Below, piece by piece: positions 1-64,000 of a DNA stretch of 64,000 bases. Location: positions 1,054,001 through 1,118,000 of the forward strand of contig NZ_QTTQ01000009.1 of assembly GCF_003384935.1 (NCBI RefSeq), read 5' to 3'. A program made the position numbers and the translations under genes. Source of the DNA: Lutibacter oceani (lineage in GTDB: Bacteria > Bacteroidota > Bacteroidia > Flavobacteriales > Flavobacteriaceae). How positions within the stretch are numbered: the first letter of the stretch is position 1; every line of letters starts with the position of its first letter. The notes beneath the pieces are model-generated. The model made no database searches. It had not been told where the DNA came from and saw only the letters and a program-made list of their open reading frames with translations.

Positions 1-455
1 ATCATTATCCAATTAGCAGAAATGCAATTCCACAATGTGATGTGTTTTTAGAAAATGGATATACCAAAGAAGAAATGAAATTGGTAAAAGAGCCTAAGAA
101 AATTTTAGGGGATGATTCTTTTTCTGTAACTGCAACTGCGGTTCGTATTCCAACTGCTGGTGGCCACTCTGAAGCTGTAAACGTTCAGTTTGAAAATGAT
201 TTTGATTTGGCTGATGTTCGTAAATTATTAAGTGAAACTCCTGGGGTAATTGTACAGGATAATTTAGATACAAACACGTATCCAATGCCAATTTATGCAC
301 ATAATAAAGATGAGGTTTTTGTTGGTAGAATAAGAAGAGATGAATCTCAACCAAATACTTTAAATATGTGGATTGTTGCAGATAACTTACGTAAAGGCGC
401 AGCAACAAATACCATTCAAATAGGTGAATATTTAATTGAAAATGGGTTGGTTTAA
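1..455 (+). CDS. asd: Aspartate-semialdehyde dehydrogenase, C-terminal part (5' end outside window)
   Basis: The gene enters the window already open; the reading frame starts at base 3 and a GTG at 42 is an internal valine, not the start. The visible part is about 150 residues and reads like the C-terminal half of bacterial Asd, which reduces aspartyl phosphate to aspartate semialdehyde, the branch point to lysine, diaminopimelate, threonine and methionine. The stretch RIPTAGGHSEAVNVQFE carries the substrate-binding Arg and catalytic His region of the family. The C-terminal segment with YAHNKDEVFVGRIRRD and NLRKGAA is also typical. The catalytic Cys lies upstream of the window. The call is secure even though the gene is partial. 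Confidence 0.93.
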   Translation, partial: HYPISRNAIPQCDVFLENGYTKEEMKLVKEPKKILGDDSFSVTATAVRIPTAGGHSEAVNVQFENDFDLADVRKLLSETPGVIVQDNLDTNTYPMPIYAHNKDEVFVGRIRRDESQPNTLNMWIVADNLRKGAATNTIQIGEYLIENGLV

Positions 456-472
456 AACATAAATTTATAAAT

Positions 473-504
473 AAAAAAAGCCGCAATATATTGCGGCTTT
501 TTTT
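473..504. terminator. Bidirectional intrinsic terminator between asd and trxA
   Basis: A-rich flank, stem AGCCGCAA / TTGCGGCT with a TATA loop, then a T run. The A tract on one side and T tract on the other allow it to end both the plus-strand asd and the convergent minus-strand thioredoxin transcript. Confidence 0.85.
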
Positions 505-522
505 ATGAGCTTAAGGTTTTAT

Positions 523-876
523 TTAAGCTTTTAAAACGTCTTTTATTATTTGCTCTAATTGGTGTTTAGGAAGAGCACCTTGAGCCATTTGTGGTTCAGT
601 ATCTTTAGGCACAAATAATATAGAAGGAATACTTCTAATTCCAAATGCTGCGGCTAATTCTTGTTCTGCTTCAGTATCAACTTTATAGATATTCACTTTT
701 CCTTTATATTCGTTGCTTAATTCTTCTAAAATAGGTGCTACCATTTTACATGGCCCACACCAATCAGCATAAAAATCTATAATACAAGGTAAATCACCCT
801 CAAATTTCCACTCTTTATTCTTTTCGAAATTAAAAACTTTTTCTAAAAAAGTTTCTTTTGATAATAATTCTGTCAT
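523..876 (-). CDS. trxA: Thioredoxin
   Basis: This 117-residue protein is a single thioredoxin domain of the usual cytoplasmic length. The redox motif WCGPC sits at about residues 39-43 within FYADWCGPCK, and the conserved cis-proline is in SIPSILF about 35 residues later. It would reduce protein disulfides and be recharged by thioredoxin reductase, which is not in the window. There is no signal peptide, so it is not one of the periplasmic TlpA-type thioredoxins common in Bacteroidota. It converges with asd and lies 122 bases downstream of the DUF4837 gene on the same strand. No clear TAnnTTTG promoter element was seen directly upstream. Confidence 0.95.
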   Translation of the reverse strand: MTELLSKETFLEKVFNFEKNKEWKFEGDLPCIIDFYADWCGPCKMVAPILEELSNEYKGKVNIYKVDTEAEQELAAAFGIRSIPSILFVPKDTEPQMAQGALPKHQLEQIIKDVLKA

Positions 877-998
877 TTTTTAAAATTTAATATTATACGT
901 ATAGCAATTCTATACTATTCTATTTGACGACAAAGTGACGTAAAAACTTACAACATTACAGTAACTTAAGTTACATCTGCAATTATTAAGTAACTTTG

Positions 999-1973
999 TT
1001 AATCTATTTTAATAGTTTTTAAAATAGCCTCTAGTTCAAACATATAATCTCTTTTATTAATTGAAGGAGCAAAGGTTAAACCCTCAACAACAACCAACCT
1101 GTTGTTTGGTTTATCTACAATCGTATAACTTAAAAATGGTCCCGCCATATACACATTTTTAACCTCCCATTTTCCACGAGTTTCAAAAGCTTTTTTCCCA
1201 TCTATTTCAACTTCAAAAACGTGAGGTGAATACGCTTCTTCAGTCATCATATAAGAATCTTCAATTTGACCTGGAATGTTTTTTTTGCCAAAGGCATCTC
1301 TTATTGCAACTATGTTATTTCCATTTTCATCATCTTCAGAAGTAATTGGAACTGTATAGGAAATTAATTCCATACTGTTGTCTCCGTTTAAATGATAGCG
1401 ATACCAAACAAATTCGCCATTATCTTCAACTTTACTATAATTTCTTGGAATTTTAAGTGAGTACCCTTGTTTTGTAAATGTTTCAATTTTAGTAGGATCC
1501 CAATACTTACTTAAGGTTTTTTCTTGCACTGTTTTTAAATCTGCATCTTTAAAAATAGCTACTATTTTTTTACTGTTTTTTTGAATTTCAGCAATTAAAT
1601 CCTCCTTATTTTTTCCAACAATAGTAACAATTTTTTGAGGTGCTGCATATACATTTGTTGCAACATTAAAAGAATTCTCAGCACCTATTCCAATATTTAA
1701 TACACTTCTGCTTGCTCTAAACATAGTTCCAAAATTGTTTGGTGGTACCTGGGTAATTTCAAATTGGGCTTCTGGTTGAGGTAATCCCAATACAGGTTCA
1801 GCAACAATTTCACGAAGAACATCTCCTAAATCTCCTTGCCATTCACTGTTTTTCATTACAATAAGCAAATGATTTATTCTTCCATTTGCCTCTTTATACA
1901 CTTTTTTATCAGCTCCAGAATCACACGAAATAAATAAAATTGTAAGAACTAAAATTAGGCTAATTTTTTTCAT
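999..1973 (-). CDS. DUF4837 family lipoprotein
   Basis: The 324-residue product begins with a short charged stretch, a hydrophobic segment and a lipobox ending ISC at about residue 16, so it is a predicted lipoprotein. The body matches my recollection of the Bacteroidota family DUF4837, with motifs NHLLIVMKNSEWQGDLGD near the N-terminus and RGKWEVKNVYMAGPF near the C-terminus. No enzyme motif is visible and the function is unknown. It follows the lytic transglycosylase gene by 93 bases on the same strand, which suggests a cell-envelope role. The repeated placement next to MltD and exonuclease III genes in flavobacteria is from memory. Confidence 0.75.
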   Translation of the reverse strand: MKKISLILVLTILFISCDSGADKKVYKEANGRINHLLIVMKNSEWQGDLGDVLREIVAEPVLGLPQPEAQFEITQVPPNNFGTMFRASRSVLNIGIGAENSFNVATNVYAAPQKIVTIVGKNKEDLIAEIQKNSKKIVAIFKDADLKTVQEKTLSKYWDPTKIETFTKQGYSLKIPRNYSKVEDNGEFVWYRYHLNGDNSMELISYTVPITSEDDENGNNIVAIRDAFGKKNIPGQIEDSYMMTEEAYSPHVFEVEIDGKKAFETRGKWEVKNVYMAGPFLSYTIVDKPNNRLVVVEGLTFAPSINKRDYMFELEAILKTIKID

Positions 1974-2066
1974 TTTTTTTCATTTTTTTATTTGTAAGAT
2001 GGAATTAGCATACTAAGTTTTTCCTTAAATATTTAAGATTTTTAGTGCTGCCTTTTTCATTTTTTG

Positions 2067-3608
2067 TTAAAGTTTATATATTTTTAATTTGGTTCCGGGC
2101 TTTAAACTTTTTATACTCCAAATATTGTTCCAATCTTTAATATTTTGTACAGAAACATTTGCATATTTTTGAGCAATTAACCATAATGAATCACCTGATT
2201 TAACAACATAGGTATCATGCGGTCCTGTAGGAGTCACTTTTTTAACGGTATTGTTCTTGGGTTTTGAGCTTGTAACTGCATTAAATTTTCTAGGATAAAT
2301 AGTTAAACGTTGTCCAATTTTTAATCGGGTGCTTCTCATGTTATTCCAACGTTTAATATTACTTACTGAAACTCCAAATTTATTTGCAATTCTGCCAAGA
2401 TAATCACCACTTTTAACTTTATAAACAGTTCTTGCATTTTCTTCAATATATTCAGGTAATGGTTTTTCGCGTTTAGCTTCTTCAATATCAGCAAATGCAT
2501 AAATTTCTTTTTCATTACTTAAAAATTTTCCAATGTCTTTTACAGGTAAAGTTAGGGTGTAATTTCTACCTTTTATATAAGGAACAATGTCTAATTTATA
2601 TTGTGGATTTAAAAATTGAAGTACTTCAATATCTACATTTAAAGTTTCATAAATTTGTTCAAAAGTTAATTGTCTTTTTACCTGAACCGTATCAGTTTCA
2701 AAATAAGCAAGCGTATTTTCTTTTGCCTTAATATTGTGCTCAGTTGCATATTCAAAAATATATAAAGTGGCGTAAAAAGCAGGTACATAACCAGCAGTTT
2801 CTCTAGGTAAATTATGCTTGATATTCCAATAATTTGTACTACCTCCAGAGCGTCTGATTGCTTTACTAACATTTCCAGGACCCGAATTATAAGCCGCCAA
2901 TGCTAAATCCCAATCGCCAAATATTTTATATAAACTAGCTAAATATTTACAAGCTGCTTCTGTGGCCTTATATGGATCCGATCTTTCATCAACATACGAA
3001 CTTACATTTAAATCGAATTGCTTTCCTGTTTGGTACATAAACTGCCATAAACCAGTTGCTCCAACACGTGAACGGGCTCTTGGTTTTAATGCAGACTCTA
3101 CAATTGCCAAATATTTAATCTCTAAAGGCACGTCATATTTATCTAATTGTTCTTCAAACAAAGGAAAATAAAAACGTGCTTTTTCCAATAAATTAGAAAA
3201 AGCAGATTTTCTGCGTTTTAAATAGGTTTTTATTATTTGCTCTAATTGCGGATTATAATCTATATGAAAAGGCGTTTTACTGTTTAAAACCTGTAATCTT
3301 TCTTTTAATAATTCCGTTGGTAATTCTTCCAATTCAGTTACTAAAATTTCATCATCTCTTAATACGTATTGAATCGTATCATACAATGGAGATTTTATCA
3401 ATTCATGTAACCATAAACTATCAATTAAAGTGGCTTCTTTGTGTTCTTTAAAGTTTAATGAATCAGATTTTTGAAAAAATAAGGTATCGCTATTTGAAAA
3501 CAATTCTTTAGTGTCTTCAATAGTTTTAAGTTTAATTGTATCCGATTCGGTTTGTGAAAAGCTAATACTAAAAAACAGTAAAAATGTTATTCCAAATAAT
3601 ATTTTCAT
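2067..3608 (-). CDS. mltD: MltD-type lytic murein transglycosylase with two LysM domains
   Basis: The 513-residue protein has a signal peptide (hydrophobic residues 4-18, likely cleaved after SFS). It has a transglycosylase SLT domain with the catalytic Glu near residue 171 in YLAIVESALKP, followed by GATGLWQFM and the AAYNSGPGNV motif. Two LysM domains follow, at about 393-440 and 467-511, each beginning with a VVKSGD-like segment. It would cleave the MurNAc-GlcNAc bond to give 1,6-anhydro ends and bind peptidoglycan through LysM. It lies 6 bases after the OmpA-type gene, so the two are co-transcribed. The domain order matches E. coli MltD, but there is no lipobox Cys here. Confidence 0.9.
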   Translation of the reverse strand: MKILFGITFLLFFSISFSQTESDTIKLKTIEDTKELFSNSDTLFFQKSDSLNFKEHKEATLIDSLWLHELIKSPLYDTIQYVLRDDEILVTELEELPTELLKERLQVLNSKTPFHIDYNPQLEQIIKTYLKRRKSAFSNLLEKARFYFPLFEEQLDKYDVPLEIKYLAIVESALKPRARSRVGATGLWQFMYQTGKQFDLNVSSYVDERSDPYKATEAACKYLASLYKIFGDWDLALAAYNSGPGNVSKAIRRSGGSTNYWNIKHNLPRETAGYVPAFYATLYIFEYATEHNIKAKENTLAYFETDTVQVKRQLTFEQIYETLNVDIEVLQFLNPQYKLDIVPYIKGRNYTLTLPVKDIGKFLSNEKEIYAFADIEEAKREKPLPEYIEENARTVYKVKSGDYLGRIANKFGVSVSNIKRWNNMRSTRLKIGQRLTIYPRKFNAVTSSKPKNNTVKKVTPTGPHDTYVVKSGDSLWLIAQKYANVSVQNIKDWNNIWSIKSLKPGTKLKIYKL

Positions 3609-3614
3609 TAATTA

Positions 3615-4565
3615 TTATTCTTTTAAAAGTTTAGAGATTTCGTCTAGATTTGGAGCTAAAATAATTTCTATTCTTCTGTTTTTTGCTTTTCCTTCAGCTG
3701 TAGTGTTTGTATCTACAGGCACAAATTCACTTCTGCCGGCTGCAGTAATTTGTGTTGGACTAACACCTTTGTCTTTTAATATTCTAACAATGGCGGTGGC
3801 TCTTTTTACCGATAAATCCCAGTTATCAATTAATGTTGAGCCTTTATATGGAACGTTATCAGTATGCCCTTCAATTAATACATTAATATCTTTATTTTCT
3901 GATAAAACACTTGCTAGTTGTTCAACGGCTTTTTTTCCTTCAGTTCCAACAGCCCAACTTCCCGAATCAAATAACAATTTATTTTCCATAGAAACATAAA
4001 TTTTCCCATTTTTATGAACTACTGTTAATCCATTACCTTCAAAATTATGCAAAGCATTAGAAATGGCATTTTTTAATTGCTGCATTTGAGCTTCTTTTGC
4101 ACTAATTAAACTTTGTAATTCATCAACTTCTTCGGCGCGTAAATTTAATTCGGTTTGCAGTTTTTCTAAACGTAAACTTTCTTCTTGCAATTTCTTTTCT
4201 TTTGCTTCAAGTTGAGCTAATAATTCCTGATTTTTTTGAGCTTGTTCAGCTAATTCTTTTGAACTTTGAGTTGCAAGTACTCCATACGATTCTTCTAAAT
4301 TTTTAAATTTATTTTTAAGAGAAGCGTACTCATTATCTAAAATAGCTTTTTGAGTTTTAAGTTCACTTAACTCAGTATTTAACCCTTCTAAATCTGACTC
4401 TAAGCCTTTTTTTAAGGCTAATAAATCATCCTTTTCCTTTATTAATTCTGAATTAGAAGTGCGTAATTTATTAAATTTTGTTTCTAATTCTTGATATACT
4501 TTTTTTGAAACACAAGCATTTAATGTGAATGCAATAACGAATAAAATTGCTATTTTTTTTAACAT
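3615..4565 (-). CDS. OmpA-family lipoprotein with long coiled coil
   Basis: This 316-residue protein starts with a lipoprotein signal ending LNAC at about residue 18. Residues from about 25 to 165 are Glu/Lys/Leu/Gln-rich with heptad-like spacing, a predicted coiled coil. The C-terminal third is an OmpA peptidoglycan-binding domain, with NVLIEGHTDNVPYKG, the WDLSVKRA segment and the conserved NRRIEI near the end. It probably spans the periplasm from a membrane lipid anchor to diaminopimelate in peptidoglycan. The short spacing to the lytic transglycosylase gene supports a joint envelope role. It has no beta-barrel, unlike classical OmpA. Confidence 0.88.
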   Translation of the reverse strand: MLKKIAILFVIAFTLNACVSKKVYQELETKFNKLRTSNSELIKEKDDLLALKKGLESDLEGLNTELSELKTQKAILDNEYASLKNKFKNLEESYGVLATQSSKELAEQAQKNQELLAQLEAKEKKLQEESLRLEKLQTELNLRAEEVDELQSLISAKEAQMQQLKNAISNALHNFEGNGLTVVHKNGKIYVSMENKLLFDSGSWAVGTEGKKAVEQLASVLSENKDINVLIEGHTDNVPYKGSTLIDNWDLSVKRATAIVRILKDKGVSPTQITAAGRSEFVPVDTNTTAEGKAKNRRIEIILAPNLDEISKLLKE

Positions 4566-4586
4566 AATCTTATTTTTTAAATTTTA

Positions 4587-5345
4587 TTATTCAATTTCTA
4601 CAACTATTGGGCAATGATCTGAATGTTTTGCTTTTGGCAAAATATAAGCTCTTTTAATCCTGTCTTTCATTGGCTCGCTTACCATATGGTAATCTATACG
4701 CCAACCTTTATTATTATTTCTGGCATTTGCTCTATAACTCCACCAACTATAATTATGTGGCTCTTTGTTTAAATATCTAAACGAGTCTATAAAACCGCTA
4801 TCAATAAAATTTCCAATCCATTCTCTTTCTTCAGGAAGAAATCCTGAAACACCTTTCATTTTAGGATTGTGAATATCAATTTCTTCATGACAAATATTAT
4901 AATCTCCACAAATAATAATATTCGGAATTTCTTTCTTTAAATTATTTACATATTCCTGAAATTCAGCCATATAGTTTAATTTAAATTCTAAACGAGCATC
5001 ATTTGTGCCAGAAGGTAAATACAAGCTCATAACCGAAAAATCATTAAAATCTATTCTTAAATTTCTTCCTTCAAAATCCATAGATTCAATTCCGGTACCA
5101 TATTCAACATGATTCGGTTCGTGTTTTGATAAAATGGCAACACTACTATATCCTTTCTTCTCGGCAGAAAACCAATAATGATGTTTATAACCAGCTTGTT
5201 CAAATAGTTCTAAATCTAATTGTTCTTTATGTGCTTTTGTTTCCTGAATACAAACTACATCAGGATTAGCTGCTTCTAACCAATCAATAAATCCTTTTTT
5301 TAAGGCGGCTCTTATTCCGTTTACATTGTATGATATTATTTTCAT
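4587..5345 (-). CDS. xth: Exodeoxyribonuclease III
   Basis: The 252-residue product is a complete AP endonuclease/exonuclease III of usual length. It opens with MKIISYNVNGIRAALKKGF. The metal-binding Glu is near residue 35 in CIQETKAH, the catalytic GDYNICHEEIDIHNPK segment is mid-protein, and the final motif SDHCPIVVE carries the conserved Asp-His. It cleaves DNA 5' of abasic sites and trims 3' ends in base excision repair. It sits 7 bases after the acyl-CoA synthetase and 21 bases before the OmpA-type gene, so it shares the envelope operon with no evident functional link. Confidence 0.95.
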   Translation of the reverse strand: MKIISYNVNGIRAALKKGFIDWLEAANPDVVCIQETKAHKEQLDLELFEQAGYKHHYWFSAEKKGYSSVAILSKHEPNHVEYGTGIESMDFEGRNLRIDFNDFSVMSLYLPSGTNDARLEFKLNYMAEFQEYVNNLKKEIPNIIICGDYNICHEEIDIHNPKMKGVSGFLPEEREWIGNFIDSGFIDSFRYLNKEPHNYSWWSYRANARNNNKGWRIDYHMVSEPMKDRIKRAYILPKAKHSDHCPIVVEIE

Positions 5346-5352
5346 TGTTTAT

Positions 5353-7173
5353 TTACTTACTTTCGTATAATTCTCTTAATTTTCTTCGCATTACTTTATT
5401 AGATGCTGTTCTTGGCAAGATATCAATTTTTACCAAATCGGTTAATTTAAATAACGGGTTTAACTGATTTTTAATATTTTCTTTAGCTTGTTTAAATCGT
5501 TGTTCAATATTAAATTTAGAAGGATTTTCAACATAATATACAATCAATTCACTTGGCCCTCCACTTTTTGGTGAAACTGCAACTGCTGCAGATTCTTTTA
5601 CAAAATCTAATGAATTTACAACAGCTTCAATTTGTACAGAACTCACTTTTATTCCGCCTAAATTCATGGCATCATCAACCCTGCCTTGCATTTTAAAATA
5701 TCCGTTTTCCAATTGCTCTAATTGGTCGCCATGCCTTCGTAATATATTCCCTTTATATTTTGGTGTTCCTTTATAATATACATCAAAATGATTTCTATTA
5801 AGTAGCGAATTTGACAATCCCATTATTGGAGGAATTATAAATAGTTCACCTTTTTTTGATTCTTTATGCTCCTCGTTTAGCAAAACAAATTCACCTCCTA
5901 ATGCTTGTGTTGAAAAAGTGCTTGCAATATTTGGCTGAACAACGGTACTTGTAACATAACCTCCACCAATTTCAGTACCTCCACAATATTCAATTACGGG
6001 TTTTTTATTAGCTAATTTCATTAAATATTCCATTTCAATAGGGTTGGAAACTTCACCAGTTGAACTAAAGCATTTTATAGAATTCCAGTTAAATTGTTCC
6101 ATACACTTTGAATTTTTCCAGTATTTCACAAAACTTGGAATTACTCCCAACATTGTAACTTTAGCATCTTGAACAAATTTACCAAAACCTTCATTTGTTG
6201 GAGTTTCATAATACAAAGCAATTGTGGCTTTATTAATTAATGAAGCAAAAACCAACCAAGGTCCCATCATCCAGCCTAAATTTGTTGGCCAGCATACCAC
6301 ATCATTTTTATGAATATCCTGATGGTAATAGCCGTCACTCGCTCCTTTAATTGGAGTTGTATGTGTCCAAGGAATTGCTTTTGGTTCTCCCGTTGTACCC
6401 GATGAAAATAAAATTGTAATTATAGCTGATGGATCTTGAATAATAGTTTTAAATTCAGTTTTAGCACTTAAAAAAGCATTCCAATAAACATCTCCATTTC
6501 TTAAATCAGAAGTTGCTTCAGATTTTTTTATAACAATAGCTTTTGGTGCATTTGCCTCTTTAATTTTTTTAAATAAAGGAAGTTCTTTTTCACCCCTTTT
6601 TATAAAATCTTGCGTAAAAATTAATTTAGGTTTTGTTATTTTTAAACGTACTTCAATTTCATTTGGTGTAAAACTATCAGCAATAGTTACTACTGGCATT
6701 CCGGCTTTAATTCCTGCTAAATAAATGGCAACAGCTTCCAAGGTCATTGGCATGTCAATTGCAATTTTATCACCACATTTTAAGCCTGTTTCAATCAAAC
6801 CATTGGCAATTTTATTTACCAGGTTTAGCAGTTCTTTTTGTGTAATTTTTTCAATTGATTTATCCTCTTTTTGATAAATTAAAGCAGTGGCTTCTTCTTC
6901 ATTTTGAAAACAAGAATCAACAATATTCAATTTGGCATTTTTTAACCATTGCGCATTTTCAACACCTTTTGAGGTATCTAAAATTGAAGTATATTTTTCA
7001 GCTAATTGTATGTTTAAATTTTGAATAGTTTTTTCCCAAAAATCTTCTTTATTAGTAACTGACCACTTCCAGAAATCTTCATAATTTTCAAAATTAGTAG
7101 CTTGCATCATTTTATAAATGTTGCTACTTTCTATTATTTTTTTTGAAGGTTTCCAAATAGGTTTTGTACTCAT
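5353..7173 (-). CDS. AMP-forming acyl-CoA synthetase (acetyl-CoA synthetase-like)
   Basis: At 606 residues this is a full-length ANL-superfamily ligase. Visible motifs are the P-loop FSSGTTGEPKAIPWTH, the adenine-contacting YCGGTEIGGG, the hinge region with GRVDDAMNLGGIKVSS, and the C-terminal catalytic Lys in SNKVMRRKLRE. The N-terminal region resembles the acetyl-CoA synthetase cap (FWKWSVTNKEDFWEK). It activates a carboxylic acid through an acyl-AMP and transfers it to CoA. The substrate is not certain: a short-chain acid such as acetate, propionate or acetoacetate is most likely, and it resembles plant AAE17/18-type enzymes as I recall them. It lies 8 bases downstream of the penicillin-binding protein gene. 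Confidence 0.82.
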   Translation of the reverse strand: MSTKPIWKPSKKIIESSNIYKMMQATNFENYEDFWKWSVTNKEDFWEKTIQNLNIQLAEKYTSILDTSKGVENAQWLKNAKLNIVDSCFQNEEEATALIYQKEDKSIEKITQKELLNLVNKIANGLIETGLKCGDKIAIDMPMTLEAVAIYLAGIKAGMPVVTIADSFTPNEIEVRLKITKPKLIFTQDFIKRGEKELPLFKKIKEANAPKAIVIKKSEATSDLRNGDVYWNAFLSAKTEFKTIIQDPSAIITILFSSGTTGEPKAIPWTHTTPIKGASDGYYHQDIHKNDVVCWPTNLGWMMGPWLVFASLINKATIALYYETPTNEGFGKFVQDAKVTMLGVIPSFVKYWKNSKCMEQFNWNSIKCFSSTGEVSNPIEMEYLMKLANKKPVIEYCGGTEIGGGYVTSTVVQPNIASTFSTQALGGEFVLLNEEHKESKKGELFIIPPIMGLSNSLLNRNHFDVYYKGTPKYKGNILRRHGDQLEQLENGYFKMQGRVDDAMNLGGIKVSSVQIEAVVNSLDFVKESAAVAVSPKSGGPSELIVYYVENPSKFNIEQRFKQAKENIKNQLNPLFKLTDLVKIDILPRTASNKVMRRKLRELYESK

Positions 7174-7181
7174 AAATACTA

Positions 7182-9470
7182 TTAAAATTCAGGGTCTTCA
7201 TCAATAGAATTCTCTTTATTTAAATCCTTTTCATCTAACTTAGAGCAATCAATTTCAATACTTAATTCTTCTGGTTTTTCAAATTCTTCCATACTCACAT
7301 TTAATTTAGGATCTGCATATAATTTTTTATAGTACAATGCCCAAATTGGCAATGCCATTGTAGCTCCTTGTCCTTGTACAATACTTTTAAAATGAGTTGC
7401 TCTATCTTCACCACCAACCCAAACTCCAGTAGCTAAATTTGGTACAATTCCCATAAACCAACCATCAGATTGATTTTGTGTAGTTCCTGTTTTACCAGCA
7501 ATTGGATTTGTAAATTTATACGGGTAACCCGTTGCTACGTTATCTGGATAATAACCTCCAGAACTTCTAAGCCTAATACCAGAACCAGATTGTGTAACAC
7601 CTTCTAACAAATTAATAATTACATACGCCGATTCTTCACTTAAAACCTCTTTAGAATTAGGTGTAAATTGTTCTAATAGAGTGCCATTTTTATCTTCAAT
7701 TTTTAAAATCATCATCGGTTCTACGCGTAATCCTTTGTTTGCAAATGTTGCATAAGCACCCACCATTTCATAAAGTGATAAATCAACTGAGCCTAAGGCT
7801 ATAGACGGTACCGCTGGAATATCACTTGTAATTCCTGCACTTTGAGCCAATCTAACAACATTTTGAGGATTTACCATATCAATTAATTTAGCAGTAATTA
7901 CATTTACTGAACCAGCCAATGCTTCTTTTAATGTAAGTTCTCCTCCATAATCATCACTTGAATTTTTTGGTGTCCAATCCTCAGGCATTCCATATTTTTC
8001 TTTTGGTATTGTATACAATGTATTTGGATATTTTATACAAGGAGAAAGGTTTAATTGATTAATTGCAGTTGCATATACAAAAGGCTTAAAGGTTGAACCT
8101 ACCTGACGTTTTTGTTGTTTTACCGCATCGTATTGAAAGTGTTTATAATTAATGCCTCCAACCCAAGCTTTTACATGTCCAGATTCAGGCTCAACAGACA
8201 ACAATCCGGATCTTAAAATATGTTTGTAATATCTAATGGAATCCATTGGAGACATAATAGTATCTATATCTCCTTTCCAAGAAAAAACTTGCATTTCGGT
8301 TTTTTCATTAAATGAAGTTCTTATTTCTTTTTCAGAAACCCCCTGACTTTTCATACGAATCCATCTATTAGATCGTTTCATGGCTTGCTCCATTGTATTA
8401 TCAATTTGTTTTTTTTCCAAATCGTAAAAAGGAGCAGTTTTGTTATGTTTTTGTTCTTTGAAAAACACACGCTGTAAATTAGCCATATGCTCAGCCATAG
8501 CTTCTTCGGCATATTTTTGCATACGAGAGTCAATAGTTACATAAATTTTTAAACCATCTCTATGTAAATTGTAATCTGTGCCATCAGGTTTTGGATTATT
8601 TTTAATCCAGGTTTTCATAAAATCGCGTAAATATTCTCTAAAATAGGTAGCATACCCATCACTGTGTCCTTCTCTATTTACATTTAATTCCAGCCCTTTT
8701 TGTTGTAAGGAATCTTTTAGTTTTTCTGAAATAAAATTATTTCGTTGCATTTGAGCCAAAACTACGTTTCTGCGATCTCTTACCAATTCTTCTCTTCTTA
8801 ATGGATTGTAATAGGAAGCATTTTTAAGCATTCCAACCAACATTGCAGATTCTGATACAGTTAAATCTATTGGTTCTTTTCCAAAATAAATGCGCGAAGC
8901 AGAACGTATACCAACTGCTAAATTTAAGAAGTCGTACTTATTTAAGTACATTGTTAAAATTTCTTGCTTAGTATATTGACGCTCTAAACGAACTGCAATA
9001 ACATATTCTTTAAATTTTTGAAGTACCCTTTCAACTATATTTTTTGAGCCTTCACCATGAAACAATAATTTGGCTAACTGTTGTGTAATTGTACTACCAC
9101 CACCACCTTTTCCAAGTTTAACAATTGCACGTGCGGTTGATTTAAAATCGATACCAGAATGTTCATAAAAACGTTCATCTTCTGTTGCTACCAATGCTTT
9201 TACTAAGTTTTTTGGTAAATCCTTGTATTTAACGGGAGTACGGTTTTCTTTAAAAAATTTACCCAATGTACTTCCATCATAAGAAATAATTTCGGTAGCT
9301 AAATTATTTTCTGGATTTTCTAACTCTTCAAAAGTTGGTAAAGCACCAAAAAATCCCCAAGAAGCAAATAAAAATAGCATTATTACACCTAAAGTACCGC
9401 TTAATATAGTAACCCAAAACCATTTAACATATTTGGAAAATTGATTGTTTGCAGTTTGTTTTTTTGTCAT
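7182..9470 (-). CDS. Class A penicillin-binding protein (PBP1A type)
   Basis: The 762-residue protein has a cytoplasmic N-terminus and one membrane anchor at about 18-42. The glycosyltransferase domain has the catalytic Glu in EDERFYEHSGID near residue 98 and GSTITQQLAK near 125. The transpeptidase domain has the SxxK active serine in GSTFKPF, the SxN-like box (SVN in AGSVNVITAKL) and the KTG box in AGKTGTTQ. It polymerises and cross-links peptidoglycan. Its ATG overlaps the stop codon of gldH by one base (TAATG), which indicates translational coupling. The gene symbol is left blank because class A naming varies in Bacteroidota. Confidence 0.94.
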   Translation of the reverse strand: MTKKQTANNQFSKYVKWFWVTILSGTLGVIMLFLFASWGFFGALPTFEELENPENNLATEIISYDGSTLGKFFKENRTPVKYKDLPKNLVKALVATEDERFYEHSGIDFKSTARAIVKLGKGGGGSTITQQLAKLLFHGEGSKNIVERVLQKFKEYVIAVRLERQYTKQEILTMYLNKYDFLNLAVGIRSASRIYFGKEPIDLTVSESAMLVGMLKNASYYNPLRREELVRDRRNVVLAQMQRNNFISEKLKDSLQQKGLELNVNREGHSDGYATYFREYLRDFMKTWIKNNPKPDGTDYNLHRDGLKIYVTIDSRMQKYAEEAMAEHMANLQRVFFKEQKHNKTAPFYDLEKKQIDNTMEQAMKRSNRWIRMKSQGVSEKEIRTSFNEKTEMQVFSWKGDIDTIMSPMDSIRYYKHILRSGLLSVEPESGHVKAWVGGINYKHFQYDAVKQQKRQVGSTFKPFVYATAINQLNLSPCIKYPNTLYTIPKEKYGMPEDWTPKNSSDDYGGELTLKEALAGSVNVITAKLIDMVNPQNVVRLAQSAGITSDIPAVPSIALGSVDLSLYEMVGAYATFANKGLRVEPMMILKIEDKNGTLLEQFTPNSKEVLSEESAYVIINLLEGVTQSGSGIRLRSSGGYYPDNVATGYPYKFTNPIAGKTGTTQNQSDGWFMGIVPNLATGVWVGGEDRATHFKSIVQGQGATMALPIWALYYKKLYADPKLNVSMEEFEKPEELSIEIDCSKLDEKDLNKENSIDEDPEF

Positions 9471-9970
9471 TATTTTACTTTTTCTATACTTAAACCTACA
9501 TCTGTAATTCCATTTAATGGATTTTCTCCTTTAATATCATGAATGCTTCTAGTAGCTTGTTTGATATTAAATTTATAGTCTCCTTTTTCTGAAAACAATA
9601 CGTTTTCTTTATAAAAAAGTTTGTTCTCTTTTAATTCAGTAAAACCAGTTCCTAACCAATTACCAGCAGCATCTGTCATTTCATATTCTAAGGTGTCTAC
9701 AACTTGTAATCCACTTGGAAATTCAATATTTGCTATTAAAAACAAAGAACTAAATTCATAGTTTTTATTGTTTCTAATATTTATAAACACATTTTTTTTT
9801 GAAATCGTATCAAGATTGTTAACAATAAATTCAATTTTATTTTCTGAAAACCACTGATGATTTTCAATAGGTGTATATTTATCGTAAACTATATTGGTTG
9901 TACACGACATTAATAGAAGTGCACAAAACAGTATAATAAAGTTATTATTCTTTGTTAGTATTGTTTGCAC
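9470..9970 (-). CDS. gldH: Gliding motility lipoprotein GldH
   Basis: The mature part matches GldH of flavobacterial gliding: IRNNKNYEFSSLFLIANIEFP, DTLEYEMTDAAGNWLGTGF and NGITDVGLSIEK. A signal peptide with lipobox LLLMSC is clear, so the protein is a lipoprotein of about 150 mature residues. The frame stays open far upstream, but that part is a shadow of the basic tail of the preceding gene. There is no ATG before the lipobox methionine. The GTG at 9968-9970 gives a sensible signal peptide (MQTILTKNNNFIILF) and I chose it; it overlaps the preceding gene by 26 bases. In Flavobacterium johnsoniae, GldH is needed for gliding and type IX secretion. Confidence 0.85.
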   Translation of the reverse strand: MQTILTKNNNFIILFCALLLMSCTTNIVYDKYTPIENHQWFSENKIEFIVNNLDTISKKNVFINIRNNKNYEFSSLFLIANIEFPSGLQVVDTLEYEMTDAAGNWLGTGFTELKENKLFYKENVLFSEKGDYKFNIKQATRSIHDIKGENPLNGITDVGLSIEKVK

Positions 9971-11288
9971 TTTTTCTGGGTGGTCTTCTTTTTTTGTTTC
10001 TATTAGGCCTGTTTCCTTGCGGTTTTGCATTAGCTGTTTTGTTATTACCAGTAGTATTGGCAGCTTTTTTTTGTTGATTTGGATTCGGTTTTTGTTTTTG
10101 AGAACCTGCAACTTTAGGTTTTTGATTTTGATTTGGTTTGTTTTGATTACCTCTTTGTTGATTTTTCCTTTTATTTCTGCTTTTTTTAGTTCGTTTAGGA
10201 ACATCAAAACGCGTTAAACTATCTTGTCCAACAACGTTTTCAAAATCTACTTTAGTTTCTTCAATTAATTCCGATTCGTATTCTTCTAATGAAGCTACTT
10301 GTTCTCTTTTCTTATTTGCCGCAATAATTTCTTGTACTTGTTCTAAGGTTAATTTGTACCATTTGGATCTATTTTCTTTATATGTATACCAAAGTAGTCC
10401 TTTAAAAATGTCCATTTTTACAAATACAGCATCTCCCTTTTCTGTTTTTAAAATTATATCTTGTTTTGGAAAGCCATTTAATGCATCTAAATAAGTATCT
10501 AATTCGTAGTTTAAACAACATTTTAACTTTCCACATTGTCCAGCTAATTTTTGTGGATTTAAAGATAGTTGTTGGTAACGTGCTGCGGTTGTGTTTACTT
10601 TACGTAAATCTGTTAACCAAGTTGAGCAACACAATTCTCTACCACATGAGCCAACCCCTCCTAAACGTGCAGCTTCTTGGCGTAAACCAACCTGTTTCAT
10701 TTCAATACGAATACTAAAAGCACTTGCTAAATCTCTAATTAACTGTCTGAAATCTACACGGTCATCTGCTGTATAATAAAAGGTAGCTTTATTTCCATCT
10801 CCTTGGTATTCAACATCTGAAAGTTTCATTTTTAAACCAAGTCTTCCTAATATTTCACGTCCTCGAAACTGAGTTTCATATTCTTTTGCACGTGCAGCTT
10901 GCCATATATCTATGTCTTTTTGGGAAGCTTTTCTGTATATTTTTTTAATTTCTTCGCTCTCTTTTTCAATTCCTTTTTTCTTCATTTGAACTTTTACAAG
11001 TTCACCAACTAAAGAAACCGTACCAATATCATGGCCAGGGTTTCCTTCAACAGCAATAATATCTCCTATTGAAATTTGTAAATTATCTTGGTTTTTATAA
11101 AAGTGTTTTCTCCCATTTTTAAATCGTACTTCTACAATATTTAATGGTTTTTGCCCTGTGGGAAGCGACATGTTTGAAAGCCAATCGAAAACTGAAAGCT
11201 TTTCACAGTCTCCAGTACCACAACTTCCATTACTTTTACAACCTTTAGGTATACTATTTATATCTGAAGAGCAACTATTACAGCTCAT
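9945..11288 (-). CDS. ricT: PSP1-domain protein, RicT/YaaT-like
   Basis: The 447-residue protein has a PSP1 domain (about 50-330). It carries the Cys-rich motifs GSCGRELCCSTWL and AGQCGKLKCCLNYELD that in Bacillus subtilis RicT help bind an iron-sulfur cluster in the RicAFT complex, which promotes RNA maturation. Two extras are visible: an N-terminal Cys-rich stretch (five Cys in the first 28 residues) and an 85-residue C-terminal tail made mostly of Lys, Arg, Asn, Gln and Pro that is surely disordered and may bind RNA. Other Ric subunits are not in the window. The 3' end overlaps gldH. The family call is solid; the exact role in this phylum is inferred. Confidence 0.85.
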   Translation of the reverse strand: MSCNSCSSDINSIPKGCKSNGSCGTGDCEKLSVFDWLSNMSLPTGQKPLNIVEVRFKNGRKHFYKNQDNLQISIGDIIAVEGNPGHDIGTVSLVGELVKVQMKKKGIEKESEEIKKIYRKASQKDIDIWQAARAKEYETQFRGREILGRLGLKMKLSDVEYQGDGNKATFYYTADDRVDFRQLIRDLASAFSIRIEMKQVGLRQEAARLGGVGSCGRELCCSTWLTDLRKVNTTAARYQQLSLNPQKLAGQCGKLKCCLNYELDTYLDALNGFPKQDIILKTEKGDAVFVKMDIFKGLLWYTYKENRSKWYKLTLEQVQEIIAANKKREQVASLEEYESELIEETKVDFENVVGQDSLTRFDVPKRTKKSRNKRKNQQRGNQNKPNQNQKPKVAGSQKQKPNPNQQKKAANTTGNNKTANAKPQGNRPNRNKKRRPPRKSANNTNKE

Positions 11289-11399
11289 ATATTCTAAATT
11301 ATTTTAAGTTAAGTAAAATTGAAAATACAATTTTACAATCTTCACTAATTTGTAAAGATAAATTAAAAATGCTAACTGTAAAACGTTAAAAAATGGTTT

Positions 11400-11630
11400 T
11401 TAAGTTTGTTTTACATCAATAATTTTTACGGGACACGCTTCTTTTGCCTTTATAGAATTATCAAAAATGGTTTCATCGGGTGATTTTATGGTAAAAAATC
11501 CCTTTTTTTCTTTTGAATGCAATAACACAGATTTTCCGTCTTTTTTAGACATTTGAAATTGAGCAGGTGCTAATTCAACACAGTAATTACAACCAATACA
11601 TTTGGCTCTTTGTAATGTAATAATAACCAT
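11400..11630 (-). CDS. 4Fe-4S ferredoxin
   Basis: This 76-residue protein carries one four-Cys cluster site of the single-cluster ferredoxin type: CIGCNYC near residues 11-17 followed by a distant Cys in ACPVKII near the C-terminus. It is likely a soluble low-potential electron carrier. It lies 111 bases upstream of the RicT-like gene on the same strand and about 97 bases after pheS. A link with the iron-sulfur biology of RicT is possible but only inferred from position. Confidence 0.88.
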   Translation of the reverse strand: MVIITLQRAKCIGCNYCVELAPAQFQMSKKDGKSVLLHSKEKKGFFTIKSPDETIFDNSIKAKEACPVKIIDVKQT

Positions 11631-11727
11631 TTTTGATTTTTTTGTATAACTTCAAGTGTTTAGTAATTATGTATTTAACTAAACAATTAGTTTTAATATA
11701 ACTAACTTTTATAAAGTTTCTTGAAAC

Positions 11728-12747
11728 TTATATAACCGATTTAAATTGTTCTAAAAAGCGGACATCATTTTCGTAAAACATTCTAATATCCGGAATTTGA
11801 TACAATAACATGGCAATACGTTCTATACCCATTCCAAAAGCATAACCAGAGTAAATTTCAGGATCTATATTTGCATTTTTAAGTACATTAGGATCAACCA
11901 TTCCGCAACCCATAATTTCTAACCAACCCGTACCTTTTGTAATTTTATAATCGGTTTCGGTTTCCAATCCCCAATAAATATCTACTTCAGCACTCGGCTC
12001 TGTAAAAGGGAAATAAGAAGGGCGTAAACGAATTTTAGATTTACCAAACATTTCTTTGGTGAAATATAACAAGGTTTGTTTTAAATCAGCAAAAGAAACA
12101 TCCGTATCAATATACAATCCTTCAACTTGGTGAAAAATACAGTGTGCACGTGCTGAAATATCCTCGTTTCTAAATACACGACCAGGAGAAATAGTCCTAA
12201 TTGGTGGCTTATGATTTTCCATATAACGTACCTGAACCGAAGAAGTATGTGTCCTTAATAAAATATCTGGATTTGTTTCAATAAAAAAGGTATCCTGCAT
12301 ATCACGTGCCGGATGGTATTCTGGTAAATTTAAAGCGGTAAAATTATGCCAGTCATCTTCAATTTCTGGACCTTCGGAAACTGTAAAGCCAATACGCGAA
12401 AAAACATCAATAATTTTGTTTCTAACTATTGAAATTGGATGCCGAGAACCTAACTCAATAGGTTCCTCAGGGCGTGTTAAATCACCATAAATACCTTTTT
12501 GCTCACTTGCATTTTCTAAAGCATCTTTTAATTGATTTACTTTATCCTGAGCAGCATTTTTTAATGTATTCAGTACTTGTCCAAATTCTTTTCGTTCAGC
12601 AGGTGCAACATTTTTAAATTCAGCAAATAAATCATTAAGTATTCCTTTTTTACTTAAAAATTTAATTCTAAATGCTTCAATTTCATCTTTAGTGGTTGCA
12701 TTAAATGCAGATACATCACCTATCAATTCTTTTACTTTATCTAACAT
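11728..12747 (-). CDS. pheS: Phenylalanyl-tRNA synthetase alpha subunit
   Basis: The 339-residue protein is a complete PheS. It has the N-terminal coiled-coil tRNA-binding arm (about 1-85), then the class II catalytic core with motif 2 in [22 protein letters not shown] and motif 3 in [16 protein letters not shown]. It forms an alpha2beta2 enzyme with PheT, which is not adjacent here; Bacteroidota often separate the two genes. The upstream region has a minus-strand TAAATTTG element at 12768-12775. Confidence 0.96.
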
Positions 12748-12767
12748 TTTTATATAAAATTAAGGTG

Positions 12768-12775
12768 CAAATTTA
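12768..12775 (-). promoter_or_regulatory. Promoter -7 element of pheS
   Basis: Read on the minus strand this is TAAATTTG, a perfect match to the Bacteroidota -7 consensus TAnnTTTG, 20 bases upstream of the pheS start codon. No convincing -33 TTG is seen at the right distance. Confidence 0.5.
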
Positions 12776-12960
12776 CACATTTTTATTTTGTTTAAATTAA
12801 ATCCTAGCAGAATCATATTTACCTTAATATTTATAAAAATTCAACATTTATAATTGGAGGTTAAAAACAACGAAATATCTATTTTACGAAAACGTTTTAG
12901 TTTCTTTTAAATTTGGTTTAAAAAAATAATGCTTTTTTAAAAGATATGTTAAAAAATAAG

Positions 12961-12968
12961 TATATTTG
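12961..12968 (+). promoter_or_regulatory. Promoter -7 element of the first gdhA
   Basis: TATATTTG fits the TAnnTTTG consensus and lies about 42 bases before the start codon at 13011. The upstream 60 bases are almost pure A and T, and no clean -33 element is visible. Confidence 0.55.
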
Positions 12969-13010
12969 TGTAGTAAATTACGTAAAACATAAAATAACAC
13001 TTAATAAATT

Positions 13011-14354
13011 ATGGAATCAAAAATAAAAGAGTTCATGAAATTAGTGAAGGTTCGTAACCAACATGAGCCTGAATTTTTACAAGCTGTACAAGAAGTAGCT
13101 GAAACCGTTATCCCTTATATTGCTAGTCAAGAGATATATAACGGTAAAAACATTTTATTAAGAATGGTTGAGCCGGAAAGAGTTTTAATGTTCCGTGTAC
13201 CATGGATTGATGACTCTGGAGAAATTATTGTAAATAGAGGTTATAGAATTCAAATGAACTCTGCTATTGGCCCATACAAAGGTGGTTTACGTTTTCATCC
13301 AACAGTAAATTTAAGTATTCTTAAATTTTTAGCATTTGAACAAGTTTTTAAAAATGCTTTAACAACTTTACCAATGGGTGGAGGTAAAGGAGGTTCAGAT
13401 TTTGATCCTAAAGGAAAATCAGATGGAGAAATTATGCGTTTTTGTCATAGTTTTATGGCTGAATTATGTCGTCATATTGGAGCTAATACTGATGTTCCTG
13501 CAGGTGATATTGGAGTTGGGGCTAGAGAAATTGGTTTCTTATTTGGTATGTACAAAAAAATGCGTAACGAATTTACAGGTGTTTTAACTGGTAAAGGAAT
13601 GTCTTGGGGTGGTTCACTAATTCGCCCAGAAGCTACAGGTTATGGTACAGTATATTTTGCACAAAGTATGCTTGAAACAAGAGGTGATACTTTAAAAGGT
13701 AAAACTGTAACAGTATCAGGTTCTGGTAATGTTGCTCAATACGCTTGTGAAAAAGCAACACAATTAGGAGCAAAAGTTGTTACACTTTCAGATTCTTCTG
13801 GTTTTATTTATGATGAAGATGGTATTGATGAACAAAAATTAGCTTTTGTTATGGAGTTAAAAAATGTAAAACGTGGAAGAATTAATGAATATGTTGAAAA
13901 ATATCCAAAAGCAAAATTCTTTAAAGGAAAAACACCTTGGGGGATAAAATGTGAAGTAGCAATGCCATGTGCAACTCAAAATGAGGTAAATGGAGAAGAT
14001 GCTAAAACATTATTAAATAATGGTTGTTATGTTGTTAGTGAAGGAGCAAATATGCCTTCTAGACCAGAAGCTATTGAAGCTTTTCAAGGTGCAAAAATAT
14101 TATATGCTCCAGGAAAAGCATCAAATGCAGGTGGTGTAGCAACATCTGGTTTAGAAATGAGCCAAAACTCTTTACGTATTAATTGGACACGTGATGAGGT
14201 TGATGAAAGACTTAAAAAAATTATGAAAGATATTCACGATTCTTGTATCAAATTTGGTAAAAAAGATGACGGATATATAGATTATGTAACTGGTGCAAAC
14301 ATCGCTGGTTTTGTTAAGGTTGCTGATGCAATGTTAGCACAGGGTGTTGTTTAA
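13011..14354 (+). CDS. gdhA: Glutamate dehydrogenase, NADP-type
   Basis: At 447 residues this is a hexameric GDH of the short bacterial class. The active-site segment LTTLPMGGGKGGSDFDPKGKSD carries the catalytic Lys and substrate contacts. The dinucleotide fold has SGSGNVAQYACEKA followed by SDSSG after the second strand, the pattern of E. coli NADP-dependent GdhA, so an assimilatory role (ammonium plus 2-oxoglutarate to glutamate) is most likely. It is the first of two GDH genes that flank the receiver/ATP-grasp protein. A strong terminator follows at 14382. Confidence 0.94.
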   Translation: MESKIKEFMKLVKVRNQHEPEFLQAVQEVAETVIPYIASQEIYNGKNILLRMVEPERVLMFRVPWIDDSGEIIVNRGYRIQMNSAIGPYKGGLRFHPTVNLSILKFLAFEQVFKNALTTLPMGGGKGGSDFDPKGKSDGEIMRFCHSFMAELCRHIGANTDVPAGDIGVGAREIGFLFGMYKKMRNEFTGVLTGKGMSWGGSLIRPEATGYGTVYFAQSMLETRGDTLKGKTVTVSGSGNVAQYACEKATQLGAKVVTLSDSSGFIYDEDGIDEQKLAFVMELKNVKRGRINEYVEKYPKAKFFKGKTPWGIKCEVAMPCATQNEVNGEDAKTLLNNGCYVVSEGANMPSRPEAIEAFQGAKILYAPGKASNAGGVATSGLEMSQNSLRINWTRDEVDERLKKIMKDIHDSCIKFGKKDDGYIDYVTGANIAGFVKVADAMLAQGVV

Positions 14355-14381
14355 ACGTATTCTTTTTATTTTTTTACACTT

Positions 14382-14411
14382 AAAAGGGTTGCTCTAGAGT
14401 AACCCTTTTTT
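14382..14411 (+). terminator. Intrinsic terminator after the first gdhA
   Basis: The stem AAAAGGGTT / AACCCTTTT encloses the GCTCTAGAGT region and is followed by a T run. The stem is nearly the same as that after the second gdhA at 19055. Confidence 0.85.
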
Positions 14412-14477
14412 ATAGGTTTACAATTCAAAATAAAAACCTAAATTTATATCTTGCATAGTAATAACAATGTAGTTAAA

Positions 14478-17400
14478 ATGAAAAAAAAACTATTACCAAA
14501 CCTAAAATCTTACATATTTGAAGAAGTTGCTTTTGATAAATTAATGCAAAACCGAATTAATAAGGTATTAATAGTTTGTTCTAATTACGATTATTATATG
14601 CTTGAAGAAGATGGAAGAATTGATGAACGTATTTTTAATGAATACACTTCATTAAATTTAAGATATCCCCCAAGTTTTATACATGCAAATTCTGCTAAAA
14701 GAGCTATTGTAATGTTAGCTTCTGATAAAATAGATATGGTTATTACCTGGTTAGATATTGGTAATTATAAAGCCTTTGAAACCTCTAAAAAAATTAAAGA
14801 AGCTTTTCCTAAAGTACCAATTGCAGCATTAAGCCATTATTCTTCCGAATTAAGAAGTAAGCTAGAAAAGGGAAATACCGGAATTATTGATTTTGTTTTT
14901 CACTGGAATGGAAATGTAGATATATTTTTAGCTATAATTAAATTAACAGAAGACAGAATGAATGCCGAAAGAGATATTAATGATATTGGCGTTAAAGCTA
15001 TATTATTGGTTGAAGATTCTTTAAAATTTTATTCCAGGTATATACCACTTATTTATAAAGTTATCCTAAAACAAACCCAGGCATTTATGTCTGAAGGATT
15101 AAACGAGCATAGAAAAATGTTGTTAATGCGTGGCAGACCTAAAATTTTGTTGGCTACAGTTTTTGAAGAAGGTATTAGTTTGTTTGATAAATATAGAGAT
15201 AATTTATTGGGAGTAATATCAGATGTAAATTATTTAAAAGATGGAGCTCGAAATTCAGAAGCGGGATTCCTATTTTTAAACTATGTAAGAAATTATAATC
15301 GCTATTTTCCAATTCTAATTCAATCTTCAGATGCAAATAATGAAAAAAGAACCCTAGAACTTAAGGGAAAGTTTTTATATAAATATTCTGAAACTTTAGG
15401 TGTAGATATTAAAAATTATATTACAAAATACTTTTCGTTTGGAAATTTTGAATTTTGGGATCCAATCCAAATGAAAGTGTTAGCCATTGCTAAGGATTTA
15501 AGTGAATTTCAAATAGCCTTAAATATGGTAACTGAAGATTGTTTGGTGTATCATGCTAAAAGAAGTGAATTTTCTAAATGGTTAAAATCAAGGGCTCTTT
15601 TTCCGTTAGCGGATTTATTTAGTAATATTGAATACGACGATTTTGAAGATGAGCATCACATTAGAGAGTTTCTAATTAACTCCATTAAGGCTTATCGCGT
15701 TTATCGTTCAAGAGGTGTAATTGTAAAATTTGATAGGCGAAAATACGATGAATTTGTTGGGTTTTCAAGAATTGGAGAAGGAGCTTTAGGAGGAAAAGGA
15801 AGAGGCCTAGCGTTTATAGATTCATTTTTAAAACGTAATAAATTATTCAACAAATATGAAAATGTAAATATTTCCATACCAAGAACTGTTGTAATAAGTA
15901 CCGAAGTTTTTGATCAGTTTATTGAAAACCATAAACTTATAAAATTTGCTGCCGAAAGTTCTAATGATGAAGAAATATTAAAAGAATTTATTTCAAAAGA
16001 GCTTCCACAATGGGCACTTCAAGACATTAAAGCATTTTTAAAAACCACCAAGTCTCCCATAGCAATTCGTTCGTCAAGTATGTTGGAAGATTCTAATTAC
16101 CAACCGTTTGCAGGAGTTTTTGCAACATATATGGTGCCAAATACTGAAATTAAGAAAATGGTTGAAATGGTATCAAATGCAGTAAAATCAGTTATTGCAT
16201 CAGCATTTTTTGAAAGCAGTAAACTGTATTTAAAAGCCACTTCGCATACAATTGAAGAAGATAAAATGGCTGTAATTTTACAAGAGGTTATAGGAAAACA
16301 ATACCAGGATGTTTATTATCCAAATATTTCAGGAGTAGCTCGTTCAATTAATTTTTATCCAATTGGCGATGAAAAACCAAATGAAGGAATTGCAAATATT
16401 GCTTTAGGTTTAGGAGAAATAATTGTTGGTGGTGGACAAACGTTACGTTTTTCACCATTTCATCCAAAAAAAGTATTACAATTATCTTCTCCAGCTTCAA
16501 CACAAAGAGATACGCAACAATATTTTTATGGGTTAGATATAAATCCTGATAGTTATAAAGTTTCAACAAGTGAGTCCATCAATAAAAAGAAAATAACAAT
16601 AAGAAAAGCTGAAAATCACGGTTCTTTAAAATTTGTAGCTTCAACCTACGATTTGCAAAATAATACCATTAGACCAGGTGTAATGCACGATGGTATTCGG
16701 GTAATTTCGTTTGATAATATTTTAAAATACAACACTTTTCCATTACCAGAAATTTTGCAAGATTTACTTAGAATTGGACAACGAGAAATGAGAAATCCAA
16801 TTGAAATGGAATTTGCTGTTAATCTTGATGTGCCGCAAGGAAAACCAAAAGAATTTAGTTTTTTGCAAATAAGACCCATTATTGAAAGTATAGAAACAAG
16901 TAGTAATTTACCTGAAAATTTTGATATTTCTGATACAATTATTTATTCTGAATCTGCTTTAGGAAACGGAAAATATGAAAACATTTATGATGTTATTTAT
17001 GTAAAGCCAGAAACTTTTAATGCGGCAAATACTAGGCAAATAGCTGCTGCGGTTGATCAAATAAATAAAAAGTTTGCAGCAATGGACAGGCATTATATTT
17101 TAGTTGGCCCAGGAAGGTGGGGATCTAGCGATCCTTGGTTGGGAATTCCGGTAATTTGGCCTCAAATTTCAGCAGCAAAAATAATTGTTGAATCGGGTTT
17201 AAATAATTTTAGAATTGATCCTAGTCAAGGAACTCATTTTTTTCAAAATTTAACATCATTTAAAGTCGGATATTTAACTATTAATCCATTTATAAATGAT
17301 GGCTTTTTTGATGTAGATTATTTAAACCAGCAACCAGCTCTTTTTGAAGATGAGTATTTAAGACATATTTGTTTTAAAAAGCCACTTTCAGTTATAATTG

Positions 17401-17507
17401 AAGGTAAAAATAATAAAGCTGCAATTTTTAAAGAAGGTTTTTCTATTGAGGAGGTTGTAACAACTGAAGATTCAATTGAAGAATTACCACCAGATGGATT
17501 TATGTAA
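14478..17507 (+). CDS. Two receiver-like domains fused to a PEP-synthase-type ATP-grasp domain
   Basis: The start is ATG 14478; a TTG 27 bases upstream is also open but less likely. The 1009-residue product has a degenerate receiver-like domain (about 25-160) and a second receiver (about 174-315). The second keeps the acidic pair in ILLVEDS, a phospho-acceptor Asp near 249 in GVISDVN, a Ser in ILIQSSD and a Lys near 302. A PPDK/PEP-synthase N-terminal ATP-grasp domain follows (about 430-800), with GALGGKGRG, AIRSSSMLED and LQIRPI. The phosphohistidine swivelling domain and the PEP-binding barrel are absent. A C-terminal region of about 200 residues carries GPGRWGSSDPWLGIP and is of unknown type. 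It is not a standard PEP synthase. It lies between the two glutamate dehydrogenase genes, so a regulatory role in carbon/nitrogen metabolism is inferred. Confidence 0.8.
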   Translation: MKKKLLPNLKSYIFEEVAFDKLMQNRINKVLIVCSNYDYYMLEEDGRIDERIFNEYTSLNLRYPPSFIHANSAKRAIVMLASDKIDMVITWLDIGNYKAFETSKKIKEAFPKVPIAALSHYSSELRSKLEKGNTGIIDFVFHWNGNVDIFLAIIKLTEDRMNAERDINDIGVKAILLVEDSLKFYSRYIPLIYKVILKQTQAFMSEGLNEHRKMLLMRGRPKILLATVFEEGISLFDKYRDNLLGVISDVNYLKDGARNSEAGFLFLNYVRNYNRYFPILIQSSDANNEKRTLELKGKFLYKYSETLGVDIKNYITKYFSFGNFEFWDPIQMKVLAIAKDLSEFQIALNMVTEDCLVYHAKRSEFSKWLKSRALFPLADLFSNIEYDDFEDEHHIREFLINSIKAYRVYRSRGVIVKFDRRKYDEFVGFSRIGEGALGGKGRGLAFIDSFLKRNKLFNKYENVNISIPRTVVISTEVFDQFIENHKLIKFAAESSNDEEILKEFISKELPQWALQDIKAFLKTTKSPIAIRSSSMLEDSNYQPFAGVFATYMVPNTEIKKMVEMVSNAVKSVIASAFFESSKLYLKATSHTIEEDKMAVILQEVIGKQYQDVYYPNISGVARSINFYPIGDEKPNEGIANIALGLGEIIVGGGQTLRFSPFHPKKVLQLSSPASTQRDTQQYFYGLDINPDSYKVSTSESINKKKITIRKAENHGSLKFVASTYDLQNNTIRPGVMHDGIRVISFDNILKYNTFPLPEILQDLLRIGQREMRNPIEMEFAVNLDVPQGKPKEFSFLQIRPIIESIETSSNLPENFDISDTIIYSESALGNGKYENIYDVIYVKPETFNAANTRQIAAAVDQINKKFAAMDRHYILVGPGRWGSSDPWLGIPVIWPQISAAKIIVESGLNNFRIDPSQGTHFFQNLTSFKVGYLTINPFINDGFFDVDYLNQQPALFEDEYLRHICFKKPLSVIIEGKNNKAAIFKEGFSIEEVVTTEDSIEELPPDGFM

Positions 17508-17646
17508 GCAGAATTTAATTAACATATTAACAATGAAATAGTATTAAAAACCAACAAATATTCGATATTAATAATATTTCGCAAAATAAATGTTACATAA
17601 CAAAAAAAATCACCTTTTTTTTAATGAAAATTGAATTTAATATCAG

Positions 17647-17654
17647 TATTTTTG
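17647..17654 (+). promoter_or_regulatory. Promoter -7 element of the second gdh
   Basis: TATTTTTG matches TAnnTTTG and lies about 42 bases upstream of the start at 17696, the same distance as for the first gdhA. No terminator is seen between the preceding gene's stop at 17507 and this element. Confidence 0.5.
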
Positions 17655-17695
17655 TACTCGATTTTATTTTTTAATCATCTATAAACTATACAATT

Positions 17696-19033
17696 ATGAA
17701 TGTTAAAGAGATATTAACAAATTTAGAAACCAAACATCCTGGAGAAAAAGAATATTTACAGGCTGTTCATGAGGTTTTAGAGTCTATTGAGACTATATAT
17801 AATGAAAATCCACAATATGAAGCTGCTAAAATTATTGAACGTTTAGTTGAGCCAGATCGAATTTTAACCTTTAGAATTTCGTGGATGGATGATGCTGGAA
17901 ATGTTCAAGTTAATTTAGGACACAGAGTACAATTTAATAATGCAATTGGCCCGTATAAAGGAGGAATTCGTTTACACCCAAGTGTAAATTTAAGTATTCT
18001 TAAGTTTTTAGGGTTCGAACAAATTTTTAAAAATGCGTTAACAACTTTACCAATGGGTGGAGGAAAAGGAGGATCAGATTTTAACCCAAAAGGAAAATCG
18101 GATGCTGAAATTATGCGTTTTTGCCAAGGTTTTATGTTAGAACTTTGGAGAGTTATTGGTCCAAGTACCGATGTTCCTGCGGGAGATATTGGAACTGGAG
18201 GTAGAGAAATTGGATTTATGTACGGTATGTATAAAAAACTGCAACACGAAAATTCTGGAGTTTTTACCGGTAAAGGCTTAAATTGGGGTGGAAGCTTAAT
18301 TAGACCTGAAGCAACGGGTTTTGGAGGAGTTTATTTTACAAAAGAAATGTTAGATACCAAAAATGACAATTTTGAAGGTAAAACAATAGCGCTTTCAGGA
18401 TTTGGAAATGTTACTTGGGGTGTTGCTCTAAAAATAACTGAATTAGGTGGAAAAGTTGTTACAATATCCGGTCCTGATGGTTATATTTATGATGAAAATG
18501 GGTTAGATGCCGATAAAATTGATTATTTATTAATGTTAAGAGCTTCAAATAATGATGTTGTTGCTCCTTATGCTGAAGAATATCCTGAAGCTACCTTTTA
18601 TCCGGGAGAAAAACCTTGGGGTGTAAAATGTGATATTGCTATGCCTTGCGCTACTCAAAATGAACTTGATGCTGAAGATGCTGAAAAATTAGTAGCTAAT
18701 GGTGTTCAATATGTGGCTGAAGTTTCAAATATGGGATGTACTCCAGAGGCAATAGATGTATTTCATAATGCAAAAATATTATATGCTCCTGGAAAAGCAG
18801 TGAATGCTGGTGGTGTTGCCGTTTCTGGATTAGAAATGTCTCAAAACGCAATGAAATTAAATTGGACAAAAGATGAAGTTGATGCTAAATTACATCAAAT
18901 TATGCATTCTATTCATACAGCTTGTTTAAAATATGGTACTCAGGAAGATGGTTATATTAACTATGTAAAAGGTGCAAATATTGCTGGTTTTATTAAAGTT
19001 GCAGATTCTATGTTAGACTTAGGAATAGTGTAA
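17696..19033 (+). CDS. gdhB: Glutamate dehydrogenase, probable NAD-type
   Basis: The 445-residue product is clearly a GDH, with LTTLPMGGGKGGSDFNPKGKSD at the active site, and is paralogous to the gene at 13011. The coenzyme region differs: SGFGNVTWGVALKI and then SGPDGYIYDENG, the pattern I associate with NAD-dependent GDH of Clostridium symbiosum. The mid-region with FYPGEKPWG and VANGVQYVAEVSNM also fits that subgroup. I infer a catabolic or reversible NAD-linked enzyme complementing the NADP enzyme upstream. The coenzyme call is from motifs only. Confidence 0.85.
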   Translation: MNVKEILTNLETKHPGEKEYLQAVHEVLESIETIYNENPQYEAAKIIERLVEPDRILTFRISWMDDAGNVQVNLGHRVQFNNAIGPYKGGIRLHPSVNLSILKFLGFEQIFKNALTTLPMGGGKGGSDFNPKGKSDAEIMRFCQGFMLELWRVIGPSTDVPAGDIGTGGREIGFMYGMYKKLQHENSGVFTGKGLNWGGSLIRPEATGFGGVYFTKEMLDTKNDNFEGKTIALSGFGNVTWGVALKITELGGKVVTISGPDGYIYDENGLDADKIDYLLMLRASNNDVVAPYAEEYPEATFYPGEKPWGVKCDIAMPCATQNELDAEDAEKLVANGVQYVAEVSNMGCTPEAIDVFHNAKILYAPGKAVNAGGVAVSGLEMSQNAMKLNWTKDEVDAKLHQIMHSIHTACLKYGTQEDGYINYVKGANIAGFIKVADSMLDLGIV

Positions 19034-19054
19034 ATTAGTTTTCACGTTAAATTT

Positions 19055-19083
19055 AAAAGGGTTGCTAATTAGCAACCCTTTTT
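19055..19083 (+). terminator. Intrinsic terminator after the second gdh
   Basis: AAAAGGGTTGCT / AGCAACCCTTTT with an AATT centre and a short T run. It sits directly against the promoter-like element of the next gene. Confidence 0.85.
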
Positions 19084-19089
19084 GTTTTA

Positions 19090-19097
19090 TATATTTG
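19090..19097 (+). promoter_or_regulatory. Promoter -7 element of dinB
   Basis: TATATTTG matches TAnnTTTG. The transcription start would fall about 6 bases later, almost on the TTG start codon at 19103, so the mRNA may be leaderless or nearly so. Confidence 0.4.
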
Positions 19098-19102
19098 TTT
19101 TG

Positions 19103-20200
19103 TTGAACATAAACGAAATTACATACCGCAAAATTATTCACATTGATATGGATGCTTTTTATGCATCTGTAGAGCAATTGGATAATCCTGATTTAAGGGG
19201 AAAACCAGTTGCTGTTGGCGGTGCAAGTGAGCGTGGTGTAGTTTCCGCTGCCAGTTATGAAGCGCGTAAATTTGGTGTACGTTCAGCCATGAGTGGTGTT
19301 TTGGCAAGAAAAAATTGTCCGCATATTATTTTTGTTCCACCAAGATTTGAACGCTATAAAGAAATTTCACAAAAAATTAGAAAAATCTTTTACGAATACA
19401 CCAATTTGGTTGAACCTCTTTCGTTAGATGAAGCTTATTTAGATGTAACCGAAAATAAAAAAGGGAATCCATCTGCCAGTTTAATAGCAAAAGAAATTAG
19501 ACAACGTATTTTTAATGAATTGCATTTAAATGCTTCTGCAGGCATTTCGAGTAGTAAATTTATAGCCAAAATTGCTTCGGATATTAATAAGCCTAACGGA
19601 CAAAAAACAATTCCGCCAGAGGAAGTAATTCAATTTTTGGAGGATTTACCTATTGAAAAATTCTTTGGAATAGGTAAAGTTACTGCTGCAAAAATGTACA
19701 ATTTAGGTATTTTTAATGGGAAAGATTTAAAAGAAAAAGATGAAGCATTTTTAACAACACATTTTAAAAAATCAGGTAGTCATTATTATAATTTGGTACG
19801 TGGAAATTTTTATAGTAAAGTAAAACCAAATAGAGAACGAAAATCTGTTGCTGCAGAGCATACTTTTATAAAAAATTTGACTTCTGAAATTTTTATGTTA
19901 GAGAAATTAGAAAAAATTTCAAAAGAGTTGGAACAGCGATTGGAAAAATCGAAAGTTTCAGGAAAAACAATTACTTTAAAAATAAAATACAGTGATTTTA
20001 AAACACAAACACGCAGTAAAACTTTGCCTTATTTTGTAAAAGAAAAGGCTGTTTTATTTGAAACTGTTAAAGAATTACTGTTTCAAGAAAAAGTACTGAA
20101 TTCTGTGCGTTTATTAGGAATTTCAGTCACTAATTTAAATATTCATTCTAAAAAGAAACCTGAAAAATCAATTAATGTACAATTAAAATTTGAGTTTTAA
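19103..20200 (+). CDS. dinB: DNA polymerase IV
   Basis: This Y-family polymerase of about 365 residues has the palm motif KIIHIDMDAFYASVEQ with the first catalytic Asp, the YEARKFGVRSAMS finger segment and the second catalytic pair in SLDEAYLDV. The thumb has GIGKVTAAKMYNLGI and a C-terminal little-finger domain follows. It performs translesion synthesis. No ATG precedes the catalytic Asp region, so the start must be non-ATG. TTG codons at 19082, 19100 and 19103 are in frame; I chose 19103 because 19082 lies inside the preceding terminator and upstream of the promoter-like TATATTTG. No beta-clamp motif was confidently identified. Confidence 0.9.
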   Translation: MNINEITYRKIIHIDMDAFYASVEQLDNPDLRGKPVAVGGASERGVVSAASYEARKFGVRSAMSGVLARKNCPHIIFVPPRFERYKEISQKIRKIFYEYTNLVEPLSLDEAYLDVTENKKGNPSASLIAKEIRQRIFNELHLNASAGISSSKFIAKIASDINKPNGQKTIPPEEVIQFLEDLPIEKFFGIGKVTAAKMYNLGIFNGKDLKEKDEAFLTTHFKKSGSHYYNLVRGNFYSKVKPNRERKSVAAEHTFIKNLTSEIFMLEKLEKISKELEQRLEKSKVSGKTITLKIKYSDFKTQTRSKTLPYFVKEKAVLFETVKELLFQEKVLNSVRLLGISVTNLNIHSKKKPEKSINVQLKFEF

Positions 20201-20282
20201 TTACAAACCTCAACCTGAATTTAGTTTAGGTTTTCATAAAAATCATTGAATCCATCATATTTCTTAAGTAACCTCATTTTAA

Positions 20283-20489
20283 TTATTCCAATTCTTTACA
20301 ATAAAAACCTTTTGAATTTAACAACAATTCTATTTCAGATGATAAATCTTCTGTTGCTTCAACTCTTAAAATTTTATCACAATCTTCAAAATCAAAATCA
20401 ATAGTTGAGATATTTTTTAATGAATATAATAGTGCCTTTACATGAAATTCTAATTGTTTAAAAATATTTGTTTTAAATACTAAAATCAT
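20283..20489 (-). CDS. Small conserved protein, function unknown
   Basis: The 68-residue product starts MILVFKTNIF, has the central FDFEDCDKILRVEA and ends GFYCKELE. Its size and beta-alpha pattern recall small ferredoxin-like or metal-binding-like proteins that I remember as hypothetical proteins in flavobacteria, but the CxxC of heavy-metal domains is missing. It lies 11 bases after the metallo-beta-lactamase gene on the same strand and so probably belongs to the TetR-controlled unit. Confidence 0.65.
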   Translation of the reverse strand: MILVFKTNIFKQLEFHVKALLYSLKNISTIDFDFEDCDKILRVEATEDLSSEIELLLNSKGFYCKELE

Positions 20490-20500
20490 AACCTTCTATT

Positions 20501-21634
20501 TTAATTATTTACCCACCATTTTGAAACTGGATAATTTCCATTTTTTAATACTATTGATTCTCCAATTATTGGTGTACTTATTTTTACATTTAATTCTTGT
20601 GCTTTTTTTGTAGCTCTTAAAATTGGATCGTCCCAACTATGCAATGCTAGTTTAAATGCTCCCCAATGTATTGGCATCATAAGCTTACCTTGTACATCTA
20701 TAGTTGCTTGTATGGTCTCTTCTGGTGTCATATGTATTTGTGCCCATTGCTCATTATATTGTCCACATTCCATCATTGCAAAATCAAACGGACCAAACTT
20801 TTCTCCTATTTCTTTAAAATGAGTTCCATATCCACTATCACCACTAAAAAATATGCTTGAAGTTTCAGATTTTAGCACCCAAGAACACCAAAGTGTACTG
20901 TTTCTATTAGTAATTCCTCTTCCAGAAAAATGACGTGCTGGTGTTGATGTAAATTCAACTCCTTTAAAATTGATGCTTTCCCACCAATCAAATTCTGTTA
21001 TTTTTTGCGCTTCAATTCCCCAAGTAACTAAATGCGCTTTAATTCCTAAAGGAACATAAAATCGCTCTACATTGTTTTTCATTTTAACAATAGACCCATA
21101 GTCTAAATGATCGTAATGATCGTGAGAAATTAAAACCACATCAATTTTCGGTAAGGAATCTATTGAAATAGGCAGCTCTTTACTAAACCTTTTTGAACCT
21201 AACATAGGATGTGGAGCAGGAGTTTCACCCAACATTGGATCAATAAAAATATTTAAGTTCTCCATTTCAACAAATAAAGCTGAATGTCCAAACCAGGTAA
21301 TTCTTGGTTGTTGAGGTTTATTATTAAAAAAGGATTTCGTTATTTTTTCTAAAGGTAATTTTGTTGCTGGAACTTTGTTATTTCCATCAGTAAAAAATTG
21401 TGGAATGGTTTTCCATTTAAATCCAGTACTTTGTTGTGTAGGTTGAAGATTTTTAAAAGTGCCATTTAAAAAATTTGGTGAATTTTTAATTTTGTCAATA
21501 CTTTTTCCTGATGCACTAGCACCAAATTGTGGACTTACATTTATAAATACAGCACCAACAAAAACTGTTAGTATGCTAATTGAGAAGATTCCAATCATTA
21601 TTTTTTTAAATATTTTTAGTAAAATTATAATCAT
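20501..21634 (-). CDS. Membrane-anchored metallo-beta-lactamase fold hydrolase (NAPE-PLD/UlaG-like)
   Basis: This 377-residue protein has an N-terminal membrane segment (about 2-32) and then a metallo-beta-lactamase domain. The metal motif is SHDHYDHLDYGS, with later ligands in STPARHFSGRG, FFSGDSGYG and PIHWGAFKLALHSW. This arrangement fits the group including N-acyl-phosphatidylethanolamine phospholipase D and UlaG-like lactonases. The substrate is unknown; a lipid-like substrate at the membrane is plausible. A 14-bp palindrome lies 14 bases upstream of its start and matches the one at the tetR promoter, so TetR control is likely. Confidence 0.82.
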   Translation of the reverse strand: MIIILLKIFKKIMIGIFSISILTVFVGAVFINVSPQFGASASGKSIDKIKNSPNFLNGTFKNLQPTQQSTGFKWKTIPQFFTDGNNKVPATKLPLEKITKSFFNNKPQQPRITWFGHSALFVEMENLNIFIDPMLGETPAPHPMLGSKRFSKELPISIDSLPKIDVVLISHDHYDHLDYGSIVKMKNNVERFYVPLGIKAHLVTWGIEAQKITEFDWWESINFKGVEFTSTPARHFSGRGITNRNSTLWCSWVLKSETSSIFFSGDSGYGTHFKEIGEKFGPFDFAMMECGQYNEQWAQIHMTPEETIQATIDVQGKLMMPIHWGAFKLALHSWDDPILRATKKAQELNVKISTPIIGESIVLKNGNYPVSKWWVNN

Positions 21635-21647
21635 TTTTGGTTTTTAT

Positions 21648-21661
21648 TGAGTGTTTACTCA
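21648..21661. promoter_or_regulatory. Candidate TetR operator upstream of the hydrolase
   Basis: TGAGTGTTTACTCA is a 5-bp inverted repeat with a 4-base centre. It shares the pattern TGA[C/G]TnnnnA[C/G]TCA with the palindrome at the tetR promoter (22252-22265). Confidence 0.55.
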
Positions 21662-21680
21662 GTTTAATCAATAAATTTTT

Positions 21681-22244
21681 TTATGGTTTTAAGCAATTAT
21701 AAAACATTTCCCAAGCTTGTTCTATAAATACTTGATCGTGACACAGTTCAGGAAATAGTGTTAAATAATTTACCATTGAAGTAATTAAACTAAACATAGA
21801 GGTCATTAAAAAATAAGTGTCAATGTTTTTAACAAGTTCTTTATCAACATATTCCTGAATGAAATTATTGAACTTTTCAACTTTCGTAATAATTTCTGGA
21901 TGACTTTTTACTCTTTCGGAACAGTTAGTGTTGTCTACTTGTAATAAAAACTTGAATTTCAAATCATTATCTATTGCCCAATTCCAAGAGTTTGACCAAA
22001 TTAATCGTAATTTTCCAAGATCCGATTTAATTCTATCAATATCAATTAATATAGAAGAAGTATACTCTTTTTTAATAGATACATATAACTCATCAATTAA
22101 ATCGTCTTTGGTTTTAAAGTAGTGAAACAAAATACCTGCACTAACTCCTGCTTGTTTTGAAATTGCAGAAGTTGGCGTAGCGTGTAAACCTCTTTCAACA
22201 AAAAGTTTGGTTGCTGCCTCTAATAACAATTCTCTTTTATCCAT
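21681..22244 (-). CDS. TetR-family transcriptional regulator
   Basis: The 187-residue protein has the TetR N-terminal DNA-binding domain, with helix-turn-helix at about 22-45 (PTSAISKQAGVSAGILFHYF followed by KTKDDL). The ligand-binding half is not recognisable by motif. It is the first gene of a minus-strand unit with the membrane hydrolase and the 68-residue protein. A palindrome at 22251-22266 overlaps the predicted transcription start, which suggests autorepression. The ligand is unknown; a lipid-like or amphipathic effector would fit the downstream hydrolase, but this is inference. Confidence 0.88.
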   Translation of the reverse strand: MDKRELLLEAATKLFVERGLHATPTSAISKQAGVSAGILFHYFKTKDDLIDELYVSIKKEYTSSILIDIDRIKSDLGKLRLIWSNSWNWAIDNDLKFKFLLQVDNTNCSERVKSHPEIITKVEKFNNFIQEYVDKELVKNIDTYFLMTSMFSLITSMVNYLTLFPELCHDQVFIEQAWEMFYNCLKP

Positions 22245-22250
22245 CTTTAA

Positions 22251-22274
22251 TTGACTAATCAGTCAACAAAAGTA
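22251..22274 (-). promoter_or_regulatory. tetR promoter -7 element with adjoining operator palindrome
   Basis: On the minus strand TACTTTTG (22267-22274) fits TAnnTTTG and is immediately followed by the palindrome TTGACTAATCAGTCAA (22251-22266). The repeat therefore covers the expected start of transcription, a typical place for a repressor. Confidence 0.55.
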
Positions 22275-22331
22275 ATACAATATTTTAATTTACCAAATAA
22301 ATACGGAAATTAGTTAATTTGAAACTTTAAT

Positions 22332-23465
22332 TTATAACTCATCTAATTTGTAAATTACGTTTCGTTCTTTTAAATAATTTAAAATATAATTGAAGCAATT
22401 TTCATGTTTACCAACTAATTCGGGTGGAAATACACCCTTTTCAAAAAATAAACCATCTAAAAACATATTTGCAGCTGCAGTTGCAGTATATCCAGTAGTT
22501 CTTGCCATTGATGAGGTATTAGTTTTAGAGCAATATGCATCGTGCAAATTGTAAACTATGGTTTTATCAGTTCCTTTTTTATCGGTTCCTTTTAATGTAA
22601 TTCGCATTACGGTAATTTCTTCTTCGGTGTCGCCTAATTTCCATTCGTTAAATAATATTTTGGAAGTAAAATCTAAAGGAGAAATTTCGGAACCGTTAAT
22701 TGTAATTTTTTCTTCATTAAAAAAACCACTTTCTTTTAACACTTTAACATATTCTACATGGCCGGGATACCGTAAGGTTTTTTCCTTCATGTTTTTAATA
22801 TGTGGCATTGTAAAAATAATAGAACGTAATCCATCGGAATTAAAAGATTCCAAAGTTCCAATACCTTTAAAATCAACATATTCACAATCGGATAAGGCTT
22901 CTTTTGTTACCATTATACCGTTTTCAACATAACGAGCGGGTCTTGTATATTCTTCAATTACATCAATAGGAGAAAAAGGTGCCTTGTAGCAAAATGGCCA
23001 TTTTTTTACTTTTGGTAAGCCTCCAACCAAACATTCAAAATCGGTTAATTTTAGTTGTTCATTGTAATAGCCTAAAATTATATTTCCCATTCCTGGAGCA
23101 ACGCCGCAATCAACAATTGCAGTTACTTTTTTTTCTTTTGCCAATTTATTTAAATCGAAGCAATTTTCTGGAAAAAATGAAATATCAACCACATTTTTAC
23201 CCGCCTCAATAATAGATTTTAAAGTTTCAAAACCTAAAAAACCTGGAACTGCACAAATAACTAAATCAAATGGTTTTATAACGTCTTTTAATGCTTCTTT
23301 TTTTGTTACATCTAAAATAACTGGTAAAAGCTTGTCGCATTTTTTTATTGCTTTTTCTAAAGCTTTTTCACTAAAATCGGTAATTGTAACTGCATGTTTT
23401 TTTGCTAAATCTATAGCCATGGTGCTGCCTACCATTCCAGCACCTAATACAATAATATTGCTCAT
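22332..23465 (-). CDS. Saccharopine dehydrogenase-like oxidoreductase
   Basis: The 377-residue protein begins with a Rossmann fold (IIVLGAGMVGSTMA). Saccharopine dehydrogenase-type features follow: VICAVPGFLG, DCGVAPGMGNIILGYY and the C-terminal SSMARTTGYTATAAANM. Family members interconvert lysine/2-oxoglutarate conjugates or related carboxyl-amine compounds with NAD(P). Which substrate applies cannot be read here. A tandem 15-bp duplication in the gene (22562-22591) gives a KGTDKKGTDK repeat. The gene is followed by tetR on the same strand but has its own 87-base spacing. Confidence 0.8.
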   Translation of the reverse strand: MSNIIVLGAGMVGSTMAIDLAKKHAVTITDFSEKALEKAIKKCDKLLPVILDVTKKEALKDVIKPFDLVICAVPGFLGFETLKSIIEAGKNVVDISFFPENCFDLNKLAKEKKVTAIVDCGVAPGMGNIILGYYNEQLKLTDFECLVGGLPKVKKWPFCYKAPFSPIDVIEEYTRPARYVENGIMVTKEALSDCEYVDFKGIGTLESFNSDGLRSIIFTMPHIKNMKEKTLRYPGHVEYVKVLKESGFFNEEKITINGSEISPLDFTSKILFNEWKLGDTEEEITVMRITLKGTDKKGTDKTIVYNLHDAYCSKTNTSSMARTTGYTATAAANMFLDGLFFEKGVFPPELVGKHENCFNYILNYLKERNVIYKLDEL

Positions 23466-23630
23466 TTTTATAATTTGTTTGAATTAAAACTGTAAAGTTA
23501 TCTGCTAAGTAATGAGGTGTAGAATTACAAGCCCGGTATAAGAACCCAAGGCATTTTAGACAGCTTTTTTATTTGGTATTTTAACATTTAATAAACTTAC
23601 AACTTATTTTATTAATAATAATTTTAATGT

Positions 23631-23688
23631 TAGAATTTCAATTTATATAAATTAATAACATAATTAATTTATATAAATTGAAATTCTA
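23631..23688. repeat. Perfect 26-bp inverted repeat with 6-base loop
   Basis: The left arm 23631-23656 and right arm 23663-23688 are exact reverse complements, starting TAGAATTTCAA and ending TTGAAATTCTA. The loop is AACATA. There is no T run after it and no gene end nearby, so it is not an ordinary terminator. It ends 20 bases before a promoter -7 element. Confidence 0.85.
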
Positions 23689-23708
23689 TTTAAACAATAA
23701 TCTTCGGC

Positions 23709-23716
23709 TATTTTTG
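23709..23716 (+). promoter_or_regulatory. Promoter -7 element of the metalloprotease gene
   Basis: TATTTTTG fits TAnnTTTG and lies 63 bases before the ATG at 23780. The matching -33 position falls on the right arm of the inverted repeat. Confidence 0.4.
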
Positions 23717-23779
23717 TTAAATTTATTAGTCCTAAACAAAAATTAATTACAATGTTTTATTTAGCGTAAAATTTTGCCG

Positions 23780-24535
23780 ATGAAAAAGTGTATTAAGTAT
23801 TTTTTATTAATTAGTTTACTTATAGTAAGTTGCCAAGCTGATGATGATGTTAAACAACTGGAGCAATATTCTCATTTAAGGGAAGTTGGCTTTTCTGCAA
23901 ACGATATTTTATCAAATAATTTTTTTGAAACTATTTTTCTTGAAGTTTTATATGTTGAAGGTTCTAAACCAAATGATGAAAGTTTAAATAATTTAAAAAG
24001 TTTTATTTTAGAGCGAACATTTAAAAGTAACATTACAATTCAAACAAGATTAATTGATATTCAAACAGCATCATCTTATACTACAGATAATATTAGAAGT
24101 ATAGAAGATGACTATAGAACTAAATTTTCTTCTGAAAAAGAAATTGCAATTTTTATATTATTTATAAACGGTACTTCTTCAAAATCAGCTGAAGATTCTG
24201 TTGTTTTAGGTACTTCATACCGAAATACTTCATTTGTTATTTTTGAAGAAACCCTAAGTTCATTTTCTGATAATTTTGAACCTAATAGAATTTTAATGGA
24301 ATCTACAGTGTTACGTCATGAGTTTTCACACTTGTTAGGGCTTGTAAATTTAGGTACCCCTATGGTGGAAGACCATCAGGATATTGAAAATGGAGCACAT
24401 TGTATTGTTGAAGATTGTTTAATGTTTAATCAAATTGAAAAAAGCAATGGAAGGTGGAATTTTTTTAATCAGGATAAAATTCCTCAGTTAGATGCTTTTT
24501 GCATTGAAGATTTAAAAGCAAACGGGGGAAGATAA
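23780..24535 (+). CDS. Putative zinc metalloprotease lipoprotein
   Basis: I chose ATG 23780 (MKKCIKYFLLISLLIVSC) over the upstream TTG; it gives a clear lipoprotein signal with the lipobox Cys near residue 18. The 251-residue protein carries one zinc-peptidase motif, RHEFSHLLGLVNLG, with HExxH and a following GLVNLG that resembles a metzincin-like extension. Two Cys pairs near the C-terminus (HCIVEDC) could form disulfides. It is probably a surface or periplasmic protease of unknown substrate. It converges with the radical SAM gene, leaving a 9-base gap. Confidence 0.72.
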   Translation: MKKCIKYFLLISLLIVSCQADDDVKQLEQYSHLREVGFSANDILSNNFFETIFLEVLYVEGSKPNDESLNNLKSFILERTFKSNITIQTRLIDIQTASSYTTDNIRSIEDDYRTKFSSEKEIAIFILFINGTSSKSAEDSVVLGTSYRNTSFVIFEETLSSFSDNFEPNRILMESTVLRHEFSHLLGLVNLGTPMVEDHQDIENGAHCIVEDCLMFNQIEKSNGRWNFFNQDKIPQLDAFCIEDLKANGGR

Positions 24536-24544
24536 TTTAGAGGT

Positions 24545-25480
24545 TTAATTTGATGAAAATTTTTTTCCTTGCCAAAGATTCTTAGCCGCTAAATTTTTAT
24601 CAATTTTGGCAACAATTTCAAAGTTTTTTAAATTTCCCCATTTAGGTGCAATAAGTAAATCTTTTGGAGCTTCACTTATAAAACGTTCAATTATAATATC
24701 AGGACGTAAGTGTGTAATAAATTCGCTAATAAAAGCTATGTACTTTTCAGAAGTAAAGAGCTTAAAACTTTCAGGATTTCGGCTATATTGAACAGCCATT
24801 ACCGAGTTTTTTACAATTTGTAAATGATGCAGTTTTAAGGTGTCAATTGGGAGTTTAGAAATTTCTAAAGCATGGTTTAATAAATCTTTTTTATTTTCTC
24901 CAGGTAAGCCAATAATTAAATGTGCACCTATATGAAAGCCTTTGTTTTTACACTTCTCTAAAGTTGCTTTTGTTTCTTCAAAAGTATGACATCGATTTAC
25001 AGTAAGTAGTGTTTTTTCGTTGGTACTTTCTACACCAAATTCCAAGGAAATAAAATAGGTTTTAGAAAGTTCATCTAAATAATTAATAATTTTTTCTGAA
25101 ATACAATCTGGCCGAGTTCCAATTACTAAACCAACAATTCCTTTTACATTTAGTGCTTCTTCGTACATTTTTTTAAGCGACTCAAAATCGGAATATGTAT
25201 TTGTATATGCTTGAAAATAAGCCAAAAATTTAGTGTATTTCTTTTTTTTTGAAAAGAATAAAATACCTTCTTCTAATTGTTTTTGAATACTTTTTTGTGG
25301 TTTACAATAATCGGGATTAAACGTGTTATTATTGCAATAAGTGCAACCTCCATACCCTTTTGATCCATCTCTGTTTGGGCAAGAAAAACCAATATCTAAT
25401 GCTATTTTTTGAACCCGTTCACCAAAATGCAATTTGATGAAAGAGCCATAATCGTTGTATCTTTTTCCTGTAAAAATCAC
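24545..25480 (-). CDS. Radical SAM protein, TIGR01212/YhcC-like
   Basis: The 311-residue protein has the radical SAM Cys residues in SCPNRDG and GGCTYCNNN, followed by barrel segments LVIGTRPDCIS, SLEFGVESTNEKTL and HLIIGLPGEN. The spacing of the first Cys to the CxxC pair fits the YhcC family (TIGR01212) rather than the usual CxxxCxxC. The reaction it carries out is not established to my knowledge. It is monocistronic and divergent from the YfcC transporter gene. Confidence 0.88.
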   Translation of the reverse strand: MIFTGKRYNDYGSFIKLHFGERVQKIALDIGFSCPNRDGSKGYGGCTYCNNNTFNPDYCKPQKSIQKQLEEGILFFSKKKKYTKFLAYFQAYTNTYSDFESLKKMYEEALNVKGIVGLVIGTRPDCISEKIINYLDELSKTYFISLEFGVESTNEKTLLTVNRCHTFEETKATLEKCKNKGFHIGAHLIIGLPGENKKDLLNHALEISKLPIDTLKLHHLQIVKNSVMAVQYSRNPESFKLFTSEKYIAFISEFITHLRPDIIIERFISEAPKDLLIAPKWGNLKNFEIVAKIDKNLAAKNLWQGKKFSSN

Positions 25481-25585
25481 GTATTTTAATTAAGTGTTCA
25501 AATTTAATAGTAACTCCTTTAATTACCTAAAATAGCGATGTTTATATTTTTTAATTATCTTTCAAATGCTAAACTGACTTAAAAA

Positions 25586-26920
25586 ATGAAAAAATTTCCA
25601 AATGCCTTGGTTATTATGATTGGGTTTATCATTCTTTCAACCATTTTAACATATATAATTCCTCAAGGTCAATACGAAAGAGTTACCAACCCAGATACAA
25701 ATCAAATTTCTGTTGTTGAAGGTTCATATAAACCTGTTGACGCAGAACCCGTTTCCATTTTAAAAATGTTTTTATCTATTCCTGAAGGAGTTGTTAGTAG
25801 AGCTAGTTTAATAACACTAATTCTTTTAATAGGTGGTTGTTTTTATGTAATTGAAAAAACAGGAGCTTTAAAAGAAGGAATTACTTTTTTAACAATAAAA
25901 CTTCAAGGAAAAGAAGAAATAATATTGATTATTGTTGCAACTATTTTTTTGGTTGGAGGAGCTATTATGGGGTTACAAGAGGAAATAATTGCCATGATTC
26001 CTGTGTTGTTATATTTAACCTCTCGTTTAGGATACAATGCCTTTGTTGCAATTGCCATAAGTTTTGGTTCAGCTATTTTGGGTGCGGCGTTTAGCCCAAT
26101 GAATCCATTTGCGGTTGTTATTGCTCAAAAAGAAACAGGTTTAGAATTTTTATCGGGAAGCGGATTCAGGTTAATAGTTTTGGCTATTGCTTTTATTGTT
26201 TGGATGTTTATGGTTATAAAATATGCCAATAAAAATAAAATTGAAAAAGTAGTTGAAACCGATGAAATTGTTGAAAAAATTAGCATTAGAAGTGCAATAA
26301 TTTTGTCACTGGTTGGTATGGCCTTTGTTATTTTGGTTATTGGAATGCTGAATTATAATTGGGATTTTAATGAAATGTCTGCAGAATTTTTTGCGCTAGG
26401 AATAATTGTTGGGTTAATTGGAAATTTAGGAGTAAACGGAACTATAGAAACCTATATTGAAGGATTTAAAGAATTGGTTTTTGCGGCTATGATTGTCGGA
26501 TTTGCGAGTAGTATTTCAATAATTTTAAAAGAAGGAATGGTTATAGATTCTATAATTTATGGTTTATTTACTCCAATGCAATATTTGCCAAAAAGTATGG
26601 CGGCTATTTCAATGATGATTTCTCAAGCGGCATTACATTTCCCTGTTACAAGCTATTCAGGTCAAGCTATTTTAACAATGCCAATTTTAGCTCCATTATC
26701 CGATTTAATTGGAATTTCTCGCCAGGTTTGTGTTTTAGCGTATCAATATGGCGCAGTTATGACAGATTTAATTTATCCAACACAAGGTGCACTAATGGCA
26801 ATTATTGCTATAGCAGGAATCTCATTTGATAAATGGTTTAAATTTATTTTAAAATTTGTTTTAACAATATTATTAGTTGGTGCAATTGCTATAGTTGTGG
26901 CAGTTTATATTGGCTTTTAA
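25586..26920 (+). CDS. YfcC-family membrane transporter
   Basis: The 444-residue protein is strongly hydrophobic with about 11-12 membrane segments. It opens with MKKFPNALVIMIGFIILSTILTYIIP, shown here only in part as a signature of the YfcC/DcuC-like group. The signatures GAAFSPMNPFAVVIAQ and HFPVTSYSGQAILTMP support this. Members of the superfamily carry dicarboxylates, basic amino acids or peptides-like acids, and the substrate here is unknown. The downstream GreA-like gene starts 40 bases later on the same strand. Confidence 0.8.
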   Translation: MKKFPNALVIMIGFIILSTILTYIIPQGQYERVTNPDTNQISVVEGSYKPVDAEPVSILKMFLSIPEGVVSRASLITLILLIGGCFYVIEKTGALKEGITFLTIKLQGKEEIILIIVATIFLVGGAIMGLQEEIIAMIPVLLYLTSRLGYNAFVAIAISFGSAILGAAFSPMNPFAVVIAQKETGLEFLSGSGFRLIVLAIAFIVWMFMVIKYANKNKIEKVVETDEIVEKISIRSAIILSLVGMAFVILVIGMLNYNWDFNEMSAEFFALGIIVGLIGNLGVNGTIETYIEGFKELVFAAMIVGFASSISIILKEGMVIDSIIYGLFTPMQYLPKSMAAISMMISQAALHFPVTSYSGQAILTMPILAPLSDLIGISRQVCVLAYQYGAVMTDLIYPTQGALMAIIAIAGISFDKWFKFILKFVLTILLVGAIAIVVAVYIGF

Positions 26921-26960
26921 ATTTTTGATTGAAACTTTATTGCGCTATTTTTACTGCAAA

Positions 26961-27419
26961 ATGATACATACTTTTTTTGAAATAAAACAACAACTATTAA
27001 CTGCCTGTTTTCATTTTGTTGAAAACAAACATAAAACCATTTCCAATAGCATTTCTTCTAACAAAAATGATTTATTTTCTGAAACCAAAAGTTCAGCAGG
27101 TGATAAACATGAAACAGGTAGAGCAATGATTCAATTAGAAATGGAAAAAGCAGGTCAGCAATTGGCTGAAGTTAACTTAATGCAAGAAGTTTTAAACAAA
27201 ATTATTGTGGGCAAAACTTCGGAAATTGTGTGCTTAGGAAGCTTGGTAAAAACCAACAAAGCAACTTATTTTTTAGCAATAAGCGTTGGTAAAGTAGTGG
27301 TTAAGCAACAAGATTATTATGTAGTTTCAGCACAATCTCCCATAGGAAAACAGTTATTAGGAAAAACTGTTGGTGATTTAATACCTTTTAATCAAGCTAT
27401 TATAGTAGAAATTTTATAA
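26961..27419 (+). CDS. GreA/GreB-like C-terminal domain protein
   Basis: With the ATG at 26961 the protein has 152 residues; the longer frame from 26895 runs into the transporter gene and I rejected it. The N-terminal half is helical and carries ETKSSAGDKHETGRAMIQ, which recalls the Gre coiled-coil hairpin turn. The C-terminal half has YYVVSAQSPIGKQLLGKTVGD, closely like the C-terminal SPIGKALLGKKVGD segment of GreA. Such proteins can act on RNA polymerase, but the acidic tip residues of GreA cannot be confirmed here. Flavobacterial homologues have been named 3-oxoacyl-ACP synthase in databases as I recall, which looks wrong. Confidence 0.65.
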   Translation: MIHTFFEIKQQLLTACFHFVENKHKTISNSISSNKNDLFSETKSSAGDKHETGRAMIQLEMEKAGQQLAEVNLMQEVLNKIIVGKTSEIVCLGSLVKTNKATYFLAISVGKVVVKQQDYYVVSAQSPIGKQLLGKTVGDLIPFNQAIIVEIL

Positions 27420-27456
27420 TTATTCAAATAAGATCAATTAATTAATCTTATTTGTT

Positions 27457-27464
27457 TATATTTG
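27457..27464 (+). promoter_or_regulatory. Promoter -7 element of the DUF4143 ATPase
   Basis: TATATTTG fits TAnnTTTG and lies 30 bases before the ATG at 27494. Confidence 0.4.
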
Positions 27465-27493
27465 TAAATAGAATTAATAAAGTAACCTTATTT

Positions 27494-28948
27494 ATGGGTA
27501 GTTTAAAATATTTTTCAAAAGAACAGGTAATTAATAAAATTAAATTTGAAAATCCTTGGTGGAAAACATCTAAAATAGATGAATATTATTCTTCAATGAA
27601 GAAACGACTTTATTTTGACCTTTTTTCGCCTTTAGTTTATGAAAAGAAGGTGAAAAGAGCTGTTGTATTAATGGGACCTAGGAGAGTTGGTAAAACTGTT
27701 ATGCTTTTTCATTTGGTTCAAGATTTAATAAATAATAAAGTTCCTCCAAAAAATATAGTTTATTTATCTATTGAGAATCCAATATATACTGGACTTTCAT
27801 TGGAAGAAATGTTAATTCATTTTTTAGAGATTAATAATAAAGATGCTTCCGAAGATTATTATATAATTTTTGATGAGATTCAATATCTAAAAAATTGGGA
27901 AATACATTTAAAAACTTTAGTTGATAGTTATCATAAAATAAAATTTATAGTATCTGGTTCAGCAGCAGCAGCTTTAAAATTAAAAAGTAATGAATCTGGT
28001 GCGGGAAGATTTACAGATTTTATGTTACCCCCATTAACTTTTCATGAATATATAGATTTAAAAAATTTATCTCATTTAATAAAATTAACAAGTAAAGAAT
28101 GGAAAGGTGTAAAGGGAAATTATTTTCAAACAGATGATATTGAAGAGTTTAATCAACATTTTTTAAATTACATTAATTTTGGTGGATATCCAGAACTTTC
28201 TTTATCAAAAGAAATGCAATCGGATCCAGGAAGGTATATTAGAAGTGATATTATTGATAAAGTTCTTTTAAGAGATTTACCGAGTCTTTATGGTATTCAA
28301 GATGTGCAAGAGCTAAATGCTTTATTTACAACTATTGCTTATAATTCGGGAAATGAATTTACTTATGAACAACTTTCCATAAATTCTGGTGTAGCAAAAA
28401 ATACAATTAAAAAATATATAGAATATTTAGAAGCCGCTTTTTTGATTCGTGTTATTAATAAAATTGATCAAAATGCAAAAAAATTTAAAAGAGCCACTTC
28501 TTTTAAAATTTATTTGACAAATCCATCTTTGAGAGGTGCTTTATTTGCACCTATTGAAAAAGATGATGAATTTATAGGTAATATGGTTGAAACAGCTATT
28601 TTTTCTCAATGGGGTCATAATACCGAATTTACACCTTACTATGCAAGATGGAAAAACGGAGAAGTAGATATTGTTAGGCTTTCAAACGAAAAGCAAAAAC
28701 CAATTTGGGCTGTAGAAATTAAATGGAGTAATCGCTATGTTAAAAGTTTGAATAAGTTATCAAATCTTAAATCATTTTGCAAAAAGAATAATTTGGATAG
28801 AACTTTAGTAACCACACTTAACATTGAAGAAATTAAGGAAGATGATGGTTTAATGTATGATTTTACTCCAAGTAGTCTTTATTGTTATACTGTTGGAAGA
28901 AATGCAGTGGAGAGAAAATTTAATATATCCATGGCTATTACTCATTAA
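27494..28948 (+). CDS. AAA ATPase with DUF4143 domain
   Basis: I chose ATG 27494 over an upstream TTG because a promoter element lies between them. The 484-residue protein has Walker A MGPRRVGKTVM at about 60-70, Walker B IIFDEIQYLKNWE near 120, and a sensor-like VSGSAAAALK. The C-terminal DUF4143 part (about 360-484) has GNMVETAIFSQWG and GEVDIVR...WAVEIKWS, the pattern of a PD-(D/E)xK-like nuclease fold. Such ATPases are common, often accessory, and mostly uncharacterised. A palindromic repeat element follows its stop codon. Confidence 0.85.
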   Translation: MGSLKYFSKEQVINKIKFENPWWKTSKIDEYYSSMKKRLYFDLFSPLVYEKKVKRAVVLMGPRRVGKTVMLFHLVQDLINNKVPPKNIVYLSIENPIYTGLSLEEMLIHFLEINNKDASEDYYIIFDEIQYLKNWEIHLKTLVDSYHKIKFIVSGSAAAALKLKSNESGAGRFTDFMLPPLTFHEYIDLKNLSHLIKLTSKEWKGVKGNYFQTDDIEEFNQHFLNYINFGGYPELSLSKEMQSDPGRYIRSDIIDKVLLRDLPSLYGIQDVQELNALFTTIAYNSGNEFTYEQLSINSGVAKNTIKKYIEYLEAAFLIRVINKIDQNAKKFKRATSFKIYLTNPSLRGALFAPIEKDDEFIGNMVETAIFSQWGHNTEFTPYYARWKNGEVDIVRLSNEKQKPIWAVEIKWSNRYVKSLNKLSNLKSFCKKNNLDRTLVTTLNIEEIKEDDGLMYDFTPSSLYCYTVGRNAVERKFNISMAITH

Positions 28949-29030
28949 AAAAAGCTGTCTAAAAAGTGAATTTTTCATCAACCTGAAACAAGTTCAGAAT
29001 GACGGATTCAATACTTTATAAACAGCCTTT
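28948..29030. repeat. REP-like intergenic palindromic element
   Basis: The element lies between convergent gene ends. Outer arms GCTGTCTAAAAAG (28954-28966) and CTTTATAAACAGC (29014-29026) pair at 11 of 13 positions. The inner palindrome CTGAAACAAGTTCAG (28983-28997) resembles a short repeat common between genes in Bacteroidota, from memory. It could end transcription in both directions. Confidence 0.5.
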
Positions 29031-29044
29031 ATAAATTTAAGAAA

Positions 29045-31186
29045 CTACCCTTTTACGTTTGTTTTACTAGGTAATTCTTTAAAACCCATATTATACAAAG
29101 TAAAACCAAAAATATCGGCATATTGTTCAATGGTTTTTGAAACAGGTGTTCCTGCTCCATGACCTGCATTAGTTTCAATGCGTATTAAAGTTGGGTTTGT
29201 TCCTGCTTGTTTAGCTTGTAATTCAGCAGCAAATTTAAATGAATGTGCCGGTACAACTCTATCATCGTGGTCACCTGTGGTAACCAAAGTAGCTGGATAT
29301 TCAACACCTTCTTTTATATTGTGTACAGGTGAATAAGCTTTTAAATAATCAAACATTTCTTTAGAATCTTCAGAAGTTCCGTAGTCGTATGCCCAACCTG
29401 CGCCAGCAGTAAATGTATGGTAGCGTAGCATATCCATAACACCAACTGCAGGTAAAGCAACTTTCATTAAATCTGGTCTTTGCGTCATAGTTGCGCCTAC
29501 CAATAAACCACCATTTGAGCCACCTCTAATGGCTAAATAATCAGTTGCAGTATAATTATTTTCAATTAAATATTCAGCAGCAGCAATAAAGTCATCAAAA
29601 ACATTTTGCTTTTGCAATTTAGTTCCAGCTTTGTGCCATTCTTTACCATATTCACCACCTCCACGTAAATTTGGAACAGCGTAAATTCCGCCTTGTTCCA
29701 TCCAAACAGCATTTGTTATACTAAAACTTGGAGTTAGGCTAATATTAAATCCACCGTAACCATATAAAATAGTTGGATTTTTACCGTTTAATTCCGTTCC
29801 TTTTTTATAAGATATTATCATTGGAATTTTAGTACCATCTTTTGAAGTATAAAACACTTGGTGTGATTCGTAATTATCTGAATTAAAATCTATTGCAGGT
29901 TTTTTATACAATTCAGAAACTCCTGTTTTAGGAACAAATGAATAAATTGAACCTGGAGTTATGTAATTAGAAAATGAATAATAAATAGTTTCAGCATCCA
30001 TTTTACCACCAAATCCACTAGCTGTTCCAACGCCTGGTAATTCAATTTCACGTACTAAATTTCCATTATAATCGTACTGTTTTACTTGTGAAACGGCATC
30101 AACCATATATTTTGTAAAAATAAATCCACTAGCTTTTGAGGCTGTTAAAACATTTTTTGTTTCAGGAATTAAATCTACCCAATTTTCAGAAGAAGGGCTG
30201 TTTACATTTACTTTAACTATGCGTTTATTTGGAGCGTTTAAATTGGTAACTAATAAAAAGTTTCCATCTTTATGATCTAAAACTGAAGTATCGTACTCAA
30301 AACCTAAAATAATAGGTTTTATTGGGTTATTTAGATTTGATAAATCTTTAAAATACAATTCATTTCCTGATGTGGATTCGGAAGCGCTAATAATTAAATA
30401 GTTTCCATCTTCGGTAACTGAACCTCCAATGTAGCGTCTTTTATCATTTTCACCAAAAATAATATTGTCCTCTTTTTGTGCTGTTCCTAATTTATGATAA
30501 AACAACCGGTGTTGATCCGTTTTAGCTGAAAGCTCACTTCCTTCAGGTTTTTCGTAACTTGAATAAAAGATGCCATCATTGTTTTTCCAAGACATTCCGC
30601 TAAACTTAACATCAATAATAGTGTCTCCCTTAATTTCTTTAGAAACGGCATCCATTATTATAATTTTACGCCAGTCACTTCCTCCTTCAGAAATGGCATA
30701 AGAAACCATACTTCCGTCTTTGGAGAAAGATAAGCCGCCTAAAGATGTGGTTCCATCTTCAGAAAAGGTATTTGGATCTAAAAACACTTCTGGTTCTTCT
30801 TCGCCTTTAAAGCGGTATAGTACATATTGGTTTTGTAAGCCATTATTTTTATAGAAATAAGTATAATCTCCTTCTTTAAAAGGGGAACCTATTTTTTCAT
30901 AATTCCATAATTTTTCTAAACGTTGTTTTAGTTCTTCCCTGTATGGAATTTTAGATAAATAATCGAAAGTAATTTCGTTTTCAGCACGCACCCAAGCTTC
31001 AGTTTCTGAAGACATGTCGTCTTCTAACCAACGGTAAGGGTCTTGTAAGTTTGTTCCAAAATAATTGGTAACGGTATCAACTTTTTTTGTTGTAGGATAT
31101 TTCAATGCAACATTGTTTTGAGTTTCAGTTTTTTTACATGAAATTATAAAAAGACCGATAAGTGTTATTAATAAAATTTTTTTCAT
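29045..31186 (-). CDS. Prolyl oligopeptidase family serine peptidase (S9)
   Basis: The 713-residue protein starts with a lipoprotein-like signal (lipobox ISC near 17). The N-terminal beta-propeller contains [14 protein letters not shown], typical of S9A peptidases. The C-terminal alpha/beta hydrolase has the nucleophile in [11 protein letters not shown], the Asp in GDHDDRVVP and the His in NAGHGAG. It cleaves short peptides after proline, here probably in the periplasm. The gene has its own promoter just downstream of the glnS terminator. Confidence 0.93.
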
Positions 31187-31208
31187 TGTTGTAGGATTTA
31201 GTAAATAA

Positions 31209-31216
31209 CAAATTTA
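31209..31216 (-). promoter_or_regulatory. Promoter -7 element of the prolyl oligopeptidase gene
   Basis: TAAATTTG on the minus strand fits TAnnTTTG, 22 bases before the start codon and directly after the glnS terminator stem. Confidence 0.5.
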
Positions 31217-31217
31217 A

Positions 31218-31255
31218 CTAAAAAAGACTTATTTGTATGAATAAGTCTTTTTTAG
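31218..31255 (-). terminator. Intrinsic terminator of glnS
   Basis: Perfect 16-bp stem with arms CTAAAAAAGACTTATT (31218-31233) and its complement (31240-31255), loop TGTATG. The A/T run inside the arms works in either direction. Confidence 0.85.
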
Positions 31256-31271
31256 TTTGTGTGTACTTTTT

Positions 31272-32957
31272 TTATTTTTCCATTTTAGCCCAGCTATCTC
31301 TTAAAGATACTGTTCTATTGAAAACTAATTTTTCAGAAGTTGAATCCTTATCAACACAAAAATATCCTAGGCGTTGAAACTGAAATCTATCTAAAATTTT
31401 AGCATTTTTTAAACTAGGTTCTAAAAATGCCTCAATGGTATTTAAAGATTCTGGATTAATAAATTCTTTAAAATCTTTGTCTTTCTGTGCGTCAGGAGCT
31501 TCATTTGTAAATAAACGATCATAAACTCTAACTTCCGCTTTTTCTGCATGCGGAACGGAAACCCAGTGTAAGGTTCCTTTTACTTTACGTTTACTTGCTT
31601 CTGAACCGCTTCCACTTAAAGAATCTTCATCATAGATACAATGTATTTCAGTTACCTCTCCATTTTCATTTTTTACACAACTTTCAGCTTTAATAATGTA
31701 GGCATTTTTTAAACGAACTTCTTTCCCTAATTTTAATCGGAAAAACTTTTTATTTGCTTCCTCTCTAAAGTCTTCTTTTTCGATGTATATTTCTCTACTA
31801 AAAGGTACATTTCTACTACCAAACCCCTCTTCGTAATCATTATAACTGGCATCTAAAAACTCCTCTTTTCCTTCTGGATAATTTGTAATAACAACTTTTA
31901 CAGGATCTAAAACAGCCATTACTCTTGGTGCAGTTTTGTTTAAATGATCTTTTATACAGAATTCTAATAAAGCAACATCAGTAACATTATCTCTTTTTGC
32001 AATTCCAGCAACATCACTAAAATTTCTAATGGATTCTGGAGAATATCCCCTTCTTCTTAAGCCAGAAATTGTTGGCATACGCGGGTCATCCCAACCATTA
32101 ACAACTCCTTCTTCAACCAATTGTAGTAATTTACGTTTACTCATTACGGTATAACTTAAATTTCTACGAGCAAATTCTCGTTGTTTTGGACGTAATTCTA
32201 ATAGAGATGCATCGTATACTTGATCAACATACCAATCGTACAGATCTCTATGAGATTTAAATTCTAAGGTGCAAATTGAGTGTGATATTTGTTCAATATA
32301 ATCCGATTCTCCATGCGTCCAGTCGTACATCGGGTAAATACACCAATCATTTCCAGTTCTATGGTGATGTTTCTTTAAAATACGGTACATAATTGGATCA
32401 CGCATATGCATATTGGTATGTTTCATATCAATTTTTGCACGTAATACATGAGAACCTTCTTCAAAATCTCCATTTTTCATTTTCATGAATAATTCCAGAT
32501 TTTCTTCAATACTTCTATCTCTGTTCGGGCTATTAGTTCCAGGTTCAGTAGGTGTTCCTTTTTGAATTGCCATTTGTTCAGAGGACTGATTGTCAACATA
32601 TGCTTTTCCTTCTTTAATTAGCATAATTGTCCAATCAAATAATTGTTGAAAATAGTCTGAAGAATACAATTCTTTATCCCATTTAAACCCTAACCATTCA
32701 ACATCATGCTTTATAGAATCAACGTATTCTTGTTCTTCTTTAGCAGGATTTGTATCATCAAAACGTAAATTAACGGGTGCATTGTATTTAAGGCCCAATC
32801 CAAAATTTAAACAAATTGAAGCAGCATGGCCAATATGTAAATATCCATTTGGTTCTGGCGGAAATCTAAATCGCAATTTCTCTTTCGGCAATCCATTTGC
32901 CAAATCCTCTTCAATTATTTGTTCAATAAAATTCAGTGATTTTTTTTCTTCATTCAT
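31272..32957 (-). CDS. glnS: Glutaminyl-tRNA synthetase
   Basis: The 561-residue protein has the class I motif PEPNGYLHIGHA near the N-terminus, NLRFDDTNPAKEEQEYV after it, and the KMSKS equivalent VMSKRKLL. The C-terminal anticodon-binding beta-barrels end with FVNRTVSLRDSW-like sequence. It charges tRNA-Gln directly, so this organism would not rely only on the amidotransferase route for Gln. Length is usual for bacterial GlnS. Its promoter is divergent from the zinc-ribbon gene's promoter. Confidence 0.96.
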   Translation of the reverse strand: MNEEKKSLNFIEQIIEEDLANGLPKEKLRFRFPPEPNGYLHIGHAASICLNFGLGLKYNAPVNLRFDDTNPAKEEQEYVDSIKHDVEWLGFKWDKELYSSDYFQQLFDWTIMLIKEGKAYVDNQSSEQMAIQKGTPTEPGTNSPNRDRSIEENLELFMKMKNGDFEEGSHVLRAKIDMKHTNMHMRDPIMYRILKKHHHRTGNDWCIYPMYDWTHGESDYIEQISHSICTLEFKSHRDLYDWYVDQVYDASLLELRPKQREFARRNLSYTVMSKRKLLQLVEEGVVNGWDDPRMPTISGLRRRGYSPESIRNFSDVAGIAKRDNVTDVALLEFCIKDHLNKTAPRVMAVLDPVKVVITNYPEGKEEFLDASYNDYEEGFGSRNVPFSREIYIEKEDFREEANKKFFRLKLGKEVRLKNAYIIKAESCVKNENGEVTEIHCIYDEDSLSGSGSEASKRKVKGTLHWVSVPHAEKAEVRVYDRLFTNEAPDAQKDKDFKEFINPESLNTIEAFLEPSLKNAKILDRFQFQRLGYFCVDKDSTSEKLVFNRTVSLRDSWAKMEK

Positions 32958-32979
32958 AATAACAGAAACTATTAAGCTG

Positions 32980-33009
32980 CAAAAATATCGATTTTTTTTG
33001 GCAATTCAA
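32980..33009 (-). promoter_or_regulatory. Promoter of glnS
   Basis: On the minus strand TTG (33009-33007), 19 bases, then TATTTTTG (32987-32980), close to the Bacteroidota consensus; the start codon is 22 bases further. Confidence 0.55.
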
Positions 33010-33033
33010 CTACAAAACAAACAGACGAATTAC

Positions 33034-33041
33034 TATATTTG
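33034..33041 (+). promoter_or_regulatory. Promoter -7 element of the zinc-ribbon/folB unit
   Basis: TATATTTG fits TAnnTTTG and lies 15 bases before the ATG at 33057. Confidence 0.45.
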
Positions 33042-33056
33042 ATAAAAATAGAATTT

Positions 33057-33272
33057 ATGAGTAATAAACCTTTAAATTATAAGTGCCCTAAGTGCGATAA
33101 TAAAACCTATGAAGTTGGACAAATGAGAGCTACAGGAGGTACTTTATCTAAAATATTTGACATTCAGACTGAAAAATTTTCTTCAGTTACTTGTGAAAGA
33201 TGCAAATATACCGAGTTTTATAAGGCACCAACAAGTTCTTTAAGCAACATATTCGATTTTTTTACTAGTTAA
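33057..33272 (+). CDS. Small zinc-ribbon protein
   Basis: With the ATG at 33057 the product has 71 residues. Two Cys pairs, YKCPKCDNKTYEVG and VTCERCKYTEFY, form a zinc ribbon of the kind found in small nucleic-acid-binding or unknown proteins. No other domain is present. It lies one base before folB, so the two are co-transcribed and possibly translationally coupled. The function is unknown. Confidence 0.8.
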   Translation: MSNKPLNYKCPKCDNKTYEVGQMRATGGTLSKIFDIQTEKFSSVTCERCKYTEFYKAPTSSLSNIFDFFTS

Positions 33273-33273
33273 A

Positions 33274-33636
33274 ATGGGAGTTATAAAAGTTAAAAATATA
33301 CGAGTTTATGCCTATCATGGTTGTTTAGTTGAAGAAGGAAAAATAGGCTCCGATTATAGGGTAGATGTTGCGGTAAAAGCAGATTTATCAAAATCGGCTA
33401 TTTCTGATAATCTTGCTGATACGGTTGATTATGTGCATTTAAATAAGATTGTAAAAGAAGAAATGGCAATACGTTCTAAATTATTAGAGGAAGTTGCAAA
33501 ACGCATTTTAGATAGAATTTTAGCAGAAATATTAATAGTAAAAAAGGCTGAAGTTGCAGTTTCAAAATTAAATCCGCCAATTGGAGGAAATGTTGCGATG
33601 GTTACTATTGAAATGAGTAAAAGTAGAGATAAGTAG
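33274..33636 (+). CDS. folB: Dihydroneopterin aldolase
   Basis: The 120-residue protein is a complete FolB. It starts MGVIKVKNIRVYAYHGCLVEEGKIGSDY-like, holding the conserved tyrosine and glutamate of the active site, followed by ADTVDYVHLNKIV and SKLNPPIGGNV near the C-terminus. It converts dihydroneopterin to hydroxymethyl-dihydropterin in folate synthesis. No other folate gene is nearby. Confidence 0.9.
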   Translation: MGVIKVKNIRVYAYHGCLVEEGKIGSDYRVDVAVKADLSKSAISDNLADTVDYVHLNKIVKEEMAIRSKLLEEVAKRILDRILAEILIVKKAEVAVSKLNPPIGGNVAMVTIEMSKSRDK

Positions 33637-33791
33637 TTTTTTGCTTTTGGACTTTCTATTTTCTACTTTGAAGTTTTACAATTTTCTCACTAAAAAAAGC
33701 AATTAAACAAATTAACAATTAAGCAGTTGCACAATAATTACAAAAAATCTTGCCAACTTATTAAAAATAGTTAAATTTGCAGTCCAATTAA
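33637..33791. other. Spacer before tRNA-Cys
   Basis: AT-rich spacer between folB and the tRNA. I see only the tRNA promoter in it and no coding frame. Confidence 0.5.
33750..33779 (+). promoter_or_regulatory. Promoter of tRNA-Cys
   Basis: TTG (33750-33752), 19 bases, TAAATTTG (33772-33779). Transcription would begin about 6 bases before the tRNA 5' end at 33792. Confidence 0.6.
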
Positions 33792-33862
33792 GGCGTCGTG
33801 GCCGAGTGGCTAGGCTGGGCTCTGCAAAAGCTCCTACAGCGGTTCGAATCCGCTCGACGCCT
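33792..33862 (+). tRNA. tRNA-Cys (GCA)
   Basis: The acceptor stem GGCGTCG pairs with CGACGCC, the D arm contains GCCGAGTGGCTAGGC, and the anticodon stem GGGCT/AGCTC closes the loop CTGCAAA with anticodon GCA. The T arm is GCGG-TTCGAAT-CCGC. CCA is not encoded. Confidence 0.96.
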
Positions 33863-33867
33863 CTGCT

Positions 33868-33897
33868 AAAACCTAAGCAATTTGCTTAGGTTTTTTT
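33868..33897 (+). terminator. Intrinsic terminator of tRNA-Cys
   Basis: AACCTAAGCAA / TTGCTTAGGTT with a minimal loop and a run of seven T, six bases after the tRNA. Confidence 0.85.
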
Positions 33898-33912
33898 GAT
33901 TTATTTAACATA

Positions 33913-33940
33913 TTGTTAAGTATAAATAATTGTATCTTTG
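33913..33940 (+). promoter_or_regulatory. Promoter of the metallo-hydrolase/subtilase unit
   Basis: TTG (33913-33915), 17 bases, TATCTTTG (33933-33940). The 5' leader to ATG 34022 would be about 75 bases, longer than for neighbours. Confidence 0.55.
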
Positions 33941-34021
33941 TAAAACCCATATAATGTAACTGAAAACGATGTAGTACTTATGTTTTAGTTACTATTATAG
34001 TATTGAAAATTTTATAAAAGA

Positions 34022-34882
34022 ATGACAATTTACCCTATTGAAACAGGAAATTTCAAATTAGATGGAGGTGCCATGTTTGGAGTAGTTCCTAAAACTATTT
34101 GGCAGCGTACAAATCCAGCAGATACAAATAATTTAATTGATATGAGTATGCGATGCATGCTTATTGAAGATGGTAACCGACTTATATTAGTTGATAACGG
34201 TACTGGAAACAAACAATCGGATAAGTTTTTCGGGTACTATTACTTTTTTGGAGACTTTTCATTAGATACTTCACTTGCAAAATATGGTTTCCATAGAGAT
34301 GATATTACCGATGTTTTTTTAACTCATCTTCACTTTGATCATTGTGGTGGAAGTATTCAATGGAATAAAGACAAAACTGGTTATGAACCCGCTTTTAAAA
34401 ATGCTAAATTTTGGAGTAATAAAAATCATTGGCAATGGGCTGTTGAACCAAATGTTCGTGAAAAAGCATCGTTTTTAAAAGAGAATATTAATCCAATTGA
34501 AGCTAGTGGGCAATTAAATTTTGTGGATTTACCAACAAATGATTTTGCAACAAATACCAAGCTTGGATTTGATATTTTATTTGCAGATGGACATACGGAA
34601 AAACAAATGATTCCTCATATAAAATACAAAGAAAAAACACTTGTTTTTATGGCAGATTTATTACCAACCGTTGGACACATTCCTTTGCCTTACGTAATGG
34701 GATATGATACACGTCCGTTATTAACTATGGACGAAAAAGCCAAATTCTTAAATATGGCAGCAGATAATAATTATTTCTTGTTTTTAGAACACGATGCAAC
34801 TAATGAATTATGTACTGTAAAACATACCGAAAAAGGAGTACGATTAAACCAAACATATAAATTTAACGAAGTATTTAATTAA
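34022..34882 (+). CDS. Metallo-beta-lactamase fold hydrolase
   Basis: The 286-residue protein is cytoplasmic with a complete metal site: LTHLHFDHCGG, a second His in the ADGHTEKQMIPH region, the bridging Asp in FMADLLPTVGHIPL and a late LEHDA. The layout resembles the quinolone-lactonase-type AHL lactonase group (MBL-fold hydrolases with an N-terminal extension), so lactone or ester hydrolysis is possible. The substrate cannot be read from sequence. The subtilase gene follows after 14 bases. Confidence 0.83.
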   Translation: MTIYPIETGNFKLDGGAMFGVVPKTIWQRTNPADTNNLIDMSMRCMLIEDGNRLILVDNGTGNKQSDKFFGYYYFFGDFSLDTSLAKYGFHRDDITDVFLTHLHFDHCGGSIQWNKDKTGYEPAFKNAKFWSNKNHWQWAVEPNVREKASFLKENINPIEASGQLNFVDLPTNDFATNTKLGFDILFADGHTEKQMIPHIKYKEKTLVFMADLLPTVGHIPLPYVMGYDTRPLLTMDEKAKFLNMAADNNYFLFLEHDATNELCTVKHTEKGVRLNQTYKFNEVFN

Positions 34883-34896
34883 ACAATAAATAGAAA

Positions 34897-36537
34897 ATGA
34901 GAATTTTAAAATCAATCTTAGTAGTAGCGTTAGTAGTTGCTACATTAACAAGTTGTAGTTCTGTAAAAAACATGGCAGTACCAACTATGGATACAGCAGT
35001 GTCAATGGCTGCAAAAAAAGGAACTGTAAGTGATGAACAATTTAACCATTGGGCACATGCAGATTTAGCAACAGACACTATACCTGGTATGAGTGTAGAT
35101 AAAGCGTATAAATTTTTAGAAGGTAAAAAAGGAGAAACAGTAATTGTAGCTGTTATTGATTCAGGAATTGATATTGAGCACGAAGACTTAAAAGATGTTC
35201 TTTGGACAAACCCTAAAGAAATTGCTGATAATAATATTGATGATGACAAAAATGGTTATGTTGATGATATTTATGGTTGGAATTTTTTAGGTGGAAACGG
35301 TGATGCTGCTCCAGAACAATTAGAAATTACGCGTATTGTTGCAGATTTAAACAGTCGTTTTGAAGGAAAAACAGCTGCAGATATTAGCGCAGAAGAAAAA
35401 GCAGATTTTGATAAATACCAAGAATATTTAGAAGCCTATAAAAAATCTTCAAGCAGACATTTTCAACAAATGGATCGTTTAGAGCAAATAGGAACAAATT
35501 TTTCAGCAGTTAAAACATTCCTTGGAAAAGAAGCCGTTTCTATTGAAGATTTACAAGCAGTAAAAACTGAAGATGAAGAATTACAAGCTCAAATAGGTGA
35601 TATTTTAGGTTTAATGGGTAGAGGTTTAGATGAAAAAGCATACTTGGAATATTATGATACTCAAAAGAAAAATAAAAACTACGATTTCGATTTTGATGGT
35701 AGAGCAATTGTAGGAGATAACCCTGAAGATATAACAGATGTTAAATATGGTAACCCTTTTGTAATAGGTTCAAAAGATGATGAATCGCATGGTACGCACG
35801 TTTCAGGAATTATTTTAGCCAAACGTAATAATGGAATAGGTTTAAACGGAGTTGCAAATAATGCAAAATTAATGTCAGTAAGAGCTGTTCCTGATGGAGA
35901 TGAGCGTGATAAAGATGTGGCTTTGGCTATTAGATATGCCGCTGATAACGGAGCAAAAGTTATAAACATGAGTTTTGGAAAGAGCTATTCTCCAAATCGT
36001 GAATGGGTAATTGATGCAATTAAATATGCTGAATCAAAAGATGTTTTATTAGTTCATGCTGCCGGTAACTCAAGTGAGAATATTGATGTAAGTGATAACT
36101 GGCCAAATGATTCTTTTGATAAAATTAATGAAGTTTCGGATAATGTTTTAACTGTTGGTGCAATGAGTGTAAATTACAATGAAAATTTACCGGCAACGTT
36201 TACAAATTATGGTCAAAAAAACGTTGATGTATTTGCTCCAGGTGTTCAAATTTACTCTACAGTTCCAAAAAATGAATATGCAAAATATAGCGGAACATCA
36301 ATGGCTTCTCCTGAAGTAGCAGGTGTTGCGGCATTAGTAAGATCTTATTATCCACAATTATCTGCAAGTCAGGTAAAACATATTATTATGAATTCAGGAA
36401 CTGAATTAGATATGGAAGTTTTAGTGCCAGGTAAAAAAGATGAAAAAATCAAATTTTCTAAATTATCTATTACAGGTAAAGTTGCAAATGCATACAATGC
36501 ATTAGTTTTAGCTGATAAAATGGTAAATAAAAGATAA
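34897..36537 (+). CDS. Subtilisin-like serine peptidase (S8), lipoprotein
   Basis: The 546-residue protein has a lipoprotein signal (lipobox TSC near 20). The catalytic triad is visible: Asp in VIAVIDSGIDIEHEDL-like sequence, His in DDESHGTHVSG and Ser in SGTSMASPEVAG. An insert of about 150 residues, rich in Glu, Lys and Ala, lies between Asp and His, a known feature of a Bacteroidota subtilase group. It probably digests protein at the cell surface or in the periplasm. A terminator follows. Confidence 0.92.
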   Translation: MRILKSILVVALVVATLTSCSSVKNMAVPTMDTAVSMAAKKGTVSDEQFNHWAHADLATDTIPGMSVDKAYKFLEGKKGETVIVAVIDSGIDIEHEDLKDVLWTNPKEIADNNIDDDKNGYVDDIYGWNFLGGNGDAAPEQLEITRIVADLNSRFEGKTAADISAEEKADFDKYQEYLEAYKKSSSRHFQQMDRLEQIGTNFSAVKTFLGKEAVSIEDLQAVKTEDEELQAQIGDILGLMGRGLDEKAYLEYYDTQKKNKNYDFDFDGRAIVGDNPEDITDVKYGNPFVIGSKDDESHGTHVSGIILAKRNNGIGLNGVANNAKLMSVRAVPDGDERDKDVALAIRYAADNGAKVINMSFGKSYSPNREWVIDAIKYAESKDVLLVHAAGNSSENIDVSDNWPNDSFDKINEVSDNVLTVGAMSVNYNENLPATFTNYGQKNVDVFAPGVQIYSTVPKNEYAKYSGTSMASPEVAGVAALVRSYYPQLSASQVKHIIMNSGTELDMEVLVPGKKDEKIKFSKLSITGKVANAYNALVLADKMVNKR

Positions 36538-36556
36538 GAAATTATAATATTCTGTT

Positions 36557-36588
36557 AAAAAACACACTCAATACGAGTGTGTTTTTTT
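36557..36588 (+). terminator. Intrinsic terminator after the subtilase gene
   Basis: AAAAAACACACTC / GAGTGTGTTTTTT with loop AATAC and a T run. Confidence 0.85.
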
Positions 36589-36636
36589 GTTTTATGTACT
36601 TATGATTATATTGCCAATTAGAAATTAAATTTACAA

Positions 36637-38472
36637 ATGAAAAGAATTTTAACCCTACTTTTTTTAATAACAACAACGTTACTTTTTTCACAGAACAATA
36701 CTAATTATTGGCAACAACATGTAGATTATACTATGGATGTTGATATTGATGTTGAAAATTTTCAATATAAAGGAACTCAAAAATTAGTCTATACAAACAA
36801 TTCACCTGATATTTTAAATCAAGTTTTTTATCATTTGTATTACAATGCATTTCAACCGGGAAGTGAAATGGATGCTAGGTTACAAGCTATTGTTGACCCG
36901 GATGGCAGAATGGTAACTAATATTGGAACTAGAGAAAACCCAATTTATGAAAGTAGAATTGCAAAATTACAACCAAATGAAATAGGATATTTAAAAGTAA
37001 CCTCATTAAAACAAAATGGAAAAAAAGTAAATTATTCTATTGAAGGTACAGTTTTAGAAGTTTCTTTAAATACACCAATTCAACCAGGAGAAAAAGTAAC
37101 ATTTGATATGACTTTTAATGGGCAATTACCTGTTCATATTAGAAGGGCAGGTAGAAATAACGAAGATGGTGTTGCCTTATCTATGGCGCAATGGTATCCT
37201 AAAATGGCCGAATACGATTTTGAAGGTTGGCAAGCACATCCATATATTGCTCGTGAGTTTCAAGGAGTTTGGGGAAATTTTGATGTAACGCTTCATATTG
37301 ATAAAAATTATACTGTTGGCGGTACAGGATATCTTCAGAATCCACAAGAAATAGGTCATGGATATGAGGATAAATCTAAACCATTAAATATTTCAAAAAG
37401 TGGAAAATTGGCTTGGCATTTTGTAGCACCAAATGTACATGATTTTACCTGGGCTGCTGATCCAAATTTTGCCCATGATATTCGTATTGCTGAAAATGGA
37501 ACCGCACTTCATTTTTTTTATAAAAATACAAATGAATACAAAAAAGCCTGGAAAAATGTACAACCATTTACAGAAAAAGCATTAATCTATTTTAATGAAA
37601 ATATAGGGGAATATCCATACAAACAATATTCAGTAATACAAGGAGGTGATGGAGGAATGGAATACGCTATGTGTACATTAATTACAGGTGGTAAAAGTTT
37701 AAATGAAATAGTTGGCACTGTATTTCACGAATTTGCACATTCTTGGTTTCAGCATATATTGGCAACAAATGAAAGTAAACATTCCTGGATGGATGAAGGT
37801 TTTACTTCATATATTTCAGCTTTGGCTTCGAATAAAATTTTAAGAAACGGAGACGGTAAACCGTCATCAAGAGGTTACAGAGGCTATTTTTACTTAGTAA
37901 ATAATGGTTTAGATGAACCGTTAACTACGCACGCCGATAGATTTAATACTAACAAGGCATTTGGCACAGGAAGCTATACAAAAGGAAGTATGTTTCTTAC
38001 GCAGTTAAATTATATTATGGGCGAGGAAAATGTAAAAAAAACTATAAAAAAGTATTTTGAAGATTTCAAATTTAAACATCCCACCCCAAATGATATAAAG
38101 CGAACTGCAGAGAAAGTCTCTGGAATTCAGTTAGATTGGTATTTAAATGAATGGATTGAAACGACACATACCATAGATTATGCTATAGCCAAAGTTGAAC
38201 AGAAAAGTATTACGTTAGCACGTGTTGGACAAATGCCAATGCCAATTGATTTAACGGTAACTTATAGTGATGGTACAACAGAAGATTTTAATATCCCTTT
38301 ACGAATGATGCGTGGTGAAAAACCAACTACAGCAACTATATTAAAGGATTGGACGTGGGCACATCCAACTTATACATTCTCAGTTAATAAAGAGATTAAA
38401 TCTGTACAAATTGATCCATCGGGTTTAATGGCTGATATTGATAAAGAAAATAATAATTTTTCTATAAAATAA
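36637..38472 (+). CDS. M1-family aminopeptidase-like metallopeptidase
   Basis: The 611-residue protein has a signal peptide (cleavage near FSQ). The zinc motif is VFHEFAHSWFQH with the third ligand Glu in SWMDEGFTSY 18 residues later, as in M1 peptidases. The exopeptidase-type GxMEN motif appears as GGDGGMEYAMC, so Asn is replaced by Tyr. The C-terminal part is beta-rich. It likely trims peptides in the periplasm, working with the nearby S8 and S9 peptidases. The altered GxMEN motif makes strict aminopeptidase activity less sure. Confidence 0.9.
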   Translation: MKRILTLLFLITTTLLFSQNNTNYWQQHVDYTMDVDIDVENFQYKGTQKLVYTNNSPDILNQVFYHLYYNAFQPGSEMDARLQAIVDPDGRMVTNIGTRENPIYESRIAKLQPNEIGYLKVTSLKQNGKKVNYSIEGTVLEVSLNTPIQPGEKVTFDMTFNGQLPVHIRRAGRNNEDGVALSMAQWYPKMAEYDFEGWQAHPYIAREFQGVWGNFDVTLHIDKNYTVGGTGYLQNPQEIGHGYEDKSKPLNISKSGKLAWHFVAPNVHDFTWAADPNFAHDIRIAENGTALHFFYKNTNEYKKAWKNVQPFTEKALIYFNENIGEYPYKQYSVIQGGDGGMEYAMCTLITGGKSLNEIVGTVFHEFAHSWFQHILATNESKHSWMDEGFTSYISALASNKILRNGDGKPSSRGYRGYFYLVNNGLDEPLTTHADRFNTNKAFGTGSYTKGSMFLTQLNYIMGEENVKKTIKKYFEDFKFKHPTPNDIKRTAEKVSGIQLDWYLNEWIETTHTIDYAIAKVEQKSITLARVGQMPMPIDLTVTYSDGTTEDFNIPLRMMRGEKPTTATILKDWTWAHPTYTFSVNKEIKSVQIDPSGLMADIDKENNNFSIK

Positions 38473-38496
38473 ATTATTAATTTAAAAGACATGTAT

Positions 38497-38529
38497 AGCC
38501 TTTTGAATTTATTTTTAAGAGGCTTTTTT
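38497..38529. terminator. Terminator between the M1 peptidase and ywbE
   Basis: AGCCTTTT / AAGAGGCT with G-U pairing and a T run, between convergent genes. Confidence 0.6.
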
Positions 38530-38625
38530 AGTGAAATCTATTAGTAATTACGACAAAAGAGATATTAAATAGGTCGAATTTCAGTTTAATTTAGGTGAAC
38601 TTATAAAAATATAATTCGATATAAG

Positions 38626-38832
38626 TCATGTAATTACATTTTTAACGCGACCAACCTCACCGGTTTCAAGCATCACTTTTATTCCATGTGGATGGTTTAG
38701 GGAATTAGTAAGAATTCTTTTAACAAACCCTTCCGTTAATTCACCACTGCGTTGGTGGTTTTTTTGAACAATTTCAACTTCAGAACCTATTTGGATGTTT
38801 TTTCTAAAGTTTCCGCTTATTTTGTTTTCCAT
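38626..38832 (-). CDS. ywbE: YwbE-family protein (DUF2196)
   Basis: The 68-residue basic protein has the YwbE features IGSEVEIVQKNHQRSGELTEG and NHPHGIKVMLE with a small beta-barrel-like pattern. The function of the family is unknown. It converges with the M1 peptidase. A TATCTTTG promoter element sits at 38871-38878 on the minus strand, right after the stop of the PepSY gene. Confidence 0.88.
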   Translation of the reverse strand: MENKISGNFRKNIQIGSEVEIVQKNHQRSGELTEGFVKRILTNSLNHPHGIKVMLETGEVGRVKNVIT

Positions 38833-38870
38833 ATTGAAATTTTTACCAAAAAAGACAAATAATTAATAAC

Positions 38871-38878
38871 CAAAGATA
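38871..38878 (-). promoter_or_regulatory. Promoter -7 element of ywbE
   Basis: TATCTTTG on the minus strand fits TAnnTTTG, 38 bases upstream of the ywbE start. Confidence 0.45.
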
Positions 38879-38879
38879 A

Positions 38880-39452
38880 CTAAGTGTTTCTCTTTCTCTG
38901 TTTTTTAAGTCTTTTTGGCCCGTACCAAAGCCAAAAACCTGTTATTGTAAACAGTAATAAAGCTATCCCCATTATTGAAGTATAAATTAACTTAAATGGT
39001 TTTGTTGAGGTATTAAACCAAGTATCTAATATTGTTCCATCGTGTAAATCTTCTATAAAATCTGAATATCTTTTTCCTAAGTTTAATAAATCACCGGTTG
39101 CTCCATCAAGTTGAACTTCCCAATTGTGTTTTTCAAACACAAACTTTACAATTCCTTTATTTTTGCGAATATCAATTCTATCAAGTTCAAGAGAAATATT
39201 TGGAGCAATAGAATCTTGTAAAATTTTACAGGCATTTTTATGCAAGCTATCAATAGGTAACCACTCACTTAATTCTACTGATGTACCTTGTTGATTTTTA
39301 GGTATAATAAGTTCGTTACTATTATTTTTCCAGCCTAATAAAATTCCTGTTACTGCTATAAAAAAGAAAAATATAAAAAGCATAGCACCAGTTGTTCTGT
39401 GTATTTTTCTAAAAATTCTTAAAATTTTTGCTTGTGTTTGTCTAGAGTTCAA
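38880..39452 (-). CDS. PepSY-associated membrane protein
   Basis: The 190-residue protein has membrane segments at about 20-42 and 155-177, enclosing a periplasmic PepSY-like domain of about 110 residues (KFVFEKHNWEVQLDGATGDLL). The segment FIEDLHDGTILDTWFNT is typical of short PepSY-TM proteins tied to iron reduction or uptake. Metal ligands cannot be confirmed. It follows the LysE gene by 26 bases on the same strand. Confidence 0.8.
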   Translation of the reverse strand: MNSRQTQAKILRIFRKIHRTTGAMLFIFFFFIAVTGILLGWKNNSNELIIPKNQQGTSVELSEWLPIDSLHKNACKILQDSIAPNISLELDRIDIRKNKGIVKFVFEKHNWEVQLDGATGDLLNLGKRYSDFIEDLHDGTILDTWFNTSTKPFKLIYTSIMGIALLLFTITGFWLWYGPKRLKKQRKRNT

Positions 39453-39478
39453 TTTTTCAAAAAATATAGTAGGTTATT

Positions 39479-40162
39479 TTAATTAGTTGTTTCAACTTTA
39501 TCAATTACGTTATCAATATTAAGTCGTTCTTTAGGAAGAAATCCTTTTAGAATTAGTACAACACCAAACACTATTAATAAAATTCCCATTGCACGTTTTA
39601 TTTTATATGTTACAGAAGGAGTTAAGTATTTTTTAAGCTGTTTTGCGAGGGTTATTTTTCCAATATCAGTAATAAAATAACTTAATAAAATAACTGAAAA
39701 GTAATTAAATATTTTCCCAGCATTCATTTGTAAGTTAGAACCAATAACTACAATCATACCTAACCAAAATGCTAAAACACCAATATTGATAAAATTTAAT
39801 AAAAAGCCCTTAATAAAAAGTTTAGGGTAATTTGTTTTTTCAGGAAGTACTAAGGTTTCATCTTGAACCACTCTTTTTTGACTTTTATCTAAAAAGGTAA
39901 TTATACCGTAAACCAATAAAATTAAACCACCAATATAAAAAAGCCGCGGATCATCTTTTATGCGTTCCAATAAACTTTTACTCCCATAATAGGCTATTAA
40001 AATAAAGGTTATATCACCTAAAATTACGCCTAAATCAAAAGCTATTGCAGCACGTGCACCTTTTATAATACTGGTTTGAATGAGCATAAAAAATACAGGA
40101 CCAATCATAAAGGCTAGAAAAAACCCAATGAGTACTGCTTCTTTAATTTCATCAAATGCCAT
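39479..40162 (-). CDS. LysE-family exporter
   Basis: The 227-residue protein has about six membrane segments. It starts with AFDEIKEAVLIGFFLAFMIGPVFF and includes GARAAIAFDLGVILGD, both typical of the LysE/RhtB superfamily. It may export an amino acid or similar metabolite. It lies 38 bases after the reductase gene on the same strand. The substrate is not readable. Confidence 0.85.
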   Translation of the reverse strand: MAFDEIKEAVLIGFFLAFMIGPVFFMLIQTSIIKGARAAIAFDLGVILGDITFILIAYYGSKSLLERIKDDPRLFYIGGLILLVYGIITFLDKSQKRVVQDETLVLPEKTNYPKLFIKGFLLNFINIGVLAFWLGMIVVIGSNLQMNAGKIFNYFSVILLSYFITDIGKITLAKQLKKYLTPSVTYKIKRAMGILLIVFGVVLILKGFLPKERLNIDNVIDKVETTN

Positions 40163-40200
40163 ATATTATTTTTTTATAAAAAGTGAAATTACTTTAAATT

Positions 40201-41256
40201 TTAAACATCATCGTAATCTATAGTAATTTTTTCTGTAGTTGGGTGCGCCTGACAGGTTAAAATTAAACCCTCATTAACTTCTTCGTTAGATAAAATAGCG
40301 TTTTTATCCATTACTGCTTTACCTTCAATAACTTTCCCCAAACAACTACTGCAAATACCACCTTGACAAGAATATGGAGCATCTAATCCTTCTTTTAATG
40401 CGGCAGTTAAAATGGTTGTTTTTGAATCCATTTCAAAAGTAGTTTCTTCATCATCTACAATTACTGTAATTTTACAAGTTCCTTCAAAAGTTTCCGTAGT
40501 TTTAGTTTCATCAGTAACAGGAACAGAAAATAATTCGAAATGAATGTTTTTTTCAGTTAAACCATAGCTAATTAAAGTTTCTTTTGCGGTTTTAATCATA
40601 GCTTCAGGTCCGCATAAAAAAGCATTATCAAAAGTTATATTTTTAAATTTATTTTTTATTACAAAGTTTATATTTCCACTATCAATCCTTCCAAAAAGTG
40701 CATTTTCTTGTTCTTCTCGGCTATATACATATTGTATATTTAATTTATTAGGATAGTTGTTTTGTAAACTTTCTATTTCGTTTTTAAAAATAGTTTCAGC
40801 AACTGTTTTATTTCCATAAATAAGTGTAAAAGTACTGTTAGGTTCTTCCGTTAAAGTGGCTTTAACCATTGCCATAATTGGTGTAATTCCACTTCCTGCT
40901 GCAATTCCAATATAATTTTTAGCATTAGTTGCTGCAGTTTCTAATACAAATTTTCCTTCGGGTTTTGAAACTTCTAATATATCACCCTCTTTTAAAATTG
41001 TAGTTGCAAAAACAGAGAATGTACCATTATCAACTGCTTTAACGGCAATACGAAGTTCGCCACTATTTGGTGCTGAACAAATAGAATATGCTCTTCGTAA
41101 TTCCTCTCCTGCAATTGATTTTTTAATATTTAAATAGTGACCGGCTTTAAATTTAAATTCGTGTTTAAGTTCAGTTGGAATATCAAATAAAATTGAAACA
41201 GTATTTTGGGTTTCTTTTTTTATTTCTTTTATGGTAAGCTTGTGAAATTTCGACAT
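40201..41256 (-). CDS. FAD/NAD reductase with C-terminal [2Fe-2S] ferredoxin domain
   Basis: ATG 41256 was chosen over an upstream TTG and gives 351 residues. The FAD-binding barrel has RRAYSICSAP, the nucleotide-binding domain has GIAAGSGITPIMAM and FLCGPEAMI. The C-terminal plant-type ferredoxin domain has CQGGICSSCLG and a distant Cys in LTCQAHP. This is the PaaE/phenylacetate-oxygenase reductase architecture. No oxygenase subunits are adjacent, so it may serve another oxygenase or desaturase elsewhere. Confidence 0.9.
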   Translation of the reverse strand: MSKFHKLTIKEIKKETQNTVSILFDIPTELKHEFKFKAGHYLNIKKSIAGEELRRAYSICSAPNSGELRIAVKAVDNGTFSVFATTILKEGDILEVSKPEGKFVLETAATNAKNYIGIAAGSGITPIMAMVKATLTEEPNSTFTLIYGNKTVAETIFKNEIESLQNNYPNKLNIQYVYSREEQENALFGRIDSGNINFVIKNKFKNITFDNAFLCGPEAMIKTAKETLISYGLTEKNIHFELFSVPVTDETKTTETFEGTCKITVIVDDEETTFEMDSKTTILTAALKEGLDAPYSCQGGICSSCLGKVIEGKAVMDKNAILSNEEVNEGLILTCQAHPTTEKITIDYDDV

Positions 41257-41276
41257 AATCAATTATTTAATGAGTA

Positions 41277-41284
41277 CAAAAGTA
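41277..41284 (-). promoter_or_regulatory. Promoter -7 element of the reductase gene
   Basis: TACTTTTG on the minus strand fits TAnnTTTG, about 20 bases before the ATG at 41256. Confidence 0.45.
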
Positions 41285-41385
41285 GTTAAACTTTGTCTAA
41301 TTAATTTTTAATTAGCTTACTTTTACCTGTAACAAATCAGTCTAAAAACATACTTATTAACCACAAAGTCATAAAATCAAACCAA

Positions 41386-42864
41386 ATGATTAAATATTTT
41401 ATAAATTTTCAGTGGAAACAATTTTTTCGTTCATCATATTGGCAAAAAAGTATTGCTTTAAATATTTTAATGGCTTTTTTAGCAATTTATTTTATGCTAA
41501 CATTCCTTGTTTTAGGAATTAGTATATACCCTTTATTAAAAAAACAATTTCCAGAATCGGATCCATTAATTTTAGTAAATGGTTTTTTGTTTTATTGGTT
41601 TTTAGGCGATTTATTAATGCGATTTTTTCTTCAAAAATTACCAGTAATAAATATAAAACCATTCTTGGTTTTACCCATTAAACGAAGTAAAATATTAAAT
41701 TATGTATTGGGAAAATCGGCTGTTTCATTTTTTAATTTTTTACCACTTTTTGCAATAATTCCTTTTGGAATTATTTTAATTTTTGAAGATTATAGCACAA
41801 CAACTGCTATAGTTTGGATGGTATTAATGTACGTTTGTACTTTAATTATAAACTTTTTAAATTTTATTATAGAAGCAAAATCAGCAGAAACAGAATTATC
41901 TTTTTTACCAATAATTGCAATTGCTTCTGGGTTATTTGCCTTAAACTATTTTGAAATTATTTCGTTTTCAACATTATTAGCAAATGGTATAAATGCCGTA
42001 ACTGCCAATCCAATTTTAGTACTTGTCCCTGTATTAATATTAGTTGGATTGTACTTTATAAATTACACCGCATTAAAAGAAAAATTATATGTAGATGGTT
42101 CATTAAAAGCAAAAACAGAAACAGCAACAACTACAGATTTGGCTTGGACTCGAAGGTTTGGAGATATTGCACCATTTTTACAATTAGATTTAAAATTACT
42201 TTGGAGAAATAAACGTCCGCGTTCTTCCATTTTTATTGTTGTAATTGGGTTACTTTATGGGTTGTTTTTTTACCCAAATCCAATTTATAAAGAAATGGTT
42301 CCAATGTTTGTTTTTGTTGGAATATTTGTAACAGGTATTTTTATGATCAACTTTGGGCAATTTATTCCGGCTTGGGATAGTGGTTATTACAAGTTATTAA
42401 TGAGTCAGAACATTAAGTACAAAGAGTATCTAAATTCAAAATTTTCATTAATGATAATTAGTGCCATTGTAATGTTTATATTAAGTATTCCGTATGTTTA
42501 TTTTGGGTGGAAAATTTTAGCAATTCATTTTGCTGCAATGGTTTATAACATTGGAATAAATTCGCATATTCTATTATTTGGAGGCTCTTTTAACAGAAAA
42601 AAAATAGATTTAACACAACGCGCCGCATTTAACTATCAAGGTACAGGAGCTGTACAATGGCTTATTGGATTTCCGTTATTGTTAATTCCAATTCTACTAT
42701 TTTACGTGCCTTATTATTTTATCAATTTTGAAGCAGGTATTGCCACCTTAATTATTTTAGGAGGAATCGGGATAATATTTCATCAAAAGTTAATGAGTTT
42801 TATAACAAAACAGTATTTAAATTCAAAACACAAAATGATTAGTGCTTTTGACCAAAATAATTAA
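41386..42864 (+). CDS. DUF5687 family ABC exporter permease
   Basis: The 492-residue protein has about 11-12 membrane helices and a central cytoplasmic loop (AKTETATTTDLAWTRRFG). It resembles the Bacteroidota permease family DUF5687. The adjacent ATPase gene, 36 bases downstream, makes it the membrane half of an exporter. No substrate can be proposed. Confidence 0.82.
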   Translation: MIKYFINFQWKQFFRSSYWQKSIALNILMAFLAIYFMLTFLVLGISIYPLLKKQFPESDPLILVNGFLFYWFLGDLLMRFFLQKLPVINIKPFLVLPIKRSKILNYVLGKSAVSFFNFLPLFAIIPFGIILIFEDYSTTTAIVWMVLMYVCTLIINFLNFIIEAKSAETELSFLPIIAIASGLFALNYFEIISFSTLLANGINAVTANPILVLVPVLILVGLYFINYTALKEKLYVDGSLKAKTETATTTDLAWTRRFGDIAPFLQLDLKLLWRNKRPRSSIFIVVIGLLYGLFFYPNPIYKEMVPMFVFVGIFVTGIFMINFGQFIPAWDSGYYKLLMSQNIKYKEYLNSKFSLMIISAIVMFILSIPYVYFGWKILAIHFAAMVYNIGINSHILLFGGSFNRKKIDLTQRAAFNYQGTGAVQWLIGFPLLLIPILLFYVPYYFINFEAGIATLIILGGIGIIFHQKLMSFITKQYLNSKHKMISAFDQNN

Positions 42865-42900
42865 ACGACTAAATATTTCAATAAATTAAAGATTATAATA

Positions 42901-43596
42901 ATGATAAAATCTACAGAACTTTCAAAAAAATACGGAGAAAATATAGTTTTAAATATAACATCTTTAGAAATACCAAAAGGGCAGGCATTTGGTTTAGTTG
43001 GAAATAATGGTGCTGGAAAAACCACTTATTTTAATTTATTGTTAGACCTTATAAAACCAACAACCGGAAGCGTAACTAATAATAATATTCAAGTTAATAA
43101 AAGTGAAGATTGGAAACCATTTACGGCTGCTTTTATTGATGAAAGCTTTTTAATTGGCTATTTAACTCCTGAAGAATATTTTTATTTTATTGGTGAATTA
43201 CGAGGAATGAATAAAGCAGATATCGATACTTTTTTAGGGCAATTCACAGAAATTTTTAATGATGAAATATTAGGCGGGAAAAAATATTTAAGAGATTTGT
43301 CTAAAGGAAATCAGAAAAAGGCAGGAATTGTTGCGGCATTAATTGGAAACCCAGAAGTTATAATTTTAGATGAGCCATTCGCAAATTTAGATCCAACAAC
43401 ACAAATTAGACTTAAAAAACTACTAAGAGATTTAACTAAAAATAGCAATGCTACCATTTTAATTTCAAGCCATGATTTAGGCCATATAACCGAAGTTTGC
43501 GAACGAATTGTTGTGCTGGATAAAGGAAGCATTGTAAAAGATATTAAAACTTCTGAAGAAACTTTAAAAGAGTTAGAGGCGTATTTTTCTGTGTAA
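42901..43596 (+). CDS. ABC transporter ATP-binding protein
   Basis: The 231-residue ATPase has Walker A GNNGAGKTT at about 35-43, the signature region DLSKGNQKK, Walker B VIILDEPFANLDP and the switch His in LISSHDL. It pairs with the permease just upstream and looks like the NatA/Ccm-type single-domain exporter ATPases. The signature LSKGN deviates from LSGGQ, as in that group. Confidence 0.92.
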   Translation: MIKSTELSKKYGENIVLNITSLEIPKGQAFGLVGNNGAGKTTYFNLLLDLIKPTTGSVTNNNIQVNKSEDWKPFTAAFIDESFLIGYLTPEEYFYFIGELRGMNKADIDTFLGQFTEIFNDEILGGKKYLRDLSKGNQKKAGIVAALIGNPEVIILDEPFANLDPTTQIRLKKLLRDLTKNSNATILISSHDLGHITEVCERIVVLDKGSIVKDIKTSEETLKELEAYFSV

Positions 43597-43688
43597 GTTA
43601 TTTAAATACACATTATTTTGTATTTTTACAAACCTTTAACAATAATTACACTAAGTATAAGTTAAGAGGTTAGTAAAAATAAACTCTA

Positions 43689-45944
43689 TTGAATAATATC
43701 TTTAAAATATTTGTTAGCTTTTTAATTGCACTAATTATTGTTGGTTGCTCTACAAAAAAAGATGCTTTTTTAAATAGAAATTTTCATTCGGTTAATACAA
43801 AGTACAATATACTTTTTAACGGACATGAAGCTTTAAGAGTTGGTTTAGAGCAATTAAACGCTAATTACGAAGATAATTTTTGGGAACGTTTACCAGTGGA
43901 ACCTCTTAAAGTAGAGGTTTTAGCTTTACCGGGTGTAACTGCAAATGCAGATAATTCCCCTAAAGAATTTGAAAGAGCTGAAGAAAAAGCCGTAAAAGCA
44001 ATTCAAAAACATTCTATGCTTATTGCGCGGCAGGAAAGAAATAAACAAATTGATGATGCCTACTTATTATTAGGAAAATCTCGGTATTATTCAAAAAGAT
44101 TTGTTCCTGCATTAGAAGCTTTTAACTATGTTATCAGCAATTATCCAAGAGCCAACTTAATAAATGAAACTAAGGTTTGGCAAGCCAAAACGCTAGTTCG
44201 TTTAAGAAATGAAGAGCAAGCAATTCAAAACTTACAAGTACTCTTAAAAAATGAATCCATAAAACAGACAATTTTTGAAGATTCGCATACGGTTTTGGCA
44301 ATGGCGTATATTAGTTTAGATAGTATAGATAAAGCATTGTACCATTTAAATAAAGGAGTGCTAATAACCAATAAAAATAAAGTTATTGCAAATGCAATGA
44401 TTACTAAAAAGAAAACAAATGTAATTAAGCCTGAACTATCTACTAAAAATGCAGAACAAACAGCGCGTAATTTGTTTATTATTGGTCAAATTTATAAGGA
44501 AAAAGGCAACATAGATTCTTCAAATATTGCATTTAATAACATTATAAAATTTAATAAAGCACCTCGTAAATATAGTGTAAGAGCTCAAATTGAAAAGGCC
44601 AAAAATTTTATTTCAAAAGAAGATGCAATGTCTGCAATTGATGCACTTCAAAAAATGGCAAAAAATAGAGATAATAAAGCGTATTTAGATGAAATTTATT
44701 ATCAATTAGGTTTTATTGAAAATACTAATAATTCTGAAACAGCAATAGATTATTTTAAAAAATCTTTATTGGCAAGTGATATAAATAATTTTCAAAAAGA
44801 GCTTTCTTTTGAAGCTGCCGGAAATTACTATTTTGATAAAGCGCAATTTGCCACTGCAGGTGCTTATTACGATAGTATTTTAGGAATTACTAAAAGCGAA
44901 AATTCTAAACGAGTTAGAAGGTTGGCAAGAAAACGCTCAAACTTAAACGATGTTATTTTATATGAAAGCATTGCAAAAAACAACGATAGTATTTTAAAAA
45001 TTGTTGCAATGAGTAAAGAAGAGCAAACAGCTTTCTTTAACTCATATATTGAAAATTTAAAAGCAACAGATGAAAAGCAACAACAAATAGCCTCATCTGG
45101 TAATGGATTCTTTAAAAGCTTAGGGCTAAATAATAAAAATACTAAAGAAACAGGGAAATGGTATTTTTACAATACACAAACTTTGGGTTTTGGAGAACAG
45201 GAATTTAAGCGAATTTGGGGAAATCGTCCACTTGAAGAAAATTGGAGACTCAGCAACAAAACACAACTTAATTTTCAGGGAAATAATTTAGATGCATTGC
45301 AAGTAGTAAAAAAGATTGATGAATCTAAAAAATATGATCTTGATTATTATTTAGAAAATATTCCTTCAGATTTGTCTAAAATTGATAGTTTAAAACACGA
45401 TAGAAATAATGCCTATTACAAATTAGGTGTTATTTATAAAGAACAATTTAATGAGTATGATTTAGCAATAGCTAAATTTGAAGACTTACTTTTATTAAAT
45501 CCTGATGAAAAGCTTGAAGTTCCAACAAAATATCATTTATATAAAATTTACGAAACTCAAAATAACAGTAAAGCTGCAATATTAAAGGATGATATTACTA
45601 CAAATTTTGCAACATCATTGTATGCTAAAATACTTTTAAATCCTAATTCGGTATTAACCGAAGAAGTTGAAAGTGCTCCTGAAAGTGAATATGCATTAGT
45701 TTTTTATGATTATAAAGACAATAATTTTGATGCTGTTATAGAAAAAGCAAATTTGGCAATAACTAAATATGAAGGTCATGCAATTGTACCAAAATTCGAA
45801 TTATTAAAAGCATACACAATTGGTAAAAAAGAAGGACTAGAAGCTTTTCAGATTGCCTTGGATTTTGTTGCAACAAATTACCCAAACACCGAAGAAGGAA
45901 AAAAGGCATTAGAAGTAATTGAAACCATAAAATCAAAAATATAA
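43689..45944 (+). CDS. sprE: Tetratricopeptide lipoprotein, SprE/PorW-like (T9SS/gliding)
   Basis: The 751-residue protein begins at a TTG; no ATG lies near the signal peptide. The lipobox IIVGC near residue 19 is followed by STKKDAFLNRNFHSVNTKYN, which I associate with SprE of F. johnsoniae and PorW of Porphyromonas gingivalis. Multiple TPR-like helices (DAYLLLGKSRYYSKRFVPAL and later) fill the rest. SprE/PorW is a periplasmic lipoprotein needed for type IX secretion and gliding. GldH and a T9SS cargo gene are in the same window. Confidence 0.85.
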   Translation: MNNIFKIFVSFLIALIIVGCSTKKDAFLNRNFHSVNTKYNILFNGHEALRVGLEQLNANYEDNFWERLPVEPLKVEVLALPGVTANADNSPKEFERAEEKAVKAIQKHSMLIARQERNKQIDDAYLLLGKSRYYSKRFVPALEAFNYVISNYPRANLINETKVWQAKTLVRLRNEEQAIQNLQVLLKNESIKQTIFEDSHTVLAMAYISLDSIDKALYHLNKGVLITNKNKVIANAMITKKKTNVIKPELSTKNAEQTARNLFIIGQIYKEKGNIDSSNIAFNNIIKFNKAPRKYSVRAQIEKAKNFISKEDAMSAIDALQKMAKNRDNKAYLDEIYYQLGFIENTNNSETAIDYFKKSLLASDINNFQKELSFEAAGNYYFDKAQFATAGAYYDSILGITKSENSKRVRRLARKRSNLNDVILYESIAKNNDSILKIVAMSKEEQTAFFNSYIENLKATDEKQQQIASSGNGFFKSLGLNNKNTKETGKWYFYNTQTLGFGEQEFKRIWGNRPLEENWRLSNKTQLNFQGNNLDALQVVKKIDESKKYDLDYYLENIPSDLSKIDSLKHDRNNAYYKLGVIYKEQFNEYDLAIAKFEDLLLLNPDEKLEVPTKYHLYKIYETQNNSKAAILKDDITTNFATSLYAKILLNPNSVLTEEVESAPESEYALVFYDYKDNNFDAVIEKANLAITKYEGHAIVPKFELLKAYTIGKKEGLEAFQIALDFVATNYPNTEEGKKALEVIETIKSKI

Positions 45945-45968
45945 TAATCCCATTAATAATTAAGAACC

Positions 45969-46370
45969 ATGTTTTCAGAAAAAAAGGAAAAACAACCACA
46001 AACTTTAGAGCGTAATATTATTGGAAAAAACACTTCAATTGTAGGAGATATAATTTCAGAAGGAGATTTTAGAATTGATGGAAAAGTTGAAGGAACTATA
46101 AAAACAAACGGAAGAGTTATAATTGGAGGTTCTGGCTTTGTAAGCGGAAAAGTTGAATGTAATTATGCAGATATTGAAGGTAAATTTTCTGGTGAATTGT
46201 CAGTTAATAATATTTTGTCATTAAAAGCTACTGCAAAAATTTCTGGAAATGTAATTATTGGAAAATTATCGGTTGAGCCAGGAGCAGAATTTAATGCAAC
46301 CTGCGCAATGAAAAATGCTACAGTTAAGGAATTAAAAAATGAACAAAATACCAAAGAAAGGACAGCTTAA
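45969..46370 (+). CDS. Bactofilin
   Basis: The 133-residue protein is a bactofilin: a beta-helical core with NTSIVGDIISEGDFRIDGKVEG and repeated short turns up to about residue 110. Bactofilins polymerise without nucleotides and help shape or locate envelope machinery. Its 3' end overlaps atpZ by 32 bases, so it is translationally tied to the ATP synthase assembly gene. Confidence 0.9.
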   Translation: MFSEKKEKQPQTLERNIIGKNTSIVGDIISEGDFRIDGKVEGTIKTNGRVIIGGSGFVSGKVECNYADIEGKFSGELSVNNILSLKATAKISGNVIIGKLSVEPGAEFNATCAMKNATVKELKNEQNTKERTA

Positions 46371-46560
46371 CAAATACCTCCAATTAACTGGTATTGCATT
46401 TCAAATGGGTGCTACAATTTATTTAGCAGCTTACTTTGGTAAAAAACTAGATAGTTATTATCAAAACGAAAAAAAAATTTTCACGTTACTTCTTGTATTA
46501 TTAGGTTTGGCAGTTTCAATATGGAATGTGTTGCGACAGTTGAAGAAAATTAATCAATAA
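46339..46560 (+). CDS. atpZ: AtpZ/AtpI-family protein
   Basis: The 73-residue protein has two membrane helices, with QLTGIAFQMGATIYLAAYFG and then a C-terminal helix ending WNVLRQLKK, typical of AtpZ. AtpZ/AtpI proteins assist c-ring assembly and can conduct magnesium or calcium. Its start lies inside the bactofilin gene. Confidence 0.85.
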   Translation: MNKIPKKGQLNKYLQLTGIAFQMGATIYLAAYFGKKLDSYYQNEKKIFTLLLVLLGLAVSIWNVLRQLKKINQ

Positions 46561-46568
46561 CCTTTTTT

Positions 46569-46949
46569 ATGTACCTAATTTTTAAACGTTTTCTAATAGA
46601 ACTATTATTGGGGATATTATTGGCTTTTAGCATACACTTAACAATTTTAAATTTAAACAGTTTGCCACTATTTGATAATAGTATTATTACATCTTATATT
46701 GTAAATATGTTATTGGCTTTTATAATATTTACGGCACTTTATTTAGTGAGAGATAAATTTAAAAATGAAATTGGTTTTTTATTTATGGGTGGAAGTTTTC
46801 TTAAATTCTTTATTTTCTTTCTTGTTTTTTTACCTGTTTTTAAAGAAGATGGCTCAATAAATAAACTAGAATTTGCTTCTTTTTTTGTACCCTATACAGT
46901 GTGTTTAGTAATAGAAACATTGGGAGTTATTAGACTACTTAAAAACTAG
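46569..46949 (+). CDS. DUF6168 family membrane protein
   Basis: The 126-residue protein has four membrane helices and occupies the position of atpI/uncI between atpZ and atpB. It matches my recollection of DUF6168 in flavobacteria. A c-ring assembly role is inferred from position only. It starts 8 bases after atpZ. Confidence 0.72.
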   Translation: MYLIFKRFLIELLLGILLAFSIHLTILNLNSLPLFDNSIITSYIVNMLLAFIIFTALYLVRDKFKNEIGFLFMGGSFLKFFIFFLVFLPVFKEDGSINKLEFASFFVPYTVCLVIETLGVIRLLKN

Positions 46950-46994
46950 AGTATTACTTAATTTAGATTCAATAAAAACAAAGAATAATTTATT

Positions 46995-47024
46995 TTTGAT
47001 TTTTAATTTAAAAACATACCTTTG
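46995..47024 (+). promoter_or_regulatory. Promoter of the atpBEFHAG operon
   Basis: TTTG (46995-46998), 18 bases, TACCTTTG (47017-47024); both halves match the Bacteroidota consensus. Transcription would start near 47030, about 30 bases before the atpB ATG. Confidence 0.65.
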
Positions 47025-47060
47025 CAGCTAATTTTAAGCAACGACTATTATTTAGGTAAT

Positions 47061-48194
47061 ATGCAAAGAAAAAATCTAGTTAAAGCGCTCACTTTATTGT
47101 TATTGGTATTTGCTTTTTCGGCAAAGGCTCAGCACGAAACAACTGTTGAAGAACATGGTGACAAAGATATTAAAACAACTATTAAAGAATACATTCAGCA
47201 CCATCTTCAAGATTCTTACGACTTTAGTTTAACTTCTTATACAAATGATAATGGAGAGCATGTGTATATTGGAGCTCCACTTCCTGTTGTTTTAATAGAT
47301 GGTGGATTACAGGTGTTTTCTTCATCCAAATTTCATCATGGAGAAACTGTTGCTGAAGTAGGTGAAAATTATTATAAAGTTTATCACGGAAAAATTTACA
47401 AAACAGATGCTGCTGGTACTATTAATTTAGATGATCATCACCATCCTACTAATGCAAAGCCTTTAGACTTTTCTATTACAAAAAATGTAGCTGTAATCTT
47501 TTTAGTTGGATTGTTAATGTTCTTCTTATTTAGAGGTTTAGCTAATTCTTATGCGAAAAATAATGGTATCGCAACTGGATCAGGTCGTTTCTTTGAGCCT
47601 ATCATACTTTATATTAGAGATGATATTGCAATTCCAAACATTGGAGAAGAAAAGTATAAAAAGTATATGCCTTATTTATTAACGGTATTCTTTTTTATAT
47701 GGATAATAAATATGTTAGGGTTAACACCAATAGGTGTAAATGTTACAAATAGTATTTCTGTAACTGTAGCTTTAGCGTTAATTACGTTTTTAATCACAAA
47801 CTTTACTGGTACTAAAGACTATTGGTTGCATATTTTTGATCCATTAGGAAGTTCTATGCCTTGGATAGCAAAAATCCCATTGTATATCATACTTATACCA
47901 ATTGAAGTTTTAGGTATTTTTATTAAGCCATTCTCATTATTAATTCGTTTATATGCAAATATAAAAGCAGGTCATATTGTATTAATGAGTTTAATTGGTT
48001 TAATGTTTATTTTTAAAAGTTGGTTAGGTAGTCCTTTATCATTTGGATTAGCTTTCGCAATTTCTTTAATTGAATTATTAGTAGCACTATTACAAGCATA
48101 TATTTTTACAATGTTATCAGCATTGTATTTTGGATTCGCTAGTGAAACACATGAGCATGCAGAGGAACACAAAGGCGAAATAGAACACTTGTAA
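47061..48194 (+). CDS. atpB: F1Fo ATP synthase subunit a
   Basis: ATG 47061 gives 377 residues; the longer TTG start at 47022 lies inside the promoter and is rejected. A signal peptide ending AKA (about residue 23) precedes a periplasmic stretch of about 110 residues with HHH clusters (LDDHHHP). About six membrane helices follow, with the essential Arg in SLLIRLYANIKAGH. E. coli subunit a has 271 residues and no signal peptide, so this is the longer Bacteroidota form. It is the first gene of the promoter-bearing atp operon. Confidence 0.94.
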   Translation: MQRKNLVKALTLLLLVFAFSAKAQHETTVEEHGDKDIKTTIKEYIQHHLQDSYDFSLTSYTNDNGEHVYIGAPLPVVLIDGGLQVFSSSKFHHGETVAEVGENYYKVYHGKIYKTDAAGTINLDDHHHPTNAKPLDFSITKNVAVIFLVGLLMFFLFRGLANSYAKNNGIATGSGRFFEPIILYIRDDIAIPNIGEEKYKKYMPYLLTVFFFIWIINMLGLTPIGVNVTNSISVTVALALITFLITNFTGTKDYWLHIFDPLGSSMPWIAKIPLYIILIPIEVLGIFIKPFSLLIRLYANIKAGHIVLMSLIGLMFIFKSWLGSPLSFGLAFAISLIELLVALLQAYIFTMLSALYFGFASETHEHAEEHKGEIEHL

Positions 48195-48232
48195 GAAATA
48201 AATTGAATGTTTAATTTTTAATTATATATATT

Positions 48233-48424
48233 ATGGAAATCCCAGTAATGGTAGGAGCAGGTTTAGTGGTTATCGGTGTAGGTATCGGTATTGGTAAAAT
48301 TGGTGGTTCAGCAATGGACGCAATCGCCCGTCAACCTGAGGCTTATGGAAAAATCCAAACAGCAATGTTGATTGCAGCAGCGCTTATTGAAGGTATTGGA
48401 TTTGCTGCATTATTTGCAGTTTAA
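48233..48424 (+). CDS. atpE: F1Fo ATP synthase subunit c
   Basis: The 63-residue protein is two membrane helices with the polar loop ARQPEA at about 32-37. The ion-carrying Glu is near residue 53 in LIEGIGF. Glu is followed by Gly rather than Ser/Thr and no Gln lies at the matching helix-1 site, so proton rather than sodium coupling is likely. A hairpin follows the gene before atpF. Confidence 0.95.
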   Translation: MEIPVMVGAGLVVIGVGIGIGKIGGSAMDAIARQPEAYGKIQTAMLIAAALIEGIGFAALFAV

Positions 48425-48436
48425 TTCTAAATTACA

Positions 48437-48471
48437 AAGCAAAGTTGTAACGGTTGGTTGCAACTTTGCTT
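48437..48471 (+). other. Hairpin between atpE and atpF
   Basis: Stem AAGCAAAGTTG / CAACTTTGCTT (11 bp) with a 13-base loop, starting 13 bases after the atpE stop. No U run follows, so it is more likely a processing or stability element than a full terminator. Confidence 0.65.
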
Positions 48472-48508
48472 ATTAAAAATTAAAACAATATAATACTAAC
48501 TATATATT

Positions 48509-49009
48509 ATGGAGAAGTTATTAGGAGAATTTTCAATTGGATTGTTTTTTTGGCAAACAGTATTATTTCTAGCATTACTGTTCTTATTAAGAAAGTTTGC
48601 TTGGAAACCGATTTTAAATGCGGTTAATGAAAGAGAAGAAGGAATAAAAAATGCATTAGATGAGGCTGAAAATGCACGTAAAGAAATGCAAAATCTGAAT
48701 GCAGACAATGAGCGAATTTTAAAAGAAGCACGTGCACAACGTGACGAACTTTTAAAAGAAGCACGTGAAATGAAAGAAAACATTATTTCTGAAGCAAAAG
48801 GAGAAGCTCAAATACAAGCTAATAAAGTTGTCGAGCAAGCACAAGCAACTATCCAGGCTGAAAAACAAGCAGCAATTACAGATTTAAAAAATCAAGTTGC
48901 TGAATTATCAGTAGGAATTGCAGAAAAAGTTGTTAGAGGAGAGTTATCAGACAAAAACAAGCAGATAAAACTTGTTGAAGAAATGTTAAAAGAAGTAACA
49001 ATTAGCTAA
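48509..49009 (+). CDS. atpF: F1Fo ATP synthase subunit b
   Basis: The 166-residue protein has an N-terminal membrane helix (about 8-28, with FFWQTVLFLALLFLLRKFAWKP) and a long charged helix that forms the peripheral stalk. It is the usual length for subunit b. Subunit delta follows after 7 bases. Confidence 0.95.
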   Translation: MEKLLGEFSIGLFFWQTVLFLALLFLLRKFAWKPILNAVNEREEGIKNALDEAENARKEMQNLNADNERILKEARAQRDELLKEAREMKENIISEAKGEAQIQANKVVEQAQATIQAEKQAAITDLKNQVAELSVGIAEKVVRGELSDKNKQIKLVEEMLKEVTIS

Positions 49010-49016
49010 TTAACAA

Positions 49017-49559
49017 ATGAGCGGATCTAGAGCAGCAGTAAGATATGCAAAGGCAGTATTAAATTTTGCACTTGAACAAAATAAAGAAGTTGAAGTGAAT
49101 AATGACATGTTGTTGGTAGCTAACACAATTGAAGAAAGTAAAGATTTACAATTATTGTTGAATAGTCCAATTTTAAAATCGGATCTTAAAAAATCAACGT
49201 TAAAAGAAGTTTTTTCTGGAAAAATTTCAAGTTTATCAATTGGTCTAATTGATCTTTTAGTAGATAATAAAAGGTTAGCAATATTAGTTGATGTTGCAAA
49301 AAAATACACAGAAATTTTTGACAAATTAAAGGGAATTGAAGTAGCTAAAGTAACTTCTGCAATTCCTTTAACCGAAGATTTAAATAAACAAGTTTTAGCG
49401 AAAGTTAAAGAAATTACAGGGAAACAAGCAACAATTGAAAATATTATAAATCCAGATATTATTGGGGGATTTATATTACGTATAGGAGATGTTCAGTACG
49501 ATGCAAGTATTTTCAATAAATTACAAGCATTAAAAAGACAATTTGAAAGCGAGATTTAA
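49017..49559 (+). CDS. atpH: F1Fo ATP synthase subunit delta
   Basis: The 180-residue protein has the N-terminal helical bundle (AAVRYAKAVLNFALEQ) and the C-terminal domain with IIGGFILRIGDVQYDASI. It links F1 to the stalk. Length is normal. It is 47 bases before atpA. Confidence 0.94.
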   Translation: MSGSRAAVRYAKAVLNFALEQNKEVEVNNDMLLVANTIEESKDLQLLLNSPILKSDLKKSTLKEVFSGKISSLSIGLIDLLVDNKRLAILVDVAKKYTEIFDKLKGIEVAKVTSAIPLTEDLNKQVLAKVKEITGKQATIENIINPDIIGGFILRIGDVQYDASIFNKLQALKRQFESEI

Positions 49560-49606
49560 ATCTCAAATTAAAAAATAAAAGATTTTAGTTTTAAAAAATA
49601 AATAAA

Positions 49607-51184
49607 ATGGCATCAATAAAACCAGCTGAAGTATCAGCGATTTTAAAACAACAATTAGCAGGGTTTGAAGCATCAGCTTCATTAGACGAAGTTGGAACAG
49701 TATTGCAAGTGGGTGATGGTATTGCTCGTGTATACGGTTTGGCAAATGCTCAATACGGTGAACTTGTTGAATTTGAAGATGGATTAGAAGGGATTGTATT
49801 GAACTTAGAAGAAGACAATGTAGGTGTTGTTTTATTAGGACATTCTAAAAATATTAAAGAAGGTTCTACTGTAAAACGTACTGAAAGAATTGCTTCATTA
49901 CAAGTAGGTGAAGGAATTGTTGGACGTGTAGTTAATACATTAGGATTTCCAATTGATGGTAAAGGACCAATACAAGGTGAAACTTTTGAAATGCCCCTAG
50001 AACGTAAAGCTCCTGGTGTAATTTATCGTGAGCCAGTAACAGAACCATTACAAACAGGTTTAAAAGCAGTTGATGCTATGATTCCAGTTGGTAGAGGTCA
50101 ACGTGAGCTTATTATTGGTGACCGTCAAACAGGTAAATCTACAGTTGCTATTGATACTATTATCAATCAAAAAGAATTTTATGATGCAGGTGTTCCAGTA
50201 TATTGTATATATGTTGCAATTGGACAAAAAGCATCAACAGTTGCAGGTATTGCAAATTTGTTTGAAGAAAAAGGAGCAATGGCTTATACAACAATAATTG
50301 CTGCAAATGCTTCAGATCCTGCTGCAATGCAAGTTTATGCTCCAATGGGAGGTGCAGCAATTGGAGAATATTTTAGAGATACAGGTCGTCCAGCTTTAAT
50401 TGTTTATGATGATTTATCTAAACAAGCTGTAGCATACCGTGAGATTTCGTTATTATTACGTCGTCCACCAGGACGTGAGGCATATCCAGGTGACGTTTTT
50501 TACTTACACTCTCGTTTATTAGAACGTGCTGCAAAAGTAATTAATGATGATACTATTGCTGCCCAAATGAATGATGTTCCTGATTCTTTACAAGGTAAAA
50601 TAAAAGGAGGAGGTTCATTAACAGCATTACCTATTATTGAAACACAAGCAGGTGACGTTTCGGCATATATTCCAACAAACGTAATTTCAATTACAGATGG
50701 ACAAATTTTCTTAGATGGAGATTTGTTTAACTCAGGTGTACGTCCAGCTATTAACGTAGGTATTTCTGTATCTCGAGTAGGTGGTAATGCACAAATTAAA
50801 TCAATGAAAAAAGTTGCAGGAACTTTAAAATTAGACCAGGCGCAATATCGTGAGTTAGAAGCGTTTGCTAAGTTTGGTTCAGATTTAGATGCTGCAACCT
50901 TAAACGTAATTGAAAAAGGAAAACGTAATGTTGAAATTTTAAAACAAGCACAATCGGATCCATTTAAAGTTGAAGATCAAATTGCAATAATTTATGCAGG
51001 TTCTAAAAACTTATTAAGAGCAGTTCCTGTTGAAAAAGTTAAAGAATTTGAATCTGATTTCATTCAATATTTAAATGCAAAACACAGAGGTACTTTAGAT
51101 ACTTTAAAAGCTGGTAAGTTAACTGATGAAGTAATAGATACTTTAACAAGCGCAGCTAAAGAAGTTTCAGCTAAATACATTTAA
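49607..51184 (+). CDS. atpA: F1Fo ATP synthase subunit alpha
   Basis: The 525-residue protein has the P-loop GDRQTGKST near 172-180, [27 protein letters not shown] and the family ending typical of AtpA. It carries the non-catalytic nucleotide sites; the catalytic beta subunit (atpD) is not in the window. A 17-bp hairpin follows before atpG. Confidence 0.97.
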
Positions 51185-51194
51185 TAAAGACTTT

Positions 51195-51235
51195 AGTATT
51201 AAGTATTGAGGAAATATACCTCAATACTTAATACT
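51195..51235 (+). other. Perfect 17-bp hairpin between atpA and atpG
   Basis: Arms AGTATTAAGTATTGAGG (51195-51211) and its exact complement (51219-51235) enclose a 7-base loop. It fills most of the 65-base gap between stop and start and lacks a T run. Confidence 0.8.
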
Positions 51236-51249
51236 CAATACCAATATAA

Positions 51250-52110
51250 ATGGCAAACTTAAAAGAAATACGTAATAGAATTACTTCCATTGGTTCAACA
51301 ATGCAAATAACCAGTGCCATGAAAATGGTATCTGCCGCTAAGTTGAAAAAAGCCCAGGATGCAATTACTCAAATGCGCCCATATGCTAATAAATTAACGG
51401 AATTGCTACAAAGTTTAAGCGCAACGTTAGATGGTGATATAGGTGGTGTTTATTCTAAACAAAGAGAAGTGTCAAATGTTTTGTTGGTTGTAATAACTTC
51501 AAACAGAGGTTTATGTGGAGGTTTTAATTCATCGGTAATTAAAGCTACTGTAAAACATGCAAAAGATAATTATAAAGGAAAAAAAGTTGATTTGCTTACA
51601 ATAGGTAAAAAAGGAAATGACTTATTATCTAAGACCTTTAATATTGTTGAAAATCATACTGAAATTTATGATGATTTAACATTTAATAATGTAGCTGTTA
51701 TTGCTGAAAAAATAATGAGTTTGTTTGCTGAAGGAAACTATGATAAAGTTGAATTGATTTACAATCGATTTAAAAATGCTGCAACTCAAATTGAAACAAT
51801 TGAACAATTTTTGCCAATTGCTCCAATTGAAGGAACTACAAATGTAAATATTGATTATATTTTTGAACCATCTAAAGCAGAAATTGTGTTAGAATTGATT
51901 CCAAAATCGTTAAAGACACAATTATATAAAGCTATTAGAGATTCATTTGCATCTGAGCACGGAGCTCGTATGACAGCAATGCATAAAGCAACAGATAATG
52001 CAACTGACTTACGAAACGATTTGTTGTTAACTTATAACAAAGCTCGTCAAGCTGCAATTACTAATGAAATTTTAGAAATTGTTGGAGGTGCAGAAGCATT
52101 GAACAATTAA
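51250..52110 (+). CDS. atpG: F1Fo ATP synthase subunit gamma
   Basis: The 286-residue protein is the central stalk subunit: N-terminal IRNRITSIGSTMQITSAMKMVSAAK, the SNRGLCGGFNS turn and the C-terminal TAMHKATDNATDLRNDL helix are all classical. The operon ends here without atpD/atpC. A strong terminator follows at 52193. Confidence 0.96.
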   Translation: MANLKEIRNRITSIGSTMQITSAMKMVSAAKLKKAQDAITQMRPYANKLTELLQSLSATLDGDIGGVYSKQREVSNVLLVVITSNRGLCGGFNSSVIKATVKHAKDNYKGKKVDLLTIGKKGNDLLSKTFNIVENHTEIYDDLTFNNVAVIAEKIMSLFAEGNYDKVELIYNRFKNAATQIETIEQFLPIAPIEGTTNVNIDYIFEPSKAEIVLELIPKSLKTQLYKAIRDSFASEHGARMTAMHKATDNATDLRNDLLLTYNKARQAAITNEILEIVGGAEALNN

Positions 52111-52192
52111 CGCGAATAAGAGTAGCCAAATTTTTGAAAAGGTGCTGAGGTGCTAATAATTAGAGATTTTAAAAATTTTTATAGACATATTT

Positions 52193-52226
52193 AAAAGAGC
52201 TTATCAATATTGATAAGCTCTTTTTT
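52193..52226 (+). terminator. Terminator of the atp operon
   Basis: AAAAGAGCTTATCAAT and its exact complement form a stem of up to 16 bp with a T run after it. Confidence 0.87.
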
Positions 52227-52271
52227 ATTAATTTGGTATATATTTTGTTTATAGATAACTAAAAAAGTGAA

Positions 52272-52763
52272 ATGAATAAATTAGTATATACCATAGTTTT
52301 CGGTTTATTATTTTTGGCATTTTCTTGTTGTAGCTCCTCAAAAATTAAGGCAGATAATAAATTTCAAAACAATCCACCATTTAAAATTGTTAAAGCAGTT
52401 TATAAAAATTGGGTTGGCGGTCAGCCGGGTGTAAAAGGGTATTTAGTTCAATTTGAAATTGATAATCCCGAGATAGTATTAGATACTGTATATTTCAGAA
52501 ATATGAAAACAAAGCTAAAAAAAGATTTTACTTCTGAAAATAATACATATGTAGGAACATTTATTTTACCTCATATAATAAAAGATTATATTTTACATAA
52601 AGACCCAAAAAAAGAGTTTGGAAATGAGCCACCTATAGTATCTGAAAATATCCCTTTTGTTTTAAATGATAATGAAGCAGTAATATCATATATTTTTAAT
52701 AATAAAACAGCATATTATAAGGTTTCTAATATAATTGAAATTAAAAATACTTCAAAATATTAA
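52272..52763 (+). CDS. Lipoprotein of unknown function
   Basis: The 163-residue protein has a lipoprotein signal with Cys-Cys near residues 19-20 (AFSCCSSS). The rest is beta-rich, with KNWVGGQPGVKGYLVQFEIDNP and later NIPFVLNDNEAVISYIF, and no catalytic motif. It has its own position after the atp terminator. The function is unknown. Confidence 0.7.
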   Translation: MNKLVYTIVFGLLFLAFSCCSSSKIKADNKFQNNPPFKIVKAVYKNWVGGQPGVKGYLVQFEIDNPEIVLDTVYFRNMKTKLKKDFTSENNTYVGTFILPHIIKDYILHKDPKKEFGNEPPIVSENIPFVLNDNEAVISYIFNNKTAYYKVSNIIEIKNTSKY

Positions 52764-52873
52764 ATTATTAGAAAGTATAACTCACATAAAATCAAGTATA
52801 TAAAAAGTTAAAATTCATAATAATATTTTTTGGCATAGATTTTGAAAATCCTATACTATAACCCAAAAACTAA

Positions 52874-53812
52874 ATGATTATGAAAACTTTAAAATTACTT
52901 ATCGCAACCCTAATTATAGGAATATCATTTTCTTCTTGTAGTGTTATAATTGACGATACCGACCCTATTTATTATGAAACATTAGAGGATGTAGTAACAA
53001 ATTACGATTTATGGTATGTGGACTATAATAAAACAACTGGAAATGGAGATGTACCTTTTTTATCTAAAGCTTTCACAATTTCATTTATAAATGGGAAATT
53101 ATTTGCAAATAATAATTTAGTTGGAATTGGTTCAACAGGAAACGGATATGGAATTCAAATAGGTTATTATGATACGTTTAAAGGATTTTTAGAAGTTGAC
53201 CACAATTTAGATGGGTATTTTGATTTTGATGTAATTCAAATTTCAAGTGATAAAATTAAATTAAAGGATAATTATAATAATGTTACCTATTATTTAGAAG
53301 GTTACCAAAAGTATAGTTTTGATTACGATCAAATATTTTATGATAACATTGAATATTTTTTGCAAGAATACAATGCCTGGGAAAAAACATTTACAAGTAA
53401 TGAAGGAGAAATAAATGAGTTTGATTATGAGAATTTTTTAGCATTTACACCCGAAAATTTAACAACATTTTATTCTTCTAAAGATGAAGTTGGCACAGAT
53501 ATTGCAAATATCTATTGGGATTATGTAGGAGGGTATGAAGTGTTTAATGTTCAGGGATATGATAACCTTAAAATTTTAACTTTAAATTATGATTCTTGGG
53601 GCAATGAAGAGTTTGAGTTGAGCGTTATAAATGATGGAAAGATTAGTTTGTACCACTTAGATTCTGGAACAACCTATGAGTTTGAAGGAAGAGGTTACAT
53701 ACAATATTTAAAAAACAGTTCGGCAAAAAATGCAAAAGAAAGTGTAAGTAATGAAGGTAGAAAACGAACTAAAATAATAAGAGAAACGAAAATTAGAAGA
53801 AATTTAAAATAA
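52874..53812 (+). CDS. Lipoprotein with two similar beta-rich domains and basic tail
   Basis: The 312-residue protein (a second ATG at 52880 is equally possible) has a lipobox ending SSC near residue 22. Two domains of about 120 residues each start with NYDLWYVDY and EYNAWEKTF and end with YYLEGYQKY and YEFEGRGYI, which suggests an internal duplication of a lipocalin-like unit. The last 30 residues are strongly basic (RKRTKIIRETKIRRNLK). I do not recognise a function. A terminator follows. Confidence 0.68.
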   Translation: MIMKTLKLLIATLIIGISFSSCSVIIDDTDPIYYETLEDVVTNYDLWYVDYNKTTGNGDVPFLSKAFTISFINGKLFANNNLVGIGSTGNGYGIQIGYYDTFKGFLEVDHNLDGYFDFDVIQISSDKIKLKDNYNNVTYYLEGYQKYSFDYDQIFYDNIEYFLQEYNAWEKTFTSNEGEINEFDYENFLAFTPENLTTFYSSKDEVGTDIANIYWDYVGGYEVFNVQGYDNLKILTLNYDSWGNEEFELSVINDGKISLYHLDSGTTYEFEGRGYIQYLKNSSAKNAKESVSNEGRKRTKIIRETKIRRNLK

Positions 53813-53864
53813 AGTTTGGTTAGTTGATTTTTGGTTGGTTATTTTTTAATAACCAATTGATGAA

Positions 53865-53892
53865 GCCGCTCCTCCCTTGGAGCGGTTTTTTT
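53865..53892 (+). terminator. Terminator after the duplicated-domain lipoprotein gene
   Basis: CCGCTCC / GGAGCGG with a TCCCTT loop and a run of T. Confidence 0.83.
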
Positions 53893-53923
53893 GTATCTTT
53901 ATATTTCTAAAAATTATTTTAAA

Positions 53924-54679
53924 ATGAAATCAAAAACTGCATTTATAACTGGCGCAACTTCTGGAATTGGAAAAGCAACTGCAGAAATTTTCGCCAAAAA
54001 TAGTATTAACTTAGTTCTTTGTGGTAGAAGAAAAGAAAGGTTATTAAAATTAAAAACGGAATTAAGTAAATTAACCAATGTAACAACCTTACAATTTGAT
54101 GTTAGTAATAAACTTGAAGTATTTAATGCCATAAAGTCACTTCCTAAAGCATTTCAAAAAATTGATATTTTAATAAACAATGCAGGAAATGCCCACGGTT
54201 TAAGCACCATTCAAGAAGGTAGTATAGAAGATTGGGATGCTATGATTGATATAAACGTAAAAGGATTGTTATATGTTTCAAAAGCCATACTTCCACAAAT
54301 GGTTGAAAGAAATGATGGATTTGTAGTAAATATAGGTTCAATTGCAGGAAAAGAGGTGTACCCAAACGGAAACGTATATTGCGCATCTAAATACGCTGTA
54401 AATGCTTTAAATAAAGCTATGCGAATAGATTTAAACAAACATAATATTCGTGTTTCTGCAATTCATCCAGGAGCAGTAGAAACAGAATTTTCTGAAGTTC
54501 GATTTAAAGGAAATTCTGAAAAAGCTAAAAATGTTTATAAAGGCTTTAAAGCTTTACAAGCTGAAGATATTGCAGATATTATTAATTTTGTGGTAACAAG
54601 ACCACCTCATGTAAATATTGAAGATTTAATTGTATATCCAACTGCACAGGCTAGTGCAACCATTTTAAATAGAGAATAG
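53924..54679 (+). CDS. Short-chain dehydrogenase/reductase
   Basis: ATG 53924 gives 251 residues and places the cofactor motif TGATSGIG at about residues 9-16. The motif NNAGNAHG and the catalytic YCASK with the preceding Ser in NIGSIAG are present. The pattern fits YdfG-like 3-hydroxy-acid dehydrogenases (L-allo-threonine or 3-hydroxypropionate type). The start is inside an open frame reaching back to 53891. The next gene follows after 9 bases. Confidence 0.88.
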   Translation: MKSKTAFITGATSGIGKATAEIFAKNSINLVLCGRRKERLLKLKTELSKLTNVTTLQFDVSNKLEVFNAIKSLPKAFQKIDILINNAGNAHGLSTIQEGSIEDWDAMIDINVKGLLYVSKAILPQMVERNDGFVVNIGSIAGKEVYPNGNVYCASKYAVNALNKAMRIDLNKHNIRVSAIHPGAVETEFSEVRFKGNSEKAKNVYKGFKALQAEDIADIINFVVTRPPHVNIEDLIVYPTAQASATILNRE

Positions 54680-54688
54680 CGTTTTAAA

Positions 54689-55834
54689 ATGATTAACAAG
54701 CGTCTATTAATAAAAAATTTACTAGCTCATAATGATGAAAATAGCTTTTATGATAAAAAGCAAAAAATATCGTTAGATACCAAAGAAGGTAAAGCTAAGT
54801 TTTTAAAACATGTTTGTGCGTTATCAAATTCAAACCCTGAAAATAATTCATATATAGTAATTGGAGTTGAAGATCAACTTAATAAAATTGAAGGTGTCGA
54901 TTTTTTTGATGATAGTAAAATTCAAAATTTAATAAATTCATATTTTAAAAATCCGCCAAAAATCCAATACGAAAATATTCCTTTTCCAAGTTTACCAAGA
55001 TATAAAGTTGTTGGTTTAGTTACAATTAGCCCTATTAATAAAGTAACTTCTTTAAAAAAAGGAATTTGGAAATATGTAAGAGGGAGAATTTTTTATAGAA
55101 GAGGAAGCAACTCAATGTCCACCTTAGGTAAATTTGAATTAAAAAGTACTAATAAAGATATTGTTGAAGCCATAGAAAAAAACGCAAGTAACAGCATTCA
55201 GTTAACTTTAGATGGCGTTTTTGATTTTTTTAATAGACATAAAGAAGCATACAATCCAACCTACAAAGTATTTAATGAACAATTTGTGTTGTGTTGGGCA
55301 GGAGAAAAAAAGACTGTTGGTGATAAAGTTTTTTATTCTAGAGTTGATATTGAACTGATAAATGAACAAGTGCGTTTATTTTACTCGGCATTAGACGAGG
55401 TTAAAATTGAATATAATAAACAATCATTTATTATTACAGAATATGTGTTTTTAAGAATTAAAGATGAATTTGATTTTTATCCACTAGAAAAAACTGTTAT
55501 TCATTTTAAAGAAAATGGAAAACATGATATTGTAACAGAGCTATTATTTAAACCACCTTGTTTTAACAAAAAAGAACTGCACCATATATTTAATAATTGC
55601 AATACCATTTTAAGTAAATTAAAAAAGAAAGTCCCTTTAAATGAAATTGAACGTGTTGATTTACAAGAATTACCAACAAATTATATGATTTGTGTTTTAA
55701 ATGAAATTCCAAATGCTTTTTCCAAGTTAAAAGAATCTAAAAATGTCTTAAAAAATTTAGAGGATAAAACAAGTTATATAAAATATAAAGAAGCTGTTCG
55801 AGTTTTAAGAAAAGTAAATTATCAAGGCAACTAA
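54689..55834 (+). CDS. AlbA_2 (Schlafen-like) domain protein
   Basis: The 381-residue protein has an N-terminal AlbA_2-like region of about 150 residues with KFLKHVCALSNSNPENNSYIVIGVED and the downstream YVRGRIFYRRGSNS. These proteins are often annotated as ATP-binding, but a Walker motif is not seen here. The remaining 230 residues are not recognised. It lies 9 bases after the SDR gene and converges with the long T9SS cargo gene with 1 base between stops. The function is unknown. Confidence 0.7.
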   Translation: MINKRLLIKNLLAHNDENSFYDKKQKISLDTKEGKAKFLKHVCALSNSNPENNSYIVIGVEDQLNKIEGVDFFDDSKIQNLINSYFKNPPKIQYENIPFPSLPRYKVVGLVTISPINKVTSLKKGIWKYVRGRIFYRRGSNSMSTLGKFELKSTNKDIVEAIEKNASNSIQLTLDGVFDFFNRHKEAYNPTYKVFNEQFVLCWAGEKKTVGDKVFYSRVDIELINEQVRLFYSALDEVKIEYNKQSFIITEYVFLRIKDEFDFYPLEKTVIHFKENGKHDIVTELLFKPPCFNKKELHHIFNNCNTILSKLKKKVPLNEIERVDLQELPTNYMICVLNEIPNAFSKLKESKNVLKNLEDKTSYIKYKEAVRVLRKVNYQGN

Positions 55835-55835
55835 A

Positions 55836-58800
55836 TTATTTTATAATTATTTTTTTACTTCCTTGCGCAGATTCAGCACTTAGTTTTAAAATATACATAC
55901 CTGAAGCTAATCCATTTACTGAGATCTTTTCAACAGCACTATTAGTAATATTTAATTCATCATAAAAAACTTTTTGTCCATTTATGTTATAAATTTCTAT
56001 AACAGTTTTTCCCAGTAAAGTTTTTGAAACAATTGAAAATTCACCAGATGAAACTGTTGGAAATACGGAGGTTCCTGTTTTTTCAAAAAACTGATCGTCA
56101 ATACTTAAAGCAACAGCATCAATATTTATATTAATTATTTGGTTGGGTAAAAACCCATTTGTTGCATTGGTAATATCAACTTTAAACACATCTGAGGTAC
56201 TAATTCCACTGCTATTTACATAAGTAAGTTTACTTGTATTAATATCATTTTGAGAAAATGTTTCGCCAAGATTTAATACAGTATTGTTTAATTTTAAATC
56301 ACCAACAACTGGCAGTTCAGTAAGCATATAAATTTGTTCAGTATCAGTTGAACCACTACTTGAGGCTTCCATATCGGCAGTTAAAAAAGTATAGGTTGAA
56401 TTGGCATTAACTGTTACAGGTGTTGCTTTAGTTAAAATTGAATTGGTAATAGGTTGATTTTCACAAATTTCTAAAGACCAATTGTTAATTGTTCCTGTAT
56501 CTGTATTCCAGTAATCAAATACTCTTAATGTCCAATCACCAAATACATTTTCTGAATTGAATCCAGATAAAAGATTGGATGGTATAGCTGTACCAGAAAC
56601 AGGGCTTGCACAAGTTATTATTGCTGAGGCATCATCATTATAAGTAACAGCTATATTATCTTCACCATTACATTCTCTGTTGAATAAAACAATTTCAGTA
56701 TTATTTGGCGATATAAGAGATATTACTAGATCTTGTATGTAAGTATGCGAAATATTTATAGATACATTTACATCAGCTATTGTGAAACTAGAAGGAAAAT
56801 TGATAATGGATTCTGCAGCATTACCTGGTTGATTTGCACCAATACCATCAGGAATACTTAAATTAGGAGCTACACTTTCACTAACACATTGAGATGTATT
56901 AGTTTGAAATTTTTGAGTTTCAGAATAATTGGCTGTTATACATTCATTTTTAGAACGTACTCTCCAATAATAAACTGTACTTAAATCTAAAATTGTTGAA
57001 ATTGTATATGATGTATTTGTAGTATTTGTTGTTTCAATAATTGTGTTAAAACCAGCATCGGTAGAAATATCAAAATCATAAGAAGATGCTTCAATATCTG
57101 AACTCCATGTAAAATTTGTTCCAAAATAAGCTATATCAGTAGCTTCATTTATTGGTGAAGTAGGATTCACAATATTAATAGTAGTATCATCAACTCTTAA
57201 AATAATATCTATTGAATTTGTTTGATTTCCTGTTCCGATAACTGTAATAGGGTAATCTCCAACAGCTAAGGAACTTACATTACTAACAGTCATCGTAAAT
57301 GTACCTTGCGTACTTAATGATGACGGACTAAAGTTTATACTTACACTACCAGGTTCTCCGGAAGTTGAAAATGTTGTTACTGTATTGTAAGAGGGACTAG
57401 TATTAAAGTCAAAATTGAAAACAGCAGTATTATTACAAGTAGTAACCGTAGTATTTGAAGTAGTAATAGTAAAATCTGTTGCTGAAAATTTACCAGTAAA
57501 TACACCTCTTCCAAAAGTTGTAGCTAGAATGTTATTGTCACTTATACGTAAATCTAAATCTACAACTTTTACATCACGCATTCCATTATATGAAGAAGTC
57601 CAAGTTGGAGAAGTATCGTTAAAATTAGAACTTGCCCAAACACCTAGTTCAGTACCTACAATAACCTCATTAGATAATAGAGGGTTTTGCAAAATACATT
57701 TTACAGGCATATCGGGTAAATTTCCTTCTTTATTTTGCCAATTTGTTCCACCGTCTGGAGAATACCAAATACTCTGCACCCCATAATTATGAAACGTCAC
57801 AAAAATATCGTCTTCAGTTTCTCCAAATTCAATATCGGAAATACTACCAATAAATGAACCTCCACTTATATCTTCCCAACCAATGCTATTTGTATTTACA
57901 AGTTGAGCATTAGTTAATTTCAACAATTTCCCATCTGCAGTTCCTACCATTAATAAAGTACTTGCAGTTGTATATGGAGAAACTTTAAATGCTGTTGGCG
58001 CACTAGTTAATAAAACATCTGTAAATTGACTTTTTGTAGCACTTGAAGCTCCTAAATGATACCTGTTTATTTGATAACTTCCATTAGTGCCATTTGAAAA
58101 AAGTATATCTAAATTATGATCTAAACCTGCTTGGTTTATAAAATCTCCTTCTGTATTTCCACTTTCTATTGAATAATCTGTACCTAAACCAGTTAAATCA
58201 TAATAATAATGGTAATTGTAAACATAGGACACAATCATATAATCGCCACTGTTATCAATCTCGCTAAAAGCACCATCACCACCAAAAACATCAACACTAG
58301 AATTTATTCCAGCACTTGCATTATTTATAAATTGTGAACCATTGTCTTGTGCTCCAGCTAAAATTAATTCAGTATTAGAGTTTGGACCATAAGCTCCATA
58401 GTAAAACTGAGTTACATTATAGTTTGTATTTCTTACGGAAAAAGTACTGTTTGTTTTTGCTATAGATAAATCATTGGAATAATATACACCACCATCACAA
58501 CCAATTACAGCTTCATTATTATTTCCTGGTCTAAAAGTAAAAGCATGTTGATCTGCGTGTACAATAGAACAGGAAAGACCTGCTAAATTATTATTATTAG
58601 ACCATTTAGAAATTTGTTCCCATTCGGTTACCAAATCAGTATTTTCTCCTTGTGTAGTTCTAAATAAATCAATACCTCCAACATAAATAATATCATCATT
58701 TGTGGGATCAACTTCAATCATTAAATCATAAAAATCTTGTCCTCTTGTAAAATCATTTTCCGGAATTCCTGTATCTGCATCATTGGGTTTTGCTAATTCA

Positions 58801-60068
58801 TATGTTTCGGGTAATGGATCATTTAAAGGTTTTGTAAATGCGTCAGTAGTTGCATAAATATGTGGGCCAGTACTTGTTGTGCCTTCTGTTAGTGCATACA
58901 TCTTAGATGTAGTTGTACTTGAAACAGCTAGTTCTACCCTGTTGGAATTTGGTAATGGAGAAGCCCCAGCCTCAGTCCAAGTCAAACCATTTGTTGAACT
59001 AAATATTCTACCTCCACCAGCACCACCAATTCCGGGGGTTGTAATAGTACCAAACCATATTGTTGTATTTCCAGTTGAAATGTCAGTAGAAATTTCAAAA
59101 TCGTTCGGTATAAAATAAAAATTAAAACCACTCCATTGAAATTCCATATTTACAGATTCTATTCTATTCCAAATAGCACCATTATCTGTAGTTTTATATA
59201 AACCAGCAGATTGTAGGCCTAACCAGTTATTTGGATTTGCGGCATCTCCATATAAATGACCACCAACGCCAATAAATACTTCGGTTGAAGTTCCATTATC
59301 CCAAGCGATAATATCGTTTATATAATATATTCCAGTTAGAAACAAAGATGTTGAACTTGATAAATCTCCAACACCTGCTAATTGTACTGGAATATTTGTC
59401 CAATTAGAACCACCATCTATTGTTTTATAAACTCCATTTCCAACAGCTGCACCAAATGTATATTGTTCACCAGTTCCAATATACCAAATTAAAGAGTTAT
59501 TTGGGTCAACTGTAATACAAGAAACATTCATATTACTTGGAACACCAGAAACTGAAGTCCAAGAAGAACTAGGATCTGTTATATCCTCATTTTTCCATAA
59601 ACCACCACTTACGCCACCAGCAAACACACGTTTATTTGTTGCATCATTTGGATCAAATAAAACAACTCTTGTTCTTCCACCAACATTATTTGGCCCCCTT
59701 TCCTCCCAACTATTACTAACCGCATCTCCTGGGTTTCTATTAGATAAAGTTTTGTCTTTTTTATTTCTATTTTGTTGAAGTTCTAAAACTTTATATGGTT
59801 CTGGCTTCCCAGTTGCAGGATTCATTGTTAACTCCCACATACGTTCGTAATATTTATTGGGAGGTAAGCCCTTAGCTTTTCGCTCTTCTTTTGAAAGTTT
59901 TAAAGTTTTTTTAAAAGGACTATTATTTAAATAGGAAGTGTGTTTTTCTCTTAAAGTTGAAACACTATTATCAATTTTCACATATTTTTTATCAGTTGAA
60001 TTAATTAAATAACTAATAAGCAATAGTGATGAAAAAAACAAAAATATAAGGGTTCGTTGTTTTTTCAT
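55836..60068 (-). CDS. T9SS cargo protein with beta-propeller, Fn3-like and P-domain
   Basis: The 1410-residue protein has an N-terminal membrane/signal segment (about 7-24). BNR/sialidase-like repeats (ERGPNNVGGRTRVV, FAGGVSGGLWKNED, YIGTGEQYTFG) fill about 120-860. An Fn3-like stretch (EATDIAYFGTNFTWSS) follows, then a proprotein convertase P-domain (FGDWTLRVFDYWNTDTGTINN). The last 75 residues are a type A sorting tail (EIYNINGQKVFYDEL, LASGMYILKL). It is predicted to be exported by T9SS and attached to the cell surface. No protease domain accompanies the P-domain. Its promoter overlaps the stop of the dGTPase gene. Confidence 0.88.
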   Translation of the reverse strand: MKKQRTLIFLFFSSLLLISYLINSTDKKYVKIDNSVSTLREKHTSYLNNSPFKKTLKLSKEERKAKGLPPNKYYERMWELTMNPATGKPEPYKVLELQQNRNKKDKTLSNRNPGDAVSNSWEERGPNNVGGRTRVVLFDPNDATNKRVFAGGVSGGLWKNEDITDPSSSWTSVSGVPSNMNVSCITVDPNNSLIWYIGTGEQYTFGAAVGNGVYKTIDGGSNWTNIPVQLAGVGDLSSSTSLFLTGIYYINDIIAWDNGTSTEVFIGVGGHLYGDAANPNNWLGLQSAGLYKTTDNGAIWNRIESVNMEFQWSGFNFYFIPNDFEISTDISTGNTTIWFGTITTPGIGGAGGGRIFSSTNGLTWTEAGASPLPNSNRVELAVSSTTTSKMYALTEGTTSTGPHIYATTDAFTKPLNDPLPETYELAKPNDADTGIPENDFTRGQDFYDLMIEVDPTNDDIIYVGGIDLFRTTQGENTDLVTEWEQISKWSNNNNLAGLSCSIVHADQHAFTFRPGNNNEAVIGCDGGVYYSNDLSIAKTNSTFSVRNTNYNVTQFYYGAYGPNSNTELILAGAQDNGSQFINNASAGINSSVDVFGGDGAFSEIDNSGDYMIVSYVYNYHYYYDLTGLGTDYSIESGNTEGDFINQAGLDHNLDILFSNGTNGSYQINRYHLGASSATKSQFTDVLLTSAPTAFKVSPYTTASTLLMVGTADGKLLKLTNAQLVNTNSIGWEDISGGSFIGSISDIEFGETEDDIFVTFHNYGVQSIWYSPDGGTNWQNKEGNLPDMPVKCILQNPLLSNEVIVGTELGVWASSNFNDTSPTWTSSYNGMRDVKVVDLDLRISDNNILATTFGRGVFTGKFSATDFTITTSNTTVTTCNNTAVFNFDFNTSPSYNTVTTFSTSGEPGSVSINFSPSSLSTQGTFTMTVSNVSSLAVGDYPITVIGTGNQTNSIDIILRVDDTTINIVNPTSPINEATDIAYFGTNFTWSSDIEASSYDFDISTDAGFNTIIETTNTTNTSYTISTILDLSTVYYWRVRSKNECITANYSETQKFQTNTSQCVSESVAPNLSIPDGIGANQPGNAAESIINFPSSFTIADVNVSINISHTYIQDLVISLISPNNTEIVLFNRECNGEDNIAVTYNDDASAIITCASPVSGTAIPSNLLSGFNSENVFGDWTLRVFDYWNTDTGTINNWSLEICENQPITNSILTKATPVTVNANSTYTFLTADMEASSSGSTDTEQIYMLTELPVVGDLKLNNTVLNLGETFSQNDINTSKLTYVNSSGISTSDVFKVDITNATNGFLPNQIININIDAVALSIDDQFFEKTGTSVFPTVSSGEFSIVSKTLLGKTVIEIYNINGQKVFYDELNITNSAVEKISVNGLASGMYILKLSAESAQGSKKIIIK

Positions 60069-60111
60069 TTTAGGGGTTAAAATAAATAAAAAAAATTAAT
60101 TTTTTTCTAAA

Positions 60112-60140
60112 CAAAGTTAGCCATTTATTTTTTTATACAA
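60112..60140 (-). promoter_or_regulatory. Promoter of the T9SS cargo gene
   Basis: Minus strand TTG (60140-60138), 18 bases, TAACTTTG (60119-60112). The -7 box includes the dGTPase stop codon at 60117-60119. Confidence 0.6.
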
Positions 60141-61454
60141 CTGTAATGCAAAACCATCAGTTAAACTTGCAACAAAACCACAGATAGTTAAAACCCTCAT
60201 ATACAGAGTTTCCTTTGGTTTTTGTAAACTTTCAGGTAATAAATTAATAATTAATTTATCGTAATTTGAAAGGGTGTTTTCAAATTTATTATTAGTAGCT
60301 GTTAAAAAAACGTCCAACAATTTTGAAATTATAGAATATCCTACCAACTCCTTTTCTATAACTTCACGGCTTTTATAAATTTTTTCAACACTTAACTTAA
60401 TAATGTCGTTTATTTGAGCTTCGTATTTGCATTTTTCTAAAAGAGAATAGCGATAATCTCCGTTTAAAATAGCTTCTTCATTTTCTAAAAACACTTTGGT
60501 AGCTTCATTAATAAGTGTTCCAATTGCTAAAGCACGTAAATAACTTAATCGGTCTTTTTTATGTTTTAACTGATAATATTTTTCGGAATTGATAGTGTCC
60601 TTAACTAACTTTATTAAATATTCTAAAGCAAATTCTTCTTCAATTAAGCCTAAATTAATTCCATCTTCAAAATCTATAATAGTATAGCAAATATCGTCAG
60701 CTGCTTCAACTAAATAAGCTAAAGGATGCCTTTTAAAAGCTACATCTTCATTTTTTCCTGTTGAAATTAAACCTAATTCCTGGGCTAATTCATTAAAAAA
60801 ATGTAGTTCAGACTGAAATATTCCATATTTTTTATCAGCAATATGAGTAGTTGGTTTTTTGGGTAATGATTCTTTTGGGTATTTTAAAAAAGCGCCTAAA
60901 GTTGCATACGATAAACGTAAACCACCTTCTATACCTTCTTTATTTTCAGTTAAAATTCTAAATCCGTTGGCATTACCTTCAAAATCAATTAAATCTTGCC
61001 ATTGTTTTTTGGTGAGTTTTTCTTTATAATTTTTTCCATTTCCATTTATAAAATATTCCCCAATTGCTTTTTCTCCACTATGTCCAAAAGGTGGATTTCC
61101 AATATCATGAGCCAAAGCGGCTGTGGCAACAATGGCACCAAAATCGTTCATTTTGTATCCTAAATCTGTTAATTCAGGATGTTTTTCTAGCACTTTTTCA
61201 CCAACAATTCTACCTAATGAACGCGCAACAACACTAACTTCTAAACTATGTGTTAAGCGCGTATGTACAAAATCCGTTTTTGATAATGGAACAACCTGAG
61301 TTTTATCTTGTAAGCTTCTAAATGAATCAGAAAAAATAATTCGGTCATAATCTACTTCAAAACCTAGGCGAGTCTCATCTTGTAGATTTCTAAATCTTTT
61401 TTGTGTATCGCCATATCTCTTTAAAGATAACAGTTGATTCCAATCCATTTTCAT
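60117..61454 (-). CDS. dgt: Deoxyguanosinetriphosphate triphosphohydrolase
   Basis: The 445-residue protein has the HD-domain metal ligands: His in FVHTRLTHSLEVS, the HD pair in LAHDIGNPPFGHSGE and a later Asp in VEAADDICYTIID. This is the dGTPase family that splits dNTP into nucleoside and triphosphate. The start MKMDWNQLL could also begin at the second Met (61448). It is transcribed upstream of the T9SS cargo gene but the latter has its own promoter. Confidence 0.93.
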   Translation of the reverse strand: MKMDWNQLLSLKRYGDTQKRFRNLQDETRLGFEVDYDRIIFSDSFRSLQDKTQVVPLSKTDFVHTRLTHSLEVSVVARSLGRIVGEKVLEKHPELTDLGYKMNDFGAIVATAALAHDIGNPPFGHSGEKAIGEYFINGNGKNYKEKLTKKQWQDLIDFEGNANGFRILTENKEGIEGGLRLSYATLGAFLKYPKESLPKKPTTHIADKKYGIFQSELHFFNELAQELGLISTGKNEDVAFKRHPLAYLVEAADDICYTIIDFEDGINLGLIEEEFALEYLIKLVKDTINSEKYYQLKHKKDRLSYLRALAIGTLINEATKVFLENEEAILNGDYRYSLLEKCKYEAQINDIIKLSVEKIYKSREVIEKELVGYSIISKLLDVFLTATNNKFENTLSNYDKLIINLLPESLQKPKETLYMRVLTICGFVASLTDGFALQLYKKING

Positions 61455-61599
61455 TTTTTATAGTTTGGTGCAATATAGCTAATAATTTATATTTTTTTCT
61501 ATTCAAATAATATTGAAAATTAACAATTAGCTTATAAAACCATAATACAGGCTTAACTATTATTTAACAATGAGATGGTTTATTTGTATATAAATAATT

Positions 61600-62004
61600 A
61601 TGTGCGTTATGAGGTTTTTTATTATTACATTTTTCTTTTTTATAAGTCTTCAAAATTTTGGTCAATCATTTAAAATGAGTTCCTTAATTGACGATTATAA
61701 TAGAAACGGTGAAATAGAAGGGGTTGTGTTTGATGGTGAAAATGAAAGTGAGCCTTTAATTTTTGCAGAAGTATTTGTAAAAGAAACAAATATGGCAGTA
61801 GTAACTGAAATTGATGGTTCTTTTAAACTTAGTTTAAAACCTGGAAAATATTCGTTATTATTTAGTTTTATTGGTTATAAATCTATTGAAATTAAAAATA
61901 TAGAGGTTTCCTCTAGTAGTACAATAAAACTAAACCAAGTATTAAATGCTTTAAAAATAGAAACCTCTATTTCTGAAATTAATACTATTTTAAAAGCAAA
62001 GTAA
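61600..62004 (+). CDS. Stand-alone carboxypeptidase-regulatory-like domain protein
   Basis: The 134-residue protein (an ATG at 61609 may be the true start) has a signal peptide ending NFGQ and a single CarboxypepD_reg domain: IFAEVFVKETNMAVVTEIDGSF then LLFSFIGYKSIEIKNIE. The same domain opens the TonB-dependent receptor 100 bases downstream, with FSFIGYQTIEIPNV. No plug or barrel follows it. It may be a soluble partner or duplicated remnant of the receptor's N-terminus. Function is inferred only from this pairing. Confidence 0.78.
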   Translation: MCVMRFFIITFFFFISLQNFGQSFKMSSLIDDYNRNGEIEGVVFDGENESEPLIFAEVFVKETNMAVVTEIDGSFKLSLKPGKYSLLFSFIGYKSIEIKNIEVSSSSTIKLNQVLNALKIETSISEINTILKAK

Positions 62005-62104
62005 CTTACATTAAATTAACATATTTATTACTATTAAATAACACCTCGTTAACTTTTCATTTACTTAGTAACTCTTCCTTTGCGTCAAGAAATATTAGAC
62101 AAAA

Positions 62105-64000
62105 ATGAAGAAAATTTTTACAGTAATTATAGTACTTATTAGTACAGTTATTTTTAGTCAAACTAAAGGAACAATTTCAGGAATTGTTTTAGACAAAGAG
62201 GTTGATAATTCGCCATTGCCTTTTGCAAATGTTTTTATTAAAGGAACAACAATAGGAACAACAACAGAATTTGAAGGAACCTATACTTTTCAGGTTAGTC
62301 CTGGAACATACACAGTTGTATTCAGTTTTATTGGATATCAAACAATTGAAATTCCAAATGTAGTTGTTTATGAAGGTGAAACAACAAAATTAGATCAGAT
62401 ATTAAGCGCAAGCCAAGGGGTTTCTTTAAATGAAATTCAAATTACAGGTTCAACCAAAAAAGAATCTGAAAGTGCACTTTTAACTGAGCAAAAAAAGGCT
62501 ACTGTTATTAAAGAAAGTATTGGAGCAGAAAGACTGGCAAAAACAGGTGTTTCTAATGCGGCAGTTGCAACTTCTAAAATTTCAGGAGTAACAAAAAATG
62601 AAGGATCAGGTGATATTTATATTCGTGGTTTAGGAGATCGCTATTTAACTTCAACAATGAATGGTTTGCCAATTCCATCTGATGATGTTGAAAAGAAAAA
62701 CATAGATTTAAATTTATTCTCTACTGATATTATTCAAAATGTTGGAATAAGTAAAACGTACGCCACAGAAAGTTATGCAGATCAAGCTTCTGGAAATGTT
62801 GATATTACAACAAAAGAATATAGCGGCGGTAAATTTTCAGTTGATATTAGTGGTGGTACAAATACCAATGTAATTAAAGAAGGTGTTTTTGATAATTTTA
62901 AGGCTACACAAAATGTTAATGATGTTAGTTTTGGTATTTATACAAAACCATACGCCCTGGTGAATGCCATAACTTTACAAAGTTGGAATACTGAAACAAG
63001 AAGTACTCCTTTAGATTTTGGAATTTCATTTTCTGGTGGTAAAAAGTTTGAAATTTTTGGGAAAGATTTATCAATTTTTGCAACAGCTTCTCATGATAAT
63101 TCATTTAGTCATGAAAAAGGGATATTTAAAAAGTACAGGTCTAATGTATTAGATAATTCTTTTACGGATGCTGAAACTTATGGTTCTAATGTTAACACAA
63201 CAGGGCTATTTAATTTAGCATATAAATTAAATGGAAATCATAAAATAAGTTACAACAGTTTATTTGTAAATAAAACTATTGATTATTTATATGAACAAGG
63301 TAGAAATGGGGAAGGTTATGTTTTTGACCAAGATCCTTCTGAATATGGTGCTTTTGTAAGAGATCAAAACTTGAAGCAAACTCGTATGTTTGTGAATCAA
63401 GTTTTAGGTACTCATAATATAACTGAAAACAATAAACTAAATTGGGCTGTTGGTTACAATTATGTAATAGCAAAAGAACCTAACCGTATTAGAAATGAGG
63501 TTAATATACTAGATGAAAATACAGTTCAATTTGCTCATGTTGGAGATTTTCAACAAAGAAAATCAAGTCAAAAAATTAAAGATACGGAGCTAAATGGTTA
63601 TGTAAAAGATCAGCTTATTTTTAATGCGGATAATGACCATCCTATTAAATTAAATTTTGGAGCAAATTTTCGTCAAAAAGAAAGAAGTTTTAGTTCATTG
63701 TTTATTGGTGTAAGAGCAAAGGGATTTCAGGTAGCCTCAATTGATAATTTATCAGAAGCTTTTCAAAAAATGTATTTTGATAATGGTACGCTTATTTTAA
63801 GAGAAAGAACGCCAGATATTTATGAGGCTAATCTTGATGCATATGCGGGTTTTGCAAATGTGGATTTTGGATTTAAAAAATTTACAGGAAATATTGGAGT
63901 AAGATATGAAACGGATGAATTAGGAATAATTTGGGATGTCGGAAATTATGTTGGTAGAGTTGGAAGTTTATCAAACAATTATAACAATATTTTACCAAGC
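62105..64000 (+). CDS. TonB-dependent receptor (3' end outside window)
   Basis: The frame from ATG 62105 is open to the last base (632 codons). A signal peptide ending FSQ precedes a CarboxypepD_reg domain (about 23-110). A plug domain follows with TGVSNAAVATSKISGVTKNEGSGDIYIRG-type sequence and the plug motif DIYIRGLGDRYL. Beta-barrel strands follow with FASTASHDNSF-like and aromatic-rich segments. It imports large or chelated substrates across the outer membrane using TonB energy. No SusD partner is visible inside the window, so the substrate is unknown. Confidence 0.9.
   Translation, partial: MKKIFTVIIVLISTVIFSQTKGTISGIVLDKEVDNSPLPFANVFIKGTTIGTTTEFEGTYTFQVSPGTYTVVFSFIGYQTIEIPNVVVYEGETTKLDQILSASQGVSLNEIQITGSTKKESESALLTEQKKATVIKESIGAERLAKTGVSNAAVATSKISGVTKNEGSGDIYIRGLGDRYLTSTMNGLPIPSDDVEKKNIDLNLFSTDIIQNVGISKTYATESYADQASGNVDITTKEYSGGKFSVDISGGTNTNVIKEGVFDNFKATQNVNDVSFGIYTKPYALVNAITLQSWNTETRSTPLDFGISFSGGKKFEIFGKDLSIFATASHDNSFSHEKGIFKKYRSNVLDNSFTDAETYGSNVNTTGLFNLAYKLNGNHKISYNSLFVNKTIDYLYEQGRNGEGYVFDQDPSEYGAFVRDQNLKQTRMFVNQVLGTHNITENNKLNWAVGYNYVIAKEPNRIRNEVNILDENTVQFAHVGDFQQRKSSQKIKDTELNGYVKDQLIFNADNDHPIKLNFGANFRQKERSFSSLFIGVRAKGFQVASIDNLSEAFQKMYFDNGTLILRERTPDIYEANLDAYAGFANVDFGFKKFTGNIGVRYETDELGIIWDVGNYVGRVGSLSNNYNNILPS

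What the first reader, a model, noticed from the sequence alone, without database searches (positions are those of the whole stretch)
14478..17507. Receiver-receiver-ATP-grasp protein between two glutamate dehydrogenases
The protein has two receiver-like domains, the second with a complete set of acidic, phospho-acceptor, Ser and Lys positions, joined to a PEP-synthase-type ATP-grasp domain. The phosphohistidine and PEP-binding domains needed for PEP synthase are missing and a C-terminal region with GPGRWGSSDPW of unknown type is present. It sits between an NADP-type and an NAD-type GDH gene. The inference is a signalling or phosphotransfer regulator tied to carbon/nitrogen metabolism; annotating it as PEP synthase would be wrong.
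Basis: partly seen in the sequence, partly recalled or inferred. Interest (0 to 1): 0.62.

Follow-up and report, generated by a model that had tools for sequence, protein, structure and literature searches.

The report
Glutamate-dehydrogenase-linked receiver/ATP-grasp regulator
A large, uncharacterised bacterial protein that joins signal-receiver domains to a kinase-like ATP-using module is found again and again near genes for glutamate dehydrogenase, so it is probably a dedicated controller of that central nitrogen enzyme.

Summary
The gene is real: 14478-17507, 1009 aa, single copy in its genome. Layout: pseudo-receiver, receiver with all phosphoryl-transfer residues, linker, PPDK/PEP-synthase-type ATP-grasp, and a C-terminal domain unknown to Pfam. 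No PEP barrel. The C-terminal domain folds confidently alone (pLDDT 89); its best, moderate structural matches are swivelling phosphohistidine domains, and it holds the only histidine shared by all 182 relatives (H920). So the phosphohistidine domain is probably diverged, not missing.

The dehydrogenase link is strong. In 395 genomes of the phylum, 51 of 65 full-length genes lie within 600 bp of a GDH, and all 54 carriers encode one. Distant paralogues sit near another GDH type. In near relatives the constant unit is this gene plus the downstream GDH (49 of 51); the upstream GDH is optional (30 of 57). Against: 5 of 130 Bacteroidales carriers show no GDH, and in one genus only 13 of 36 genes are within 600 bp.

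Best reading: a dedicated GDH regulator using dikinase chemistry; the phosphate acceptor is unknown.

The parts
14478..17507 (+). RRA protein, 1009 aa (receiver - receiver - linker - ATP-grasp - swivel-like domain)
14556..14966 (+). REC1, residues ~27-163: receiver fold without acidic pair, acceptor Asp or Lys (pseudo-receiver)
   Evidence: fold; residues:
14988..15449 (+). REC2, residues ~171-324: receiver with E179/D180, D249, S283, K302
   Evidence: fold; residues; Pfam above cut-off in two relatives:
15222..15224 (+). codon of D249, predicted phospho-acceptor Asp
   Evidence: 126 of 126 ~1000-aa and 9 of 9 long unique relatives
15450..15707 (+). linker, residues ~325-410 (limits approximate); DUF5752-like in relatives (21 of 41 members at E<=0.01), not in the window protein itself
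15783..16895 (+). PPDK_N-type ATP-grasp, residues 436-806, with K440, R531, E778, Q797, R799
16899..17432 (+). C-terminal domain, residues ~808-985, swivelling-fold-like, with GxGRWGxxD and SxGxHFF
17235..17237 (+). codon of H920, candidate phosphohistidine
   Evidence: 182 of 182 unique relatives in four length classes
17696..19033 (+). GDH2, the conserved partner glutamate dehydrogenase
   Evidence: downstream of the gene in 49 of 51 near relatives
13011..14354 (+). GDH1, ordinary hexameric-type glutamate dehydrogenase; optional neighbour
   Evidence: upstream in 30 of 57 near relatives
19055..19082 (+). terminator-like hairpin (12 pairs) after GDH2; none found on the + strand between GDH1, RRA and GDH2
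   Evidence: 3 such sites in the region against 3.4 in shuffles, so the scan as a whole is at chance level

Best explanation
It is a dedicated regulator of glutamate dehydrogenase (GDH). The ATP-grasp binds ATP and, as in PEP synthase, PPDK and rifampin phosphotransferase, probably phosphorylates a histidine (H920) on the C-terminal swivelling domain. With no PEP barrel to receive it, the phosphoryl group would go to a protein: the partner GDH, or D249 of REC2, which would then gate the module. The REC pair would take in a signal (a histidine kinase, acetyl-phosphate, or the module's own His-P) and set GDH activity by modification or binding. Shown here: domain layout, conserved catalytic residues, recurrent nearness to several GDH types. 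Inferred: His phosphorylation, its acceptor, and the direction of the effect. My sub-estimates: GDH is the regulated partner 0.65; ATP-to-H920 phosphorylation 0.5; H920-to-D249 relay 0.25.
For: Neighbourhood: 51 of 65 full-length genes within 600 bp of a GDH, 56 of 65 within 3 kb; 54 of 54 carrier genomes have a GDH of this family; all 19 genomes with two such GDHs are carriers. In Bacteroidales, all 74 genomes with two or more such GDHs are carriers and none of the 15 carrier-free GDH genomes has two. Arrangements differ: co-directional downstream of GDH, upstream of GDH, divergent, convergent. Paralogues: the long Bacteroidales form lies divergent from a GDH1-type gene within 2.6 kb in 6 of the 9 in hand (loci chosen mostly because a GDH was on the contig); the ~1000-aa Bacteroidales form lies near GDH2-type, or in three cases PRK14031-type, genes; the 580-aa form is within 600 bp of another, ~30%-identical GDH in 14 of 16, and the distant 776-1066-aa form within 2.5 kb in 23 of 30. 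The GDH2-type clade (23 rows) held none of 40 GDHs sampled from the 79 carrier-free GDH genomes. Chemistry: K440, R531, E778, Q797 in 182 of 182; H920 in 182 of 182, the only His shared by all classes. Fold: ATP-grasp Z 17.6 to PEP synthase; the C-terminal domain's top nine rows are PPDK, rifampin-phosphotransferase and Enzyme I swivel domains and a pyruvate kinase C-terminal domain, Z 5.5-6.8.
Against: No experiment. The C-terminal match is Z below 8, where the tool warns of common arrangements; Foldseek gave no hit at E<=0.001, HHalign against PPDK swivel domains gave nothing, and the stretch that holds H920 is the least sure part of the model (block mean 64; under 50). Five of 130 Bacteroidales carriers show no ELFV dehydrogenase over the cut-off; three of these are 97% complete. 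In the genus of G238 only 13 of 36 near-full-length genes are within 600 bp of a GDH and 22 of 36 within 3 kb (9 lie on contigs without one). Nine of 65 in the phylum sample have no GDH within 3 kb. Copy numbers do not always match: two full-length copies went with two GDHs in 11 of 11 genomes of the phylum sample, but 9 of 56 Bacteroidales genomes with two or more matches have one GDH. Synteny among relatives is not independent. In the window's family 38 of 41 GDH-bearing genomes of the sample have no full-length RRA, so such GDHs work without it. No residue separated GDHs of carriers from others. No histidine kinase was sought genome-wide; one sensor kinase gene lies about 5.5 kb from the gene in Parabacteroides.
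Confidence: 0.6

Rival explanations
1. It is an activator or assembly partner of GDH: it binds GDH and is needed for activity, with ATP and receiver states only switching its shape; GDH is not covalently modified.
For: Same neighbourhood evidence. [quoted passage not shown] from memory, a 3-kb downstream segment restored activity in E. coli. In two genomes (L095, L098) a convergent RRA of about 3 kb begins 91-304 bp after the 3' end of the PRK14031-type gdh.
Against: Invariance of ATP-grasp catalytic residues and H920 argues for catalysis. In that genus the gdhA-type gene is within 600 bp in only 2 of 36 cases, and in two larger genomes a catalase gene follows gdhA instead, so the 1996 gene cannot be identified here.
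Confidence: 0.2
2. It is a metabolic enzyme that uses ATP on a small molecule linked to glutamate, 2-oxoglutarate or pyruvate, and is placed beside GDH for flux reasons.
For: Known PPDK_N enzymes act on small molecules; in 3 exceptional loci a class I/II aminotransferase is the neighbour instead of GDH (L106, L128; L159).
Against: Two receiver domains, one with strictly kept residues, and no substrate-binding barrel. The 580-aa form has no receivers, however, so regulation by REC is not universal.
Confidence: 0.12
3. A diverged PEP synthase or PPDK.
For: PPDK_N match and the top structural match to PEP synthase.
Against: NCBIfam PEP-synthase models score far under cut-off (best 58 of 883 bits); no PEP barrel; the genome has its own PPDK-like protein.
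Confidence: 0.02
4. Neighbourhood is inherited synteny only and the protein acts on something else.
For: pheS is also a conserved neighbour of GDH1 or RRA in many near relatives without a known functional reason; some carriers lack GDH; adjacency is loose in one genus.
Against: Different orientations, GDH types and paralogues keep the link.
Confidence: 0.06

Closest known systems
PEP synthase / pyruvate phosphate dikinase family (PPDK_N ATP-grasp + PEP-utilizers + PEP barrel)
   Same: ATP-grasp with conserved catalytic residues (their roles recalled from PPDK); a swivelling-fold-like domain directly after it
   Different: No PEP barrel; no recognisable PEP-utilizers sequence; two receivers in front
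Rifampin phosphotransferase (RPH) and prodigiosin ligase PigC: PPDK_N enzymes with other acceptors
   Same: Same ATP-grasp; fold matches to RPH ATP domain (Z 16.7) and its swivel domain (Z 6.6)
   Different: NCBIfam scores far under cut-off (20.3 of 999; 56.6 of 1300); no small-molecule acceptor domain found
Response regulators (CheY-like receivers)
   Same: REC2 fold and residue set
   Different: No DNA-binding or usual output domain matched; tandem with a pseudo-receiver; followed by an ATP-grasp module
GDH control proteins known elsewhere (e.g. GarA/OdhI FHA proteins of Actinobacteria; recalled)
   Same: A dedicated protein setting GDH activity (here inferred)
   Different: No FHA domain matched
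GlnE/GlnD nucleotidyltransferases of nitrogen control (recalled)
   Same: 3 of 5 tested distant paralogues carry a nucleotidyltransferase domain (L134, L160, L168)
   Different: The window protein has none

Membership tests
PEP synthase / PPDK | PPDK_N ATP-grasp domain | tested here: met
   132.7 bits, cut-off 27
PEP synthase / PPDK | PEP/pyruvate-binding barrel (PEP-utilizers_C) | tested here: not met
   no Pfam match up to E 1; only one ~180-aa domain follows the ATP-grasp
PEP synthase / PPDK | phosphohistidine (swivel) domain | tested here: inconclusive
   no PF00391 match, no HHalign match; structural matches Z up to 6.8
PEP synthase / PPDK | passes an NCBIfam PEP-synthase model | tested here: not met
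   58 bits against 883
Response regulator receiver (REC2) | receiver fold | tested here: met
   Z about 13-16 over residues 171-324
Response regulator receiver (REC2) | acidic pair, acceptor Asp, Ser/Thr, Lys | tested here: met
   E179/D180, D249, S283, K302
Response regulator receiver (REC2) | Pfam Response_reg over cut-off | tested here: inconclusive
   not in the window protein (only REC1, 17.7 of 30.2 bits); over it in relatives L095 and L230
Response regulator receiver (REC1) | acidic pair, acceptor Asp, Lys | tested here: not met
   C/S/A, W/T/M and H/I/S at the positions I assigned
Histidine kinase | HisKA / HATPase_c | tested here: not met
   no match
Rifampin phosphotransferase | passes NF041857 | tested here: not met
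   20.3 bits against 999
GlnE/GlnD-type nucleotidyltransferase regulator | NTP_transf_2 domain | tested here: not met
   absent in the window protein; present in distant paralogues L134, L160, L168, absent in L154 and L156
GDH regulator | changes GDH activity | not testable with these tools
   genomic association only

The most novel reading that the evidence does not exclude
A self-contained His-Asp phosphorelay that needs no histidine kinase: a PPDK-type ATP-grasp makes phosphohistidine on a swivelling domain, which serves a receiver Asp in the same protein and/or the partner glutamate dehydrogenase. Together with its paralogues (with and without receivers, some with a nucleotidyltransferase) it would be a family of GDH-modifying enzymes that links ATP/AMP state to nitrogen assimilation across Bacteroidota and its sister classes.
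Probability: 0.25. Interest if true: 0.88.

Novelty: new variant of a known kind. Interest (0 to 1): 0.7.

Why it matters
GDH is a main entry point of ammonia in Bacteroidota, including dominant gut genera, and to my knowledge (recall) how it is controlled there is not known in molecular terms. A gene common in Bacteroidales (130 of 149 sampled genomes have a match at E<=1e-50) and generically annotated in the one annotated record I opened ('PEP/pyruvate-binding domain-containing protein') would be the control element. It is also one candidate for a trans-acting activity reported in 1996, and a testable case of dikinase chemistry used for signalling.

Tried and rejected
PEP synthase/PPDK annotation: rejected. 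'Between two GDHs' as the conserved unit: rejected for near relatives, because the upstream GDH1 is present in 30 of 57 and the downstream GDH2 in 49 of 51 (denominators are those of 59 loci with enough flank; the two misses are L046, where the copy tested follows GDH2, and L051). Residues that set carrier GDHs apart from 40 carrier-free GDHs: none at the thresholds used. Sequence-level proof that the C-terminal domain is a phosphohistidine domain: failed; no other known fold stood out, and absence from the lists proves nothing. Solved relatives by sequence: none for the single protein; with a profile 7 sequences, six receivers or receiver-bearing regulators and one ATP-binding domain, E 7e-5 to 0.07. 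Viral contigs: none. DUF5752 in the window's genome: none. Papers: searches; I saw listings only (titles and starts of abstracts, capped at 20 of 478, 20 of 31, 12 of 14) and passages of two papers. None seen describes this protein; the library is open-access papers only. The 1996 paper is not held; I saw its title in a reference list, and its abstract is recalled. Identifying its 3-kb region with this gene stayed open: a catalase gene sits between gdhA and RRA in L230 and follows gdhA in L231, and gdhA is within 600 bp of RRA in 2 of 36.
Full report
1. What is there. The window ORF 14478-17507 (+) encodes 1009 aa and is single copy in its 3.38-Mb genome; the nearest named genes are from Lutibacter and Polaribacter. 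Pfam gives PPDK_N (436-806, E 2.4e-38) and a sub-threshold Response_reg; NCBIfam PEP-synthase models match only in part and far below cut-off. GDH genes lie on either side, 123 and 188 bp away, same strand, with no terminator-like site found on that strand between them and a 12-pair hairpin after the second (the region's 3 such sites equal the shuffled expectation, 3.4). GDH1 passes the NADP-GDH model; GDH2 passes a cofactor-neutral Bacteroides-type model and the NADP model too.

2. Domains. A 41-row AlphaFold2 model is of middling quality (mean pLDDT 69), but its receiver and ATP-grasp parts match solved structures: REC1 and REC2 at Z about 13-16, ATP-grasp to PEP synthase at Z 17.6 (rmsd 5.7 over 349 residues) and rifampin phosphotransferase at Z 16.7. 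Across unique relatives REC2 keeps E179, D249 and K302 in 126 of 126, D180 in 123 and S283 in 125, whereas REC1 lacks these positions but keeps Y37, D38 (125 of 126) and W143 (126). The linker resembles DUF5752 in 21 of 41 members, over the cut-off in two long paralogues, but not in the window protein itself.

3. The C-terminal domain. Folded alone it is confident (pLDDT 89.2, pTM 0.89, 16 rows), except for the block that holds H920 (mean 64). Foldseek found nothing at E<=0.001. The second look with VIA-align put swivelling domains first: pyruvate kinase C-terminal domain Z 6.8 (its kinship to phosphohistidine domains is recalled), rifampin phosphotransferase 6.6, PPDK central domain 6.5 and 6.0, Enzyme I 5.5; 12 of the 25 listed rows at Z 5.0 or more and all of the top nine. 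Several other rows (chaperonin apical domain, LD-carboxypeptidase C-terminal domain, aconitase X) are, from memory, of the same swivelling fold class. Z is below 8, so alone this is weak; but the domain follows directly on the ATP-grasp as in PPDK, and H920 (GTHFF) is the only histidine shared by all 182 unique relatives (126 of ~1000 aa, 9 long, 17 of 580 aa, 30 distant). The catalytic His of rifampin phosphotransferase and PPDK (positions recalled) would by interpolation of the aligned ranges fall within about ten residues of H920; this is not an atomic superposition. HHalign saw no sequence relation. I treat it as a probable, unproven phosphohistidine domain.

4. GDH link across genomes. 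In 395 genomes of the phylum, 54 carry 65 full-length genes; 51 of 65 are within 600 bp of a GDH of the window's type, 56 of 65 within 3 kb; all 54 carriers have such a GDH, against 79 of 341 others; all 19 genomes with two such GDHs are carriers (from; Fisher values there ignore relatedness). Two full-length copies went with two GDHs in 11 of 11. In Bacteroidales 130 of 149 genomes have a match; 125 with and 5 without GDH, 15 with GDH only, 4 with neither; all 74 genomes with two or more GDHs are carriers. Results against: the five were checked with the dehydrogenase family model and have nothing over cut-off, and three of them are 97% complete; 9 of 56 Bacteroidales genomes with two or more matches have a single GDH; and in the genus of G238 only 13 of 36 near-full-length genes are within 600 bp of a GDH, 22 of 36 within 3 kb, 9 on contigs without one. 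So the link is strong but not strict.

5. Pairing and paralogues. Near relatives: GDH2 downstream in 49 of 51, GDH1 upstream in 30 of 57. A GDH tree puts GDH2 and both Bacteroidales GDHs in one clade with no member among 40 GDHs from carrier-free genomes (40 of 79 such genomes sampled), whereas GDH1 relatives occur with and without the gene, so in Flavobacteriaceae the gene and GDH2 look like one module. In Bacteroidales a long paralogue (1156-1409 aa) is divergent from a GDH1-type gene within 2.6 kb in 6 of the 9 in hand (not in L215, L217, L219), and the ~1000-aa form is near GDH2-type or, in three, PRK14031-type genes; these loci were partly chosen because a GDH was on the contig. In other classes a 580-aa form without receivers is within 600 bp of a different GDH (about 30% identical to the window's) in 14 of 16, and a distant form of 776-1066 aa within 2.5 kb in 23 of 30. 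The two such GDHs tested have the archaeal-type GdhA model as best match, under its cut-off. A nucleotidyltransferase domain is in 3 of 5 distant paralogues tested. Exceptions include three loci where an aminotransferase is the neighbour.

6. Literature. No paper on this protein was seen in the listings of the held library (searches and caps under Tried and rejected). A reference list (PMC4539542, passages only) gives Baggio and Morrison 1996, whose title states that GDH activity of B. [quoted passage not shown] The abstract is recalled: a 3-kb downstream segment restored activity in E. coli. In L095 and L098 a convergent RRA follows the PRK14031-type gdh within 91-304 bp, but that holds for 2 of 36 in the genus, and in L230 and L231, larger genomes of it, a catalase gene follows. 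The identity is therefore open. The same paper lists the B. fragilis NAD(P)H GDH under three entry numbers of its 2D-gel table, which fits modified forms but has other explanations.

7. Verdict. It works like the ATP-grasp/His half of PPDK with receivers attached; it is not a member of the PEP synthase family.

Noticed in passing
L134:4808-7987; L160:7431-10562; L168:7443-10181: Distant PPDK_N paralogues with a C-terminal nucleotidyltransferase domain (3 of 5 tested); the distant group as a whole lies within 2.5 kb of another GDH type in 23 of 30. May be a second GDH control system.
   Followed up: partly
L133, L136-L147, L149: A 580-aa form consisting of ATP-grasp plus C-terminal domain only, next to a different GDH type and mostly followed by the distant paralogue.
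   Followed up: partly
L210, L211, L212, L213, L214, L216: Long Bacteroidales paralogue with about 180 or more extra N-terminal residues, divergent from a GDH1-type gene; R799 is K in 9 of 9 long forms.
   Followed up: partly
L106:9368-10588; L128:5613-6671; L159:10681-11958: Class I/II aminotransferase beside the gene or its paralogue where no GDH was found beside it.
   Followed up: no
L048:7989-10803; L126:7911-10919: The gene is split into two ORFs, by frameshift or assembly error.
   Followed up: no
L230:8154-9614; L231:4136-5596: Catalase gene directly downstream of gdhA in two genomes of the genus of G238.
   Followed up: no
PMC4539542, proteome table: B. fragilis NAD(P)H GDH appears under three entry numbers in a 2D-gel table (passage), as charge variants would.
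   Followed up: no
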